Part shown: positions 1 through 59,089 of the stretch, one piece after another
How the letters are laid out: every line of letters begins with the position of its first letter
Numbering within the stretch: the stretch's first letter is position 1
Assembly: GCA_040757595.1 (NCBI GenBank)
Contig: JBFLWP010000020.1
Location: 1-59,089 of the forward strand
Length of the DNA: 59,089 nucleotides
Reading direction: 5' to 3'
Origin: Nitrospirota bacterium
Lineage (GTDB): Bacteria; Nitrospirota; Nitrospiria; Nitrospirales; Nitrospiraceae
The notes under the pieces: generated by a model
What the model saw: the letters and a program-made list of their open reading frames with translations, nothing else
What the model was told of the DNA's origin: nothing
Database searches by the model: none
Position numbers and translations under genes: made by a program

Positions 1-23
1 CGCCGCAGCGAGAGGCTGCGGCG
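1..23. repeat. Perfect 9-bp hairpin ahead of the first gene
   Basis: Arms at 1-9 and 15-23 are perfectly complementary (CGCCGCAGC / GCTGCGGCG) around a five-base GAGAG loop. No T-run follows, so it is not a classical intrinsic terminator. It sits just before the ribosome binding site AGGAGG (about 30-35) of the first gene. It could be an mRNA-stabilising hairpin between this gene and one upstream of the window, but the upstream context is missing. Confidence 0.6.
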
Positions 24-42
24 CTCCCCAGGAGGGTCTCAC

Positions 43-1341
43 GTGGCAGAGTTGTTGACGACAGCGCTTGATCTGGGAATGTGGCCGCTGGCCATTCTTG
101 CCGGCTTTCTCGTGTATTTCATCGCGGTCAAGAAGGATCAGTCGGCGGCTTTTAAGACCTTCATCGGTATCCTCGCCACCATCATGCTGTTCATCGCGAT
201 TGCCAACTACAAGATCAACTTCTTTGGCGAATCGAGGCTTTTGCCGGTCTCCTTGGCGATGATCACGGCGCTCGCGTTCATGATGGCGCTGTACTTCTCC
301 AAGATCAGCGCCCTCTTCAAGATCGGCGGGTTCATGTTTCTGGTCGCCGCGGCCCTGTCCGGCTACGGCAACTGGCTGCCGCAGGTGGAGGGCGGGTTCC
401 CTCCCCCGGAGGTGAAGCTGGATTTCGCCTCCATGACGCCCCAGCAGTTGGCCGACGAAGGGGAGAAGATCATCTTCGGCGGTATCGGCCAGAGCACCGT
501 CCAGGGCGCGATCGGCAAGGGGCAGTGCCCCCTCTGCCACGGCTTTCAGAAGGGTTTCCTGAGCGAGCGGGCCCCGAACCTCTTCGGGTTGCCGGATCGG
601 CTCAAGGAGCGGCTGGACGATCCGCGGTACCACAAGGGAAAGCCGGGTGATCGCGATACGGCCCAAAAGGAGGCGTTTCCTGGGTCGGGAACGGCTGAGG
701 CCGGGCAGGAATACATCGCCGAATCGCATGCCTGTCCGAGCTGCTACGTCGTGGCTGGATTCGGGGTGAAGGGGACGAACGACAAGGAGAGCCCGATGCC
801 CCCGATCCACAAGCCGCCGATCTCGTTGAGCTTGCCCGAGTTGGCGGCGGTCGATACGTGGCTCTATGTCCGTGAGGGTAAGGAAGCGCCGTCGTACGAG
901 GAAATCGTCAAATCCTACGAGAAGTTCATCCCCGAGGATCAGCGTCCCAAGCTGCAGGAGGACAAGCCTGCGGCTGCGGGCGGCGGGCTGCTCGCGACGG
1001 GCGAGGAGCCGGTGGACCAGATCTTCCAGAAGGCGACCTGCGTGGCCTGCCACACGATCCCCGGGATCGCCGGTGCGGTGGGCACGATCGGGCCGAAGCT
1101 GGTCGAGGGGACCAACGCCCCCACCAGGATCAAGGACCCTGCCTACAAGGGCGCAGCGAAGAGCACCAGGGAGTACATCACCGAGTCCGTGATCAACCCC
1201 AGCGCCTACGTCGTCAAGGGCTTTCCGGACAACACGATGCCCAAGGAGTTCGGGAAGAAGTTGAGCGCCGGAGCTCTGAACAAGATCGTGGACTACTTGT
1301 CCCAGTTGCAGGAGGGCAAGGAGCCGCCGAAGATTTCATAA
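43..1341 (+). CDS. Membrane-anchored di-heme cytochrome c
   Basis: 432 aa, GTG start set by AGGAGG seven bases upstream. Four hydrophobic helices fill roughly residues 10-115. Two cytochrome c domains follow, with heme motifs CPLCH (C162) and CVACH (C333). Each domain ends with a YVV-x-GF stretch followed by a Met-Pro pair, the likely axial Met region (SPMPP in domain 1, TMPK in domain 2). In domain 1 the residues matching NPSAYVV of domain 2 are CPSCYVV, which adds two cysteines. The protein is probably a membrane-bound electron carrier with its hemes in the periplasm. It is first in an apparent operon with two more cytochromes (gaps 41 and 28 bp). Partner enzyme unknown; a role next to nitrite oxidoreductase is inference. 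Confidence 0.85.
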   Translation: MAELLTTALDLGMWPLAILAGFLVYFIAVKKDQSAAFKTFIGILATIMLFIAIANYKINFFGESRLLPVSLAMITALAFMMALYFSKISALFKIGGFMFLVAAALSGYGNWLPQVEGGFPPPEVKLDFASMTPQQLADEGEKIIFGGIGQSTVQGAIGKGQCPLCHGFQKGFLSERAPNLFGLPDRLKERLDDPRYHKGKPGDRDTAQKEAFPGSGTAEAGQEYIAESHACPSCYVVAGFGVKGTNDKESPMPPIHKPPISLSLPELAAVDTWLYVREGKEAPSYEEIVKSYEKFIPEDQRPKLQEDKPAAAGGGLLATGEEPVDQIFQKATCVACHTIPGIAGAVGTIGPKLVEGTNAPTRIKDPAYKGAAKSTREYITESVINPSAYVVKGFPDNTMPKEFGKKLSAGALNKIVDYLSQLQEGKEPPKIS

Positions 1342-1382
1342 GGGTTCACAGGAGCTGGCCGCGTAACAAGGAGAGTCGAACG

Positions 1383-2342
1383 ATGACATCCCTGAAGTTA
1401 GTCGAAGGTTTCATGCCGATGCAGATGCTGTTCGAGCTGGCTTTCTGCGTCGGTGTGTTCACGCTCATGAGCTACATGCTCAACCGGTCGGGGATGGGCA
1501 TTCCGCGGTTTTGGCAGGGGATATGCTTCTGGCTCTTCATCATCCTGTACCTCAAGTACAGGATCTATCCGCCGATCCCCTTCAGCGTGCGCGCCATGTA
1601 CGGCACCGTATCGCTGATCGCCATCTTCATGTGGATGTCCAGCAACGAGGAGGACTGGAAGAAGTTCAAGCAGCCGATCCTGAACGTGATGGACGGGGTC
1701 ACGCCCCTCCACAAGGCACTCCGGACGGCCTATCTGATCGCGCTTCCGATCATCCTCTGGGGCTTCTCTTACAACTCGTTCCTCCCCAACCTGGACGAGC
1801 CCATCGAACTGCGGACCGTCCACCCGGCGCCACCGGCCAGCACGAAGGTGCACGGGAAGACCTACGTGCTCCAGACCTCCTACAACCCGTACCGGGCGAA
1901 TCTGGAGGGGAAGTTTGACGAGGAGTTCGCCCGCAAGCTCATTACCGAGCAGGACGTCAGCCGGGTCATGCAGGCCAAGCCGGAGGCGAACCCCTGGAAT
2001 CCCGACGCCCAGGGCTACATCAAGTACGTTCGCGAGGGCGGGGAGATCTTCTTCCAGAACTGCCACTTCTGCCACGGGGACAACCTGAACGGACGCGGGC
2101 TCCATGCCTTCGCCTTCAACCCGATTCCGGCCAACTTCACGGACCCGGGAACGCTGGCCCAGTTGCAGGAGACGTTCGTCTTCTGGCGCGTGGCCAAGGG
2201 CGGCATCGGCCTCCCGCGCGAGGGATTCCCCTGGGCGTCGGTGATGCCCCCGTGGGAGCAGCACCTGACGACCGACGAGATCTGGAAGGTCATCCTGTTT
2301 GAATACTGGCACACCGGTTATTATCCGAGGACGTGGGATTAA
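1383..2342 (+). CDS. Membrane-anchored mono-heme cytochrome c
   Basis: 319 aa. The N-terminal ~145 residues hold about four membrane helices, including one ending near ILWGFSYNSF. A periplasmic region then carries one heme motif, CHFCHGD (C227), and a downstream VMPPWEQHL segment that can give the Met ligand. The overall plan, a four-helix anchor followed by cytochrome c, matches the preceding gene, so the two may be functional partners or distant paralogues. It lies 41 bp after that gene and 28 bp before the next. Family knowledge supports only electron transfer; substrate and partner are not evident. Confidence 0.83.
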   Translation: MTSLKLVEGFMPMQMLFELAFCVGVFTLMSYMLNRSGMGIPRFWQGICFWLFIILYLKYRIYPPIPFSVRAMYGTVSLIAIFMWMSSNEEDWKKFKQPILNVMDGVTPLHKALRTAYLIALPIILWGFSYNSFLPNLDEPIELRTVHPAPPASTKVHGKTYVLQTSYNPYRANLEGKFDEEFARKLITEQDVSRVMQAKPEANPWNPDAQGYIKYVREGGEIFFQNCHFCHGDNLNGRGLHAFAFNPIPANFTDPGTLAQLQETFVFWRVAKGGIGLPREGFPWASVMPPWEQHLTTDEIWKVILFEYWHTGYYPRTWD

Positions 2343-2370
2343 TCCCATCATCTGGTGAAGGGGTACTCCA

Positions 2371-4149
2371 ATGAGGCATCTTTTGGTTAAGAGCAAGCCG
2401 ATCCTGATCCTGGTCGCCGCCCTCGGGATCACGATGGTCGCCGGCAGCGCCGGGGTCTCCATCTTCGCCCAGGAGGGCGGGAGCGGGTTGCCGGAAGGCT
2501 TTAAGAAGGGGGATTTGGCGCCGCTCCCCTCGGCCGAGTTGATCGAGGCGGGGAAGCGGGTCTATTTCACGAAGTGCGTGTGGTGCCACGGGGTCGACGG
2601 AGCGGGCGACGGCCCGGCTGCCGACCGTCTGTGGCCGCGCCCGAGGAACTTCAACCAGGGCACGTTCAAGATCCGGCACACGGCCAGCGGCGAGCTGCCG
2701 CTGTTCGACGCCAAGAAGCCGGTCCCCGGCCAGAACGACCTGTTCGAGACCGTGACGCACGGGTTGCCGGGATCGGCCATGCCGCCGTGGGACGGCATCC
2801 TGACCGAGGAGCAGCGTCTGCAGGTGCTCTCCTTCGTGACGACCCAGTTGGTCAAGGACCGGAAGTTTGACGACAAGGAGACTGAAACCCAGACCGTGCT
2901 CCAGCTCGAGAGCATCAAGCCGATCCCGACGAGCAAGGAGAGCATCGAGAAGGGTGCCCAGCTCGTCGTGGACAAGAAGTGCATCGAGTGCCACGGCGTC
3001 GAGGGGCGGGGCGATGGGAACGCCTTCAACCTGAAGGACGACTGGGGCTTCCCGATCCAGCCGGCCGACTGGCACAAGTGCTGGAACTTCCGCGGCAGCC
3101 GGCGCGATCCCTACAACGTCAAGAACATCTTCCGGACGTTCTCGACGGGGATCAACGGGACGCCGATGCCGTCGTTCGCGGACAACACGACGGTCGAGGA
3201 GCGGTGGCACATCGCCAACTTCGTCAACTCGCTCTGCGAGCGGAAGATGGACGGCGAGCCGCTGGAGATCGACCCCCTCACGGACAAGCCGAAGATCAAC
3301 TTCGTCGTCCGGTCCGGCCCTGTTGAGGGCGACATTTCCGACGATCCGGAGAACGAGATGTGGACGAAGCGGGAGCGCCGGTACGTGGCGCTGGGCGGCC
3401 AGATCACCCACAAGCCGAGGAACTTCGTCAACCGAATCGACGACCTGTGGGTCCGGTCCCTGTACAACGACAAGGAGATCGTCTTCCTCTTCCAGTGGGA
3501 CGATCGGAGCAAGAGCGTAGCCCAGGCGCCGCCGGCCTGGCAGCCGACCGAGGTCAACCTGGACGCCTACGGGGTCCAGGAGCAGGCGCCGAAGACCGGC
3601 GAGCCTGATTCCATCGCGGCCAAGCAGAACAAGTTCACGGTGTACAACGACGCTCTGGCGATCCAGTTCCCGATCAAGTGGCAGGAGTTGCCGCCGCCCG
3701 AGAAGCCGCGCTACCTCTGGGGCGACGAGAAGTACAACGTGGACATCGTCAAGTGGGAGGCGGACGGGTCGCTCCGGGCCTTCAAGGGCACCGGCTGGGA
3801 CCAGGACTTCGAGGATCGCGACGACTACAACGAGAAGATCAAAGTCATGAAGGCCGAGTGGAAGGACGGGCGGTGGTCGGTCATGATCAAGCGCCCGATC
3901 AAGGCGGACTACGACGAGGACACCCAGTTCGAGATGGGCAAGTACATCCCGACGGTGTTCTTCGTGTGGGACGGCCACAACGGCGACGTGGGCCGGAAGA
4001 TGGCGGTCTCGGCGTTCTACTATACGATCCTGGAGCCACCGATTCCCAAGGAAACCTACATCTACCCGACCCTGATTGCCGTCGGTGTGGTGATCCTGGA
4101 GGGGTGGGTGCTGACTCGGCGGAAGAACAAGAAGTTGGGCAAGATTTAA
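2371..4149 (+). CDS. Di-heme cytochrome c fused to an NxrC-like (ethylbenzene dehydrogenase gamma-type) domain
   Basis: 592 aa with an N-terminal signal peptide (hydrophobic core about residues 10-33). Two cytochrome c domains carry CVWCHG (C69) and CIECHG (C204), each followed by a Met-Pro motif (AMPPWD, PMPSFA). From about residue 310 to 565 the sequence matches the heme-binding gamma-subunit fold of EbdC/NxrC-type proteins. It shares AIQFP and a TVFFVWDGHN signature with the two stand-alone NxrC-like proteins in this window. A C-terminal membrane helix (about 567-583) with a basic tail anchors it. The fusion would pass electrons from a b-type heme to two c-type hemes on one chain. It closes the three-cytochrome operon and is followed by a strong terminator. 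Confidence 0.85.
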   Translation: MRHLLVKSKPILILVAALGITMVAGSAGVSIFAQEGGSGLPEGFKKGDLAPLPSAELIEAGKRVYFTKCVWCHGVDGAGDGPAADRLWPRPRNFNQGTFKIRHTASGELPLFDAKKPVPGQNDLFETVTHGLPGSAMPPWDGILTEEQRLQVLSFVTTQLVKDRKFDDKETETQTVLQLESIKPIPTSKESIEKGAQLVVDKKCIECHGVEGRGDGNAFNLKDDWGFPIQPADWHKCWNFRGSRRDPYNVKNIFRTFSTGINGTPMPSFADNTTVEERWHIANFVNSLCERKMDGEPLEIDPLTDKPKINFVVRSGPVEGDISDDPENEMWTKRERRYVALGGQITHKPRNFVNRIDDLWVRSLYNDKEIVFLFQWDDRSKSVAQAPPAWQPTEVNLDAYGVQEQAPKTGEPDSIAAKQNKFTVYNDALAIQFPIKWQELPPPEKPRYLWGDEKYNVDIVKWEADGSLRAFKGTGWDQDFEDRDDYNEKIKVMKAEWKDGRWSVMIKRPIKADYDEDTQFEMGKYIPTVFFVWDGHNGDVGRKMAVSAFYYTILEPPIPKETYIYPTLIAVGVVILEGWVLTRRKNKKLGKI

Positions 4150-4176
4150 TCCTTTTGCTTTAGGAGCGACAGGGAG

Positions 4177-4207
4177 AGGGGGTGGGGCAGCCCACCCCCT
4201 TTTTTTA
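4177..4207 (+). terminator. Intrinsic terminator of the cytochrome operon
   Basis: A perfect 10-bp GC-rich stem (AGGGGGTGGG / CCCACCCCCT) with a GCAG loop runs directly into seven Ts, 27 bp after the cytochrome-NxrC fusion gene. It separates that operon from mobA. Confidence 0.93.
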
Positions 4208-4241
4208 TCCCCCGGTTCGTACAGGGGGAGACCGGAGAACC

Positions 4242-4880
4242 GTGGACCAGCCCATCGCCGATGTCACTGGAGTCCTGCTGGCCGGGGGCAAGAGCCGCCG
4301 TATGGGGGAAGACAAGCGCTTTCTGACGTTGGCGGGGCAGACTCTCCTGGAACGAGCCCTGTCGGTGCTGGAGGGGCTCTTCACGGAAGTGCTCGTGGTC
4401 GTGGGCCAGCCCGAACCTAGACTGGCTGGGCTCCGCCACCCTGTGGTGGCCGATCTGATCCCCGGTTGCGCGACCCTTGGGGGGCTCTACACCGGCCTGT
4501 CGGAGGCGAGCCACCAGAGGATCTTTGCGGCGGCCTGCGACATGCCGTTTCTGAACCCGGCCGTGATCCGGCTGATGGCCCAGCTCGACCGGACTTCCGA
4601 CGTGGTCATGGCACGGCTGGCGAACGGATTGCAGCCGATGCACGCCTTCTATTCCAAGGCCTGTCTGCCGTATCTCCGTGAGATGCTCAACGTTGGCAAC
4701 CTGACGGTCCAGGATCTCTGCCGGCAGCCGGCACTTTCGGTCCGGCTCCTGTCCGAAGAGGAACTCCGACAGGCCGATCCCCAGCTCTTATCCTTCATGA
4801 ATGTCAACGCCCCCGCCGACCTGGAGTTTGCACGGAAGCTGCTCGCCGGGCGGCAACTGGGCCCGGCTCGCGAGGGGTGA
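4242..4880 (+). CDS. mobA: Molybdenum cofactor guanylyltransferase
   Basis: 212 aa from the GTG at 4242, preceded by GGAG. An upstream in-frame GTG at 4182 lies inside the terminator stem and was rejected. The N-terminal motif GVLLAGGKSRRMGEDKRF is the nucleotide-binding signature of MobA-type transferases, which add GMP from GTP to Mo-molybdopterin to make the bis-MGD cofactor. A later AACDMPFLNP segment matches the metal/substrate-binding aspartate of the family. The cofactor is needed by DMSO-reductase-family enzymes such as nitrite oxidoreductase, which fits this locus. Three bases separate it from the next gene, so they are probably cotranscribed. Confidence 0.9.
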   Translation: MDQPIADVTGVLLAGGKSRRMGEDKRFLTLAGQTLLERALSVLEGLFTEVLVVVGQPEPRLAGLRHPVVADLIPGCATLGGLYTGLSEASHQRIFAAACDMPFLNPAVIRLMAQLDRTSDVVMARLANGLQPMHAFYSKACLPYLREMLNVGNLTVQDLCRQPALSVRLLSEEELRQADPQLLSFMNVNAPADLEFARKLLAGRQLGPAREG

Positions 4881-4883
4881 GCC

Positions 4884-5933
4884 ATGCGGCCAAGGGGCTT
4901 GATCATCCATCCAGGCGCGACCGGCGACGTGCTCTTGTCGCTGCCGGCCATCAGGAGCCTGCGGGCTTCATTCCCCGATTGCGAGTTTGGGCTCTTGGCC
5001 GGATCGGAGGTCGGGCGGCTTCTCCTGGAGTGCTCCGAGATCGAACGGCTCTTCCCCATCGAAAGCGGAGCGTTGGCCGGTCTCTTGGCCGGGGCGGAGG
5101 CCGTAAGTGAGGCCCTTCGGACCTGGCTCACCCAGTGCCACCTGGCTGTCTGTTGGATGGCCGATCCCGAAAGCCGGCTGGCCCAGACCCTTCTGGATAT
5201 ACGAGTGCGATCCATGGTCGTCCGTTCACCCAGTTCGCCTGGGCTTGTGGCTGTCCGCCAGTCGGACCGGTTTCTGGAAACGGTCCAGAGGCTCGTGCCC
5301 TCCGCTGCAGCCGAGAAGCCCTTACGTCCGCCGCGGCACGTGCTTGAGAACGGGAGGGAACAGTTGTCGGCCGTGAGCGGGCGAGGGGATCGCGTCTGCG
5401 TGGTCGTCCACCCGGGAAGCGGCAGCCCCCACAAGTGCACGGCCCCGGCGCTGCTGGCCCGCGCGGTGGACTGGCTGGAAGAGATCGGCCTGGCGCCGAT
5501 CCTGGTCCAAGGCCCGGCCGATGAGCAACGGGTAGCGGAGGTCGTCCGCTTCTGCGTGAGGTCCCCGGCGACCGTGCGGGGGCTGGGGCTCCTGGAGGTT
5601 GCCGGGTTCCTCGCCCATGCGCGCCTCTATATCGGCCATGACTCGGGGCTGACCCACTTGGCCGCCTTGCTCGGCCTCCCGACGATCGCCCTGTTCGGTC
5701 CCACCGACGCGGGACGGTGGGCTCCCCGCGGTCCCCTGACGCAAGTGCTTACCGGGGGCCCCTGCTCCTGCCGGGGTTGGGAGGCAGTCCGGCGCTGTGG
5801 AGGAAAACCCTGCCTGCAGGTCGCTGTCGGATCGTTGATCCAGGCTTGTCAGAACGTCCTGGCTACGCAGGAGACCCGATCTGAGGGGCCAGACCGCGCG
5901 ATTCCTTCCCTTGTCAGACCCGGTGGGGTGTGA
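4884..5933 (+). CDS. Glycosyltransferase family 9 (heptosyltransferase-like)
   Basis: 349 aa. The protein opens with RGLIIHPGATGDVLLSLPAIRSL, the typical start of the GT9/ADP-heptose:LPS heptosyltransferase family. It carries VVVHPGSGSPHKC in the middle and YIGHDSGLTHLAALLGLPTI plus ALFGPTD near the C-terminus, both hallmark sugar-nucleotide binding segments. It probably adds a heptose or related sugar to lipopolysaccharide core on the cytoplasmic side of the inner membrane. It sits three bases after mobA, with which it has no obvious functional link. The exact acceptor cannot be assigned. Confidence 0.85.
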   Translation: MRPRGLIIHPGATGDVLLSLPAIRSLRASFPDCEFGLLAGSEVGRLLLECSEIERLFPIESGALAGLLAGAEAVSEALRTWLTQCHLAVCWMADPESRLAQTLLDIRVRSMVVRSPSSPGLVAVRQSDRFLETVQRLVPSAAAEKPLRPPRHVLENGREQLSAVSGRGDRVCVVVHPGSGSPHKCTAPALLARAVDWLEEIGLAPILVQGPADEQRVAEVVRFCVRSPATVRGLGLLEVAGFLAHARLYIGHDSGLTHLAALLGLPTIALFGPTDAGRWAPRGPLTQVLTGGPCSCRGWEAVRRCGGKPCLQVAVGSLIQACQNVLATQETRSEGPDRAIPSLVRPGGV

Positions 5934-5939
5934 TAGAGT
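5911..5939 (+). promoter_or_regulatory. Candidate sigma-70-type promoter for argS
   Basis: TTGTCA (5911-5916), a 17-bp spacer, then TAGAGT (5934-5939). The -35 lies within the 3' end of the preceding glycosyltransferase gene. The predicted start would fall about 20 bases before the argS ATG. Confidence 0.5.
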
Positions 5940-5964
5940 GCGCCCTTGCTCTTTCATTGGAAAA

Positions 5965-7743
5965 ATGAGGACTTCGGAGCGCCCTGTGTCCCGTGACCCC
6001 GTTCAGGATACGGTCATTGAGGCCTTGCAGGATGCGTTGCAGCGGGCCAAGAAGAAGGGGCAGTTGCGGATCGAGCCGTTTCCGGCTGTGACCCTGGACC
6101 TTCCCAAGCGACCAGAGTGGGGAGACCTGGCTTCCACACTGGCCATGACCCTGGCCTCTTCCGAGCAGCGTTCGCCCCAGGACATCGCGCAAATCATCCT
6201 GGAGAACATCCCCCGGCGCGAGGCGATCTTCGAGCGGGTCGAGATCGCCTACCCGGGTTTCCTCAACATGACCGTCAAGCGGGACCTCTGGCTGGAGGTT
6301 CTGAACGAGATCGAGGAGCAGGGACTGGCCTATGGGCGGAACGATTTCGGCCAAGGGAGGCGGATCTTGGTGGAATATGTCAGCGCCAACCCCACCGGCC
6401 CGTTGCATGTCGGCCATGGGCGCGGGGCGGCAGTGGGTCAGGCGATCGCGCATCTCCTCGCCGCCGCAGGCTATGACGTCGTCCAGGAGTATTACATCAA
6501 CGATGCGGGGCGACAGATGAAGCTCTTGGGCGCCTCCGTCTACACCCGCTACCGGGAGTTGCACGGCAGGTCTGTTCCTTTTCCCGAAGACGGGTATCAG
6601 GGCGCCTACATAGAAACGGTGGCGGCGAAGGTTCAGGAGCAGCTCGGCTCGAGCCTGTTGGAGATGCCCGCTGAACAGGCGGAGGAGCGATGCCGGGACC
6701 TGGCGTATCGCGAGCTGCTGGAAGCGATTCAACAGGACCTCCGGTCGTTCGGCATCGAGTTCGACTCCTGGCAGAGCGAAGCGGCCCTGCTGGCGTCCGG
6801 GGCCGTGGAGCAGGTGCTCGACGATCTCGGCAAGAAGGGGCTCCTGTTCGAGCAGGACGGGGCCCTCTGGTTCCGCTCATCGGCCTACGGGGATGAAAAG
6901 GATCGGGTGGTCCGGAAGAAAGAAGGGGAGTACACCTACCTGGCTTCGGACGTGGCCTATCACCGGGACAAGCTGTTGCGGGGGTACGACCTGCTCATCG
7001 ACATCTGGGGTGCGGACCACCACGGCTACATCCCGAGAATGCAAGCGGTGGTACAGGCTTACGGGCATCCCAAGGAGCGCCTCCGGGTCGTCCTCGTCCA
7101 GATGGTGAACCTCCTGAGGGGCGGGCGCAAGGTCGAGATGTCCAAGCGGGCTGGGGAGTTCGTCACCCTGCGCGAGGTCGTCGAGGAAGTCGGGGCCGAC
7201 GCCGCGAAGTTCTTTTTCCTGATGCGGCGGTCGGACACGCACCTGGATTTCGATTTGGAGCTGGCCAAGCAGCAGTCCGCCGAGAACCCGGTCTACTACG
7301 TCCAGTACGCCCACGCGCGCATCGCGAGCCTCTTCCGAGTCGCCCAAGAGCGGGGCATCCGCGTGCCCAGACCGGCCGAGGCCAAGCTGGAATTGCTGGC
7401 CGACCCCGACGAGCTGGCGGTCATCCGGAAGCTGGCCGCCTATCCTTCCGTGGTCCGTGCGAGCGCCCTGGCCCTGGAGCCCCACCGGGTGACCTTTTAC
7501 CTGCAGGAGCTGGCCGCGCTGCTCCACACGTTCTACTACAAGCACCGGATCCTGCCGCCGGCGGCGGACGTGGATGCGGCGAGCGCCGAACGGTTCGTCA
7601 AGGCCGGGACCGTCTCGAAACGGTCTGGCGAGCAGGTCACGCCAAGCCTGACCGCCGCGCGGCTGGCGTTGATGCGCGAAGCCCAGCAGGTGTTCCGGAA
7701 CGGGTTGGGCCTCCTGGGAATCACCGCGCCGGAGCGTATGTAA
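5965..7743 (+). CDS. argS: Arginyl-tRNA synthetase
   Basis: 592 aa from ATG 5965. The reading frame opens earlier, at 5911, but that part overlaps the upstream gene and the predicted promoter. Class I motifs are clear: ANPTGPLHVGHGRG is the HIGH-type ATP site and EMSKRAGEFVTL is the KMSKS-like loop typical of ArgRS. The N-terminal Arg-tRNA-synt N domain covers about residues 10-100. A C-terminal DALR anticodon-binding domain covers about 470-592. It charges tRNA-Arg in the cytoplasm. It lacks nothing essential by eye. Confidence 0.96.
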   Translation: MRTSERPVSRDPVQDTVIEALQDALQRAKKKGQLRIEPFPAVTLDLPKRPEWGDLASTLAMTLASSEQRSPQDIAQIILENIPRREAIFERVEIAYPGFLNMTVKRDLWLEVLNEIEEQGLAYGRNDFGQGRRILVEYVSANPTGPLHVGHGRGAAVGQAIAHLLAAAGYDVVQEYYINDAGRQMKLLGASVYTRYRELHGRSVPFPEDGYQGAYIETVAAKVQEQLGSSLLEMPAEQAEERCRDLAYRELLEAIQQDLRSFGIEFDSWQSEAALLASGAVEQVLDDLGKKGLLFEQDGALWFRSSAYGDEKDRVVRKKEGEYTYLASDVAYHRDKLLRGYDLLIDIWGADHHGYIPRMQAVVQAYGHPKERLRVVLVQMVNLLRGGRKVEMSKRAGEFVTLREVVEEVGADAAKFFFLMRRSDTHLDFDLELAKQQSAENPVYYVQYAHARIASLFRVAQERGIRVPRPAEAKLELLADPDELAVIRKLAAYPSVVRASALALEPHRVTFYLQELAALLHTFYYKHRILPPAADVDAASAERFVKAGTVSKRSGEQVTPSLTAARLALMREAQQVFRNGLGLLGITAPERM

Positions 7744-9287
<1,544 letters not shown>

Positions 9288-9321
9288 GACAAGATTCGCT
9301 CGTTGAACGGTTGAGGTGCTG

Positions 9322-10965
9322 ATGAAGAAAGTCGGTGGACGGTTTGCCCTGCTGGGTCTGGTCGTGGTTCTGTCGGTCGCTTTTTTCCTTCCTTCCTACC
9401 CGGGTCTGTACCAGTCCCTGCCGGGCTGGCTGAAGAACGTGCTGCCTCACAAGGGGATCACGCTCGGACTGGACCTGCAGGGCGGCATTCACCTCGTCCT
9501 GGAAGTGGAGGAGGAGCGGGCGGTCGAGATCGCAGTTGATCGTTCCGTGAACGCGATCCAGGATCAACTGGTCGAGAAGAAGATCCCGGTCGAGTCGGTG
9601 AAGCGGACTGGCCCAGCCCAGGTCACGCTGACCTTTCAGAAGACCGAGCTCAAGCCGGACATCCAGAAGGTCCTGGAGGACTTCCCGACCTTTTTCGAGG
9701 AGGAAAAGGCCGGGACCGCCAACAGCCTGCGTTACGAGCTGCGGGAGGGCGAGATCAAGCGCATCAAGGACTCGGCCATCAACCAGGCGCTGGAGACGAT
9801 CCGGAACCGGATCGACCAGTTCGGCGTTGCCGAGCCGTTGATCCAGCGGCAGGGGCTCAAGCAGATCGTCGTGCAGCTGCCCGGCATCACGGAGCCCAAA
9901 CGGGCCAAGAGCCTGATCAAGGAGACGGCGCTGCTGGAGTTCAAGATGCTGGACGAGTCCAGCAAGCTGGCGATGGAGCTGCCCCAGCGGATTCCGAAGG
10001 GCAAGGAAGAGGAGGTCCTCAAGCAGTTCGCCGGGCAGGTGCCGGAGGGGGACGAGATCCTCTTCGAGAAGGTGGTCGAGAAGGACACCGGCCGTGAGTG
10101 GCGGATGCCCTACCTGGTCAAGAGGCGGGTGATGCTGGCCGGAGACGTGTTGAGCGACGCCCGGGTCGCGATCGGCCAGTTCAACGAGCCCTACGTCTCC
10201 GTGACCTTCGACGGCAAGGGCGCCCGGGAGTTCGAGCGGATCACGGCGGAGAACGTGAAGAAGCGCATGGCCATCGTGCTCGACAACACGATCTACTCCG
10301 CCCCGGTCATCCAGGAGCGGATCAGCGGCGGACGGGCGCAGATCTCCGGCACCTTTACCACCCAGGAGGCCAACGACCTGGCGATCGTCCTGCGGGCCGG
10401 GGCGCTGCCGGCCCCGCTCAAGATCATCCAGGACCTGACGGTCGGCCCCTCGCTCGGGCGGGACTCGATCGAGAAGGGGGTCCGATCCACCATCTTCGCC
10501 GGGGCGCTGGTGGTGCTGTTCATGATGGTCTATTACCGGCTCTCCGGCGTGATCGCCGACGGCGCCCTGGCCTTGAACCTCATCTGCCTGATCGGCTCGC
10601 TGGCGGCCTTGAATGCAACCCTGACGCTGCCGGGTATTGCGGGGATCATCCTCACGATCGGGATGGGGGTGGACTCGAACGTGCTGATCTTCGAGCGGAT
10701 CCGCGAAGAGCTCCGACAGGGGAAGCCGGTCCGTCTGGCCATTGACGGAGGATACGACAAGGCGCTGCTGACGATCATCGACTCGCACGTGACGACGCTG
10801 ATCACCGGCCTGGCCCTGTTTCTCTTCGGGACCGGGCCGATCAAGGGGTTTGCGGTGACCCTGTGCCTCGGCATCGCGATCAACCTCTTCACCGCGCTGG
10901 TCGGCACCAAGGTGGTGTTCGATACGATCAACCAACGCAGGAAAGTGGAGCGGCTGAGCATCTGA
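9322..10965 (+). CDS. secD: Protein translocase subunit SecD
   Basis: 547 aa from ATG 9322, preceded by TTGAGG at correct spacing; a GTG two codons earlier is less likely. It has an N-terminal helix and the GLDLQGGIHLVLEV motif characteristic of SecD. A large periplasmic head region covers about residues 50-370. A C-terminal block of five helices contains GMGVDSNVLIFERIREE. It uses the proton motive force to assist late steps of Sec export with SecF. The following 71-bp gap to secF contains an inverted repeat. Confidence 0.96.
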   Translation: MKKVGGRFALLGLVVVLSVAFFLPSYPGLYQSLPGWLKNVLPHKGITLGLDLQGGIHLVLEVEEERAVEIAVDRSVNAIQDQLVEKKIPVESVKRTGPAQVTLTFQKTELKPDIQKVLEDFPTFFEEEKAGTANSLRYELREGEIKRIKDSAINQALETIRNRIDQFGVAEPLIQRQGLKQIVVQLPGITEPKRAKSLIKETALLEFKMLDESSKLAMELPQRIPKGKEEEVLKQFAGQVPEGDEILFEKVVEKDTGREWRMPYLVKRRVMLAGDVLSDARVAIGQFNEPYVSVTFDGKGAREFERITAENVKKRMAIVLDNTIYSAPVIQERISGGRAQISGTFTTQEANDLAIVLRAGALPAPLKIIQDLTVGPSLGRDSIEKGVRSTIFAGALVVLFMMVYYRLSGVIADGALALNLICLIGSLAALNATLTLPGIAGIILTIGMGVDSNVLIFERIREELRQGKPVRLAIDGGYDKALLTIIDSHVTTLITGLALFLFGTGPIKGFAVTLCLGIAINLFTALVGTKVVFDTINQRRKVERLSI

Positions 10966-10972
10966 GGGGAAG

Positions 10973-11020
10973 CCGTCGGCGGTCGGCTTCGAGCCCTGGT
11001 CGAAGGCTGAGAGCCGACGG
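10973..11020. repeat. Inverted repeat between secD and secF
   Basis: CCGTCGGC (10973-10980) and GCCGACGG (11013-11020) are perfectly complementary and separated by 32 bases, with weaker internal pairing. No T-run follows. It may be a small repeat element or an mRNA-stability hairpin within the secD-secF transcript. Confidence 0.5.
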
Positions 11021-11036
11021 TTCAATGGGAGCAGCC

Positions 11037-11954
11037 ATGCTGGAGATTCTCGGAAAGACCAACATTGACTTCATGGGAAAGCGACACCTTGCCTTTGTCT
11101 TCTCCGGCGTGCTGATGGCGCTGGGCGTGCTGGCGGTGGTGCAGATTGGCCGCGGGGCCGCGAATCTGGGCATCGATTTCGCCGGCGGCACCGCCGTCCA
11201 GCTCAAGTTTGACCAGCCGATCCGGATCGACGCGGCGCGGAAGGCGCTGGAGAGCCACGGGTTGGCCCACGCGGAGCTGCAGGAGTTCGTGGAGGAGAAC
11301 AAGCTCCTGATCCGGGTCAAGGCGGCGACCACGATCGAGGAAAAGGTCGCCGACCGGGTCGTCTCCGTCTTCGGCGCGGAGTTTCCCACCAACCGGTTCG
11401 TGGTGGACGCATCCACGGAGATCGGGCCGACGATCGGGAAGAAGCTCCAGGAAGACGCGATGATCGCGGTCCTGATCTCGTTCGCCGGGATCATCCTTTA
11501 TATCGCTGCCCGCTTCGAATTCCGGTTCGGGGTGGCCGCGGCGATCGCCACCTTCCACGACGTGCTGGCCGTGCTCGGCGCCTTTTACGTCCTGGACAAG
11601 GAAATCACGTTGCTGGTCGTCACGGCCCTGTTGACCCTGGCCGGCTATTCCCTGACCGACACCGTGGTGGTGTTCGACCGGATCAGGGAAAACCTGAAAG
11701 TCCGCCGCCGGGACGAAATCGCGACCGTGATCAACAACGGCATCAATCAGGTGTTGAGCCGGACGATCGTCACCAGCCTCACGGTCGTCCTCGTGTTGAT
11801 CCCCTTGACGCTGGCCGGAGGGGAGGTGCTGCACGATTTCTCGCTGGCCCTGCTCTGGGGCGTGATCGTCGGGACCTACTCATCGGTCTTCGTGGCCAGC
11901 CCCTGCCTCCTCATTTGGCCGGGCGGGCAAGGGCGGCTGCTCGGGCGGAGCTGA
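11037..11954 (+). CDS. secF: Protein translocase subunit SecF
   Basis: 305 aa from ATG 11037, preceded by GGGAG six bases away; an ATG at 11025 in the same frame is less well placed. The sequence shows an N-terminal helix, then NLGIDFAGGTAVQLKF, the SecF counterpart of the SecD GLDLQGG motif. Five C-terminal helices include TLAGYSLTDTVVVFDRIRENL. It forms the SecDF complex in the inner membrane. It ends the tgt-yajC-secD-secF group. Confidence 0.95.
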   Translation: MLEILGKTNIDFMGKRHLAFVFSGVLMALGVLAVVQIGRGAANLGIDFAGGTAVQLKFDQPIRIDAARKALESHGLAHAELQEFVEENKLLIRVKAATTIEEKVADRVVSVFGAEFPTNRFVVDASTEIGPTIGKKLQEDAMIAVLISFAGIILYIAARFEFRFGVAAAIATFHDVLAVLGAFYVLDKEITLLVVTALLTLAGYSLTDTVVVFDRIRENLKVRRRDEIATVINNGINQVLSRTIVTSLTVVLVLIPLTLAGGEVLHDFSLALLWGVIVGTYSSVFVASPCLLIWPGGQGRLLGRS

Positions 11955-11976
11955 ACGGGAAGGGTGTTACCGATTC

Positions 11977-12005
11977 TTGACATTGCGGGAAAATCGAATG
12001 AAAAT
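11977..12005 (+). promoter_or_regulatory. Candidate sigma-70-type promoter for the PAS sensor kinase
   Basis: Consensus TTGACA (11977-11982), a 17-bp spacer and GAAAAT (12000-12005). It lies just after secF and 33 bases before the kinase ATG, so it separates the kinase-regulator pair from the sec genes. Confidence 0.6.
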
Positions 12006-12037
12006 GACATGTTGGGCGAGAACGCGACGTTACCGAT

Positions 12038-15000
12038 ATGAAACTCTGGAGTCGGCTCCCCAGTCTCCAGCATAAGATCATCACGGCCATCGTGATGGTC
12101 GGCCTCCTGCCCCTGACCCTTTCCCTGGTCATCACCTACATCGAGGAACGCCGGGCTCTGCAGGACACGATCGGCGCCAACTTCCGCGAGATCGCCGTGG
12201 AGGCGGCCCGTCGGGTCGAGATGCAGCTCACCCGCGGGCTCAACGAAGCCCAGCAACTGGCCGCCACGCCCTTCCTCCGCACCGCGGTCACGGAAGCGAA
12301 CCGGAGCTACGTCGGCAAGGGGGAGGCCAGCATCGAGTCCATGATCAAGGACTGGCAGCAGCGCTGGCGGGTACGGGAGCATCGGAGCGAATTTCCTTTC
12401 TTCATCAACCGGATCGTCACCAACTACCTGATCCGGTGGCACGACATCCGACGGTCCGACTACGTGGGCATCTTCGTGACCGACGACCGGGGAGCCCTGG
12501 TCGTCAGCTCGATTCCCCAGGTGGAATATTATTACGGCAAGAGTGTCTGGTGGCAGGCGGTCTTTAACGGCGGGAAAGGGCAGATCTACGTCGGCGACAT
12601 CTATTTCGATCCTTCCTTCGGCACGCACGTCCTGAACGTCTCGGTTCCGATCCTGGACGAGGAACAACGGACGGCGATTGGGGCCGTCACGATCCTGCTG
12701 CGGCGCGACACGCTCTTCCGCTCGATCTCGGAGGTCGCGGTTGGAGCCACCGGGCACGCCATGTTGATGAGCTCGGACGGCACGCCACTGATCTGCCCGG
12801 TCCTGTCGCCGGAAGAACATTCCGTGACGTCCGCCCTGATGGACCAGGTCGTGCGCCAGGAGGCCGGCTGGGTCGTGGCCTTGGACGATTCCCACGGCGG
12901 CCGGAACTCGATCGTCGGGTTCGCTCCGATCCGCCTCAGCGACGACCTGGCTCCGGGCAGCCTGGACGGGAAGCGGTGGTTGACCCTGGTCCGGCAGAAC
13001 CCGGAGGAGACCTACGCCCCGCTGAGACAGTTGCTGGCCAAAGTCGTCGCTTACGGGGTCGTCGTCTTCGCCGTTCTCCTGGGAACCGGCGCGCTGGTCT
13101 CCAGACGGATCGTCAGGCCGGTCCTGGCACTCCAGGAGGGCGTGCAGCGGATCGGGAGCGGGAGCCTCGACCACCGGTTGACGCTCAGGACCGGCGACGA
13201 GGTCGAACAGTTGGCCGAGGCGTTCAACCGCATGGCGGTCAACCTGAGGCAATCCTTCGGGCAGCTCGAACAGCGGATGTCGGACATCCGCCGGTTGGAG
13301 GAGAAATACCGGGATCTGGTCGAGAACTCGCCGGAGATGATCCACCAGATCGACAAGGCGGGCCGGTTCGTTCACGTCAACAAGACCGAGTTGGAGAAAC
13401 TCGGCTACACCCTCGACGAAATGATGGAGATGCATCTCTGGGACATCGTGCCTAGGGGGAGGGAGCCCGAGATCCTGACGTATCTGGAGCGGTTGATGTC
13501 GGAGGGGCGAAGCACGATCGAAACGGTCTTCCTGACTCGGGACGGCCGGCCGATCGACGTGGAGATCCACTCGACCGCGCTGTTCGACACGGAGAGCGGG
13601 GGGCTGGTCTACTCGCGGGCCTTCGTGCGCGACGTCACGCAACGCAAGGTCCTGGAGCAGAAGCTGCAGCGCTACACGATCCAGCTCGAGCAGGATGTCG
13701 CCGATCGGACCCAGCAGCTGTCCCATTCCCAGAGGCGGTACAAGGCCCTCTTCGACCTGGCGGCGGACTCGGTGCTCATGGTTGCGCCGGACGGCTCCGT
13801 CACCGCGGTCAACAAGCGGGAGGAGCGGGTCCTCGGTTATGCTGAACCGGAGATCGTGGGGCAGAAGTTCCTGAACCTGGTGCCGTCCTGGCATCAGGCG
13901 GCCACGGCCGGGTTGCTGCAGCAGATCGTTCAGGGCGCGCAACAGGTCCCCACCCAGGAGATCGAGGTGGTCAGCCGTTCGGGAAAATCCCTGCCGGTCG
14001 AGATGGACCTGATCCGGATCGAAGAGGGTGCGTCCATGTCCGTGATGGTGCAGCTCAGGGACATCACGGAGCGCAAGCGTCTGGAGCAGCAACTGCAGGA
14101 ATACAGCGAGGCGCTGGAAGTCAAGGTGCGGGAGCGGACCAGGGAGATCGAGGAGACCAAGACTTATCTGGAAAACCTCCTGGAGAACGCCAACGACGTC
14201 ATTTACACGCTGGACACGGAGCAGCGGTTCACCTACGTCAACAGCAAGGTGGAGGCCTGGGGCTACCACAAGGAGGACCTGATCGGCCGGCCCTACCTGT
14301 CGCTCCTGTCCAAGCGACACCGGGGCCGCCGGCTCAAGAGTTCGCTCGACATCGGGACCAAGCAGGTCTACGAGGTCGAGGTCGTGAGGCGGACGGGCGA
14401 GCCGCGGGCCGTCATGGTCAGCGTGTCCCCGTTGCGGGATGCGGAAGGGCACATTCAGGGCATCCTCGGGATCGCCCGCGACATCACGGAGACGAAAAAA
14501 CTGGAGCAGCAGATCCGGAACACGGAGAAACTGGCGTCCGTCGGCAAACTGGCCGCCGGCGTCGCTCACGAGATCAACAACCCGCTGGGCGGCATCCTGA
14601 ACTGCCTCTACAACCTGCGCCGGGGCACCCTGTCGCCGGCGCGTCAGGAGGAGTACCTGGTTTCCATGGAGGACGGGATCCGGCGCGTGCAGAAAATCGT
14701 GCGGCAATTGCTGGACTTCTCCCAGCAGCACGACCCCGAACTTTCCGCCACCGACATCAACGCGGTGGTGGAGCGGGTCTTGGTGCTGACGAATCACGCG
14801 CTGGTCGCCAGCCAGATCCGCCTGGAGAAGCACCTGCAGCCGGGCCTGCCGCCCCTCCTGGTCGACCGGCACATGATGGAACAGGTGCTGATGAACCTTC
14901 TCCTGAACGCGATCCAATCCATCAGGGCCGGCGGGGTGATCACGATCCGGACGAAGCTGGCGGACGAAGCCTGCCTCATCGAGGTGCAGGACACCGGCTG

Positions 15001-15217
15001 CGGTATTCCTTCCCAGTACTTGTCCCGCATCTTCGATCCCTTCTTCACGACCAAGGGTGTCGGGGAAGGGACGGGGCTGGGGCTGTCCGTGAGCCTGGGC
15101 ATCGTGGAGCGGCACGGAGGGCGGATTCTCGTGGAGAGCGAAGTCGGGAAGGGCACGCTCTTCACGGTGTCTCTCCCCCTCATGCAGGTCGGAGCCGTTG
15201 CGGGGAGGCAGGCATGA
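12038..15217 (+). CDS. Transmembrane sensor histidine kinase with three PAS domains
   Basis: 1059 aa. A first helix (about residues 10-32) and a second near 340-360 bracket a ~300-residue periplasmic sensor region of likely double-Cache type. HAMP follows (SRRIVRPVLALQEGVQRIGSG). Three PAS domains begin near EKYRDLVENSPEMIHQI, YKALFDLAADSVLMV and LENLLENANDVIYTL, linked by coiled-coil segments. The HisKA phosphoacceptor is GVAHEINNPLGG (H844). The HATPase domain has DTGCGIP and GTGLGLSVSLGIV. The ligand is unknown. The gene overlaps the response regulator by four bases (ATGA), so the two form one two-component system. Confidence 0.9.
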   Translation: MKLWSRLPSLQHKIITAIVMVGLLPLTLSLVITYIEERRALQDTIGANFREIAVEAARRVEMQLTRGLNEAQQLAATPFLRTAVTEANRSYVGKGEASIESMIKDWQQRWRVREHRSEFPFFINRIVTNYLIRWHDIRRSDYVGIFVTDDRGALVVSSIPQVEYYYGKSVWWQAVFNGGKGQIYVGDIYFDPSFGTHVLNVSVPILDEEQRTAIGAVTILLRRDTLFRSISEVAVGATGHAMLMSSDGTPLICPVLSPEEHSVTSALMDQVVRQEAGWVVALDDSHGGRNSIVGFAPIRLSDDLAPGSLDGKRWLTLVRQNPEETYAPLRQLLAKVVAYGVVVFAVLLGTGALVSRRIVRPVLALQEGVQRIGSGSLDHRLTLRTGDEVEQLAEAFNRMAVNLRQSFGQLEQRMSDIRRLEEKYRDLVENSPEMIHQIDKAGRFVHVNKTELEKLGYTLDEMMEMHLWDIVPRGREPEILTYLERLMSEGRSTIETVFLTRDGRPIDVEIHSTALFDTESGGLVYSRAFVRDVTQRKVLEQKLQRYTIQLEQDVADRTQQLSHSQRRYKALFDLAADSVLMVAPDGSVTAVNKREERVLGYAEPEIVGQKFLNLVPSWHQAATAGLLQQIVQGAQQVPTQEIEVVSRSGKSLPVEMDLIRIEEGASMSVMVQLRDITERKRLEQQLQEYSEALEVKVRERTREIEETKTYLENLLENANDVIYTLDTEQRFTYVNSKVEAWGYHKEDLIGRPYLSLLSKRHRGRRLKSSLDIGTKQVYEVEVVRRTGEPRAVMVSVSPLRDAEGHIQGILGIARDITETKKLEQQIRNTEKLASVGKLAAGVAHEINNPLGGILNCLYNLRRGTLSPARQEEYLVSMEDGIRRVQKIVRQLLDFSQQHDPELSATDINAVVERVLVLTNHALVASQIRLEKHLQPGLPPLLVDRHMMEQVLMNLLLNAIQSIRAGGVITIRTKLADEACLIEVQDTGCGIPSQYLSRIFDPFFTTKGVGEGTGLGLSVSLGIVERHGGRILVESEVGKGTLFTVSLPLMQVGAVAGRQA

Positions 15218-16653
15218 AGGCCCCGTCCGTGCTGATCGTTGACGACGAGCCGCTGATGAGGCTCTCGATGCTGGACGCGCTCCGGGAAGTCGGCTACGAG
15301 GTGCGCGCGGCGGCGACCGGACACGAGGGGCATGACCTGCTCAGCAAGGAAACCTTTGACATCGTGATCACCGATCTGCGCCTGCCCGGCTCGGACGGGC
15401 TCGACCTGCTGCAGACCTGCAAACAACGCTCGCCGCGCACGGAAGTCATCGTGATCACGGCACACGGATCCGTGGAGACCGCCATCGAGGCGATGAAGCT
15501 CGGGGCGTACGACTACATTACGAAGCCCTTCTCGATGGATGAACTGCTGCTGATCGTGGATCGGGTGTCGAAGGTGCTCGCGCTCCGGCAGGAGAACCTC
15601 TCGCTCCGGGAGGAGCTCGAGGGAAAGTTCAGTTTCCAGGGGATCTTGGGCAAGAGCGACCTCATGCGGCAGATCGTGGAGAGGGTCAAGACGGTGGCCG
15701 CGTCGGACGCGCCGGTGCTGATCATCGGGGAGAGCGGGACCGGCAAGGAGCTGGTGGCCAACGCGGTCCATCGCCACAGCCAGCGTCGGGACCACGCCCT
15801 GATCAAAGTGAGCTGCGCCGATCTGCCGGAGTCCGTGCTGGAGGCAGAGCTGTTCGGGCACGAGAAGGGGGCCTTCACGGGGGCGACCCGGCAGAAGCGC
15901 GGCCGCTTCGAGTTGGCTCACCGGGGCACCCTGTTCCTGGACGAGATCGGCGCGCTGCCGCCGATCGCGCAGGACAAGTTCACGCGCTTCCTGAAGGAGC
16001 GGCGGTTCGAGCGGATGGGCGGAACGCACCAGGTGGAGGTGGACGTCCGCCTGGTCTGCGCGACGAGCCGCGATCTCAAGAAGGCCGTGGAGGAGGGGCG
16101 TTTTCGCGAGGACCTCTGCGCCTGCCTGAGCGCCGTCTCCGTGACCCTCCCGCCCTTGCGGGAGCGGAAAGACGACGCGCTGGTCATCGGCGAGCACCTC
16201 CTGCAGCAGCGGGCCTCCCGGCTCAACAAGGCCTTCAAGGGCTTTTCGCCGGCTTCGCAGGAACTCCTGCTCCGGTATTCGTTCCCCGGCAACGTGCGCG
16301 AGCTGGAGACCCTGATGGACCGGGCCGCCATGTTGGGCCGGCAGAACGAAGAGGTCCAGCCCTGGGACCTCTGCGGGTTCTCGACCTGCCCCTATTTGGG
16401 CGGGGCGCCGCAGGACGGCTGCGGGTTCTGCCGGGAGGGGCTTACGGGCGGGCACGCCAAGGGACCCCAGATCGATTCCCTGTCGGCGGCGCGGGAACAG
16501 TTCGAGCGGGACTACATTTTATCGGCGCTCGAACGGGTGCAGGGAAGCCGGACCGCGGCAGCCAAGCTCCTGGGGCTTTCGCGGAAAGCATTGTGGGAGA
16601 AGTGCAAACGCTATCACATCACCTACGAGGGCCGCGAGCCAGAGGAGGAGTGA
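15214..16653 (+). CDS. Sigma-54-dependent response regulator with Cys-rich linker
   Basis: 479 aa, NtrC family. The receiver domain has DDEPLMR and phosphoacceptor D54 in VITDLRLPG. The AAA+ domain has Walker A GESGTGKE, the sigma-54 contact loop GAFTGA, Walker B LFLDEIGAL and PPLRERKDD. A Fis-type helix-turn-helix (TAAAKLLGLSRKALWEKC) ends the protein. Unusually, the linker between AAA+ and DNA-binding domains has four cysteines, C387, C392, C403 and C406 (C-x4-C-x10-C-x2-C), which could bind metal or an Fe-S cluster; that is inference. The gene overlaps its kinase and ends three bases from the convergent WD40 gene. Targets are unknown; no -24/-12 site is obvious next to it. Confidence 0.92.
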   Translation: MKAPSVLIVDDEPLMRLSMLDALREVGYEVRAAATGHEGHDLLSKETFDIVITDLRLPGSDGLDLLQTCKQRSPRTEVIVITAHGSVETAIEAMKLGAYDYITKPFSMDELLLIVDRVSKVLALRQENLSLREELEGKFSFQGILGKSDLMRQIVERVKTVAASDAPVLIIGESGTGKELVANAVHRHSQRRDHALIKVSCADLPESVLEAELFGHEKGAFTGATRQKRGRFELAHRGTLFLDEIGALPPIAQDKFTRFLKERRFERMGGTHQVEVDVRLVCATSRDLKKAVEEGRFREDLCACLSAVSVTLPPLRERKDDALVIGEHLLQQRASRLNKAFKGFSPASQELLLRYSFPGNVRELETLMDRAAMLGRQNEEVQPWDLCGFSTCPYLGGAPQDGCGFCREGLTGGHAKGPQIDSLSAAREQFERDYILSALERVQGSRTAAAKLLGLSRKALWEKCKRYHITYEGREPEEE

Positions 16654-16656
16654 GGA

Positions 16657-17766
16657 TCACGCGGTCGGTTCGGACCCGCCCTCCCACAGCTTGACGGTAC
16701 GATCCCAAGAAGCGCTGGCCAACTGCAGCCCATCCGGCGAGAACGTCACGCAGCGGACCGCGCCCGCGTGCCCCCGCAACGTCCGGAAGTGGCGTCCCGT
16801 CGCGATGTCCCACAGCTTGATCGTCTGGTCGTCGCTCGCGCTGACGAGCACCTTGCCGTCCGGGGAGACGGCCAGGGAGCGGACCCAGCCGGCGTGCCCT
16901 TTCAGGGTGCGCAACTCGTTCACCTGCGGCATCTCGAAGAACTTGATCGTGCAGTCGCGACTGCCGGTGATCAGGAGCTTGCCGTCGGGCGTGAACGCCA
17001 TGGCTCCGATCCAGTAGGACATCGGGCGCTGGAATCCGCCTTCGTCCTCGACGAAGTAGCCGCGGGCTTCCGTCGTGTCCTCGTCCGCCGCCTCCTGCCA
17101 GTGCCCGTTGTGGACCACTTTCTCTTCTCCGCTGGGGAGGACTTCCCAGACGCGGATCTTCCCGATGTCCGATCCGCTGGCAAGGTGGACGCCGTCCGGG
17201 GAAAAAGCCACGACCGGCGACCAGTGATGGTCGTACTGGTCCTTGCCGAGCAGGGTCATCAGCTCGGTGCCCGTCGTGACCTCCCAAATCTTGATGTCTT
17301 TGTTGTGGCTGCCCCGGGCCAGCATGAGCCCGTCGGGCGAGAGGGACAGGCTGCAGACGTTGTGGTCGTAGCGGGTGAAGAGCAGCTTGAGCGGCTCGCC
17401 GGTCTTGGGATTCCACAGGCGGATCGTCCGGTCTTCGCTGCCCGTACACAGGATCTGGCCGTCGGGCGTGAACAGGGCCGCGCGGATGTCCAGGGTGTGG
17501 CCGCGCAAGGATCGGAGAAGCCGGCCGGTCTCGATGTCCCAAATCCGCACCAGCCGATCCTGGCCGCCGCTGGCCAGCGTGAGCCTGTCCGGCGCATACG
17601 CGACGGTCCAGACTCCCTGCGAATGGCCCCGGAAGGTCTTGGTCTCCCTGGTGCCGGCCTTCCAGTACTCGAGCAGATCGACCGCCGGCTGTGAAACGGC
17701 GTCTTCGCGTCCCGCCGACTCCGTGCGGATGGCGGTTGGGGCGTTGGGAGTGACGGGGTCAACCAT
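16657..17766 (-). CDS. WD40 repeat beta-propeller protein
   Basis: 369 aa, start preceded by AGGAGG on the minus strand. About seven WD40 repeats are visible, with repeated LASGGQDRLVRIWD, TGSEDRTIRLWN, SASDDQTIKLWD and SASWDRTVKLWE blades. The N-terminal ~40 residues are non-repetitive. No signal peptide or enzyme domain is seen, so it is probably a cytoplasmic scaffold. The gene converges on the response regulator with only three bases between stops and no shared terminator. It is transcribed away from the NXR-type accessory locus, and a link to it is only positional. Confidence 0.9.
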   Translation of the reverse strand: MVDPVTPNAPTAIRTESAGREDAVSQPAVDLLEYWKAGTRETKTFRGHSQGVWTVAYAPDRLTLASGGQDRLVRIWDIETGRLLRSLRGHTLDIRAALFTPDGQILCTGSEDRTIRLWNPKTGEPLKLLFTRYDHNVCSLSLSPDGLMLARGSHNKDIKIWEVTTGTELMTLLGKDQYDHHWSPVVAFSPDGVHLASGSDIGKIRVWEVLPSGEEKVVHNGHWQEAADEDTTEARGYFVEDEGGFQRPMSYWIGAMAFTPDGKLLITGSRDCTIKFFEMPQVNELRTLKGHAGWVRSLAVSPDGKVLVSASDDQTIKLWDIATGRHFRTLRGHAGAVRCVTFSPDGLQLASASWDRTVKLWEGGSEPTA

Positions 17767-17820
17767 GATCGGTGAAGCCTCCTGACCTTCTATCGCGGAC
17801 CCTTCGGGCGGGCCGCGGCA

Positions 17821-17850
17821 TTTACAAACTACCGAGCCGCCGACTATAAT
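17821..17850 (+). promoter_or_regulatory. Candidate sigma-70-type promoter for the accessory locus
   Basis: TTTACA (17821-17826), an 18-bp spacer and a perfect TATAAT (17845-17850). It points toward the 18012 gene and would give a leader of about 150 bases. The rest of the 245-bp divergent gap shows no other feature I can support. Confidence 0.6.
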
Positions 17851-18011
17851 TTCAGCCGTGGCCCGTGCCGGACGAATCTTAAGAGATGGTCCGAAAGCAA
17901 GTCAAGCTTCCCATTTATAAGCCATGATCGGCCCCATGCCCATGATTCCCTTCTGATCCAGGACCTGTCGCAATCCTGGCGCACCCGCAGGACACAAGGA
18001 GACACACGTTC

Positions 18012-19010
18012 ATGGAGATCAGGTTTCAGCCAGCCCTTCTGCAGGAAGTGGTCGACTCCTTCATCGAGAAGACCGAGCGGGAGGGGGATCCGACCTACTA
18101 CAAGGAGTTCCACGAGCTCGCCGATCCGATTTACGAGCGGTTTGCGCTGGACGATCGCGAACCGGAGTTCAAGAAGCTCTACCAGTACCTGTTCGGCTCG
18201 TGGGGGTTCTCCGACATCATTCGCGATGCGTTCGACGAATTTCCCCTGCTCAAAGAGAAGATCGGCATCGTCCTGATCAAGGGTGTCCTCAAGGAGGATC
18301 AAGAGGGTGTCGATATCCTGCGGAAGTGGGGATCGGTGGAGCAGGAACTGGCCAAGCAGTTCGAGGAGAAGGGCCTCAAGGGCGTCGGGATCAAGCTGAT
18401 TCCGCGGCGGTTTTACGATCCGGCGTTGACCCGCTACTGCCGTCACGAGCTCAGCCACATTGCCGACATGTTGGATCCGAGCTTCGGGTACGATCCCGAT
18501 ACCAAGGTGGGGCAGAATCCCGGCGAGGAGACGTTGATTCTGCAGCGGTATCGGGTGCTCTGGTGCCTCAACATCGACAGCCGTCTGATCCGGAACGACA
18601 AGGAACCCATGCTGGGTCGGGAGGACCGGTTCAAGGAGTTCCGCTCCTGGTATCGAAAGATTCCCCCGGGCCAGTTGAAGTCGGTGTTCGAAGGGCTCTG
18701 GCAGGCGGACATGCTGACGCATTCGGAGCTCGTGGAAATGGCGACGGACACCCTGCGCGTTATGGACCGGGCGGTGGACGTGGAGGGCGGGGAGGTCCCG
18801 GAGGTTCTGAACAAGGTCATGCTGATGCCGGGATTCCCCTGTCCGCTCTGCCGGTTCCCCACGTATTCGTGGGTCGAGGACATGGAACATAAGGTGGAAA
18901 AGCACGTGCTCGACTTCATCCGCGAAAACCACCCGGGCTGGGAGCCGGAGTTCGGAGCCTGCGACCGCTGCGTGGAGGTCTACAAGCTCAGGGCGGACGG
19001 AGTCATGTAG
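18012..19010 (+). CDS. Unknown protein with HExxH motif and two CxxC pairs
   Basis: 332 aa, not recognised as a named family. The N-terminal half is helical and acidic. A HELSH sequence at residues 145-149, within CRHELSHIADMLDPSFGY, fits the zinc-metallopeptidase HExxH pattern, but I cannot identify a third ligand with certainty. Near the C-terminus, CPLC (C277, C280) and CDRC (C317, C320) flank a His-containing helix and could form a zinc ribbon. No signal peptide is seen, so it should be cytoplasmic. It lies 12 bp before the NapF-like ferredoxin gene and upstream of torD, which suggests a role in maturation or quality control of the exported molybdoenzyme. That role is inference. Confidence 0.8.
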   Translation: MEIRFQPALLQEVVDSFIEKTEREGDPTYYKEFHELADPIYERFALDDREPEFKKLYQYLFGSWGFSDIIRDAFDEFPLLKEKIGIVLIKGVLKEDQEGVDILRKWGSVEQELAKQFEEKGLKGVGIKLIPRRFYDPALTRYCRHELSHIADMLDPSFGYDPDTKVGQNPGEETLILQRYRVLWCLNIDSRLIRNDKEPMLGREDRFKEFRSWYRKIPPGQLKSVFEGLWQADMLTHSELVEMATDTLRVMDRAVDVEGGEVPEVLNKVMLMPGFPCPLCRFPTYSWVEDMEHKVEKHVLDFIRENHPGWEPEFGACDRCVEVYKLRADGVM

Positions 19011-19022
19011 CCGCGGAGACGT

Positions 19023-19607
19023 ATGGGCACGGATCCTCGATACGGGCGCCGGCAGTTTCTCAAGGACTCGGCGCTCTCGTTCGCAAAAACCGCTCGCGAG
19101 TACGTGAAGCACCGGGATGCGCCGCCGGAGCCGCCGCCTCCGGCTCCCAGGGCCGACTGGCTCAGGCCGCCGGGGGCGGTGGAAGAAGCCCTGTTCCTGG
19201 AGCGGTGCACGAAGTGCGGGGACTGTGTTGACGCCTGCCCTTACGGCAGCATCACGCTGCAGGCCGGCTCCCCGGTGATCTTTGCGGATCGGATGCCCTG
19301 CCACCTGTGCGAGGACTTTCCCTGCATCGCCGCCTGCGCGACCGAAGCCCTGCTGCCGGCGGCGGGCAAGGAAGAGGTGGCGATGGGACGTGCCGTCGTG
19401 TCCCATCGGGATTGCACGGCGGGACAGGGCTGCCACGCCTGCGTGTCTCGCTGCCCGACCGGGGCCCTTGCGATGGATTTCCAATCCTTCCGGCTGCTCG
19501 TCGCGGAGGCGCGGTGCGTGGGATGCGGGATCTGCGAGCAGACCTGCAAGACCGTCAACGACAAGATCGCCATTAAGGTGACGCCGGCCCGGCTGCTGAG
19601 GATCTGA
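19023..19607 (+). CDS. NapF/NapG-like protein with four [4Fe-4S] motifs
   Basis: 194 aa. Four cysteine clusters are visible: CTKCGDCVDACP, CHLCEDFPCIAAC, CTAGQGCHACVSRCP and CVGCGICEQTC. The N-terminus carries RRQFLKD, resembling a twin-arginine motif, but the following residues are charged and not hydrophobic, so export is unlikely. This matches NapF, a cytoplasmic protein that helps mature NapA. In this locus the likely role is Fe-S handling or quality control for a molybdenum enzyme before Tat export. It is 12 bp after the HExxH protein gene. Confidence 0.87.
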   Translation: MGTDPRYGRRQFLKDSALSFAKTAREYVKHRDAPPEPPPPAPRADWLRPPGAVEEALFLERCTKCGDCVDACPYGSITLQAGSPVIFADRMPCHLCEDFPCIAACATEALLPAAGKEEVAMGRAVVSHRDCTAGQGCHACVSRCPTGALAMDFQSFRLLVAEARCVGCGICEQTCKTVNDKIAIKVTPARLLRI

Positions 19608-19707
19608 GAGAGGCGCTCGGGAGTCAGCGCGGGCGGGAACAGGCTGAGTGCCACAAGTCGTTAGATTAACTGAAGAATCAGGCGTTTTTCCGGGGTGGAG
19701 TTCAGGC

Positions 19708-19736
19708 TTGACTTCGCCTGTCGCTTTGCCTATGAT
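19708..19736 (+). promoter_or_regulatory. Candidate sigma-70-type promoter for the TorD-like chaperone
   Basis: TTGACT (19708-19713), a 17-bp spacer and TATGAT (19731-19736), with the ATG about 97 bases downstream behind AGGAGGGGAG. It would allow torD and nxrC-like 1 to be expressed independently of the ferredoxin gene. Confidence 0.62.
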
Positions 19737-19832
19737 ACGCGAACTTACGCCGAAAAGCTTCATGGCTTCGGACGCCGGATCACTGGACTTAGCACGTGCC
19801 CGCGTCCTGGCTGCGAGCGTAGGAGGGGAGTG

Positions 19833-20795
19833 ATGAACACGAAGGAGACTCAGCGGAGGGTGCCTGAACCGGCCGTGTTGTCTGCTGGCGCTCCCGCCCT
19901 CAAAGATTCACCGGCCGTCGAACGCGCACTGGGCCGGAGCAAGATCTATCTGCTGATTTCCTGGAGCATGCTGTATCCGGAGGACGACGAATTCTTGGAC
20001 TATCTGCAGAGCGGAGAGTTCGTGGAAGACGGGCGCTCCGCGATCGAGAGTCTGGGCCGGGCGCTGGATGCCACCGGGGGAGAACGTGCCAGGGCCAAGC
20101 TGGCGACCCTGGCGAAGGGGTTCGATCAAATCGAGAGTTGGGTTTCCACCGAATGCGTGAACTGGCAATTGAGCGACCTGCAGGCTGAGCACCGCCGGGT
20201 GTTCAGCAACGTGATCACCCTCGACTGCCCCCCCTACGAAACCCTCTTCGGTAACGACCACGTCTTCGGCCAGGCCCACACGATGGGCGACATCGCCGGG
20301 TTCTACCGGGCTTTCGGGGTCGAGCTATCCAAGGACATCCACGAGCGCATGGACCACCTGAGCGTCGAGCTGGAGTTCATGCACTTCCTGGCCTACAAGG
20401 AATCCTACGCCCGATGTCACGACGGGACCGAGAAGACTCAGATCGTCGTGGATGCCCAGAAGAAGTTCGTGAAGGATCACATCGGCCGATGGGTGCCGCT
20501 GTTTGCCAGAATGCTGGTCAAGAAGGCGGACTCCGGCTTCTTCCGGTATATGGCAGATTTCGCGTCCGACTGGATCGATTTCGAAGTGGCGTATCTCGGG
20601 GTGAACCCGCAGCCCTATTCGGAAGCCGATTACCGGCCGGCCACGTTCAACGCGCCGGAGGGACAAACCTACGAATGTGGCGCGCAGGATCAGGGAAACG
20701 AGCTGAACATGTTGTTGAACGAGGTCGGCGCGCAGTCCTTCCTTGACAAGGAAAAGAAGGAGAAGGAAGAGTCAGGGCCGGTTGGCACCGCGTAG
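19833..20795 (+). CDS. TorD/NarJ-family molybdoenzyme chaperone
   Basis: 320 aa from ATG 19833, chosen because AGGAGGGGAG lies just upstream; the frame is open earlier. The central region contains YETLFGNDHVFGQAHTMGDI, then GFYRAFGVELSKDIHERMDHLSVELEF split over the next 30 residues, the conserved helical core of TorD/DmsD/NarJ proteins. These bind the signal peptide and apo-form of a molybdoenzyme in the cytoplasm until the cofactor is loaded. The C-terminal tail after about residue 280 is extra and Lys/Glu-rich. It sits between the NapF-like gene and NxrC-like 1. The likely client is a periplasmic NxrA-type subunit (inference). Confidence 0.87.
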   Translation: MNTKETQRRVPEPAVLSAGAPALKDSPAVERALGRSKIYLLISWSMLYPEDDEFLDYLQSGEFVEDGRSAIESLGRALDATGGERARAKLATLAKGFDQIESWVSTECVNWQLSDLQAEHRRVFSNVITLDCPPYETLFGNDHVFGQAHTMGDIAGFYRAFGVELSKDIHERMDHLSVELEFMHFLAYKESYARCHDGTEKTQIVVDAQKKFVKDHIGRWVPLFARMLVKKADSGFFRYMADFASDWIDFEVAYLGVNPQPYSEADYRPATFNAPEGQTYECGAQDQGNELNMLLNEVGAQSFLDKEKKEKEESGPVGTA

Positions 20796-20913
20796 CGGTG
20801 GAGATCTCATTCGTCATTAACCATGCTCAGGGAGGGACGAGAGGCTTGGAGTCGTTGTTCGGTGTGTCGTCCAGCAGTCTTTAATCATTTTAATCAGAGG
20901 AGGGCATATTGAT

Positions 20914-21867
20914 ATGAGAGTGGTGCAGACACGCAACAGGAGGCTGGTGTTTGGCATTCTTCTCTCGGCGCTCGTCGTGGGTGTGATGCTGACGCTGGGG
21001 CAGGTGCCGCTCGCCGTGAGCCAGCCGGTGACCATCCCGGTCAAGGCGATCAAGGGGCCGATCCCGATGGACGGGGCCAACCCGGTTTGGGAAGGCGTGC
21101 CAGGCGTGGTCGTTCCCCTCAGCGGTCAGACGATCACGACCCCGATGCATCCGAACATCTCCGTCAAGTTCGTCTTCGTCAAGGCGGTGACGAACGGAAA
21201 GGAGGTTGGATTCCGGCTGGACTGGGCGGACCAGACCATGAACAACACGACGATCGGTCCGCAGGATTTCCGCGATCAGGCGGCGATCCAGTTCCCGGTC
21301 AACACCGAAGGCGCGCCGCCGTTCCAGTGCATGGGGCAGTCCGGTGGGACGGTCAACATCTGGCGCTGGAATGCGGAGTGGCAGAAGGATCTCGGCAAGG
21401 ACAGCGCGGGGATCTGGGACGTGGACGATCAGTACCCGGGCATCTTCTGGGACTACTATTTTGAAGAGCCAGCCGGCGGCGTGACCTATCCGGACCGGAT
21501 CGGTCGCAGCCTCGGGCCCTTCAACCCCGGGATCTGGTCGGGGAACATCATGTCCGACCCGACGCTGCGGATCAGCTCGGTTGAGGACCTGAACGCCAAC
21601 GGGTTCAGCACGTTGACCACCCAGGCGCATCAGGACGTCATCGGCAACGGGCTGTGGGAGCCGGCCGGTTCGATCAAGGGCGGCTGCTGCACGGGCCCGA
21701 CCTGGCGCATCGTTGTGAAGCGCACGCTGACCACCGGCGACTCCAACGACGTGCAGTTCAAGGCCGGTGCGTCCGTTCCCGTGGCCTTCGCCGTGTGGGA
21801 TGGCTCCAACGTCGAACGGAACGGGATGAAGGGGATCTCGACCTGGTATACGCTGAAGCTGCCGTGA
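20914..21867 (+). CDS. NxrC-like heme-binding gamma subunit 1
   Basis: 317 aa, strong Shine-Dalgarno (GAGGAGGG). A Sec-type signal peptide occupies about residues 1-36 (RNRRLVFGILLSALVVG core, cleavage near VSQP). The rest is one domain of the ethylbenzene dehydrogenase gamma family (EbdC, NarI-like in DMSO-reductase relatives, NxrC), which binds one b-type heme. Shared features with the second copy at 27756 are PLSGQTITTP, FQCMGQ followed by NIWRWNAEWQ, FSTLTTQ, and AFAVWDGSNVERNG. The Met of CMGQ is a candidate heme ligand. It is probably the periplasmic electron-transfer subunit of a nitrite oxidoreductase-type complex. It follows torD by 118 bp and is closed by a terminator. Confidence 0.87.
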   Translation: MRVVQTRNRRLVFGILLSALVVGVMLTLGQVPLAVSQPVTIPVKAIKGPIPMDGANPVWEGVPGVVVPLSGQTITTPMHPNISVKFVFVKAVTNGKEVGFRLDWADQTMNNTTIGPQDFRDQAAIQFPVNTEGAPPFQCMGQSGGTVNIWRWNAEWQKDLGKDSAGIWDVDDQYPGIFWDYYFEEPAGGVTYPDRIGRSLGPFNPGIWSGNIMSDPTLRISSVEDLNANGFSTLTTQAHQDVIGNGLWEPAGSIKGGCCTGPTWRIVVKRTLTTGDSNDVQFKAGASVPVAFAVWDGSNVERNGMKGISTWYTLKLP

Positions 21868-21918
21868 GGTTGAGGCCCTTCGCGAAGGGGCGCTAAGCCA
21901 AAACGTCAGGTGATTCTT

Positions 21919-21970
21919 GAGCCCCGAATCATCGGCCGGAAACTCCGGCAGGGTGGTTCGGGGCTCTTTT
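21919..21970 (+). terminator. Intrinsic terminator after NxrC-like 1
   Basis: A 10-bp stem (GAGCCCCGAA at about 21919-21928 with TTCGGGGCTC at 21957-21966) encloses a smaller GCCGG/CCGGC hairpin and is followed by TTTTATT. Coordinates may be off by one base. Confidence 0.85.
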
Positions 21971-22134
21971 ATTGGAGGGCTTTTCTTAACGCCGTTCCGG
22001 ACACATATTCGATCTATAACTCCTTGTTCTGATTGGTCAAAGCATCGACATGGTCGCGGTTGCATTTGGCTGATCGGCGGGTGTATAACCAAGCCAAGTT
22101 TGGGACGAGAAAGGTAACCTGAGCAGGGGTTCCT

Positions 22135-23916
22135 GTGAACGTCTTATTGCTGTTCCCGCCGACCTGGCACCCGTCGCAACCCTATCTGAGCCTGCCCTCC
22201 CTGACCGGGTTTTTGGCGCAAGCCGGGGTCAGGAACGTGAGACAGAGGGACCTGGGCATCGAGATCCTCGACGCGGTCCTGACGCGGCCGTACGGTCGGG
22301 AGGTCTATGGGCGGCTCGTGGACAAGGTCAAGCAGCTCGAGCGGGGTCGGACCGGAGAGACCGGCCCGTCCAGCGCGGAACACTATGCCAAGCTCGTCGA
22401 ATCGATCGAGCGCTTCCCCTACCTCATTGACGAGATCGAGCCAGCCAAGGAGGCCCTCCGCGGGGAGGCCTTCTATGATCTGGAGCGGTACCGGGAGAGT
22501 CTGTTCCTGATCGACAAGTGGTTGGAGTTGGTCTCAACGCTCTATTTCCCGACCCGTATGACCGTCGTGGACAACCAGTTCAGCACCTACTCGATCTATT
22601 CGTCCAAGGACCTGCAGAAAGCGATACGAGACGAAGAGCAGAATCCCTACGTGTCCCTGATCCGCGACCGGTTCCTCCAGTCCATCCTGGCCGATCGGCC
22701 GGATTTCGTGGGCGTCTCGATCACCGCCACCTCCCAGATCATCCCCGGTCTGACCCTCTGTCGCCTGATCAAGGAAGCGAATCCCGGTCTCCATCTGACG
22801 ATCGGCGGGAGCATCTTTACGAGGCTCGTCGACAACCTCCGTCGCTGCCCGTCGCTCTTCGAATTGACCGACGACTTCGTCGTCTTCGAAGGGGAAACCG
22901 CGCTGCTCGAATTGCTCAACCAACTGGAAGGCAAGCGGGAATTCGGAAAGGTGCCGAACCTTATCTACCAGCAGAACGGGAAGATCACGGTCAACCAGCC
23001 GTTCTACTCCGAGAACATCAACGCTCTACCGGCTCCCAACTACGACGGGTTCCCGCTCGATCTGTACCTGGCGCCGGAAACCGTCCTCCCGGTTCAGTTT
23101 TCCAGAGGGTGCTACTACAAGGATTGCGCCTTCTGCGCGCTGACTCTGGACCACCAGAACTTCAGGCAGAAGGACCCAGGCAAGACCGTCGACGAGCTGC
23201 AGTGGCTGTCGGAACGGTATGAGACTCCCTATTTTTTCTTCACGGACGAATGCCTGGCCCTGTCGCCGACCAAGCGCCTCTGTCAGCAGTTACTGGATCG
23301 CAACCTGAACTTCCAGTGGACCGCGGAGATGCGGTTCGAGAAGAATCTGACGCGCGATCTGCTTGCGCTGATGCGAGACGCCGGATGCCTCAAGATCGTC
23401 TTTGGCCTCGAGTCCTTCAACCAGCGGGTGATGGATTTCATGAAGAAAGGCATCACCCAAGCAAGCGTCCGACGGATCACCGAAGACTGTCTGGATCTTG
23501 GAGTCGCCATCCACTGTTACATTATTGCGGGTTTCCCGACCGAGACGGAAGAAGAAGCTCTCGAGACGATGAATTTCGTCGTCCAGAACGAGCGGCTGCA
23601 CTCTTCCTACGGTTTTTCCTGCCAGCCGTGCCTCTTTGATTTGGAGAAGGAGGCTCCCATCATGAGCGATCCGGGCGGCTACGGGATTCGGCGCATCATG
23701 AGGCCGGCCTCGGAAGATTTGAGTCTGGGTTTCTTCTATGAGGTTCAGGAAGGCATGACGCCCGAACAGGCCGAACGAGTGTATCAGCAGATCTACGGGA
23801 AGATCAGCGAAGTCGTCTGCGAGCTGCCTTTCAACTATTCGATGGCCGACGGCTTGCTCTACATCGCGCGTGCGAAGTCCCAGGCTCGGCGGATTCCGCA
23901 GCCGGCTGCCTCCTGA
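22135..23916 (+). CDS. B12-binding-domain radical SAM protein
   Basis: 593 aa, GTG start preceded by AGGGGT. The N-terminus (MNVLLLFPPTWHPSQPYLSLP) and the region to about residue 270 resemble the cobalamin-binding fold of B12-dependent radical SAM enzymes, with ITIGGS-like TIGGSIFTRL. The radical SAM cluster is RGCYYKDCAFCAL, a C-x4-C-x2-C variant seen in this subgroup. Later segments GLESFNQRVMDFMKKGI and YIIAGFPTETEEEALETM are typical of the SAM-binding barrel. The product is unknown; such enzymes methylate, rearrange or cyclise unreactive carbons. It stands alone within the NXR-type accessory locus. Confidence 0.86.
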   Translation: MNVLLLFPPTWHPSQPYLSLPSLTGFLAQAGVRNVRQRDLGIEILDAVLTRPYGREVYGRLVDKVKQLERGRTGETGPSSAEHYAKLVESIERFPYLIDEIEPAKEALRGEAFYDLERYRESLFLIDKWLELVSTLYFPTRMTVVDNQFSTYSIYSSKDLQKAIRDEEQNPYVSLIRDRFLQSILADRPDFVGVSITATSQIIPGLTLCRLIKEANPGLHLTIGGSIFTRLVDNLRRCPSLFELTDDFVVFEGETALLELLNQLEGKREFGKVPNLIYQQNGKITVNQPFYSENINALPAPNYDGFPLDLYLAPETVLPVQFSRGCYYKDCAFCALTLDHQNFRQKDPGKTVDELQWLSERYETPYFFFTDECLALSPTKRLCQQLLDRNLNFQWTAEMRFEKNLTRDLLALMRDAGCLKIVFGLESFNQRVMDFMKKGITQASVRRITEDCLDLGVAIHCYIIAGFPTETEEEALETMNFVVQNERLHSSYGFSCQPCLFDLEKEAPIMSDPGGYGIRRIMRPASEDLSLGFFYEVQEGMTPEQAERVYQQIYGKISEVVCELPFNYSMADGLLYIARAKSQARRIPQPAAS

Positions 23917-23979
23917 TTCGTGCGAACAGACAGGGTAGGTAGATTCATCCAGTTGTAGAGAATCTGGCCCTGCAACGAG

Positions 23980-24009
23980 TTGACGCTGTCGGAGGCTTCT
24001 CGCTATAAT
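23980..24009 (+). promoter_or_regulatory. Strong sigma-70-type promoter for the membrane protein at 24054
   Basis: TTGACG (23980-23985), an 18-bp spacer and perfect TATAAT (24004-24009), about 45 bases before the ATG. It probably also drives the TPR, tatA and downstream genes. Confidence 0.72.
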
Positions 24010-24053
24010 TCGCGCAGGTGCGCAGGTCATGAGACGAAGGGGTTGTCCGGGTC

Positions 24054-25169
24054 ATGGGGAACGGAGCGGTGTTGGAGAAAGGAGAGCGGGTTGAAGAGCA
24101 GGGGATGCTCTTCGAGGTCACGGTCAAGCTCGTAGTTTTGGCGGCGTTTCTCGAACTCATTCTCTATCGCCTCGTCTCGCGTCTGGGCATGCACCTGAGC
24201 AAGGTGGCCCAGAAGTACGAGGCCGTTCGGATCACCTTCAGAACCCTTTCATCTCTCGGCTTCGCCCTTCTCAATTTCGTCTCGCTGTTGCTCTTCCTGG
24301 CTCTCTTCCTGGCGCTGGTCAACAAAAGTCGTGGGGTCGGGGGGGGACGGTATGATGCGCTGGCGATTCCGTCCGTGTCCCTCCTGGCCGTGCTGACGGT
24401 CGCGCTTCTGATCTTCCCCCCCGCGATGGCGGGCTCCGTCGTCTACAACCTCGTGTTTTTCACGGTCCTGGTCGTGCTGGGGGCCGAGTATTGGCTCACA
24501 CATCAGTCTTGGGCGCAGCGGAGCATGCTGCTCTCCTTCGCGCTTGGCGTCACGGGCTGGCTGTACTTTCAGACGGTCTCGACCGTATACGGGCTCTTCA
24601 AGCTGGCCGGCGTGCCCCCGCTCGTGCACGAGGTCAATCGGGCCGGTGAAGCGTTGCTGGTTCTGGCAAGCGTGCTGGTTTTTCTGAGCTACGGGAGCAC
24701 GCCGCTCTGGACGAGTAACCGGCGGCAGCGGCGTCGCGCCGCGATATTCGCGCTGGTGGGGGGCGTCGCGTTCGTCACGCTCCTGTTTCTGGATTATGTC
24801 TTGGGCCTCTATGATCCGGCCGTGGCCGAGGCAGTCCGGAAAGGCGGCGAGGGCATCGGGTGGATCTTCCAGATGGGGATGGGCTACACCTTCTACCTGC
24901 CGTTCGCGTTCTATGTGGCCGGGCTGCTATGCTGGAGCTACAGCGTCATCAAGCTGATGACGATCGGGCGGTTGGCTGGATTCGGCTTGGCTTTGATGTT
25001 TATCGCGGGTTATGCGTTGCAGCTCTCCCACCTGAACCTGATGGTCGTCCTGGGCTTGATGCTGCTGAATCTCGACAAGCGGCGGGTCGCGATCCCGGCC
25101 GGAACGCGCACGGAAGACGCGCTGCTGGAGGCCCGCCAGGCCGGAGCGCTGGTCGGCGGCCGGACATAA
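24054..25169 (+). CDS. Polytopic membrane protein of unknown function
   Basis: 371 aa with about ten hydrophobic helices spread from residue 20 to 350. An in-frame ATG at 24105 is an alternative start that would drop 17 hydrophilic residues. No cysteine motif, transporter signature or catalytic motif is visible. Sequence such as KVAQKYEAVRITFRTLSSLGFALLNF in its first loop is basic, consistent with a cytoplasmic side. The gene has its own promoter and is followed after 34 bp by the TPR gene. I do not recognise the family; a membrane anchor or assembly factor for the neighbouring redox proteins is possible but unsupported. Confidence 0.75.
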   Translation: MGNGAVLEKGERVEEQGMLFEVTVKLVVLAAFLELILYRLVSRLGMHLSKVAQKYEAVRITFRTLSSLGFALLNFVSLLLFLALFLALVNKSRGVGGGRYDALAIPSVSLLAVLTVALLIFPPAMAGSVVYNLVFFTVLVVLGAEYWLTHQSWAQRSMLLSFALGVTGWLYFQTVSTVYGLFKLAGVPPLVHEVNRAGEALLVLASVLVFLSYGSTPLWTSNRRQRRRAAIFALVGGVAFVTLLFLDYVLGLYDPAVAEAVRKGGEGIGWIFQMGMGYTFYLPFAFYVAGLLCWSYSVIKLMTIGRLAGFGLALMFIAGYALQLSHLNLMVVLGLMLLNLDKRRVAIPAGTRTEDALLEARQAGALVGGRT

Positions 25170-25203
25170 CACCACACCACAAATTATTGGCAAGGTATCA
25201 ATC

Positions 25204-26016
25204 ATGAGTGAGCAGGATCCCTCGCAGGTCTCGGAGCCCGGCGGAGCCACGGTCGAGCAGCCAGAACAACCGCTGACCCCGGACGAGGAAATTGCGGAGC
25301 TCGAGAAACTGCTGGCCAGCGAACCCGACGATTTCCAGGCCCGTTGCAGGCTGGGTGAGCTCTATTTCAGCAAGGGGCGACTGGATGACGCCCTGACCGA
25401 GGTCAAAAAGTCCATCGAAATGGCTGAAGCCCTCCGCATCGAGATGAACCGGTCGCTGGCCATGTATTATTCGAATTTGGGCACCATCTACGCGACCAAG
25501 AACATGCCCGACGAGGCCGAAGCCGAGTTCAAGAAAGCCCTCGATGTCCATGCGGACGACGTCCTCGCCCTCTTCAACCTCGGCCGTCTCTGCAACGACA
25601 AGCGGCGCTTCATGGAGGCCAAGACCCATTTCGAGCGGCTCGTAGAAGTGACGCCTGAAGACCCGATCGCGTGGTACAACCTCGCCAATGTTTACGTGGA
25701 GCTGGATAACCCGGCCGTGTCCGATTACAACACGATCGACATGGCCACGCAGTGCTACCTTCGGACCTTGGAGTTGGACCCCAAGCACCTGGAGGCCAGC
25801 TTCAAGCTCATGGACATCGCGGTCAACCACGGCAAGACCGATCTGGCCATCAAGGTCATGGAGGACGCCCTGGAACACAACCCGGACGAACCGCTCGTCT
25901 ACTACAATCTGATCAGCGCCTACGAGAAGAGCCGGATGTTCGAGCAGGCAGAGGAAGCGAGGCAGAAATTGAAGGATCGCTTCGCCAAGCGGGCCAAGGA
26001 GTCCGGAAAGACGTAA
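25204..26016 (+). CDS. TPR-repeat protein
   Basis: 270 aa. After an acidic, proline-containing N-terminus (residues 1-35) the protein consists of about six tetratricopeptide repeats, for example [65 protein letters not shown] and [20 protein letters not shown]. No signal peptide is present, so it is probably a cytoplasmic protein-protein interaction module. It lies directly before tatA (34 bp), suggesting a link with assembly or export of the neighbouring redox proteins. Confidence 0.88.
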
Positions 26017-26050
26017 GCGGTTCGTTTACGAGGAAGGAGCGCACCACATC

Positions 26051-26347
26051 ATGTTTGGAAGCATCGGATTCACGGAGTTGATTCTGATTTTGGTCATTGT
26101 CCTGATCATCTTCGGCGCCGGCAAGCTCCCTCAGCTCGGTGAAGGGCTGGGCAAGGCCATCAAGGGGTTCAAGAAATCGGTTCACGAGGCGGACCAGATC
26201 GAAGCGGACGCGCAGGCGCAGGTGGCGGCCCAGACGCAGCAGGGCCAGATTCCGGCCCAGGGGGGCCAGTCGGCCGCTGTGCCGCCTGCTGAGACCGCCG
26301 CCCCGGCGACCGCCGAGCAACCGGCTGCGCAGCCACCGAAGGCGTAG
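26051..26347 (+). CDS. tatA: Twin-arginine translocase subunit TatA
   Basis: 98 aa. The N-terminal [21 protein letters not shown] helix, then the [21 protein letters not shown] amphipathic segment (residues 20-41) are diagnostic of TatA/TatE. The C-terminal half is a low-complexity Gln/Ala/Pro-rich tail, normal for the family. It forms the variable pore of the Tat pathway in the inner membrane, which exports folded cofactor-containing proteins. No tatB or tatC accompanies it here; its setting among NxrC-like, TorD and cytochrome genes suggests dedicated use for a Tat-exported redox enzyme. Confidence 0.93.
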
Positions 26348-26416
26348 AAACGGGGTTCGGCGCTGGGCGCCCGATGGACGGGTGATCGGTCACGGATCCG
26401 GGAGGGTGATTTCACG

Positions 26417-27670
26417 ATGGGTACAGGGGTAGACCTCGCGGTCGGCTACATCGAAACGTTTGCCGGCAACGGGAAGGCGAGGAGCACGGGGGACGGGAAG
26501 CTCGCGGGCAAGGCCGGCATTCCTCTGCCACACCATGTCGCGCTGGACAGGGATGAACGGTACCTCTACATCGCCGAGTCCGGTTCTGACCGCGTTCGGA
26601 GGGTGGACCTGAAGGCTGGCACGGTTCACAATTTTGCTGGCATCGGGGAAACCTGCTACAGCGGGGATGGGGGGCCCTGCGGGGAAGCCGGCCTGTACCT
26701 CCCCCTGGACGTGGCCTTCGATTCCCTGAACAACCTGTACATCTGCGACTCCGGGAGCAATCGAATCCGCAAGGTTGACCGGGAGACCGGTATCATTGAG
26801 ACGGTGGTGGGAACTGGCCAGTTCGGCTTCAACGGGGACGGGCCGGCCCTGGAGGTCAATCTGACCTACCCGGCGGCGATCGCGTTCGACGCCGCCGACG
26901 TGATGTACATCGCCGATACCCAGGCCCATCGGGTCCGACGGTTCGACCCGAAGACGGGCCTGGTCAGCACGATCGCCGGGACGTGGTCTGCCGAGGACGA
27001 TGCCCGGGAGCAGCCGCTCGTTGCCAAGAATCTGGTGGTCCTGTCCGGTGACGCGATCGGGATCGATTTCAGCGACGATCACGGATGGCTGCGCCCGGAG
27101 TGCTCGGACGGGCTGGATCTGTCCTTGTACCTCGACGACGGACGGCCGGCCCTGGAAGCGCGGCTGTACGATTTGGTCGGAATCGCCGTGGACAGCCGCG
27201 GCCATGTCTACGTGGTGGACAAGGGAACCAACCGGGTCAGGAAGATCGACCGGCACACCGGAATCATCTCCACCGTGGCCGGCGCCTGCCGATACGGGTT
27301 CGACGGGGATGGCAAGCCGGCGGTCAAGTCGATGTTGAACGCGCCGGAAGCCGTGGCCTTTGACGCGGCCGACAACCTCTACGTGTCGGACTCCATGAAC
27401 CATCGGGTCCGGATGGTTGACGCCAGGGCCGGCATCATCACCACGGTGGCAGGGAACGGCGACAGCGGGTACGAAGACAAAAACATGGGCGGCTGCGGGA
27501 TGGCCCGTTTCGTGTCGAAGGAAGATGCCAGCATGGTGAAGCACGGAGACGGTTTGCTGGCGGTTGAGGCGGTCGTGAATGCTCCGGTCGGACTGGCCCT
27601 TGATTCGCAGGGATTCCTCTACGTCTGCGAGCGTGGTGAGAACAAGATTCGACGGATCAAGCTGCGGTGA
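26417..27670 (+). CDS. NHL-repeat beta-propeller protein
   Basis: 417 aa, ATG after GGAGGGTGAT. Six or so NHL-type blades repeat, each with the pattern YxxDxxxxRVRxxD, as in YIAESGSDRVRRVDL, YICDSGSNRIRKVDR, YIADTQAHRVRRFDP, YVVDKGTNRVRKIDR, YVSDSMNHRVRMVD and YVCERGENKIRRIKL. Blades are joined by AGxGxxxYSGDGGPA-like loops. No signal peptide is visible, which is unusual because many proteins of this type are exported. An insertion around residues 190-240 breaks the repeat regularity. It probably acts as a binding scaffold; its partner is unknown. It lies between tatA and NxrC-like 2. Confidence 0.88.
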   Translation: MGTGVDLAVGYIETFAGNGKARSTGDGKLAGKAGIPLPHHVALDRDERYLYIAESGSDRVRRVDLKAGTVHNFAGIGETCYSGDGGPCGEAGLYLPLDVAFDSLNNLYICDSGSNRIRKVDRETGIIETVVGTGQFGFNGDGPALEVNLTYPAAIAFDAADVMYIADTQAHRVRRFDPKTGLVSTIAGTWSAEDDAREQPLVAKNLVVLSGDAIGIDFSDDHGWLRPECSDGLDLSLYLDDGRPALEARLYDLVGIAVDSRGHVYVVDKGTNRVRKIDRHTGIISTVAGACRYGFDGDGKPAVKSMLNAPEAVAFDAADNLYVSDSMNHRVRMVDARAGIITTVAGNGDSGYEDKNMGGCGMARFVSKEDASMVKHGDGLLAVEAVVNAPVGLALDSQGFLYVCERGENKIRRIKLR

Positions 27671-27755
27671 AGGGCTGGGACGAGCCGGCTCACCGGCAAC
27701 CAAAACGTGGCAGCTTCGCGCCAGCGGTCGGGGATGTGGCGTATGGGGCGTCGGT

Positions 27756-28592
27756 ATGGTGACGGTCAGGCGATCGGTGCGGGTCTCATCCGTTTTTCTT
27801 CCTCTGTCGGGTCTGCTGGTCGGATCGCTGGTTCTGGGTTGGCTGGGCATTCCCGTCGTCAGTTCCGAGGGAATGGTCATCCGGTCTCATGTCGTCTCCG
27901 GTGAGATTCCGACGGCACCGGAGGATCCTGCCTGGGACAAGGTTCCGACCCTAACCCTTCCGCTGAGCGGCCAGGTCATCACACGGCCGGTCTGGCCGGA
28001 GCCCAGCGCACGGGCCTTGGCCGTCCGCTCCGTCCACAACGAGACCGAGATCGCCTTCCTCCTTGAGTGGCAGGACAACACCAAGAACGATCGGTTGACG
28101 CCCGGGACGTTCCGCGACGGTGTGGCCATTGGACTGCCCCTGGGCGATGCTCCGGCGTTCTTCTGCATGGGGCAGCTCGACCATTACATCAACATCTGGC
28201 ACTGGAAGGCTGACTGGCAGAGCGACATCGACCGCCGGGCTGCTCGAGCGGCGGAGCGGAAGCCGAACGGCGGCGAAGTCCGGCGATTCGAAGTGATTCC
28301 GAGGCGAGCCTCCTCAGTCGAAGACTTGATCGGTGGAGGGTTCAGCACGCTCACGAGCAAGCAATCCCAGGGCCGGGTTCAAGGCAAGGCCGTGTGGAAG
28401 GACGGGGTCTGGCACGTGGTCATCAGGAGGCCGCTCGGCAGCGCCGATCCCGAGAATGAAGCCAGGCTGGAACCAGGCCGCTTGCAAGCCATTGCCTTCG
28501 CGGTCTGGAACGGTGAGAACAAGGAGCGAAATGGGCAGAAAGCGGTGGCGCCATGGTTCCAGCTTCTGATCGATCCTCTGGCGAAGATCTGA
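27756..28592 (+). CDS. NxrC-like heme-binding gamma subunit 2
   Basis: 278 aa from ATG 27756; the frame is open upstream but overlaps the NHL gene, and the signal peptide begins here. The hydrophobic core is about residues 9-32, with cleavage near VVSSEG. It shares with NxrC-like 1 the sequence PLSGQVITRP, FFCMGQ then NIWHWKADWQ, GGFSTLTSK and AFAVWNGENKERNGQK. It is shorter because it lacks about 40 residues in the central region. It is probably a periplasmic b-heme subunit. Having two diverged copies suggests two complexes or alternative electron-transfer partners. Confidence 0.85.
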   Translation: MVTVRRSVRVSSVFLPLSGLLVGSLVLGWLGIPVVSSEGMVIRSHVVSGEIPTAPEDPAWDKVPTLTLPLSGQVITRPVWPEPSARALAVRSVHNETEIAFLLEWQDNTKNDRLTPGTFRDGVAIGLPLGDAPAFFCMGQLDHYINIWHWKADWQSDIDRRAARAAERKPNGGEVRRFEVIPRRASSVEDLIGGGFSTLTSKQSQGRVQGKAVWKDGVWHVVIRRPLGSADPENEARLEPGRLQAIAFAVWNGENKERNGQKAVAPWFQLLIDPLAKI

Positions 28593-28626
28593 AGGCGGAA
28601 CGCGATCTCCAATTGCTGTCGGGGGA

Positions 28627-29112
28627 ATGAGCAACCATCTGCTTGAGCCGGCGCGGCGAAGGAAAGAAGCCCTCCAGGCTGGTAGGGCTTTTTTCGTGTG
28701 TCTGCTGGCCGTCTGCGTCTGGGGCGTCGCTTCGCCCGGATGGCTGTCGGCTGCCGAGCCTGAACCGGCCATGACCGAAGAGGAGGCCATCCGGCTGGGG
28801 GAGCAGTTCGGCATCGTCGTCGGCGCTGTGGACGAAGAGATCCGCAAGGAACTCAAGATGCAGAAGCCGGAGGGCGTCGTCGTCTTCGAGGTGATTGGAG
28901 GGACCCCGGCCGACAACGCCGGCATCAAGGTCAGAGCGGTCATTAAGGAGATCGACAAGGTCGAGGTCAGGAACTTGATCGATTTCGGCCGAGCCTTGAA
29001 GCGGGCGCTGCCGGGGAATTTCACGGTGGGGACCTACGAGCCTGCCGACCCTGAAAATCAAGGGGTTGCGGGCATCTTGAACTTCCACTTCGTGCCGATC
29101 CAGAAGGACTGA
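28627..29112 (+). CDS. Exported PDZ-domain protein
   Basis: 161 aa. An N-terminal signal peptide runs to about residue 40 (FFVCLLAVCVWGVASPGWLSA). One PDZ domain follows, with GVVVFEVIGGTPADNAGIK and IKEIDKVEVRNLIDFGRAL, the usual carboxylate-binding loop and helix. No protease domain is present. It probably binds C-termini of periplasmic partners. The Shine-Dalgarno GGGGGA is almost adjacent to the ATG, so initiation may be weak. It sits 34 bp after NxrC-like 2 and 32 bp before a penta-heme cytochrome. Confidence 0.82.
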   Translation: MSNHLLEPARRRKEALQAGRAFFVCLLAVCVWGVASPGWLSAAEPEPAMTEEEAIRLGEQFGIVVGAVDEEIRKELKMQKPEGVVVFEVIGGTPADNAGIKVRAVIKEIDKVEVRNLIDFGRALKRALPGNFTVGTYEPADPENQGVAGILNFHFVPIQKD

Positions 29113-29144
29113 CGGTTCGACGGGCGCGTGGCGGAGAACGTGGC

Positions 29145-30440
29145 ATGGGCAGGGTGAAGCGACTCGCTGTCTGGATCATGGTGGGACTTGCCGTGGCTGT
29201 GCTTGCGGTCTCCTACGAGCGTGCGGCCGCCCAGAAGGCCGATGGGAAGGATTCGAACGAGTGGGTCGCGGAAATCGAGAACGTGTTCATCCGGTCTGAA
29301 GACTGCAAGCAATGTCATGACCGCCACTATGAAGAGTGGAAGGGGATGCGGGAGCAGACGCCCGATCTCAAGACGTTCGGCCGCGTCGATGCCGCCTTGC
29401 TGCACGGCACCTCGCTGGAGTCGCCGGTCTTCAAAACGGTCCTCGGACTCTGGCTTCAGACCAACCCGACCCCGGAGCAGCGGACGAAGTGCCTGTCGTG
29501 CCACATCCCGGCCGTGTCCGTCTTTCCGCAGCACACGGACAAGATTACCAGGCAGGTCCTGTCCGGAAAGGTGGAGGTGGAGGGCATCGGCTGCGCCTCC
29601 TGCCACCTGATCAACGGGGTCGCCGACAAGCCGGACTCCCCGCCAACCTACAAGCTCAAGGCCGGCAAGGTCATCTACGGTCCTTACGCCGAGCCGGAAG
29701 AGAACCTGGTGCACCCATCCAGCCAGTCCGATCTCTACCGGGGGGCGAACTATTGCGCGGCCTGCCACTTCGACAAGGTGAAGGACGTAACCCGCCGGGA
29801 CCTGCCAGGAGAGATCCTGCAAGGAACCATCTGTCAGGATTGCCACATGGAGCCGTCCACGGGCAGCTCGACCTCCAAGCGCGGAGCCATGACGCGCTCG
29901 ATCGGGCGCCACTGGTTCCGCGGTGTGGTCATCCCCGGCATCATGCTGAAGAACCGGAACCTGCAGGCCGAGTGGATGCCGCGGGTTGACATCGAGGCCG
30001 GCAAGCCGGCCGGCTCGGTGGAGGGCACCGTCTTCATCCGCACGGGGAGTCTGCCGCACAGCTTCCCGGACGGCGATCCCGTCTTGAAGCAGTTTTACGT
30101 CACCGTCACGGCGAAGGATGCGCGCGGGGAGGTGTTGGGCAGCGAAGTCAAGCAGTTCGGACTGCCGTTTGACCAAATTCTCCGTGGGCCCATTCCGGAA
30201 CCTTTGGTGAGGGGGGGGACCACCCGACGGGTGCCGTTCTCGCTCTCGGTGCCGCAAGGGGCGACGCCGGCGACCATCGAGGCGCTCCTGACCTATACGC
30301 TGATCCCCTCGCCAAGCCCGGAGCTGAAGAAACGCTATCTGGCCTCGCTCCCCGGAGACAAGGACCGGGAGGCGGCGGAGAAGCTCATCCAGGAATATGC
30401 GCAGCCCAGGGTGCTGACGTTCCGCACCAAGTCGCTCTAG
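29145..30440 (+). CDS. Penta-heme cytochrome c (cytochrome c554-like family), copy 1
   Basis: 431 aa with a signal peptide (hydrophobic residues 7-24). Five CxxCH motifs begin at residues 54, 116, 150, 204 and 230: CKQCH, CLSCH, CASCH, CAACH and CQDCH. The first heme is followed by YEEW, typical of the cytochrome c-552/c-554 domain. A C-terminal beta-rich domain follows, with GSLPHSFPDGDP. No typical catalytic heme (CxxCK) is present, so it is probably an electron carrier in the periplasm. It is followed at 30504 by a paralogue with the same heme order, and a third copy lies at 47658. Confidence 0.87.
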   Translation: MGRVKRLAVWIMVGLAVAVLAVSYERAAAQKADGKDSNEWVAEIENVFIRSEDCKQCHDRHYEEWKGMREQTPDLKTFGRVDAALLHGTSLESPVFKTVLGLWLQTNPTPEQRTKCLSCHIPAVSVFPQHTDKITRQVLSGKVEVEGIGCASCHLINGVADKPDSPPTYKLKAGKVIYGPYAEPEENLVHPSSQSDLYRGANYCAACHFDKVKDVTRRDLPGEILQGTICQDCHMEPSTGSSTSKRGAMTRSIGRHWFRGVVIPGIMLKNRNLQAEWMPRVDIEAGKPAGSVEGTVFIRTGSLPHSFPDGDPVLKQFYVTVTAKDARGEVLGSEVKQFGLPFDQILRGPIPEPLVRGGTTRRVPFSLSVPQGATPATIEALLTYTLIPSPSPELKKRYLASLPGDKDREAAEKLIQEYAQPRVLTFRTKSL

Positions 30441-30503
30441 CTCAGAGCGTCGCTTGCTAGGCGGCCGGCCGCGCGCCGCAGATTCGAAGAGGACGGCTGA
30501 ACC

Positions 30504-31736
30504 GTGACGGGAAGACAGAGGTTGATGAGGGGTATCGTCGTGTCGGCCGCCGTCGCGGCCGCGGTGGCCTGGGGTATCGCCCAGTCGGGATGGGCCCAGG
30601 ACTCGGCCAAATCGAAAGGGACGCTGGAAAAAGTCTTTCCCAGCTCGAACAAGTGCAAGCGGTGTCACGAACGGGTCTTTGAAGAGTGGGAAACCTCGCC
30701 GCTCTCCCGATCCATCCATTCGCCGGCGTTCCGAGCCTCCCTCGACGAGTATCTTGCCTTTGCCGGATCCAAGGACAAGGCGCTTTGCTTCCGATGCCAT
30801 GCCCCGCACGTCAACGAGTTCATGGATCAGGTCCAGACCTTCGTCACCCAAGTCCAGTCCGGGGATCCGGCAATCGACGGGGTCGGCTGCGCCCAGTGTC
30901 ACCTCATCAAGCAGGTCGACAAAACCGCCCGCCCGCCGGTTCCCAGGTACGAGCCGGGCAAGACCCTGTACGGGCCGTACAAGGATTTCGTCCAAAACCT
31001 CGCGCACCAGTCCCAGGAACTGGACCTGTTCCGGAAGTCTGATCTCTGTCTGAACTGCCACCTCTCGGTGCCGACTGCGGCGAATCTGAACAAGGCGAAC
31101 GATCTGCTCGGCGGGTGGGAGACTAGCAAGGCGATTAAGGCTGGGAAAGAATGTCAGACTTGCCACATGCCCGAACAGGTCGGAGAGTCCGCAAACGGAG
31201 AGAGCAAGCGCAAGGTCGCCAACCATACGTTCCCGGGACGGGTCGGCAAGCTCCGGCAGGAAGCGGCCAAGCTGAATGTGGCGACTTCGGTCAAGGGAGA
31301 CCAGACCACGGTCACGGTGACGGTTCAGAGCTTGGTGCCCCACAACCTGCCGACGACGCATCCCGGCTGGGCTCGGGTAGTCCTGGATCTCGCCATCAAG
31401 GGCAAGAACCTGAGGACCGTCTTCGCCGAGCAGCGTGTCTACGGGCGGGTCTATGCCGATGCAAAGGGACAAGAGACGGTCTTCGATTTCAAGGCGGCAA
31501 AGGTCGTCAAGGACACCGTCCTGAAGCCGGAGGAAATCCGCGAGGAGACGTTCACGTTTCCCACCCCCAAGGATACTCGGTCCTTCGACGTCGACGCGTC
31601 CCTCAGCTATGCTCCGGTGACGGGTCCGCAGCCTTTCTTGCAGAGGATCGAAGCGGAGTCGACGAGGGGTGCACAGGATCCGGTCTTTCAGCCCATCCCG
31701 ATCGTCAGGCAGACGGTCAATGTCCCGTTGAAGTAG
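30504..31736 (+). CDS. Penta-heme cytochrome c, copy 2
   Basis: 410 aa from GTG 30504; ATG 30525 is an equally possible start that keeps the signal peptide (GIVVSAAVAAAVAWGIAQSG). Heme motifs start at residues 51, 95, 129, 182 and 217: CKRCH, CFRCH, CAQCH, CLNCH and CQTCH. FEEWETSPLSRSIH follows the first, as in copies 1 and 3. The C-terminal domain has SLVPHNLPTTHPG, a variant of the H-x-x-P-T-G-x-P loop. It is probably a periplasmic electron carrier and is likely co-transcribed with copy 1 (63 bp gap). Confidence 0.87.
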   Translation: MTGRQRLMRGIVVSAAVAAAVAWGIAQSGWAQDSAKSKGTLEKVFPSSNKCKRCHERVFEEWETSPLSRSIHSPAFRASLDEYLAFAGSKDKALCFRCHAPHVNEFMDQVQTFVTQVQSGDPAIDGVGCAQCHLIKQVDKTARPPVPRYEPGKTLYGPYKDFVQNLAHQSQELDLFRKSDLCLNCHLSVPTAANLNKANDLLGGWETSKAIKAGKECQTCHMPEQVGESANGESKRKVANHTFPGRVGKLRQEAAKLNVATSVKGDQTTVTVTVQSLVPHNLPTTHPGWARVVLDLAIKGKNLRTVFAEQRVYGRVYADAKGQETVFDFKAAKVVKDTVLKPEEIREETFTFPTPKDTRSFDVDASLSYAPVTGPQPFLQRIEAESTRGAQDPVFQPIPIVRQTVNVPLK

Positions 31737-31763
31737 AAGAGACGCGCTGCGCCTCTCGCTCCG

Positions 31764-32018
31764 CTACTCCGCCACGATCGTGGAGCCGGGGGATTTCATC
31801 TTGAAAATTTGGATGGCTGAATAGATGTTTTTGGCAGGCTGGTTCAAGACGAGGGTGGAGTTGGTGATGTGGGTGTCAATCAGCTCGAATGGGCCGCCGC
31901 TATAGTAGAAGCGGCAACGATCCATCGTGCAATTCTTGTAGACGTGGTTGTCCAGGGTGAGATCCTCCTCCTTGAGCGTCTTCCCTTCGACCAGAATGTA
32001 TTCCGGTCCCAGACCCAT
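31764..32018 (-). CDS. Small protein of unknown function
   Basis: 84 aa from ATG 32018, chosen because GGGGAGGAG lies six bases upstream. An earlier in-frame start would add 17 residues. Its sequence has a run of alternating hydrophobic and polar residues (NHVYKNCTMDRCRFYY, HITNSTLVL) resembling a short right-handed beta-helix such as a pentapeptide-like protein, with two cysteines. No signal peptide. It is convergent with the penta-heme cytochrome gene (27 bp) and divergent from hppA. Function unknown. Confidence 0.65.
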   Translation of the reverse strand: MGLGPEYILVEGKTLKEEDLTLDNHVYKNCTMDRCRFYYSGGPFELIDTHITNSTLVLNQPAKNIYSAIQIFKMKSPGSTIVAE

Positions 32019-32125
32019 CCCGCTCCTCCCCGGACGCTCACTATAGCAAAATCTTTCTGGCCTCGGCAAACCGGCTGACCGGTTCGGAGGATCAAGAGCC
32101 CCAAGCGATGCCCTGGGGTTTTATC

Positions 32126-32155
32126 TTGATTCACTGCCGGTCGTCTCGATACAAT
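32126..32155 (+). promoter_or_regulatory. Candidate sigma-70-type promoter for hppA
   Basis: TTGATT (32126-32131), an 18-bp spacer and TACAAT (32150-32155), with the hppA start about 120 bases downstream behind GGAAGGAGAGG. The rest of the leader shows no clear structure. Confidence 0.58.
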
Positions 32156-32281
32156 GACCGCGTTTTTTTGCCTCCTCCTGGCGCCGGAGACGGTACTGCC
32201 CGGGTGGGGACATTGGGGCTCTGCAGCGCGTCCCCGGCGCCAGGGCACGCTTGACCAAGCTAGCAACGGAAGGAGAGGTCA

Positions 32282-34336
32282 GTGGACGCAGTCATCGTGT
32301 TTGCGATTGCCGCCGCCGCGGCCGGGATCGGCTATGGGCTGTACCTGGCTCTGTGGGTGTTCAAATTGGATGCGGGCAACAAGGACATGCAGCAGATCGC
32401 CCAGGCGATCCAGGAGGGGGCCGCGGCGTATCTGAACCGGCAGTACCGCGCGGTCGGTGCCGTGGCGGCCGGGCTGTTCGTGCTCCTCTGGGTCGCCGGT
32501 CTGTGGTCTGAAAAGTTCGGGCTGGTTACGGCGATCGGGTTCCTCGTCGGGGCCGCAGCCTCGGCCACGGCCGGCTATGTCGGCATGAACATCGCGGTCC
32601 GGGCCAACGTGCGGACCGCCCAGGCCGCCCACCGGGGACTCAACTCGGCGCTCACCGTGGCGTTCCGGGGAGGAGCGGTCACCGGGCTTCTCCTGATCGG
32701 GCTCGGGCTGCTGGCGGTCACCGGCTTCTATGCAATCGCCTCCGCCCTGGCCGGGCAGGAAAAAGCGGTCCACGCGCTGCTGAGCCTGGGATTCGGGGGC
32801 AGCTTGATCTCGGTCTTCGCCCGGGTCGGCGGCGGTATCTACACGAAGGCCGCCGACGTAGGGGCCGATCTGGTGGGGAAGGTGGAGGCGGGCATCCCCG
32901 AAGACGATCCCCGGAATCCGGCGGTGATCGCCGACAACGTGGGCGACAACGTGGGCGACTGTGCGGGTATGGCCGCTGACCTGTTCGAGACCTACGCGGT
33001 GACTACGGTGGCGGCCATGGTCCTGGCCTTCACCATGTTCAAGGGGCAAGCGGAGCCGATCCTCTACCCGCTGGCGCTCGGGGCCATGACGATCCTGGCC
33101 ACGATCGTCGGGATCTTCTTCGTCCGGGTCGGTTCGGACGGCGGGATCATGACGGCGCTCTACAAGGGGCTGTTCGTGGCGGGCGGGATCGCGGCCGTGG
33201 CCTTCTACCCGATCACGGTCAAGATGATGGAGGGGGTCGGCGGCGTCAGCGGGAGCAGCTATTACGTCGCGGCGCTGCTCGGGCTCGTGGTGACGCTGGC
33301 GATGGTTTTCATCACCGATTATTACACCTCGAAAAGCTACTCGCCGGTCCGGGAGATCGCCAGGGCCAGCGAGACCGGCCACGCGACGAACATCATCGCC
33401 GGGTTGGCCGTGGGCATGCAGGCGACCGCTTGGCCGGTGGTCGTGATCGCTGGCGCGATCCTGGCCAGCTTCTGGGTCTGCGGCGGAGGGGACAAGGGCG
33501 GGCTGTACGGCGTGGCTGTGGCGGCGGTCTCCATGCTGTCGATGGCCGGGATCGTGGTGGCGATCGACGCCTTCGGGCCCATTACCGACAATGCCGGCGG
33601 CATCGCGGAAATGGCCCACCTGGGCAAGGACGTGCGCAACATCACCGATCCGCTTGATGCGGTCGGGAACACGACCAAGGCTGTGACCAAGGGCTATGCG
33701 ATCGGCTCGGCCGGCCTGGCGGCCGTGGTCCTGTTCGCGGAATATGCGCGAGCAGTCGAGGAGCAGGGCAAAGCCACGGCCATGGGCTTCGACCTATCCA
33801 ACCCGGACGTGCTGGTGGGGCTGTTCCTGGGAGGCATGCTGCCGTTCCTGTTCGGAGCCCTGTGCATGAAGGCGGTCGGCCAGGCCGGCGGCCTGATTGT
33901 GGAGGAGGTGCGCCGGCAGTTCCGCACCATCAAGGGCATTATGGAGGGGACAGGCAAGCCGGAGTATGGAACCTGCGTGGACATCGTGACCAAGGCGGCG
34001 ATACGCAAAATGATGATCCCGGGGCTCATTCCGGTCGTCTCGCCGATCCTGGTCGGCGTCATTCTCGGCCCCCAGGCCCTCGGCGGCGTGCTCGTGGGAA
34101 GCATCGTCACCGGCTTGTTCGTCGCGATCTCGATGACGAGCGGCGGGGGTGCCTGGGACAATGCCAAAAAATTCATCGAGGAGCAGGGCAAGAAGGGGAG
34201 CGAGACGCACAAGGCCGCCGTGACCGGCGATACGGTCGGCGATCCCTACAAGGACACGGCGGGACCGGCGATCAATCCGATGATCAAGGTCATCAACATC
34301 GTGGCCCTGCTGATCGTGTCCCTCATCGTCCGTTAG
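32282..34336 (+). CDS. hppA: Membrane-bound proton-pumping pyrophosphatase, K+-independent type
   Basis: 684 aa with about 16 membrane helices. The pyrophosphate/Mg site [20 protein letters not shown] and the motif [13 protein letters not shown] are intact. In [15 protein letters not shown] residue K466, with T469, is the signature of K+-independent enzymes; K+-dependent relatives have Ala there. It hydrolyses pyrophosphate in the cytoplasm and pumps protons outward, saving energy from biosynthetic PPi, which is useful for an energy-limited chemolithotroph. GTG start after a strong Shine-Dalgarno. Confidence 0.95.
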
Positions 34337-34360
34337 TGCGCGAATGATTCCAGGGTCTGC

Positions 34361-34389
34361 TTGACGAGGTCCAGGGCATGGGGTATGCT
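34361..34389 (+). promoter_or_regulatory. Candidate sigma-70-type promoter for pup
   Basis: TTGACG (34361-34366), a 17-bp spacer and TATGCT (34384-34389), in the 109-bp gap between hppA and pup. It supports independent transcription of pup. Confidence 0.6.
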
Positions 34390-34445
34390 CACGACATGGG
34401 ATAGGCCCAGTTCAACACATGCCGCCGGCGTTTGGAGGTGCTCCG

Positions 34446-34643
34446 ATGGAACGACAAGAACGGAGACCGGAGTCCAGAAAAGAGCCGCAGGCCAGGGAAG
34501 AGGCGAAGCCGAACCCCAAGGTCGTCGAAGCGGGGAAGAAGCTCAAGGAGGATATCGACAAGCTCGTTGACGAAATCGACGACGTCCTGGAAAAGAATGC
34601 CGAGGAGTTCGTCAAGAACTACGTTCAGAAAGGCGGAGAATAG
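34446..34643 (+). CDS. pup: Prokaryotic ubiquitin-like protein Pup
   Basis: 65 aa from ATG 34446, preceded by GGAGGT six bases away; an in-frame ATG at 34419 is rejected. The C-terminal half, with DEIDDVLEKNAEEFVKNYV then QKGGE, is close to the mycobacterial Pup sequence. The N-terminal half is charged and disordered, also typical. Pup is ligated by PafA through its C-terminal Glu to lysines of target proteins and read by the Mpa/ARC ATPase and 20S proteasome. Here the protein ends in Glu and not Gln, so Dop deamidation would not be needed. No dop, pafA, mpa or prcBA gene is adjacent; it is a single gene with its own promoter and terminator. Confidence 0.92.
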   Translation: MERQERRPESRKEPQAREEAKPNPKVVEAGKKLKEDIDKLVDEIDDVLEKNAEEFVKNYVQKGGE

Positions 34644-34693
34644 AGTCGGTCATCATTTGTCATCGCATCATTCGGCGTCATCGCACCGCTGAG

Positions 34694-34720
34694 AAGGGGC
34701 CCGCTCGGGCCCCTTGCTTA
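34694..34720 (+). terminator. Intrinsic terminator after pup
   Basis: AAGGGGCCC (34694-34702) and GGGCCCCTT (34707-34715) form a perfect 9-bp stem with a GCTC loop, followed by a short T-rich stretch (GCTTA). It ends the pup transcript. Confidence 0.8.
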
Positions 34721-34786
34721 TCCCGCCCCGTCCCGGGTCCCACACCTGTCCGTATCCTGGTCCTGCTCAGTCCTTACCCGCCAGGT

Positions 34787-34815
34787 TTGACAACCGCGCG
34801 TATAGGGGCTAAGAT
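34787..34815 (+). promoter_or_regulatory. Strong sigma-70-type promoter for recJ
   Basis: Consensus TTGACA (34787-34792), a 17-bp spacer and TAAGAT (34810-34815), about 60 bases before the recJ ATG. It probably drives recJ and the RelA/SpoT gene. Confidence 0.7.
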
Positions 34816-34876
34816 TTTTTTTTAGTTCTCAGTCGGTTGCGAGTGCTTGCCAAGGGCTGGGCGTAAAGGGGGCCTG

Positions 34877-36580
34877 ATGGTGCGCAAACAATGGATCTTC
34901 ACGGCGGTCAATCAGGAGCATCGGGTCCAGTTGGCCCAGGCCTTGGTGATCTCACCGATCACCGCCTCGGTGTTGCTCGCGCGTGGGGTGGCGACCGCCG
35001 ACGAAGCGCGGTATTGGTTGATGCCCCAACAAGCGGCCTCCCGTGACCCGTTTCTGCTCCCCGATATGGAACTGGTCGTGGATCGTCTCCATCGGGCCGT
35101 TCAGGCAGGGGAACGGATCTGCTTCTACGGCGACTACGACGTGGACGGGATCTCCGCCACGAGCCTCTACCTGTGCTTCTTCAGGAGCCTCGGCTGCCGG
35201 GTTGGATCGTATATTCCCCATCGGATCAAGGAAGGGTACGGACTCAACGAGCAGGCCATCCGCCGGATCCGGGCGGAGGGGGCCACGTTGCTCGTGACTT
35301 CCGATTGCGGGACCACGGCCCACCGGGAGGTCCAGGCGGCCAGCAGGTTGGGGCTGGATCTGATCGTGACCGATCATCACCAGCCAGACGAAAGCCTGCC
35401 GCCGGCCCTGGCGGTCCTCAATCCGCACCGGGCCGATTCCGGGTACCCCTTTCGCGGGCTGTGTTCGTGCGGATTGGCGTACAAGGTGATCTTGGCGTAC
35501 CAGCGGAAATACGGTCAGGACGGATTGGATCCGGAGTCGCTGCTGGATTTGGTCGCGCTTGCCACGATTGCGGACATGATGCCGCTGCAAGATGAGAACC
35601 GGCTTTTCGTCCGGAAGGGGCTGGGGCTGATATCGCGCGGCTCGCGCTGCGGGGTCCGGGCGCTCAAACTCGCAGCCGGGGTCGAGCGGGAGTGCACGTC
35701 CGGCATCGTCGCGTTTCGGCTGGCGCCCCGCATCAACGCAGCCGGCCGGCTGGCGCACGGGGAGGCCGGGGTCCAACTCCTCACGACGGAGTCGGAGTCG
35801 GAAGCCAGGGGGCTCGCCCAGGAGCTCGAGCGTCTCAACCGGGAACGGCAAAAGATCGAAGAAGAGACAACGGCGGAGGCGCTAGCGATGGTCGCGGGAC
35901 AGGAGCCGCCCGCTGCCCTGGTCGTCTGGGCGCGGCACTGGCACCTGGGGGTCGTGGGAATCGTCGCCGCACGCCTGGTCGAGAGATACCACAGGCCGGC
36001 CGTGGTCGTAGCCATCAACGAGCAGGGGGTCGGCAAGGGGTCCGCGCGGAGCGTGCCGGGATTCGATCTCTATCGGGGCCTCTCCGCCTGCCGCGACCTG
36101 TTGGATGGGTTCGGGGGGCATCCGAGCGCCGCGGGGTTGACGGTCAAGGAAGCGCGCCTGCCTGGGCTCAGAGAGCGGTTCGCACAGGTCGCATCAGACT
36201 GGGGCGGCGGGCAGCTCCCGCTCCCGCTGCTCTATGTGGATGCGGAGGTGAATCTGCATGAACTGCAGCCGCAGCTCGTCCGGGAGCTGAGCCTGTTGCA
36301 TCCGTTCGGGGTCGGGAATCCCGAGCCGACGCTCGCCGTGCGGAATCTCGCGGTCCTGGCCGCCAGGGTCGTGGGAGAGCGGCATCTCAAAATGACGGTC
36401 CGGCACGAGGGCTCTCCGCCGTTCGACAGCATCGGTTTTCGGATGGGATCCCTGGACGGCCTCGGGATCTCTCCCGACCGAGCGATCGATCTGGCCTTCG
36501 TACCCGAGATCAACCATTGGAACGGCTTGGACCGGATCCAACTACGCATACGAGACGTGAGGGCGAGCCAAGGCCTTTAA
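34877..36580 (+). CDS. recJ: Single-stranded-DNA-specific exonuclease RecJ
   Basis: 567 aa from ATG 34877 after AAAGGGGG; a TTG ten codons upstream is less likely. DHH-family motifs are FYGDYDVDGISATS, SDCGTTAHREV, VTDHHQPDE and ATIADMMPL, which hold the metal-binding Asp/His residues. The DHHA1 motif GGHPSAAGLTV lies near residue 415. A C-terminal OB-type domain follows. RecJ degrades 5' single-stranded DNA in recombination and mismatch repair. The next gene begins four bases after its stop. Confidence 0.95.
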   Translation: MVRKQWIFTAVNQEHRVQLAQALVISPITASVLLARGVATADEARYWLMPQQAASRDPFLLPDMELVVDRLHRAVQAGERICFYGDYDVDGISATSLYLCFFRSLGCRVGSYIPHRIKEGYGLNEQAIRRIRAEGATLLVTSDCGTTAHREVQAASRLGLDLIVTDHHQPDESLPPALAVLNPHRADSGYPFRGLCSCGLAYKVILAYQRKYGQDGLDPESLLDLVALATIADMMPLQDENRLFVRKGLGLISRGSRCGVRALKLAAGVERECTSGIVAFRLAPRINAAGRLAHGEAGVQLLTTESESEARGLAQELERLNRERQKIEEETTAEALAMVAGQEPPAALVVWARHWHLGVVGIVAARLVERYHRPAVVVAINEQGVGKGSARSVPGFDLYRGLSACRDLLDGFGGHPSAAGLTVKEARLPGLRERFAQVASDWGGGQLPLPLLYVDAEVNLHELQPQLVRELSLLHPFGVGNPEPTLAVRNLAVLAARVVGERHLKMTVRHEGSPPFDSIGFRMGSLDGLGISPDRAIDLAFVPEINHWNGLDRIQLRIRDVRASQGL

Positions 36581-36584
36581 TGCA

Positions 36585-38765
36585 ATGCCGTACGAGACGA
36601 TCACAGACCTGGATCAGCTCATCAGGCGCGTCCAGAGCTACAATCCCGACGCCGACGTGGATCTGGTCTCGCGCGCCTATGCCTTTTCCGCCAAGGCCCA
36701 CGAGGGTCAGACCAGGCGGTCTGGGGAGCCGTACCTCCAGCACCCCCTGGCGGTCGCCGGAGTCCTGACCTCTCTCCGGTCCGACGTCCCCGCCATCGTG
36801 GCCGGCCTGCTGCACGACACGCTGGAAGACACGCTGGCCACGCCGGACGTGCTGGAACGGGAGTTCGGCAAGGACGTCGCCCGGCTGGTGGACGGCGTCA
36901 CGAAGATCGGCAAGATTCCCTTCCGCAACCACGAGGAGAAGCAGGCCGAGAACTTCCGCAAGATGATCCTCTCGATGGCGGATGACATCCGGGTCATCCT
37001 CATCAAGCTGGCCGACCGGCTCCATAACATGAGGACCCTCGAACACCTGCGCGAAGCCAAGCGACTGCAGATCGCGCAGGAGACCTTGGAAATCTACGCC
37101 CCGCTGGCGAACCGGCTGGGCATCGGCTGGGTGAAGAACGAGCTGGAAGACCTGTGCCTCAAGTATCTGAAGCCGGACGTGTACGCGATGTTGAAGCTGC
37201 GGGTGGCCAAGCGGGACGAAGAGCGGCAACAGTACATCCAGGAAGTCATCCGGCTCGTCAAGCAGGCTCTGGCCGAGGCGGGGCTGAAAGGGGAGGCCCA
37301 GGGACGGCCCAAGCACCTGTACGGGATCTACCAGAAAATGGAGCGGCAAGCGATCTCGTTCGAGGAGGTCTACGACCTGACCGCCATCCGGGTCATCACC
37401 GACACGAAAATGAATTGTTACGCCATCCTCGGGCTGATCCATTCACTCTGGCGTCCGGTGCCGGGTCGGTTCAAGGACTACATCGCGATTCCCAAGTCCA
37501 ACCTCTACCAGTCACTGCACACGACGGTGGTCGGGCCCAAGGGGGAGCACGTGGAGTTTCAGATCCGCACCGAGGAGATGCACCGGCTCGCCGAGTACGG
37601 CATCGCCGCCCACTGGAAGTACAAGGAGCGCGGCCCGGTCGATGACAAGGACGGCAAGGTCTTCAGTTGGCTCCGGCAGCTACTGGAGTGGCATCAGGAC
37701 CTGACCGACAACCGGCAATTCATGGACTCGGTCAAGCTGGACCTCTTCCACGACGTGGTGTACGTGTTTACGCCCAAAGGCATGGTCAAGGAAATGCCGC
37801 TGGGGTCCACCCCCGTCGATTTCGCGTACGCGATCCATACGGAGATCGGCAACCACTGCGTGGGCGCCAAAGTCAACGGCAAGATCGTTCCCTTGAAACA
37901 CCATCTGTCGAGCGGCGACACGGTCGAGATTCTGACCTCCACGACGCAGGTGCCCCACAAGGACTGGTTGAAGTTCGTCCGGACGCCGCGGGCCAAGACC
38001 AAAATCAAGCACTGGCTGAAGGTCGAGGAGCAGAAGCGAAGCCTGGAAATCGGCCGCCGTCTGCTGGAGCGCGAGTTCCGTCGCCATGAGGTTCCACCCG
38101 CGCAGGTGTTCAAGTCCGAGAGGCTCGCGGAGGTCGCACGAGAACTCGGATTCGCCACGTCCGATGAGATGACTGCGGCGGTCGGGTACGGACGCCTCTC
38201 CACCGCCCAGGTGCTCAATCGGTTGAGACAACCGGCCATATCGGGCGAGCAGCCTCAGGCCGTGGAAGAGCTTCAGCCAGCTCGGCCGGCGCCGGTCAAA
38301 GGGGAGGAGAAGGGGGTCAAAGTCAAGGGCGGGCGCGATCTCCTCATGCAGCTCTCCCGGTGTTGTAACCCGGTCCCGGGGGATCGGATCATGGGCTACA
38401 TCACCCGCGGGCGAGGGTTGACCATCCACTCGGTAGAATGTCCGAACCTCCAGGCGCTGGACTATGACAAGGATCGTCTGGTCGAGGTCGAATGGGATCC
38501 GGCGGCCCCGAGCACCCACGCGGTCAAGGTTTCAGTCCTGACGGTGGATAAGACCGGCGTGCTGGCCAACGTCTCGACGGCAATCTCTGGCTGCGAGGCC
38601 AACATCAGCCGAGCGGAGATCTCCACCAGAGAGGATCGCAAAGCCCTGCTCGACTTCGTGATCGAGGTGACCGATACCCAGCACCTGAACCGGGTCCTCA
38701 AGGCCATTGAGCGGGTGGAAGGGGTGATTACGGCCCGACGCATCCGTACCTGGCAGGAACGCTGA
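36585..38765 (+). CDS. Bifunctional (p)ppGpp synthetase/hydrolase RelA/SpoT
   Basis: 726 aa. The N-terminal HD hydrolase domain is intact (HPLAVAGVL, GLLHDTLEDTL). The synthetase domain has GRPKHLYGIYQKM and the loop R295-F-K-D298. RxKD in place of ExDD is the mark of bifunctional enzymes, as opposed to RelA with synthetase only. TGS (DLFHDVVYVFTPKG), a conserved Cys motif LSRCCNPVPGD and a C-terminal ACT domain complete the usual plan. It makes and destroys the stringent-response alarmone. It is only four bases after recJ, probably in the same transcript. Confidence 0.95.
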   Translation: MPYETITDLDQLIRRVQSYNPDADVDLVSRAYAFSAKAHEGQTRRSGEPYLQHPLAVAGVLTSLRSDVPAIVAGLLHDTLEDTLATPDVLEREFGKDVARLVDGVTKIGKIPFRNHEEKQAENFRKMILSMADDIRVILIKLADRLHNMRTLEHLREAKRLQIAQETLEIYAPLANRLGIGWVKNELEDLCLKYLKPDVYAMLKLRVAKRDEERQQYIQEVIRLVKQALAEAGLKGEAQGRPKHLYGIYQKMERQAISFEEVYDLTAIRVITDTKMNCYAILGLIHSLWRPVPGRFKDYIAIPKSNLYQSLHTTVVGPKGEHVEFQIRTEEMHRLAEYGIAAHWKYKERGPVDDKDGKVFSWLRQLLEWHQDLTDNRQFMDSVKLDLFHDVVYVFTPKGMVKEMPLGSTPVDFAYAIHTEIGNHCVGAKVNGKIVPLKHHLSSGDTVEILTSTTQVPHKDWLKFVRTPRAKTKIKHWLKVEEQKRSLEIGRRLLEREFRRHEVPPAQVFKSERLAEVARELGFATSDEMTAAVGYGRLSTAQVLNRLRQPAISGEQPQAVEELQPARPAPVKGEEKGVKVKGGRDLLMQLSRCCNPVPGDRIMGYITRGRGLTIHSVECPNLQALDYDKDRLVEVEWDPAAPSTHAVKVSVLTVDKTGVLANVSTAISGCEANISRAEISTREDRKALLDFVIEVTDTQHLNRVLKAIERVEGVITARRIRTWQER

Positions 38766-38802
38766 TCCTTCTATTGCCGACCGGACCCGTTCTTTGCAGG
38801 GC

Positions 38803-39336
38803 TCAGTGGGATGGGGGCGGAGAAGCAGGCAGTTGAAACTGCAGCGTCACTCCTCGCTCGAGCTTGAGGGCTTCCGCCACGCCCGCTGCGACTTCTAACA
38901 CATAGAGGGCTTCCTGGGCAGGTTGATACTGGAGACACCCCTCGTCCGTCCGGTTGCAGCCCGGCACGTTGGCCTCGACGTGCACGATCTTCTTGTTCCG
39001 GTCCATCCAGATGATGTCCAGGGGAACTTTGGTGTTTTTCATCCAGAAGGTCCAGTGCTTGAGCTCCGGAAAGGAGAAGAGCATCCCCCGGTCTTTGGCC
39101 AGCGAGTCCCGAAACATCAGGCCTCTCGCCCGCTTTTCAATCGTGTCGGCCAGTTCCGCGTAGATCCTGGCGCCTTTCGGGGTGATAACGGTCACGATGG
39201 GTTCCGCCGTTGCGCCCGTCGGCTCTGTCGACGAGGCGTCCCAAGGGACCGCGCTGAGTCCCAACCAGAGCAGGCTGATCCACACGAGAAGGCCAAACCG
39301 ACGGCCGGTCCGAGCCTGGAAACGCTTAGGGCACAT
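38803..39336 (-). CDS. Exported DUF192 protein
   Basis: 177 aa. An N-terminal hydrophobic segment (GLLVWISLLWLGLSAVP) serves as signal peptide. The remaining ~125 residues match DUF192, with RARGLMFRDSL, DRGMLFSFPE, FWMKNTKVPLDIIWMD and a conserved acidic/aliphatic C-terminal half. Its biochemical role is not established. The predicted minus-strand promoter lies so close that the transcript could be leaderless. It converges on the RelA/SpoT gene and is divergent from the acyl-CoA ligase. Confidence 0.87.
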   Translation of the reverse strand: MCPKRFQARTGRRFGLLVWISLLWLGLSAVPWDASSTEPTGATAEPIVTVITPKGARIYAELADTIEKRARGLMFRDSLAKDRGMLFSFPELKHWTFWMKNTKVPLDIIWMDRNKKIVHVEANVPGCNRTDEGCLQYQPAQEALYVLEVAAGVAEALKLERGVTLQFQLPASPPPSH

Positions 39337-39344
39337 GGCCGAAT

Positions 39345-39373
39345 CCTATAGAGGGGTGAAGGAGTCTTGTCAA
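39345..39373 (-). promoter_or_regulatory. Sigma-70-type promoter for the DUF192 gene
   Basis: On the minus strand, TTGACA (39373-39368), a 17-bp spacer and TATAGG (39350-39345). The expected start point is only two or three bases before the ATG at 39336, which suggests a leaderless message. Confidence 0.65.
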
Positions 39374-39396
39374 GGCCTGCTCGGCCGGGCGCGCGA

Positions 39397-39425
39397 TTGA
39401 CAACGGAAGAGAAGCTGGATAGGGT
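39397..39425 (+). promoter_or_regulatory. Sigma-70-type promoter for the acyl-CoA ligase gene
   Basis: TTGACA (39397-39402), a 17-bp spacer and TAGGGT (39420-39425), ending 11 bases before the first ATG. Its -35 lies 24 bases from the -35 of the divergent DUF192 promoter, so the two promoters are back to back. Confidence 0.55.
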
Positions 39426-39436
39426 ACCTTCCTGCG

Positions 39437-41155
39437 ATGGACCCGTCAATGGAGCCGGTCTGGACGAGATGCTACGATCCTGCCGTTCCCCCTTCGCTCT
39501 CATATCCAGACCTCACCCTGCCTGATCTCCTGTGCGACGCGGCCGCCCGTTATCCGGATCGTCCAGCGCTCCGATTCTATGGCCGGGTCATCCGGTACCG
39601 GGAGCTGGACCGTCTTGCCAACCGATTCGCTCACGCGCTGCGTGGCCTTGGGATCCGACCCGGCAGCGTGGTCGGTCTCATGTTGCCGAACCTGCCCCAA
39701 TCCGTCATCGGCTATTTTGGCAGCCTGCGGGCCGGTGTGTCGGTCACGCCGATCAATCCTCTCTACGTCGAAAGCGAGATCGAACGGCAGGTCACCGATT
39801 CAGGATGCGGAGCCATCCTGGCGCTGGATCTGTTCGCTCCGCGCATCGAGCCGATCCTAGGCCGAACCTGCCTCAGACATCTGATCCTGACCGGGGTGGA
39901 AGAGTACCTGCCCTCGCTCAAGCGCTGGCTGTACCCGCTCAAGACGATGGGGCAGCGCCCGCGGACCTCGAAGAGCGCCTCCGTTCACCGACTGCAACGG
40001 CTGATGACGGCGGGCGACCAGCCTCCTTCCGTCCGGACGAGCCCGGACGACGTCGCGCTGTTGCAATACACCGGCGGCACGACCGGGGTTCCCAAGGGGG
40101 TCATCCTGACGCATCGGAACCTGGTCGGCAATGTCTGGCAATGCCGGCACTGGATGCCGTCGCTCCGCGAGGGCCAGGAGGTCTTCCTCGCGGTGCTCCC
40201 ATTCTTCCACGTATACGGCATGAGCGCCTGCCAGAACCTGGCCGTCACCGTGGCCGGGTCGTTGGCGTTGCTTCCACGGTTTCAGATCTCCGAGGTGCTG
40301 GAGACGATTGCGCGGGACCGGGTGACGGTGTTCCCGGGCATTCCCGCGATGTATTCGGCTCTCAACAGCCACCAGCACCTGGAGCGGTACGATCTCCGGT
40401 CGGTCAAGCTGTGCATCAGCGGGGCCGGCCCGCTCCCTCCTCCCGTCCAAGACCGCTTCGAGGCCATTACCGGAGCCAAGCTGGTGGAAGGCTACGGATT
40501 GACCGAAGCGGGGCCCGTCACCCACGTCAATCCCATCGGCTTGGAGCGTGATCGGCGCCGCCTCAGGAGCATCGGCCTGCCCCTGCCGGACACCGAGGCC
40601 AAGATCGTGGACATGGAAACCGGCGAGCTGGAGCTGCCGGTCGGGCAGATCGGGGAACTCGCTGTCCGGGGGCCGCAGGTGATGAAGGGCTATTGGCAAC
40701 GGGAGGACGAGACCCGACAAGTCCTGCGTGGCGGCTGGCTTTTGACGGGGGATCTGGCCCGCATGGATGAGGACGGTTTCTTCTATATCGCCGATCGCAA
40801 GAAGGACATGATCAAGTCGGGCGGAGAAAACGTCTACCCGCGCGAGGTCGAGGAGGTGCTGCTGCAGCACCCGAAGGTCAGGGACGCCGTGGTGGTCGGG
40901 ATTCCGCAGGATTTGCGAGGGGAGCTCATCAAGGCCTTTGTCGTGCTCGAGGATGGCACGGAGGCGACCGCCGCAGAAATCCTGGAGCACTGCCGGAAGG
41001 ATCTGGCCAAGTTCAAGGTTCCCAAACGCGTGGAGTTCAGGAAGGAACTGCCGAAGACGCTGGTTGGGAAGGTGCTCCGGCGCGTTCTGGTGGAGGAAGA
41101 GCTCAAGCGTCGGGGCAGAACGGTGGACCATCCTGACGAGGACGCGGCCGGCTAG
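39437..41155 (+). CDS. Long-chain fatty acid-CoA ligase (AMP-forming)
   Basis: 572 aa; ATG 39449 is a possible alternative start. The AMP-binding P-loop YTGGTTGVPKGVILTH is present near residue 210, followed by VEGYGLTEAGPV (adenine motif), GWLLTGDLARMDEDGFFYIADRKKD (hinge region, split here as in all family members) and a C-terminal lysine in PKTLVGKVLRR. These are the motifs of FadD-type enzymes that activate fatty acids with ATP and CoA. Substrate chain length cannot be told from sequence. It stands alone with its own promoter. Confidence 0.9.
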   Translation: MDPSMEPVWTRCYDPAVPPSLSYPDLTLPDLLCDAAARYPDRPALRFYGRVIRYRELDRLANRFAHALRGLGIRPGSVVGLMLPNLPQSVIGYFGSLRAGVSVTPINPLYVESEIERQVTDSGCGAILALDLFAPRIEPILGRTCLRHLILTGVEEYLPSLKRWLYPLKTMGQRPRTSKSASVHRLQRLMTAGDQPPSVRTSPDDVALLQYTGGTTGVPKGVILTHRNLVGNVWQCRHWMPSLREGQEVFLAVLPFFHVYGMSACQNLAVTVAGSLALLPRFQISEVLETIARDRVTVFPGIPAMYSALNSHQHLERYDLRSVKLCISGAGPLPPPVQDRFEAITGAKLVEGYGLTEAGPVTHVNPIGLERDRRRLRSIGLPLPDTEAKIVDMETGELELPVGQIGELAVRGPQVMKGYWQREDETRQVLRGGWLLTGDLARMDEDGFFYIADRKKDMIKSGGENVYPREVEEVLLQHPKVRDAVVVGIPQDLRGELIKAFVVLEDGTEATAAEILEHCRKDLAKFKVPKRVEFRKELPKTLVGKVLRRVLVEEELKRRGRTVDHPDEDAAG

Positions 41156-41225
41156 TTGCAATCATCCCGCTTCCTGTGACATGCTGTGACGGTCCTTGTC
41201 AATCGGAATGCTGGGAGGTTCTTCC

Positions 41226-41411
41226 ATGCAGGAAAAGCGTCGGGTGCTGTACAAGAAGGGGGTATTCGTCTGTCCGAGGTGCAACCAGTCCTATGTCCAG
41301 GAGAAGTGGATCGAGGAATGGCGCATCCGCTGCCACAAGTGCGACTATCGAGGTTCGTTGACCGAAATCTCGGTCGAGGAGCATATGGACGAGGAGACCA
41401 TCCGACGTTGA
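41226..41411 (+). CDS. Small zinc-ribbon protein
   Basis: 61 aa from ATG 41226, preceded by GGAGGT. Two CxxC pairs, CPRC near residue 16 and CHKC near residue 36, form a zinc ribbon. The C-terminus is acidic (EISVEEHMDEET). No other domain is present. It may be a regulator or an RNA-binding accessory; I do not recognise a named family. Confidence 0.72.
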   Translation: MQEKRRVLYKKGVFVCPRCNQSYVQEKWIEEWRIRCHKCDYRGSLTEISVEEHMDEETIRR

Positions 41412-41508
41412 CGTGACCCGATTTGTTTCTTCATACGGGCCCGGCAGGCCTTCTTCCAACAACCCCTCTGATCTGACCTCTCGTCTCTCTCCACCGGTAA
41501 GGAGTCCT

Positions 41509-42114
41509 ATGAGAATTAAAGTGATCCTGCTTTGCGCAGTGGCCTGCGGGTGGTTCACGGCGCCGGCCGAGCAGGCCTCGCCAGCCGATCCGGAGGCCAG
41601 GGTGCTGGTCGCGTATCATTCCGTCACCGGAAATACGGAAAAAATGGCGAGGGCTGTCGCCGAAGGGGCCGGCAGCGTTGCCGGAACCGTCGTGCTCGTC
41701 CGACGGGTGGAGCGAGTGACCGCCGAGGAGCTGTTGAACGCTGATGCGGTGGTTGTCGGGTCGCCGGTCTATTGGTCCAACATGGCCGGGCCGGTCAAAA
41801 CGTTTTTCGACGACTGGCAACTCAAATTCGGAGTCTTCCCCGAGTTCAAGATGAAGAACAAAGTGGGGGCTGCGTTCGCAACCGGCGGGCAGGTATCCAG
41901 CGGCAAGGAAGTGGCCATGCTCACGATTCTGGCGGCGATGATGGGCAACCAGATGATCGTCGTGAGCGGAGGCGGAGCCTTCGGAGCCTCCGCAACCACG
42001 GAGGGCGACAGCCCAGGAGTCGACGATAAAGAACTGCAGGGGGCCAGGGAACTGGGGAAACGTGTGGCCGAGGTTGCAACAATCGTCAAACGTGGGCGGC
42101 AGCCTAGTCCTTAG
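41509..42114 (+). CDS. Flavodoxin/WrbA-like protein with an N-terminal signal peptide
   Basis: 201 aa from ATG 41509, chosen for the AAGGAG just upstream; the frame is open 32 codons further. Residues 1-20 (KVILLCAVACGWFTAPA) form a hydrophobic signal peptide, which flavodoxins normally lack. The FMN phosphate loop is VAYHSVTGNTEKMA, and GSPVYWSNMAGPVKTFFDDW is the second flavin-binding loop of the WrbA/NAD(P)H-quinone oxidoreductase group. FATGGQVSSGKE follows. If exported, the FMN-protein would act in the periplasm. Its stop overlaps the convergent bacterioferritin stop by four bases. Confidence 0.83.
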   Translation: MRIKVILLCAVACGWFTAPAEQASPADPEARVLVAYHSVTGNTEKMARAVAEGAGSVAGTVVLVRRVERVTAEELLNADAVVVGSPVYWSNMAGPVKTFFDDWQLKFGVFPEFKMKNKVGAAFATGGQVSSGKEVAMLTILAAMMGNQMIVVSGGGAFGASATTEGDSPGVDDKELQGARELGKRVAEVATIVKRGRQPSP

Positions 42115-42590
42115 TCTTCCTCTTTCTTGATCTGCTGGCTGAGGTAGTTCTCCAGGCCGGTCTGTTTGATCGTCTCGATCTGCGTCTCCAGCCAATCCAC
42201 GTGCTCTTCCTCGTCCCTGACCATCTCTTCCAGGATGCTCCGGGTCGTATAGTCCTCGACCTTGGCGCAGTGCGTGATTGCCTCGCGAAAGAGCTTGATT
42301 GCCTCCTGCTCCTGCTTGAGGGCCGCCTTGAGCTGCTCCGGCACGGTCTCGCCTACGTGCACGGTGCCGAGCCGCTGCATATTGGGCACGCCTTCCAGGT
42401 AAAGGATGTGCCGGATGGTCTTCTCCGCATCCTTCATCTCGTCGAAGCTGAACTTGCGGATCTTGTGGTGAAGGCGGTCATAGCCCCAGTTGTCGCACAT
42501 CTCGGCGTGGACGAAGTATTGGTTGATCGCCGTCAGCTCGTTGGTGAGAATCTTGTTCAGGAGGTCGATCACTCCCTCTTTGGCCTTCAT
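42111..42590 (-). CDS. bfr: Bacterioferritin
   Basis: 159 aa, aligned residue by residue with E. coli Bfr. E18, E51, E94 and the DEEEH motif (E127, H130) of the ferroxidase centre are kept, as is M52, the heme ligand. The usual H54 is Asp here. It stores iron in a 24-mer shell in the cytoplasm. It follows bfd on the same strand by 92 bp, and the two are probably co-regulated by iron through the Fur site upstream of bfd. Confidence 0.93.
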   Translation of the reverse strand: MKAKEGVIDLLNKILTNELTAINQYFVHAEMCDNWGYDRLHHKIRKFSFDEMKDAEKTIRHILYLEGVPNMQRLGTVHVGETVPEQLKAALKQEQEAIKLFREAITHCAKVEDYTTRSILEEMVRDEEEHVDWLETQIETIKQTGLENYLSQQIKKEED

Positions 42591-42682
42591 GGTCCGTCCT
42601 TTCGTGGAGGTAGGGGAACTGAGGCGGACAGACTTCGTAAAGCCTGTCCCGAATCATTATAGCTGGGACGGTTCTTGCCGTG

Positions 42683-42901
42683 TCAATACGGAGAGTCGGG
42701 CTGAGCTGTGGCGTTGCAAGTCCAGCAATGAGAGGAGGCGATGGCGACGAGTTCCTGAACGTTCCGCGCGCACCGGCCGCAACAATCGTCGTCGTCCAGC
42801 CCCAGCACCTGAGGCAGCCGATGTGGCTCTCCGTTGCAATCCGATTGGATGATACGCCGGACATCCGACTCGGTCAGGCCCTTGCAGAGGCACACGTACA
42901 T
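42683..42901 (-). CDS. bfd: Bacterioferritin-associated ferredoxin
   Basis: 72 aa from ATG 42901, preceded by GGAAGGAG. The BFD-like [2Fe-2S] fold is shown by CLCKGLTESD near the start and DCCGRCARN near residue 50. In E. coli-type systems Bfd reduces the ferric core of Bfr to release iron. Its promoter is overlapped downstream by a Fur box, so it should be repressed when iron is plentiful. The frame is open upstream to 43024, but that stretch contains the promoter. Confidence 0.9.
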   Translation of the reverse strand: MYVCLCKGLTESDVRRIIQSDCNGEPHRLPQVLGLDDDDCCGRCARNVQELVAIASSHCWTCNATAQPDSPY

Positions 42902-42963
42902 GGCTGGGAGCTCCTTCCTGGGACAGACGATGGGCGGCTCTCGGTTTCCCGGTCGTCGCGAAC

Positions 42964-42982
42964 GATTATGATAACCATTCTC
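42964..42982 (-). promoter_or_regulatory. Fur box upstream of bfd
   Basis: The 19 bases GATTATGATAACCATTCTC match 16 of 19 positions of the classical Fur box. It begins 13 bases downstream of the -10 of the bfd promoter, so it overlaps the predicted start of transcription, ideal for repression by Fur-Fe(II). Confidence 0.8.
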
Positions 42983-42995
42983 ATAAATAAGCCAC

Positions 42996-43024
42996 ATTCT
43001 AGCCAGTTGCGTGGGCCCTGTCAA
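42996..43024 (-). promoter_or_regulatory. Strong sigma-70-type promoter for bfd-bfr
   Basis: On the minus strand, TTGACA (43024-43019), a 17-bp spacer and TAGAAT (43001-42996). Both hexamers are near consensus. Confidence 0.78.
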
Positions 43025-43122
43025 GAGGAATTGCGTCGAGATTATTCTCTTTGTTTACAGCTAGTTAGGAGGTGGCCGCGGTTGATGAGCCTTGAGGCAA
43101 TGGGGCAAGGCGGAGAGGGAGA

Positions 43123-44991
43123 TTACGCGGCGGTCCGCTCGAGGTCCTGGACCATCTCCCCGATCGTGTCGAAGCCAGACTGCCAGAAGGCCTCTGAGCG
43201 AATGTCCACCCCGATAGGAGCCAGGATGGCCTCAGGACTTTTGGCCCCTCCGGCGGCTAGCAGATCCAGGTACCTGGGCACGAAGGCCTGTCCCTGCTGT
43301 TTGAACATGTGGTAGAGAGCCAGCACCAGCAGGTTCCCGAAGCAGTACGAGTAACAGTAGAAGGGGCTCCCGAAGATGTGTGGAATCGTGAGCCACTCCC
43401 ACCTGAAGACATCCGGAACGGGTACCGCCTTGCCGAACTGGGCCCGCAGGGTGTCCAGGTAAGCGGATGCCAGGTCCTCTGTTGTGGCGCTGTCGGCGAT
43501 CATCTCGTGGGCCTTCTTTTCAAACAGCACGAAATAGGCTTGACGCATCACGGTGGCGTAAAGGTCGTCGAGCTGGGCCAGCAACAGGCTTTGCTTCACG
43601 CCCCGCCTCGTCTCCTGGGCGATCAGGGCATCGGACAGGATCCGTTCGCCGAAAACCGACGCGGTTTCGGCCAGCGGGAGCGTCGCGTGGAAGGTGAAGG
43701 CCGTATGGTCGGCTGCCATCATCCCGTGGATCGCGTGGCCCAGCTCGTGGGCCAGCGTGGCCACGTCCCGCGCTTCGCCGGTGTAGTTGAGGAGGACGTA
43801 GGGCGTGAAGCCGGGTGTCACGCTGTAACAATAGGCTCCGCTGAGTTTGCCGGGCAGGGTGCGGGCGTCAATGTGGCGCTCGGCGAAGACCCGTTCGGCC
43901 AGATCGGCGAGGCGCGGCGAAAAGGCCCGGTAAGCTTCCAGAACCATCCTGACCGCGTCGCGATAGCGGTACCGTTTCCGTTCGGCCGGGTGGGGGGCAT
44001 AGATGTGGTAGCGGTTCATCGGCGTAATCTTGCAGATGCGGGCCTTGAGGCGAAAATATTCTTGGAACGCCTCGCCGTTTTTCGCGCAGACCGACAGCAG
44101 AGCGCCTACGGCCTGATCGGGTACGTCGTTGCTCAGGTTCCTGGCCATGATCGGCGAGGCAAACTTCCTCAGATCCAGATTCTCCGCTTTCCAATCCTTG
44201 ACGAGCGTCATGTAGATCTCGCCGAGGAGGCTCTGGTTGGCGGCAAAGACTCGATACAACTCCGCGTACGCAGCCTCGCGCAGGCGGGGGCGTGAGCTTC
44301 TGATATAGGCGGAGATCTGTTCCCGCGTGAGGACGCGCCTTTTCCCACCCACCTTCAAGGCAAAGGTAAAACCGTTTGTCACCACGTCGTACAGGGTGTT
44401 GACCGCGCTGCGGCCGGTGACGTTCTTGAGGTTGATGATCTTTTCTTCCGGCTCCGAAAGCGTGTGGCGCTTGAAACGGCGGATCGACTCCAGGTGGTAA
44501 CGGTAGTCGCCGGAGACGTCCATGAGCCTGGTCGCGTTCGCGTCGTCCACCGCCTGCCACCAGATGTCGAAGAAGAGCATGCGGTTGTTCAGAGAGGTCA
44601 GCCGTTCCTCCACCTTGGTCTTGAACGCCCGGGCCTGAGCGTTGGAGGTGTCCTCCGAGAACCAGAGATAGGCGTAGGCGCTGAGTTTCGTGGAGGCGGT
44701 GGTAATTTCCTCGGCCAGGTGCAGGAGGTCCAGAAAGGCCTGACCGGACATGTCCGGCGCCAACCGCTCCCGCCAGGACTCGAATTGACCGACTTGGTTT
44801 TCCAGGTCCTTGGTCAGTCCGTCAAACTCCACAAGCGGGTTTGCGAGCAGGTGGGAGAGATCCCACTGCTGGGGCGGACTTCCGCCTCGCAATCGGTCTA
44901 CGGACGGTTTCGAATTCCTGTATTTCACAAGGGTGCGTTTCATGATCGACCCCTGGGGAGCTACGTGTTCCAGACCGGACTTCGTCATCAT
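43123..44991 (-). CDS. Oligoendopeptidase F-type metallopeptidase (family M3)
   Basis: 622 aa; ATG 44943 is an alternative start, removing 16 residues. The zinc site LAHELGHAIHGMM (HExxH) is present, with a downstream glutamate in TASVFGERI as third ligand. Helical N-terminal and C-terminal parts match the PepF/M3B fold. It cleaves short peptides in the cytoplasm. The C-terminal end HIFGSPFYCYSYCFGNLL is a typical M3B segment. It ends 98 bp upstream of the bfd promoter. Confidence 0.92.
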   Translation of the reverse strand: MMTKSGLEHVAPQGSIMKRTLVKYRNSKPSVDRLRGGSPPQQWDLSHLLANPLVEFDGLTKDLENQVGQFESWRERLAPDMSGQAFLDLLHLAEEITTASTKLSAYAYLWFSEDTSNAQARAFKTKVEERLTSLNNRMLFFDIWWQAVDDANATRLMDVSGDYRYHLESIRRFKRHTLSEPEEKIINLKNVTGRSAVNTLYDVVTNGFTFALKVGGKRRVLTREQISAYIRSSRPRLREAAYAELYRVFAANQSLLGEIYMTLVKDWKAENLDLRKFASPIMARNLSNDVPDQAVGALLSVCAKNGEAFQEYFRLKARICKITPMNRYHIYAPHPAERKRYRYRDAVRMVLEAYRAFSPRLADLAERVFAERHIDARTLPGKLSGAYCYSVTPGFTPYVLLNYTGEARDVATLAHELGHAIHGMMAADHTAFTFHATLPLAETASVFGERILSDALIAQETRRGVKQSLLLAQLDDLYATVMRQAYFVLFEKKAHEMIADSATTEDLASAYLDTLRAQFGKAVPVPDVFRWEWLTIPHIFGSPFYCYSYCFGNLLVLALYHMFKQQGQAFVPRYLDLLAAGGAKSPEAILAPIGVDIRSEAFWQSGFDTIGEMVQDLERTAA

Positions 44992-45268
44992 ACCATTCGG
45001 CCTTAGCGGCGCGAAAAATTAATTTACATCTTTTAAATCAATAAGTTGCGAGCGCTGTCCGGGCGAGAAACGAGAAAAAGGACGGCGCGGGCGGGAGCCG
45101 CTCGTGGACTGGTCGCGAGCGGGTGCTACAATGGCGGTCAATCCTCTGGGTCGCGATTCCATGACGGAGCAAGAGATTCATCGGGTCGTGCAAGACATGA
45201 GCGTGAGGACTTCCTACGGCCGTGCGGTGGTCGCGGAGGTCGCTTTTCCGGAAAGATGAGAGGAGACG
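44992..45268. other. Intergenic region between the M3 peptidase and the 45269 gene
   Basis: An A/T-rich stretch around 45015-45050 is the likely promoter region of the minus-strand peptidase gene, but no clean -35/-10 pair was found. On the plus strand TACAAT at about 45126 may be a -10. A tiny reading frame at 45131-45259 (MAVNPLGRDSMTEQ...) has no supporting evidence and is not called a gene. Confidence 0.5.
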
Positions 45269-46105
45269 ATGCGGCGAGCCCGCTCCAGGGCCGTGCACCG
45301 GCTGGTCCCGTGTAGCATCGGACGGGAGAAGGCGGCCCGGCTGCACGTGGCGACCGAACAAGTCCACAGGTGGCAGCGGGAGATGAAGTCCCGGTCCGGC
45401 CCATTGCACGATCTCTGGTTCGACCGAGCCAGCCGTCTTCGCATCGATCATCTGGTTGAGCGGCTGAGCGGTCGGGATCGCGGCGCGCGGGAGTCCGCCT
45501 TGGCAGAGGCGGAGCTTGCTTCAACGTTCGTGCGTGCGGGCGTTTCGGTCCGGTTCCTGCCTGAATCTCAGGCCAGGACCGCCGACCTGGAATGTCACCT
45601 GGGGTTGGACCGGTTCTTCGTGGAGGTGACGGCGTTGGTGGGAGCGGGCCGCTTCCGTAAGCGGGGCTCATTCGCCAGCCGGTTTGCTCCTCCTGAGCTT
45701 GAGGGCGACGGGGACGGTCATTGGCTGGTTGGTCTGGTTCTTGGCCGGATCGCCCGAAAGGCGCAGCAACTTGCCGATTACTGTTCGCCGGTCGTCCTGG
45801 CCGTCACGCTCCCGTCCGGTGAACAGCCGGGCGACCGCCGCGCAAGGGCCGGACTGGACCTCAGGAGGCTGGCCGGCTCGATCACCGTGCTGCTCCCCCT
45901 GGTCCGGCAGATCAGCGCGGTGCTCCTCTCCCTGTGGGACATCGAGCCGGCTCCACGTTCCGGCGCGAGGCTGGCCAACGTGTATGTGGTGGAACGGTCT
46001 TCACGGCAGGCGGCCAGTCCCCGGGCCCGCTTGCTGATCATCAACCCGGTGGCTGGCTTCCCGCTCAGCGAGCGGCAGGTGGCGGTGTTGAGGAACCTCC
46101 TCTAG
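45269..46105 (+). CDS. Unknown protein with possible nuclease-type fold
   Basis: 278 aa, Arg-rich and without a signal peptide. The central segment AEAELASTFVRAGVSVRFLP followed by RTADLECHLGLDRFFVEVTAL has the shape of the PD-(D/E)xK restriction-like fold (helix with Glu, then Asp-Leu-Glu strand, then VEV strand), but the usual lysine is a Thr. The C-terminal half is hydrophobic and arginine-rich. I do not recognise a family and the nuclease idea is weak. The only neighbour is the convergent TPR gene, whose stop is 3 bp away. Confidence 0.65.
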   Translation: MRRARSRAVHRLVPCSIGREKAARLHVATEQVHRWQREMKSRSGPLHDLWFDRASRLRIDHLVERLSGRDRGARESALAEAELASTFVRAGVSVRFLPESQARTADLECHLGLDRFFVEVTALVGAGRFRKRGSFASRFAPPELEGDGDGHWLVGLVLGRIARKAQQLADYCSPVVLAVTLPSGEQPGDRRARAGLDLRRLAGSITVLLPLVRQISAVLLSLWDIEPAPRSGARLANVYVVERSSRQAASPRARLLIINPVAGFPLSERQVAVLRNLL

Positions 46106-46108
46106 CCG

Positions 46109-46423
46109 TTATCCCAAGCGTTCCTTCAACAGCGCGAGGTTCTTGGTCACCATCGCGTCCCCGTTTTTCGTGGACACGAGGATGCCTTGGTCGCAGACCG
46201 TCCGGCACTCCTCCAGGCGACCGAGCCCTTGAAGGGCTTGCGCCAGGGCGTAATAGGCGGCGGAATAGGTCGGCTTCACCTTCACGCACTCTTCAAGGGC
46301 TTTGGCCGCTTCCTCGAAGTTGGCGTCCTCCAGATAGGCTTTTCCGAGCCCGAACCAGGCCACCTCGTCGCTCGGGTCCAGCGCAAGCACCTTCTTCAAC
46401 GGTTCGATCCGGGGATTGGGCAT
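46109..46423 (-). CDS. Small TPR protein
   Basis: 104 aa with about two to three TPR units (DEVAWFGLGKAYLEDANFEEA, YSAAYYALAQALQGLGRLEEC). The N-terminus is MPNPRIEPLKKVLALDPS. Probably cytoplasmic, with a protein-protein interaction role; partner unknown. Confidence 0.75.
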   Translation of the reverse strand: MPNPRIEPLKKVLALDPSDEVAWFGLGKAYLEDANFEEAAKALEECVKVKPTYSAAYYALAQALQGLGRLEECRTVCDQGILVSTKNGDAMVTKNLALLKERLG

Positions 46424-46502
46424 AGGCTGGCTCTCCGCGCGTGGACCATGTGTCGGTGCACTCTACAATGGCCTGCGCCTCGTTGTCTACGCAGTTTCAG
46501 CC

Positions 46503-46531
46503 GTGCTACGATGCGCAAAAATGGCTGTCAA
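46503..46531 (-). promoter_or_regulatory. Candidate sigma-70-type promoter for the small TPR gene
   Basis: On the minus strand, TTGACA (46531-46526), a 17-bp spacer and TAGCAC (46508-46503). On the plus strand TTGTCT (46483-46488)-N18-TACGAT (46507-46512) is a weaker candidate for the gene at 46638. Confidence 0.45.
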
Positions 46532-46605
46532 CGATCAGCTCTCAGCCCGTGGTTTTCCGAAGCTCTCCGAGTCCAAGGTCTGAGATCGCTTGTCGTTGGT
46601 GTGAT

Positions 46606-46630
46606 GGCTGAATGCTGAGCGCTGAAGGCT
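46606..46630 (+). repeat. Heptamer tandem repeat, site A
   Basis: Three consecutive 7-base units GCTGAAT, GCTGAGC and GCTGAAG, plus a partial fourth, just before the gene at 46638. The same heptamer family makes up the repeat at 51826-51894. Confidence 0.6.
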
Positions 46631-46637
46631 CCCGGGT

Positions 46638-47582
46638 ATGGCTAAGACCGGCTTCGTCTACCATCCGGACTATCTGAACCACGACATGGGCGCCGGCCAT
46701 CCCGAGTCCCCGGAACGGCTGCGGGCCATCGTGGCCCGGCTGGAGGCTGGCGGGCTGATCGGGCGGCTGACACGCATCAAGCCGGCGCCGGTGGCCGATG
46801 AGTGGATCACGCTCATCCACGAGCCGGCCTATCTGGCGTCGTTGAAGGCCAAGGCCCCGTCCAGCGGCCGGGTCTCACTCGATCCCGACACCCCGATCTG
46901 CCCCGGTTCGTTGCCGGCCGCCTACCTGGCCGCAGGAGGCGGGCTGGCGGCGGCCGACGCAATCATGGCCGGGCAGGTGCAGAACGCCTTCTGCGCGGTA
47001 CGGCCTCCCGGCCACCACGCCGAGCGGAACCGGGCGATGGGCTTCTGCCTGTTCAACAACGTGGCGATTGCCGCCCGATACCTGCAGCGGCGCCACGGGG
47101 TCAACCGTGTGCTGATCGTGGATTGGGACGTGCATCACGGGAACGGAACCCAGCAGGCCTTCTATCGCGATCCCACGGTTCTGTTCTTCAGCACCCACCA
47201 GTATCCCCACTATCCGGGTACGGGAGGCGCAACGGAGCGCGGGGAGGGGCAGGGGGAAGGGACGACGATCAACGTCCCGATGTCGGCCGGGGAGGGGGAT
47301 GACGGCTATCGCGAGATCTTCGAGCGGGTCCTGGTACCGGCGGCGGACGCCTTCAAGCCGGACTTCGTGTTGGTCTCGGCCGGCTTCGACGCCCATCGGG
47401 AAGACCCCTTGGCGGGCATGGGCCTGACCGAGGACGGGTATGGGGCGTTGACGAAGATCGTGCTCGACATCGCCCGTCGCCACAGTCAGGGGCGCGTCCT
47501 CTCTTGTCTGGAGGGAGGATACAACCTGGCGGCCCTCTCCGCCTCGGTCGAACGGCATCTCCTCACGATGCTGGCCGCATGA
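46638..47582 (+). CDS. Histone-deacetylase-superfamily hydrolase
   Basis: 314 aa. Zinc-dependent deacetylase motifs are clear: RPPGHHAERNRAMGFCLFNN (catalytic His pair), VDWDVHHGNGTQ (zinc Asp and His) and SAGFDAHREDPLAG (second zinc Asp). It belongs to the AcuC/AphA-type bacterial group that deacetylates proteins, polyamines or small amides in the cytoplasm. The actual substrate is not predictable. It stands 75 bp before a penta-heme cytochrome gene, with no obvious link. Confidence 0.92.
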   Translation: MAKTGFVYHPDYLNHDMGAGHPESPERLRAIVARLEAGGLIGRLTRIKPAPVADEWITLIHEPAYLASLKAKAPSSGRVSLDPDTPICPGSLPAAYLAAGGGLAAADAIMAGQVQNAFCAVRPPGHHAERNRAMGFCLFNNVAIAARYLQRRHGVNRVLIVDWDVHHGNGTQQAFYRDPTVLFFSTHQYPHYPGTGGATERGEGQGEGTTINVPMSAGEGDDGYREIFERVLVPAADAFKPDFVLVSAGFDAHREDPLAGMGLTEDGYGALTKIVLDIARRHSQGRVLSCLEGGYNLAALSASVERHLLTMLAA

Positions 47583-47657
47583 GGAGCGCGAAGGCGTGAA
47601 GCATCGCTCCACAGATCGCTTCCCGCTCCCTGGCGTGTCACGAACGGCGTAACCGCT

Positions 47658-48929
47658 ATGCGACGGTCCTGGAAGCTCGTGCTGGGTTTGGCCGTGACGT
47701 CCGGCCTCGTGTATCTCTACTACACGGAAGTCAAGCCGGTCGTGATCTTCGGGCTCCGGTCTGACTATGCCAGGGCGATCCCCTACCAGAAGGTGCCGGA
47801 GGGAATCGAAAGTCTGCGGGCCGAATCTTGCGGAGCCTGCCACCGGGAGATCTACGAAGAGTGGAAAACCAGCGTCCATGCCCGCGCCTTCGAGGACCCG
47901 TTCTTCCAGGCCTATTGGAAGAAGGACCGGAACATCTGGGTCTGCCTGAACTGCCATGCCCCGCTCGAGAACCAGCAGCCCATCGTGATCAAATCCATCC
48001 CGCGCGGGCGGGTCGAGAAGGCGGTGCAGGAGCCCAACCCCCACTATGATCCGGCCTATCAGAAGGAGGCCGTCACCTGCGCCGCCTGCCACGTCCGGGA
48101 CGGGGTCGTCCTGGGCCCCTTCGACGACTCCGCGGCGCCTCATCCGACCGGGTTCGATCCGGCCTTCCGCACCACCCAGGTCTGCTACCGCTGCCATAAT
48201 GTCGTGTCCGGTCCGGCCCAGTTCTACAACGTGGGGCCTTGCGGGACCTACGCGGAGTACGAAGGCAAGTTCTTCATGAAGGAGAAGGGGTTCATCTGCC
48301 AGAGCTGCCACATGCCCGAAGTGGAGCGGCCGGTGGCGGAGGGAGGCCCGATCCGGCTCGGACGCCGCCACCTCTGGCGGGGAGGCCACGACCAGGAGAT
48401 GGTCAAACAGGCGGTGGCCATCCAGGTGCAGGCCGAGCCGGCCTCGCCGAATCCGGGTGATCGGGTGGACGTGACCCTGACGCTGATCAACGCCGGCGCC
48501 GGCCACAAAATTCCGACCGGCGATCCGGACCGGCACTTCACGGTGGACTTCCTGGTGCGGGACGGTCAGGGACGGACGGTGACGCAGCAGAGCCAGACCA
48601 TGGGACGGTGGATCCTGTGGCAGCCGGTCGTCCTCGAAGTCTACGACAACCGGCTCCTGCCGCTGGCCAGCCGGGAGTACCGGTTCTCCTACCGGCTGCC
48701 GGAGACGTCCGCCGGCCTGACCTTGAAAACCCTCGTGCGCTACCATATCCTCACCGAGGAGCAGCACGAGATGCTGGAGCGGAAGTACGGGCTGACGGGG
48801 CACGATCCCTACGCCTTTACGATTTACGAACGGGATCTCCCGCTGTCGGACGAGCTGGCCGTGGCGCTGGCGCAGGAGCCGTCCGATCCGCGGCTGAGCT
48901 GCCCGGCCGGCGGCAAGAAAACGGGGTAA
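47658..48929 (+). CDS. Penta-heme cytochrome c, copy 3
   Basis: 423 aa. An N-terminal helix (residues 6-23) serves as an uncleaved anchor or signal. Heme motifs start at residues 58, 96, 141, 176 and 214: CGACH, CLNCH, CAACH, CYRCH and CQSCH, in the same order as copies 1 and 2. IYEEWKTSVHARAF follows the first heme. The C-terminal domain has AGHKIPTGDPDRH, the H-x-x-P-T-G-D-P loop. It is next to a sulfurtransferase gene (27 bp gap), which could mean a role in sulfur electron transfer, or only chance. Confidence 0.86.
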   Translation: MRRSWKLVLGLAVTSGLVYLYYTEVKPVVIFGLRSDYARAIPYQKVPEGIESLRAESCGACHREIYEEWKTSVHARAFEDPFFQAYWKKDRNIWVCLNCHAPLENQQPIVIKSIPRGRVEKAVQEPNPHYDPAYQKEAVTCAACHVRDGVVLGPFDDSAAPHPTGFDPAFRTTQVCYRCHNVVSGPAQFYNVGPCGTYAEYEGKFFMKEKGFICQSCHMPEVERPVAEGGPIRLGRRHLWRGGHDQEMVKQAVAIQVQAEPASPNPGDRVDVTLTLINAGAGHKIPTGDPDRHFTVDFLVRDGQGRTVTQQSQTMGRWILWQPVVLEVYDNRLLPLASREYRFSYRLPETSAGLTLKTLVRYHILTEEQHEMLERKYGLTGHDPYAFTIYERDLPLSDELAVALAQEPSDPRLSCPAGGKKTG

Positions 48930-48956
48930 GCGGGACGAACCAGACAGGAGCGGAGC

Positions 48957-49832
48957 ATGAACCATCCCTTTTTGATCGACACCAATACCCTGGACCAGAA
49001 CCTGGGCCGTTCGGATCTGGTCGTCATCGACGTGCGCGGCAAGGCGGCCTTCGCCTTCAGCGGCCACATTCCCGGGGCCGTGCACGCGACCTGGCACGAG
49101 TTCAGCGATCCCAACGCGGCCGCCAAGGGACTGCTGGATCCGGACGTCGGGCGGCTGGAAAAGAGGATTCAGACGCTGGGCATCAGCAACGACAACGATA
49201 TCGTCATCTACTCCAACCCATTCGACAACTGGGGCGACGAAGGGCGGATGTTCTGGATGCTCCAGTACCTGGGCCTGACCAAGCTCCGGATCCTGGACGG
49301 GGGCTGGGTCAAATGGGTCGCCGAAAAACGGCGTTACGAGTATGGACCGGCGAATCCCAAGCCCGGCACCTTCAAGGCCTCGCCCAATCCGGATCTGATC
49401 GTGCTGAAGGACGAGCTGAAGAAGCTGGTGAAACGGCCCCATCCGGAGGCCGTCATCGCGGACGCCCGCAGCCTGGAGGAGTATGCGGGCAAGGAGATGC
49501 AGGGCATCCCGCGGCCCGGGCACATTCCTTCGGCCGTCAGCGTGCCGTGGAACGTGTTCCTGAACGCCGACGCGACGGTCAAGGACCTGGACGTCCTCCG
49601 GGCCGGCCTGGAGGAGAAGGGGCTGGACCCCGGCAAGGAGGTCATCTGCTACTGCACGGGCGGCGTCCGGTCAGCCTGGCTCTACTTCGTCCTCAAGCTG
49701 GCGGGCTATCCGAAGGTGAGGAATTATCCCGGGTCCTGGTGGGAATGGAGCCGGGACTTTGCCGCACCCGTCGAATCGGATGTGAAGTTGCTGCGCAAGA
49801 TCGTCGGACACGACGAGGCCAAGCCGTCTTGA
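48957..49832 (+). CDS. Thiosulfate/3-mercaptopyruvate sulfurtransferase (rhodanese)
   Basis: 291 aa with two rhodanese domains. The C-terminal domain has the active loop CYCTGGVRSAW (Cys233 as persulfide carrier). The N-terminal domain lacks a cysteine in the matching loop, as usual in tandem rhodaneses. It transfers sulfur from thiosulfate or mercaptopyruvate to cyanide or thiol acceptors in the cytoplasm; no signal peptide is seen. Confidence 0.9.
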   Translation: MNHPFLIDTNTLDQNLGRSDLVVIDVRGKAAFAFSGHIPGAVHATWHEFSDPNAAAKGLLDPDVGRLEKRIQTLGISNDNDIVIYSNPFDNWGDEGRMFWMLQYLGLTKLRILDGGWVKWVAEKRRYEYGPANPKPGTFKASPNPDLIVLKDELKKLVKRPHPEAVIADARSLEEYAGKEMQGIPRPGHIPSAVSVPWNVFLNADATVKDLDVLRAGLEEKGLDPGKEVICYCTGGVRSAWLYFVLKLAGYPKVRNYPGSWWEWSRDFAAPVESDVKLLRKIVGHDEAKPS

Positions 49833-49858
49833 CACTCCAAAAAATCGCGTGTTATCGT
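49829..49858 (+). promoter_or_regulatory. Candidate sigma-70-type promoter for smbP
   Basis: TTGACA (49829-49834), overlapping the sulfurtransferase stop codon, an 18-bp spacer and TATCGT (49853-49858). ATG 49934 follows about 75 bases later. Confidence 0.5.
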
Positions 49859-49933
49859 CCGCCAGACAACCGAATGCTCCCGTGGATGGACGCGGCGGGC
49901 ATCAGGGAACTCATCCGGATGAGGAGGTGCAAG

Positions 49934-50287
49934 ATGTCTAAAGCAATCGTCCTGGGATCCGTGGTCTTGGTTCTGATGGCGGCGCTCGTGAGCGTTCCGT
50001 TCCTCTCCTCTGTCGCACTGGCAGCAAAGAGCCATGCTGCCGAGGCGGTCGAGCACGCCAAGGAGGCCGTGGCGCACGGGAAGCAGGGCCATGCCGACGC
50101 GCTGGTGAAGCACGCGGAAGGGGCGCTGAAGCATGCCGAGGCCGCGCAGAAGGAGAAGGCCAACCCGCACCTGGCCGAGGGCATCAAGGGGTTGAAAGAC
50201 GCGATCGAGCACGGCAAGGCCGGCCATGCGGACGTGGCGACCAAGGCGGCGGAGAACGCGGTCATGCACCTCTCGGAAGTGAAGTAA
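49934..50287 (+). CDS. SmbP-like small metal-binding protein
   Basis: 117 aa from ATG 49934, preceded by AGGAGGT. A signal peptide (residues 1-28, VLGSVVLVLMAALVSVPF core) precedes a repeated helical sequence of Ala, His, Glu and Lys such as HAAEAVEHAKEAVAHGKQGH and HADALVKHAEGALKHAEAA. This closely resembles SmbP, the periplasmic copper/nickel-binding protein of Nitrosomonas europaea. Histidines spaced about every seven residues line one face of the helices. Its probable role is periplasmic metal buffering. Confidence 0.88.
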   Translation: MSKAIVLGSVVLVLMAALVSVPFLSSVALAAKSHAAEAVEHAKEAVAHGKQGHADALVKHAEGALKHAEAAQKEKANPHLAEGIKGLKDAIEHGKAGHADVATKAAENAVMHLSEVK

Positions 50288-50300
50288 TTCTCTTCGGCAC

Positions 50301-50380
50301 GAGGCGAGGGGCAGGGGGCGAGAGGTTCTCTCGGTTCTTGCCTCCCGTCTCTGCCGATTCCCCCCCAAGCCTCTCGCCTC
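50301..50380. repeat. Inverted repeat between smbP and the nitrilase gene
   Basis: GAGGCGAGGGGC (50301-50312) and GCCTCTCGCCTC (50369-50380) pair over 11 of 12 positions, around a pyrimidine/purine-rich loop. No T-run. A small intergenic repeat of unknown role. Confidence 0.45.
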
Positions 50381-50401
50381 TAGTCCCTTGCCAGGTCTTC
50401 C

Positions 50402-51193
50402 ATGCGCGTCGGGTTCTTTCAGTTCGGTCCGGTCTTCGGCGAGGTCAAGCGCAACTTGGACCTCGTGACCGACCGGCTGCGGAACATCCGGTGCGATCTG
50501 CTCGTGCTGCCGGAGCTGTTCGCCTCCGGATACCAGTTCGTCTCGAAAGAGGAGGTCGAATCGCTCGCCGAGCCGGTGCCGCAGGGGCCGACGACCCAGC
50601 GGCTGCTGGATCTCTCGCGCGAGCTGGACGTCCATCTCGTGGCGGGGCTGCCCGAGCGGCAGGGGGACCGGTGCTACAACTCGGCGGTCCTCACCGGTCC
50701 CTCCGGCTTTCTTGGGCTCTACCGCAAGACGCACCTCTTTTATGAAGAAACGCTCTTCTTCGCCCCGGGGGACACGGGCTTCCAGGTCTGGGACATCGGG
50801 CCGGCAAAGGTCGGTCTGCTGGTCTGCTTCGACTGGTTTTATCCGGAGGCGGCCAGGACCCTGGCCCTGAAGGGCGCCGACCTCCTCTGCCACCCATCCA
50901 ACTTGGTGCTCCCGCACTGTCCGGACGCGATGGTGACCCGGTGCCTGGAAAACCGGGTGTTCAGCATCACGGCCAACCGCATCGGAGCCGAGGAACGGGG
51001 CGGCAAGGCCAAGCTCACCTACATCGGCAGCAGCGAGATCGTGACGCCGCAGGGAACCGTGCTCCGTCGCGCACCGCGGGATCGGGAAGACCTGGCGATC
51101 GTCGAGATCGATCCGGCCGAGGCCCGCAACAAATCGCTCAATCCCTACAACGACCTGCTCCGCGACCGCCGCCGGTCCCTCTACGAGCTGTAG
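50402..51193 (+). CDS. Carbon-nitrogen hydrolase (nitrilase superfamily amidase)
   Basis: 263 aa. The catalytic triad is E38 (LPELF), K109 (LYRKTHLFYEE) and C142 (LLVCFDWFYPE). These residues and the overall length match the amidase branch of the nitrilase superfamily. It cleaves amide bonds of small compounds; the substrate cannot be stated. Cytoplasmic. 67 bp precede the YqgE gene. Confidence 0.9.
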   Translation: MRVGFFQFGPVFGEVKRNLDLVTDRLRNIRCDLLVLPELFASGYQFVSKEEVESLAEPVPQGPTTQRLLDLSRELDVHLVAGLPERQGDRCYNSAVLTGPSGFLGLYRKTHLFYEETLFFAPGDTGFQVWDIGPAKVGLLVCFDWFYPEAARTLALKGADLLCHPSNLVLPHCPDAMVTRCLENRVFSITANRIGAEERGGKAKLTYIGSSEIVTPQGTVLRRAPRDREDLAIVEIDPAEARNKSLNPYNDLLRDRRRSLYEL

Positions 51194-51260
51194 CCGACCT
51201 TGCCTTTTCCCAAACCGATGTTACCTTGTGGACCGTTCGCCTCCGCGGTAGGATTACGTC

Positions 51261-51821
51261 ATGGCCATGTCGCTCGGCAAAGGCATCTTTCTGGTCGCAA
51301 CCCCGGCCTTGCGGGATCCCAACTTCCGCCAGACCGTGGTCCTGCTGTGCGAGCACGGGCCGGAGGGGGCCCTCGGGGTCGTGGTCAACCGGCCCACGGG
51401 GATGCTGGTGGCCGAGGCTTTGCCCCAGATCCCCGTGTTGGAAGGGCAGGGCCACCTGCTCTATTCGGGCGGGCCGGTCCAGCCGAACCACGTGCTGATC
51501 CTCTACCGGCTGGCCCAGGAGCCGGCCAACACGCATCACGTGTTCGACGGGGTCTACCTGGGCGGCGACATGAATGCGCTGGAGCGGGTCCTCACGTCCC
51601 CGAGCGGACCGGACGCGTTTCGCGCCTACATGGGCTACTCGGGCTGGGGGCCGGGGCAACTGGAGAACGAGATGAAGACCGGCTCCTGGATCACCCTGCC
51701 GGCCGATCCCTCCGTGGTCTTTGAGAAGGATCCGTCACGGATCTGGCCCGACATCCTGCTTTCGTTGGGCAAGCCCCTCGACCTCTACGCCGAGATGCCC
51801 TTCGATCCAAATTTGAACTGA
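51261..51821 (+). CDS. YqgE/AlgH family protein
   Basis: 186 aa. The family signature is GKGIFLVATPALRDPNFRQTVVLL near the N-terminus, then PEGALGVVVNRPTG and GYSGWGPGQLENEMKTGSW. Its role in most bacteria is unclear. It is cytoplasmic with no signal peptide. It converges on uvrA. Confidence 0.9.
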   Translation: MAMSLGKGIFLVATPALRDPNFRQTVVLLCEHGPEGALGVVVNRPTGMLVAEALPQIPVLEGQGHLLYSGGPVQPNHVLILYRLAQEPANTHHVFDGVYLGGDMNALERVLTSPSGPDAFRAYMGYSGWGPGQLENEMKTGSWITLPADPSVVFEKDPSRIWPDILLSLGKPLDLYAEMPFDPNLN

Positions 51822-51825
51822 CAAC

Positions 51826-51894
51826 GCTGAACGATGAACGCTGAGCGATGAATGAGGAGGTTTCCTCGAGGTTCATTCATCGTTCAGCATTCAG
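51826..51894. repeat. Heptamer repeat forming a hairpin, site B
   Basis: Units GCTGAAC, GATGAAC, GCTGAGC and GATGAAT run in series (51826-51853). The right arm (51873-51888, overlapping the 3' end of uvrA) pairs with GCTGAGCGATGAATGA over 15 of 16 bases. The heptamer resembles site A at 46606. It may act as a bidirectional hairpin between yqgE and uvrA. Confidence 0.55.
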
Positions 51895-54699
51895 TACTGC
51901 TTTTAAGAAGCGTCCCGTGTGCGAGTCCGGCGCAAGCGCCACCTGCTCCGGACGGCCTTCGGCGACGATCCTTCCTCCCGCTTCCCCTCCCTCCGGGCCC
52001 AAGTCGATGATCCAGTCGGCCGCCTTGATCACGTCCAGGTTGTGCTCGACCACCAGGACCGTATGGCCCGCGTCTACGAGTTTGCCGATGACTGCGAGGA
52101 GCTTCTTGACGTCCTCCAGGTGGAGCCCGGTGGTCGGCTCGTCCATGATGTAGAGGAGTCCGCCGGCCGTACCCCGTCCGCGTGGCGGGGCCTCCCGCTG
52201 GCTCGCCAGCTCGGCCGCGATCTTGAGACGTTGGGCCTCGCCGCCGGACAGGGTCGTGGCCGGCTGGCCCAGCCGCAGGTAGCCCAGGCCGATGGAGGCC
52301 AGCAGGTGGAGCTGCTCGCCCAGCCGTGTGGCGCCGGAGAACAGGGCCTGGGCTTCGGTGACCGTCATGCCGAGGACCTCGTGGATCGTCCGGCCGCGGA
52401 ACTTCACGCCCAGCACGTCCGGCCGGAACCGCCGCCCCTGACATTCCTCGCAGGTCACGTACAGGTCTTCGAAGAAGTACATCTCGAGCTTCTCGTAGCC
52501 GTTGCCCTGGCACCGCTCGCACCGGCCGCCCGGGGTGTTGAAGGAGAAGTGGGCGGCGGTGAGCCCCCGGCGCCTGGCTTCCGGGACCGAGGCGAAGAGC
52601 CGCCGGATCTCGTCGAAGGCCTTCAGATAGGTGATGGGATTGGAGCGCGGCGTCCGGCCGATCGGCTCCTGGTCGATCAGCCTGGCTCCCCGCAGGTGCT
52701 CCAGGCCCTTGATCGCGCTGAACCGGCCCATGGGAAGCGATTGGACCCGAAACGCCCGGGCCACGGCCCGATAGAGCGTGTCCTCCACCAACGTGCTCTT
52801 CCCGGAGCCGGACACGCCGGTCACGCAAACCAGCATCTGGAGGGGAATGCGGACCGTGAGGTTCTTGAGGTTGTGTTCCCTGGCGCCGGTGACGATCAGG
52901 GAGCGGCCGTTGCCCCTGCGCCTGGTCCGGGGCACGGGAATCGCTTCTTCCCCGCGGAGGTACCGGGCGGTCAGGGCGCGGCGGTCTGCCGCAAACTCGG
53001 CGGATGGTGCCGCACAGACGACCTCGCCGCCCTTTTCGCCGGACCAGGGGCCCAACTCCACCGCGTAATCCGCCGCCTGGATCATCTGCCGGTCATGCTC
53101 CACGACGACGACCGTGTTGCCCGAGGCAGCCAGGTCCCGGAGGATGCCAGCCAGCGTCGCCGTGTCACGGGCGTGGAGACCGATGGTCGGCTCATCCAGC
53201 ACGTACAGGGTGCCGACCAGCCTGGCTCCGAGCTGGTTCGCGAGGGCGATCCGCTGGGCCTCCCCGCCCGAGAGGGTCCTGGTCTGTCGAGAGAGGGTCG
53301 GGTAGCCGAGCCCGACCCGGAGAAGGAAGCTGAGCCTCGTCCGAAGCTGCCGCAGAATGTCCTTGGCGACCGATGCCTCGAACGTCGGCAGCTCGAGGGT
53401 TTCCACCCAGGTGGCCGCCTCCTGGATCGTCAATTCCATGAGCTGGTGGATGTTCCGCTGCGCGACCTTGACCGCCAGGGCCTCGGGCTTGAGCCGGGAC
53501 CCGCCGCAGGCAGGGCAGGGGAAGGGGGTCCGGTACCGGCTGAGGAAGACCCGCACGTGCAGCTTGTAGCGCTTCTGTTCCAGATATTCGAAGAACTGTT
53601 GGATCCCCTCGAACTTGCCGTCCCCTTTCCAGAGAAGCGTCCGCACCGGTTCGGGCAATTGGCTATAAGGGGTGCTCAGGCTGACGCCGCGCCGCTTCAT
53701 GGCCAGCAACATCTGCTTCTGCCACCAGTCCGTGCCCGGCTTGCTCCAGGGCTCGATGGCTCCGTCGGCCAGCGAACGGCCCCGGTCCGGCACGACCAGG
53801 TCCTCGTCGTACCGCAGGATGTTGCCGAACCCCTTGCACTCGGGACAGGCTCCGAGCGGGTGGTTGAACGAGAAGAGGACCGGCCGGATCGGAGGGAAAG
53901 TCCGGCCGCAGCGCTGGCAGCGGAAGGCGGCGCTGTAGGTCTGCGTCCCCTGTCCGATCACGTCCACGGCGCAGAGGCCGTGGCCCTCGCGAAAGGCCGT
54001 CTCCACCGCTTCGGTCAATCGGCCCCGGTTGTCCGGGCGGAGGGCCAGACGGTCCAGCACCACCAACAGCTCCCGCCGTCCAGCCCGGGGAATCGAGATC
54101 CCCGGCTGCAGGTTCAGAATCTCGTCCCCGCACTTCAGCCGGACGAACCCGCGCCGGAGCAAAGATTCCACCAGGGCCCGGTCATGGCCTGGCCCCAGGT
54201 CCTGAATCGGAAAGAGCACCATGGCCCGTGCGTCGGAGAAGCGGGCGAGCAGGTCGTCCGCGACGGCGCCCGGGTGAAAGCCGCGCGCCTCCTGCTGACA
54301 GTCGGGGCAGACCGGGCGGCCCGCCTTGGCGAAGAGCAGACGCAGGAGATCCGCCACCTCTGTGGCCGTGGCCACGGTCGAGCGGGCCGTGCGCACCGGA
54401 TTCTTCTGCTCGATGGCGATGGCCGGACGGATGTTGAGCAGCCGGTCCACGTCGGGCCGGTCCACCCTGTCCAGGAACATCCGGGCGTAAGTCGAGAGGG
54501 ACTCGACGTAGCGCCACTGGCCCTCCGCGAAGAGGGTGTCGAAGGCGAGGGAGGACTTGCCGGAGCCGGAGACCCCGGTGACGACGGTGACCGCGTTGTG
54601 CGGGATCCGCAGCGAGATGTTCTTGAGATTGTTCTGCCTCGCCCCCTCGACGACGAGATAGGTGCCGGGGGACCTGGGGGAATTGGGGAAGCTTGCCAT
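51877..54699 (-). CDS. uvrA: Excinuclease UvrA, divergent form
   Basis: 940 aa from ATG 54699, the usual UvrA length. Two ABC ATPase modules have Walker [10 protein letters not shown] and [12 protein letters not shown] signatures SGGEAQRI and SGGEAQRL, and DEPTIGLH and DEPTTGLH Walker B. Zinc motifs are CPDC, CQRC, CPEC, CPAC, and CERCQGNG with CEECQGRR. The segment [12 protein letters not shown] differs from the NPRSTVGT found in most canonical UvrA, so it may be a paralogue. It recognises DNA damage as a dimer and recruits UvrB. Start context lacks a clear Shine-Dalgarno. Confidence 0.9.
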
Positions 54700-54731
54700 G
54701 CGAGGTCTCTTGCTGGAGCGGTACAACGAAT

Positions 54732-54761
54732 ATCCTAGCGAATCTGACGGCGGCGGAACAA
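54732..54761 (-). promoter_or_regulatory. Weak candidate promoter for uvrA
   Basis: On the minus strand, TTGTTC (54761-54756), an 18-bp spacer and TAGGAT (54737-54732), about 33 bases before the ATG. Confidence 0.4.
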
Positions 54762-54837
54762 TGACAAAGTCTGGCAGCGTCCCGCATGGGCGGAGGCCAT
54801 CCGGGGCGAGCGCCGCCCGCATCGAAAAGGGCAGGGG

Positions 54838-54866
54838 TTGCAATTCGCGGCTAAGAAACCTATTCT
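54838..54866 (+). promoter_or_regulatory. Candidate sigma-70-type promoter for the CHASE3 kinase
   Basis: TTGCAA (54838-54843), a 17-bp spacer and TATTCT (54861-54866), about 75 bases before the kinase ATG at 54942. Confidence 0.5.
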
Positions 54867-54941
54867 AGGTGTCTCTCGAGCAGCAGGAACTACTCAATGG
54901 GCAGCTAGGACCACGTCGCTCCTCCGAAAAGGACGCCGCTC

Positions 54942-57023
54942 ATGACCGGTTCGGTCTGGTCATTTTGGCACCGGCTTCGCGTGCAGCAGAAGGTGACGGT
55001 GATCCTCCTGACCGTTTTCTTCCCCCTGCTGGGCGCGATCGCGCTCCAGACCGTCTCGGCCGGCCGCGCGTTGACCCTGCACGAGCAAGTACGGCAACTG
55101 CTTCTCGCGCGTGAGCAAGTGCAGGTTCTGCGACGACTCGCCGTGGACATCGAAGATGCGTTCCGCGGCTATTTGCTCACCAGGCAGGAAGCGTTCCTGG
55201 GCCCGATGCAGGAAGCCGAGCCCAAGCTTCAATCCACCATCGGCAGCATCAACGCGTTGGCGGAAGGCGTCCCCGAGCTCCGCGAGGATATCCGACGCGT
55301 CAGCGAGGGGCTTGACTCGCTCCTCGAGTCGAAGCACCAGCTCATCCGACGCGTCCATGCCGGGCATTTCGACGAAGTCATCACGTACGTGCGCTCCGGC
55401 AAAGGTCTCGCCCTTTCCCAGGCGGTTCGGAACGAGTTCCGTTCGATCGAGGACGGGCTGGAGAGCCAGCTCCGACGCCTGGAAATTCGGCAGGCGACTC
55501 TGGCGCGCGACACGTTCTGGGGCTTGCTGTTGGTGGTGCTGGGGGGCGCGGCGCTCGGGCTGGTCGGAGCGCGGCTGCTGACCCGCTCGATCACCAAGCC
55601 CATCTCGCTGCTGCAATCCTCGGTGGTCTCGCTGGGGGAACGGGTCGAATTGGACCAAGAGCCGGAGCCGATCTCCATCCGTTCCACCGACGAGATCGGG
55701 CAGCTGGCTCGATCCTTCGAAGAGATGGCTCAGCGCGTCCGCGCGCACCTCCGCGAGTTGGAAACCATCAACGCCATTGGGCACGAGATCAACATGATCG
55801 GCGCCGACGGATTGGCTGGAGTGCTCGGGCGGATCACCGACCGTGCGTCCGAGTTGCTCCAGGCGGACGTCTGTCTGGTGATGTTGCGCGACAGCGAAAT
55901 GGGGTGCTGGGTGGTCGAGGCGGCGTCGGGTGAGTGGAACGATCGGCTGCACAAGTCGGTCATGTTGTGGGAAGAGTTCCCGATCTCGGTGCAGGCTTTT
56001 GAGACTAGGCAGCCTGCTTTTGGCGAAGATTTGCAGGCCGACGCACGGCCGGAGGTCGTCCGGCGCAACCTCATCGGTCAGAGCATGTTGTCGGTTCCGC
56101 TCCTGTCGCGGGGCGAGCCGTTCGGCGTGCTGGTGCTGCTCCAAAATCGTCCGATGCGTCGGGAGGCTTGGAACCTCCGGCTGGCGGAGGGGTTCGCCGA
56201 AGAGGCCGCCGTCGCCATCGTCAACGTCCGCCTCTACGAGGCGGTGCATCAGCAACGGAAGGGGCTCGAGTCACGCCTCAGACAGTTGGAGCACATGGCC
56301 GAGATGCTGGCGCACGACCTCAAAGGGCCGGGCGAACGGATGGAACGGCTGGCCGGCCTCATCAGATCGAAATACAGCGAGCACCTCGATGCGCGCGCCC
56401 AGCGATGGCTGCAGCTCGTGGAGGAAGACGGCAAGGAGCTGATTGCGCGTGTGGAAAATCTCCTGGCGGTGGCTCGCGTCGGCGCGCGGAAGGAGCCCGT
56501 CGAGGCGGTGGATCCGGGGATCGTGATCGAGGGGGTGCTCAAGGCCAGGGCCGGCGAGCTGGAGCAGAAACGCGTTCATGTAGAAATCGAGAGGGGATTC
56601 CCCCTGCTCGCCTGCCATGCGGCTTACCTCCGGCAGGTGTTTGACAACCTGATCGGCAACGCGATCAAGTTTGCCGGAGACGCTCCGCAGCCGGTGGTCC
56701 GGGTGGCCTGCGAGCGGAAGGGAGCGAAGGCGCACATCTCGGTCAGCGACAACGGTCCTGGAATCCCGCCGGCGCAGCAGGAGAAGGTGTTTCAGCCGTT
56801 CGTCCGTCTGCAGCCGGACAGGACCAGGGGGAGCGGGATCGGCCTGACCATTGTCAAGCGCATCGTCGAATGGTATGGAGGACGGGTCTGGATCGAGTCG
56901 GACGGGCGGTCTGGCTGCACGGTGACGTTTACGATCCCCATGCTAGGCGAATTCTTCGTCAAATCCCCACAGGAACGGACGTGCGGGACCGGTGAGACGA
57001 TGGGGGAGAACCGCGATGCCTGA
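54942..57023 (+). CDS. CHASE3/HAMP/GAF sensor histidine kinase
   Basis: 693 aa. Membrane helices near residues 12-34 and 188-210 bracket a CHASE3 sensor (AFRGYLLTRQEAFLGPMQEA and following helices). HAMP follows, then a GAF domain (about 290-430, with LLQADVCLVMLRDSE). The phosphoacceptor motif is MLAHDLKGP (H458). HATPase shows SDNGPGIPP and GSGIGLTIVKRIVEWYGG. The GAF domain may bind a small ligand or redox cofactor. It overlaps the sigma-54 activator by eight bases, so the two are translationally coupled. The target promoter is probably the one just downstream. Confidence 0.91.
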   Translation: MTGSVWSFWHRLRVQQKVTVILLTVFFPLLGAIALQTVSAGRALTLHEQVRQLLLAREQVQVLRRLAVDIEDAFRGYLLTRQEAFLGPMQEAEPKLQSTIGSINALAEGVPELREDIRRVSEGLDSLLESKHQLIRRVHAGHFDEVITYVRSGKGLALSQAVRNEFRSIEDGLESQLRRLEIRQATLARDTFWGLLLVVLGGAALGLVGARLLTRSITKPISLLQSSVVSLGERVELDQEPEPISIRSTDEIGQLARSFEEMAQRVRAHLRELETINAIGHEINMIGADGLAGVLGRITDRASELLQADVCLVMLRDSEMGCWVVEAASGEWNDRLHKSVMLWEEFPISVQAFETRQPAFGEDLQADARPEVVRRNLIGQSMLSVPLLSRGEPFGVLVLLQNRPMRREAWNLRLAEGFAEEAAVAIVNVRLYEAVHQQRKGLESRLRQLEHMAEMLAHDLKGPGERMERLAGLIRSKYSEHLDARAQRWLQLVEEDGKELIARVENLLAVARVGARKEPVEAVDPGIVIEGVLKARAGELEQKRVHVEIERGFPLLACHAAYLRQVFDNLIGNAIKFAGDAPQPVVRVACERKGAKAHISVSDNGPGIPPAQQEKVFQPFVRLQPDRTRGSGIGLTIVKRIVEWYGGRVWIESDGRSGCTVTFTIPMLGEFFVKSPQERTCGTGETMGENRDA

Positions 57024-58458
57024 CCAGGCACTGGACTCCGTCACCAGTCGCCAAAAGGCGAAGACGTTTACGATCTTGCTCGTCGAGGACAGCGCCTCGG
57101 ACACGGAATTGCTGCTGAACGCGATCGAGGAGGCCGATCTGAAGGCTATCAAGGGCGACATTGACTTCGAGGTGCGGTCGAGCGCCGAGGGAGCCCTACA
57201 GGCCTTGGCCGAGCGGCCGATCGATCTGGTCCTGACCGACATGATGCTGCCCGGGATAGACGGGCTGGACCTGGTCGCCAAGATTCAGGAGATCGACCGC
57301 AACTTGCCGGTCTTGGTCGTGACCCGCGTCAACGAAGTGCCGGCCGCTGTGGATGCGCTCCGACGCGGGGCGTACGATTACGTCTTGAAGCCGGTCAACC
57401 CCGATGACCTGGGTATGCGCCTGCACCGGGCCATCCGGATCTCGGAAATCCTTCGCCGCAATACCCTCTACGAGCGGGTGATGCAGCAGGAGTTGACCGA
57501 AAATGGATTGGTCGGGGTGAGCGAGGCCCATCGGCAAATCTTGAGCCGGGTGCGGGAGGCCGTGCAGGGCCGCGCCCCGGTGCTGATCGTCGGAGAGACA
57601 GGCACCGGGAAAGGGCTGATCGCCCGGATGATCCACGCCGAGAGCGAGGAACGGGACAAGCCGTACCAGGTGATTGATTGCACGACGTTACCGGAAGGAA
57701 TGGCGGAGAGCGAGCTGTTCGGGCACGTGCGCGGAGCCTTCACCGGCGCGATCGCGGACAAGCCGGGGCTCATCGAATTGGCCAACGGAGGCACGGCTTT
57801 CCTGGACGAAATCGGGGATTTGCCGCTGCCCTTGCAGGCCAAGCTGTTGCGGGTCCTGGAGGACAACGAGGTGCGCCCGGTCGGAGGGACCAGGATCAAG
57901 CGGGTGGACATGCGGTTCATTGCGGCGACCAATCAGGACCTCGAAGAGAAGATCAAGACCGGCGCGTTCCGCAAGGACCTCTTCTACCGGCTCGCGGGCA
58001 TCGTGATTCGGGTCCCGCCGCTGCGGGAGCGTCCCGAAGATATCCCGGTCATTGCCCGCCATCTCGTGGGCCAATTCGGACGGGAATTGGGGAAGCCCGA
58101 CTGCGCGCTGGAACCAGCCGCCTTGACGGAGCTCTCCACCTATTCCTGGCCTGGCAACGTCCGCGAGCTGCGCAACGTCGTCGAACGAGCCGTGATGCTG
58201 GCGTCTGGAGATCGAATTGGCCGCTCCGATGTCAAGGTTCTCCTTCCTGAGTCCAGGAAGGCCCAGAGCGCAATGGATTTTTCGGGTTACGTCTCGGACA
58301 CCTATGAGCAGGGGAGGAAGAAGATCCTGGCCGAGTTCACCAACGCCTTCCTGAAAGCCAAGCTGGCGCTATACGCCGGCAACGTGGGCAAGGCGGCTGA
58401 GCATAGCGGGATGACCCGCCAGCACTTCTCCTTCCTGATGAAGCGGTTTCTCGACTGA
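57016..58458 (+). CDS. Sigma-54-dependent response regulator
   Basis: 480 aa from ATG 57016, preceded by GGGGGAG; a longer frame begins at 56992. Receiver D75 in VLTDMMLPG. The AAA+ domain has GETGTGKG (Walker A, normally GESGTGKE), GAFTGA, TAFLDEIGDLPLP and PPLRERPED. The C-terminal helix-turn-helix is GNVGKAAEHSGMTRQHFSFLM, Fis type. It binds enhancer sites and drives sigma-54 RNA polymerase open-complex formation. It directly precedes a promoter of that type and is the obvious activator. Confidence 0.93.
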   Translation: MPDQALDSVTSRQKAKTFTILLVEDSASDTELLLNAIEEADLKAIKGDIDFEVRSSAEGALQALAERPIDLVLTDMMLPGIDGLDLVAKIQEIDRNLPVLVVTRVNEVPAAVDALRRGAYDYVLKPVNPDDLGMRLHRAIRISEILRRNTLYERVMQQELTENGLVGVSEAHRQILSRVREAVQGRAPVLIVGETGTGKGLIARMIHAESEERDKPYQVIDCTTLPEGMAESELFGHVRGAFTGAIADKPGLIELANGGTAFLDEIGDLPLPLQAKLLRVLEDNEVRPVGGTRIKRVDMRFIAATNQDLEEKIKTGAFRKDLFYRLAGIVIRVPPLRERPEDIPVIARHLVGQFGRELGKPDCALEPAALTELSTYSWPGNVRELRNVVERAVMLASGDRIGRSDVKVLLPESRKAQSAMDFSGYVSDTYEQGRKKILAEFTNAFLKAKLALYAGNVGKAAEHSGMTRQHFSFLMKRFLD

Positions 58459-58567
58459 CTGAGCCGCAGAAGAGCAGCCTCCGCTGACGGTTTCACTTCG
58501 GTAACGCTTCTCTATCCCCTTACTGATCCAGCTCCAGCCATTTCCTTTCCCGACTCTCTCGAAGGTT

Positions 58568-58592
58568 TCGACCTGGTAACCCAAAAGGTCGA
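58568..58592. promoter_or_regulatory. Inverted repeat TCGACCT-N11-AGGTCGA
   Basis: Perfect 7-base arms at 58568-58574 and 58586-58592, about 300 bases upstream of the -12 element. It could be an operator or an upstream activator site, or part of an attenuator after the regulator gene. Confidence 0.4.
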
Positions 58593-58756
58593 TGCGGCGC
58601 TTCCGGCCCCAGGTTTCCTCGCTTTTCGTCGTAATTCCTTTGCGTCACGCCCTGAATATGACAGGAAAGAAGAATTCTGCAGAGGTTCTAACATGGCGAA
58701 TTGCCTGACGACTTTCAATTTGATCCAGCCTGGAGCGAAGACATTCCCTTACCCGA

Positions 58757-58801
58757 ATCGATCCGCGACTTTACAGACCAGTAACGTCCCATTGGATCGA
58801 T
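58757..58801. promoter_or_regulatory. Candidate enhancer for the sigma-54 activator
   Basis: ATCGATCC (58757-58764) and GGATCGAT (58794-58801) are perfect inverted arms with a 29-base spacer, centred about 37 bases apart. They lie roughly 90-135 bases before the predicted start, the usual distance for NtrC-type enhancer sites. The two arms could each bind one dimer. Confidence 0.5.
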
Positions 58802-58865
58802 CGAAAATCATAAGTTTTATCAACGTCTTGCGTTGACTCTCGCCGGCAACTCCTCCGGCCGCTCC

Positions 58866-58881
58866 TGGCAATGGTCTTGCT
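58866..58881 (+). promoter_or_regulatory. Sigma-54 promoter (-24/-12)
   Basis: TGGCAATGGTCTTGCT has the GG of the -24 and the GC of the -12 elements at the exact consensus spacing (TGGCA-N6-TTGCW). It starts 130 bases before the ATG at 58996, leaving a leader of about 100 bases. It is directly downstream of a sigma-54 activator gene. Confidence 0.85.
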
Positions 58882-58995
58882 CAACTGCTGTGAGGGCAGC
58901 GTGTGTGCTGATGCGTGCTGAAGGGGGGTGGTAGTCAGACAAGTTCGGACAGTGAGATGGCAGACTCGGAGAACTTCATTCAGGAGGTGTAGACG

Positions 58996-59089
58996 ATGTT
59001 CTTATCACGACGGCAATTCTTGAAAGTCTCGGCTGGCACGGTCGCGGCCGCGGCGATCGCCGACAAGGCCCTCGCCCTCACGGCCCTGC
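58996..59089 (+). CDS. Tat-signal protein, truncated at window end (possible NxrA-type catalytic subunit)
   Basis: Only 31 codons lie in the window. AGGAGGT sits seven bases before ATG 58996. The sequence SRRQFLK followed by an alanine-rich hydrophobic stretch (AGTVAAAAIADKALALTAL) is a clear twin-arginine signal peptide. Sigma-54 control, nearby TorD, MobA, TatA and NxrC-like genes and the style of the signal peptide suggest a periplasmic molybdoenzyme such as nitrite oxidoreductase alpha (NxrA), but formate dehydrogenase or another Tat substrate is equally possible from these residues alone. Confidence 0.72.
   Translation, partial: MFLSRRQFLKVSAGTVAAAAIADKALALTAL

Follow-up and report, generated by a model that had tools for sequence, protein, structure and literature searches.

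A conserved sigma-54 promoter element and a putative two-component switch upstream of one of several nxrA copies in a Nitrospiraceae genome

How is transcription controlled at a gene that begins behind a two-component kinase and regulator, carries a Tat signal peptide, and is cut off by the end of its contig? The window analysed here is the whole of that contig (C20, 59,089 bp), one of 36 in the 3.37-Mb source genome, and its main features are collected in Table 1. The reading that we favor, with a probability of about 0.85, is that an enhancer-dependent sigma-54 promoter drives this nxrA copy, the genome having at least four, with the adjacent two-component pair activating it via upstream dyads.

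Table 1. Coordinates of the kinase, regulator, promoter-region and nxrA features in the window.
Feature	Position	Strand	Basis
Sensor histidine kinase, 693 aa: CHASE3 (48–178), HAMP, GAF, HATPase; H-box LAHDLKGPGERMER	54942..57023	+	Pfam matches above cut-off
Response regulator of NtrC type (480 aa) with receiver, GAFTGA-bearing AAA+ domain and putative Fis-like HTH at the C-terminus	57016..58458	+	Pfam, motifs
Dyad U1a, GTTTCACTTCGGTAAC; probable site for an activator upstream of the promoter (inferred function)	58490..58505	+	Sequence
Dyad U1b, GTTTCGACCTGGTAAC; other half of the pair (inferred function)	58565..58580	+	Sequence
Sigma-54 -24/-12 element TGGCA-N6-TTGCT, TGGCAATGGTCTTGCT	58866..58881	+	Sequence pattern, conservation
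Shine-Dalgarno AGGAGGT	58982..58988	+	Sequence
nxrA 5' end (about 31 codons) with Tat signal peptide, truncated at the contig end	58996..59089	+	Same 5' end on contigs C24, C29, C13

The reading frame that opens at ATG 58996, with AGGAGGT ahead of it, begins MFLSRRQFLK. The final bases of the window are repeated at the ends of three more contigs of the genome (C24, C29, and C13; 89–96% DNA identity), and the contig likely stops here because nxrA is present in multiple copies. The C13 and C29 copies extend 330 residues and are 98% identical to each other. Across all of these available residues the C13 copy matches Kuenenia NxrA (PDB 7b04, E = 2.7e-142), with members of the nitrate reductase and DMSO reductase families trailing far behind; with this match, formate dehydrogenase or another Tat molybdoenzyme was dropped as a candidate for the target. 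Judged by an N-terminus identical to that of the longer copies, the truncated gene is nxrA, as an earlier note on this DNA had guessed, and nitrite-oxidising activity is predicted for the encoded enzyme from homology. That note had also pointed out a twin-arginine signal and proposed a search for a molybdopterin oxidoreductase domain; in the C13 paralog both TAT_signal and Molybdop_Fe4S4 lie above the Pfam cut-off.

Directly upstream, the kinase and regulator genes overlap by 8 bp. Pfam HisKA has no match in the window kinase; its H-box is kept in the related kinases of class A loci (defined below). The regulator has the receiver, the sigma-54 AAA+ domain with GAFTGA, and the phospho-acceptor Asp (motif LVLTDMMLP) of an NtrC-type activator, and GAFTGA was found in every nxrA-adjacent regulator examined. 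The putative Fis-like HTH is matched weakly by HTH_8 (E = 0.072, below the Pfam cut-off), a point against the favored reading. NtrC proper was considered for this protein and rejected, with a TIGR01818 score of 355.6 against a cut-off of 558.6 bits. Each of the four nxrA copies follows one of the genome's four regulators most similar to that of the window, itself included (own 100%, C24 70%, C29 68%, and C13 53% identity), and the next paralog is only 43% identical. Farther upstream in the window, a gene for a multihaem-cytochrome-like protein (47658–48929) adjoins one for a rhodanese (48957–49832).

The exact pattern TGGCA-N6-TTGCT has one match in the whole window, on the plus strand, where a spacing of ten bases separates GG from GC within TGGCA-N6-TTGC. 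The near-consensus sigma-54 element of the earlier note is thus an exact one, lying between the Tat-signal frame and a two-component activator whose CHASE3/GAF kinase and NtrC-family assignments hold up by Pfam domains and GAFTGA. When the 537-bp gap between regulator and nxrA was shuffled 20,000 times, TGGCA-N6-TTGC[A/T] arose 21 times. Genome-wide, the exact pattern occurs 19 times vs 2 for a reversed control pattern, and the sigma-54 consensus is therefore enriched in this genome; some of these other matches sit within open frames, and others precede, for example, ammonium-transporter-like and sigma-54-regulator-like ORFs (names judged by eye). The source genome encodes one rpoN (a single Sigma54_DBD match in a profile search, E = 3.6e-60), and the gene was found in 162 of 172 genomes of the family Nitrospiraceae. 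Transcripts from sigma-54 promoters start about 12 nt past the -12 GC, and by this geometry the nxrA transcript would be expected to start near 58891–58893. Neither a sigma-70-like promoter nor a terminator-like site was found in 58440–59089.

The element is conserved well beyond this genome. We searched 175 family genomes, among which the source genome is the sole member of its genus, and sorted nxrA upstream regions by the class of the adjacent regulator, class A being at least 57% identical to that of the window and class B about 50% identical, the latter including C13 of the source genome. All 11 class A loci of the first set carry TGGCA-N6-TTGCT 120–144 bp before the aligned NxrA frame (each shuffle p ≤ 0.01). 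Among test loci that were fetched afterwards and located by regulator homology only, TGGCA-N6-TTGC[T/A] is present in 21/22 of class A, 345–408 bp past the regulator stop, vs 0/18 of class B. The single class A exception, L168, is a 627-bp stretch with a poor regulator-end match. The TGGCA and TTGC columns are invariant in all 31 loci of a class A set that leaves out L168 and one near-duplicate, while the N6 spacer varies; the order of the components is conserved as well.

Two kinds of dyad accompany the element. U1, a 16-bp dyad of the form GTTTC-N6-GTRAC, lies about 280–375 bp ahead of the -24 element in most class A loci, with at least one copy present in 26/31 loci and two in 16/31; the scoring matrix derives from sites chosen in the first loci, which makes the scores obtained there partly circular. 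Independent checks come from the test loci and from the whole-genome pattern: all three occurrences of the U1 pair in 3.37 Mb precede a class A nxrA, and the control gave 0. Judged on sequence alone, the window pair has the character of the upstream dyad activator sites of sigma-54 promoters and is likely the enhancer of the nxrA promoter. U1-type dyads have three matches in the window vs 0.07 expected; the third (GTTTCATATCGGTAAC, minus strand, 12029–12044) overlaps the start (12038) of a gene for a 1059-aa sensor kinase. The other kind, M2, is a pair of GCATA-N6-TATGC dyads about 134 and 201 bp upstream, with at least one copy in 30/31 class A loci. The sole class A locus without it is that of the window, where region 58459–58865 has no M2 dyad (best score -3.5 vs 8.3 for the 95% null). 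Because this dyad is absent, regulation of the window nxrA copy may differ from that of its C24 and C29 sisters.

An initial impression from weak matrix scores, that class B and neighbourless nxrA copies (those with no adjacent regulator) lack the element, was corrected when direct pattern counts revealed variant elements. GGCA-N6-TTGTA is present in 13/14 of the first class B loci and 18/18 of the class B test loci, many class B loci coming from one genus and hence not being independent; GTCA-N8-TGAC dyads are found in all 18 test loci. We call GGCA-N6-TTGTA a sigma-54-like variant, and a candidate promoter, because TTGTA alters one base of the usual GC dinucleotide. At the phospho-acceptor position, six class B loci have Glu or Gly, and no kinase adjoins any of these; the residue is Asp in the four loci that do have an adjacent kinase and in four that do not. 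Some class B regulators, having lost both kinase and phospho-acceptor, may be always on. One of the six is the C13 regulator (L007 7071–8528), whose motif reads LVITEIRLP, with Glu where the phospho-acceptor Asp would be, and which has no adjacent kinase. A third regulator type, NifA-like by its C-terminus and without a receiver motif, precedes some nxrA genes (L085, L087, L089, and L126), and these loci have TGGCA-N6-[ACG]TGCA about 247 bp before nxrA.

Neighbourless nxrA regions number 61, of which 48 are mutually dissimilar. TGG-N8-TTGC lies 60–350 bp before the gene in 38/48 (shuffle mean 1.0, maximum 5) and a single U1-like dyad, G[TC]TAC-N6-GTA[AG]C, farther upstream in 30/48 (shuffle mean 0.02), counts that are inflated by shared ancestry. 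Spacers of 6, 7, 9, and 10 gave 0–2 matches, the chance level, a control that speaks only to the specificity of the 8-base spacing. These patterns suggest that sigma-54 controls nxrA in general, with an activator acting in trans where no regulator adjoins the gene.

Could the window element be a chance match with no function? Exact copies within open frames elsewhere in the genome would fit such a view, to which we give almost no credence: position and sequence are kept in 31/31 class A loci and absent from all 18 class B test loci, and the conservation test thus contradicts it. It is also improbable, in our judgement, that nxrA is read chiefly from another promoter served by a housekeeping sigma factor, with the -24/-12 element minor or a relic. 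Sigma-54 regulators of this kind are low in expression in N. moscoviensis under steady nitrite, where a different regulator, close to the nxrAB with the strongest expression, is highly expressed (PMC6606698), which lends this view some weight; the gap before nxrA, however, contains no sigma-70-like site, and the element is invariant across class A while its spacer drifts. The low expression in N. moscoviensis may mean that the window promoter is used only under some conditions.

A rival that we hold to be rather unlikely accepts the sigma-54 promoter as genuine and assigns its main activation to a factor acting in trans on U1, with the adjacent pair binding elsewhere or only modulating. U1-like dyads do stand upstream of so many of the dissimilar neighbourless nxrA genes that another factor may bind U1, and the GCATA dyads of nearly all class A regions could be the site of the adjacent regulator. 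Against this, the window copy lacks the GCATA dyads and yet keeps its adjacent regulator, and in the source genome the U1 pair is found only before the three nxrA genes of class A.

We retain local activation, probably through U1, as the preferred reading, under which the following sequence of events is envisaged. Sigma-54 RNA polymerase would wait in closed form at 58866–58881 until the adjacent kinase senses a signal and phosphorylates the adjacent regulator. The phosphorylated regulator would bind upstream dyads, for which 58490–58505 and 58565–58580 are the best candidates; the DNA would loop, the GAFTGA AAA+ ATPase of the regulator would melt the promoter, and nxrA would be transcribed from about 58892.

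Across the family, we consider it slightly better than an even bet that nxrA obeys a regulator-matched sigma-54 code. In such a code, TGGCA-N6-TTGCT together with U1 and GCATA dyads would belong to regulators of class A, and GGCA-N6-TTGTA together with GTCA-N8-TGAC to those of class B, while neighbourless copies, driven in trans, would have TGG-N8-TTGC and one U1-like dyad. If this is true, NXR paralogs within a single cell would respond to different signals, which bears on why Nitrospira keep several near-identical NXR copies and how these are switched. The analysis places the promoter and its likely enhancer at exact coordinates, assigns a candidate regulator to every copy, and yields a testable prediction of which copies are driven by sigma-54 and of the site that each regulator serves.

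At glnA and related NtrB/NtrC systems, a kinase and a receiver-AAA+-HTH activator act with distal dyads and a -24/-12 promoter. The same layout is found here, with a putative HTH; unlike NtrC at glnA, the window regulator scores below the NtrC cut-off, its dyads differ from the NtrC site, and the target is nxrA. The target enzyme belongs to the same family as Kuenenia stuttgartiensis NxrA, to judge by the full-length match of the C13 fragment to 7b04. Sigma-54-dependent regulators beside nxrAB have been reported in N. moscoviensis, N. defluvii, N. japonica, and strain KM1, and differential regulation was suggested (PMC6606698, PMC7522533). The word 'promoter' is absent from the main text of these two papers and of PMC5767232, and a search of the literature by title and abstract found no description of an nxr promoter or enhancer, though Lucker 2010 or Koch 2015 may hold a prior account. 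The published Nitrospira loci resemble ours in having a sigma-54 regulator next to nxrA and several nxrAB copies with differing regulators; PMC6606698 and PMC7522533 present them without promoter or enhancer sequences, whereas here the promoter elements and candidate enhancers are mapped and matched to the class of regulator.
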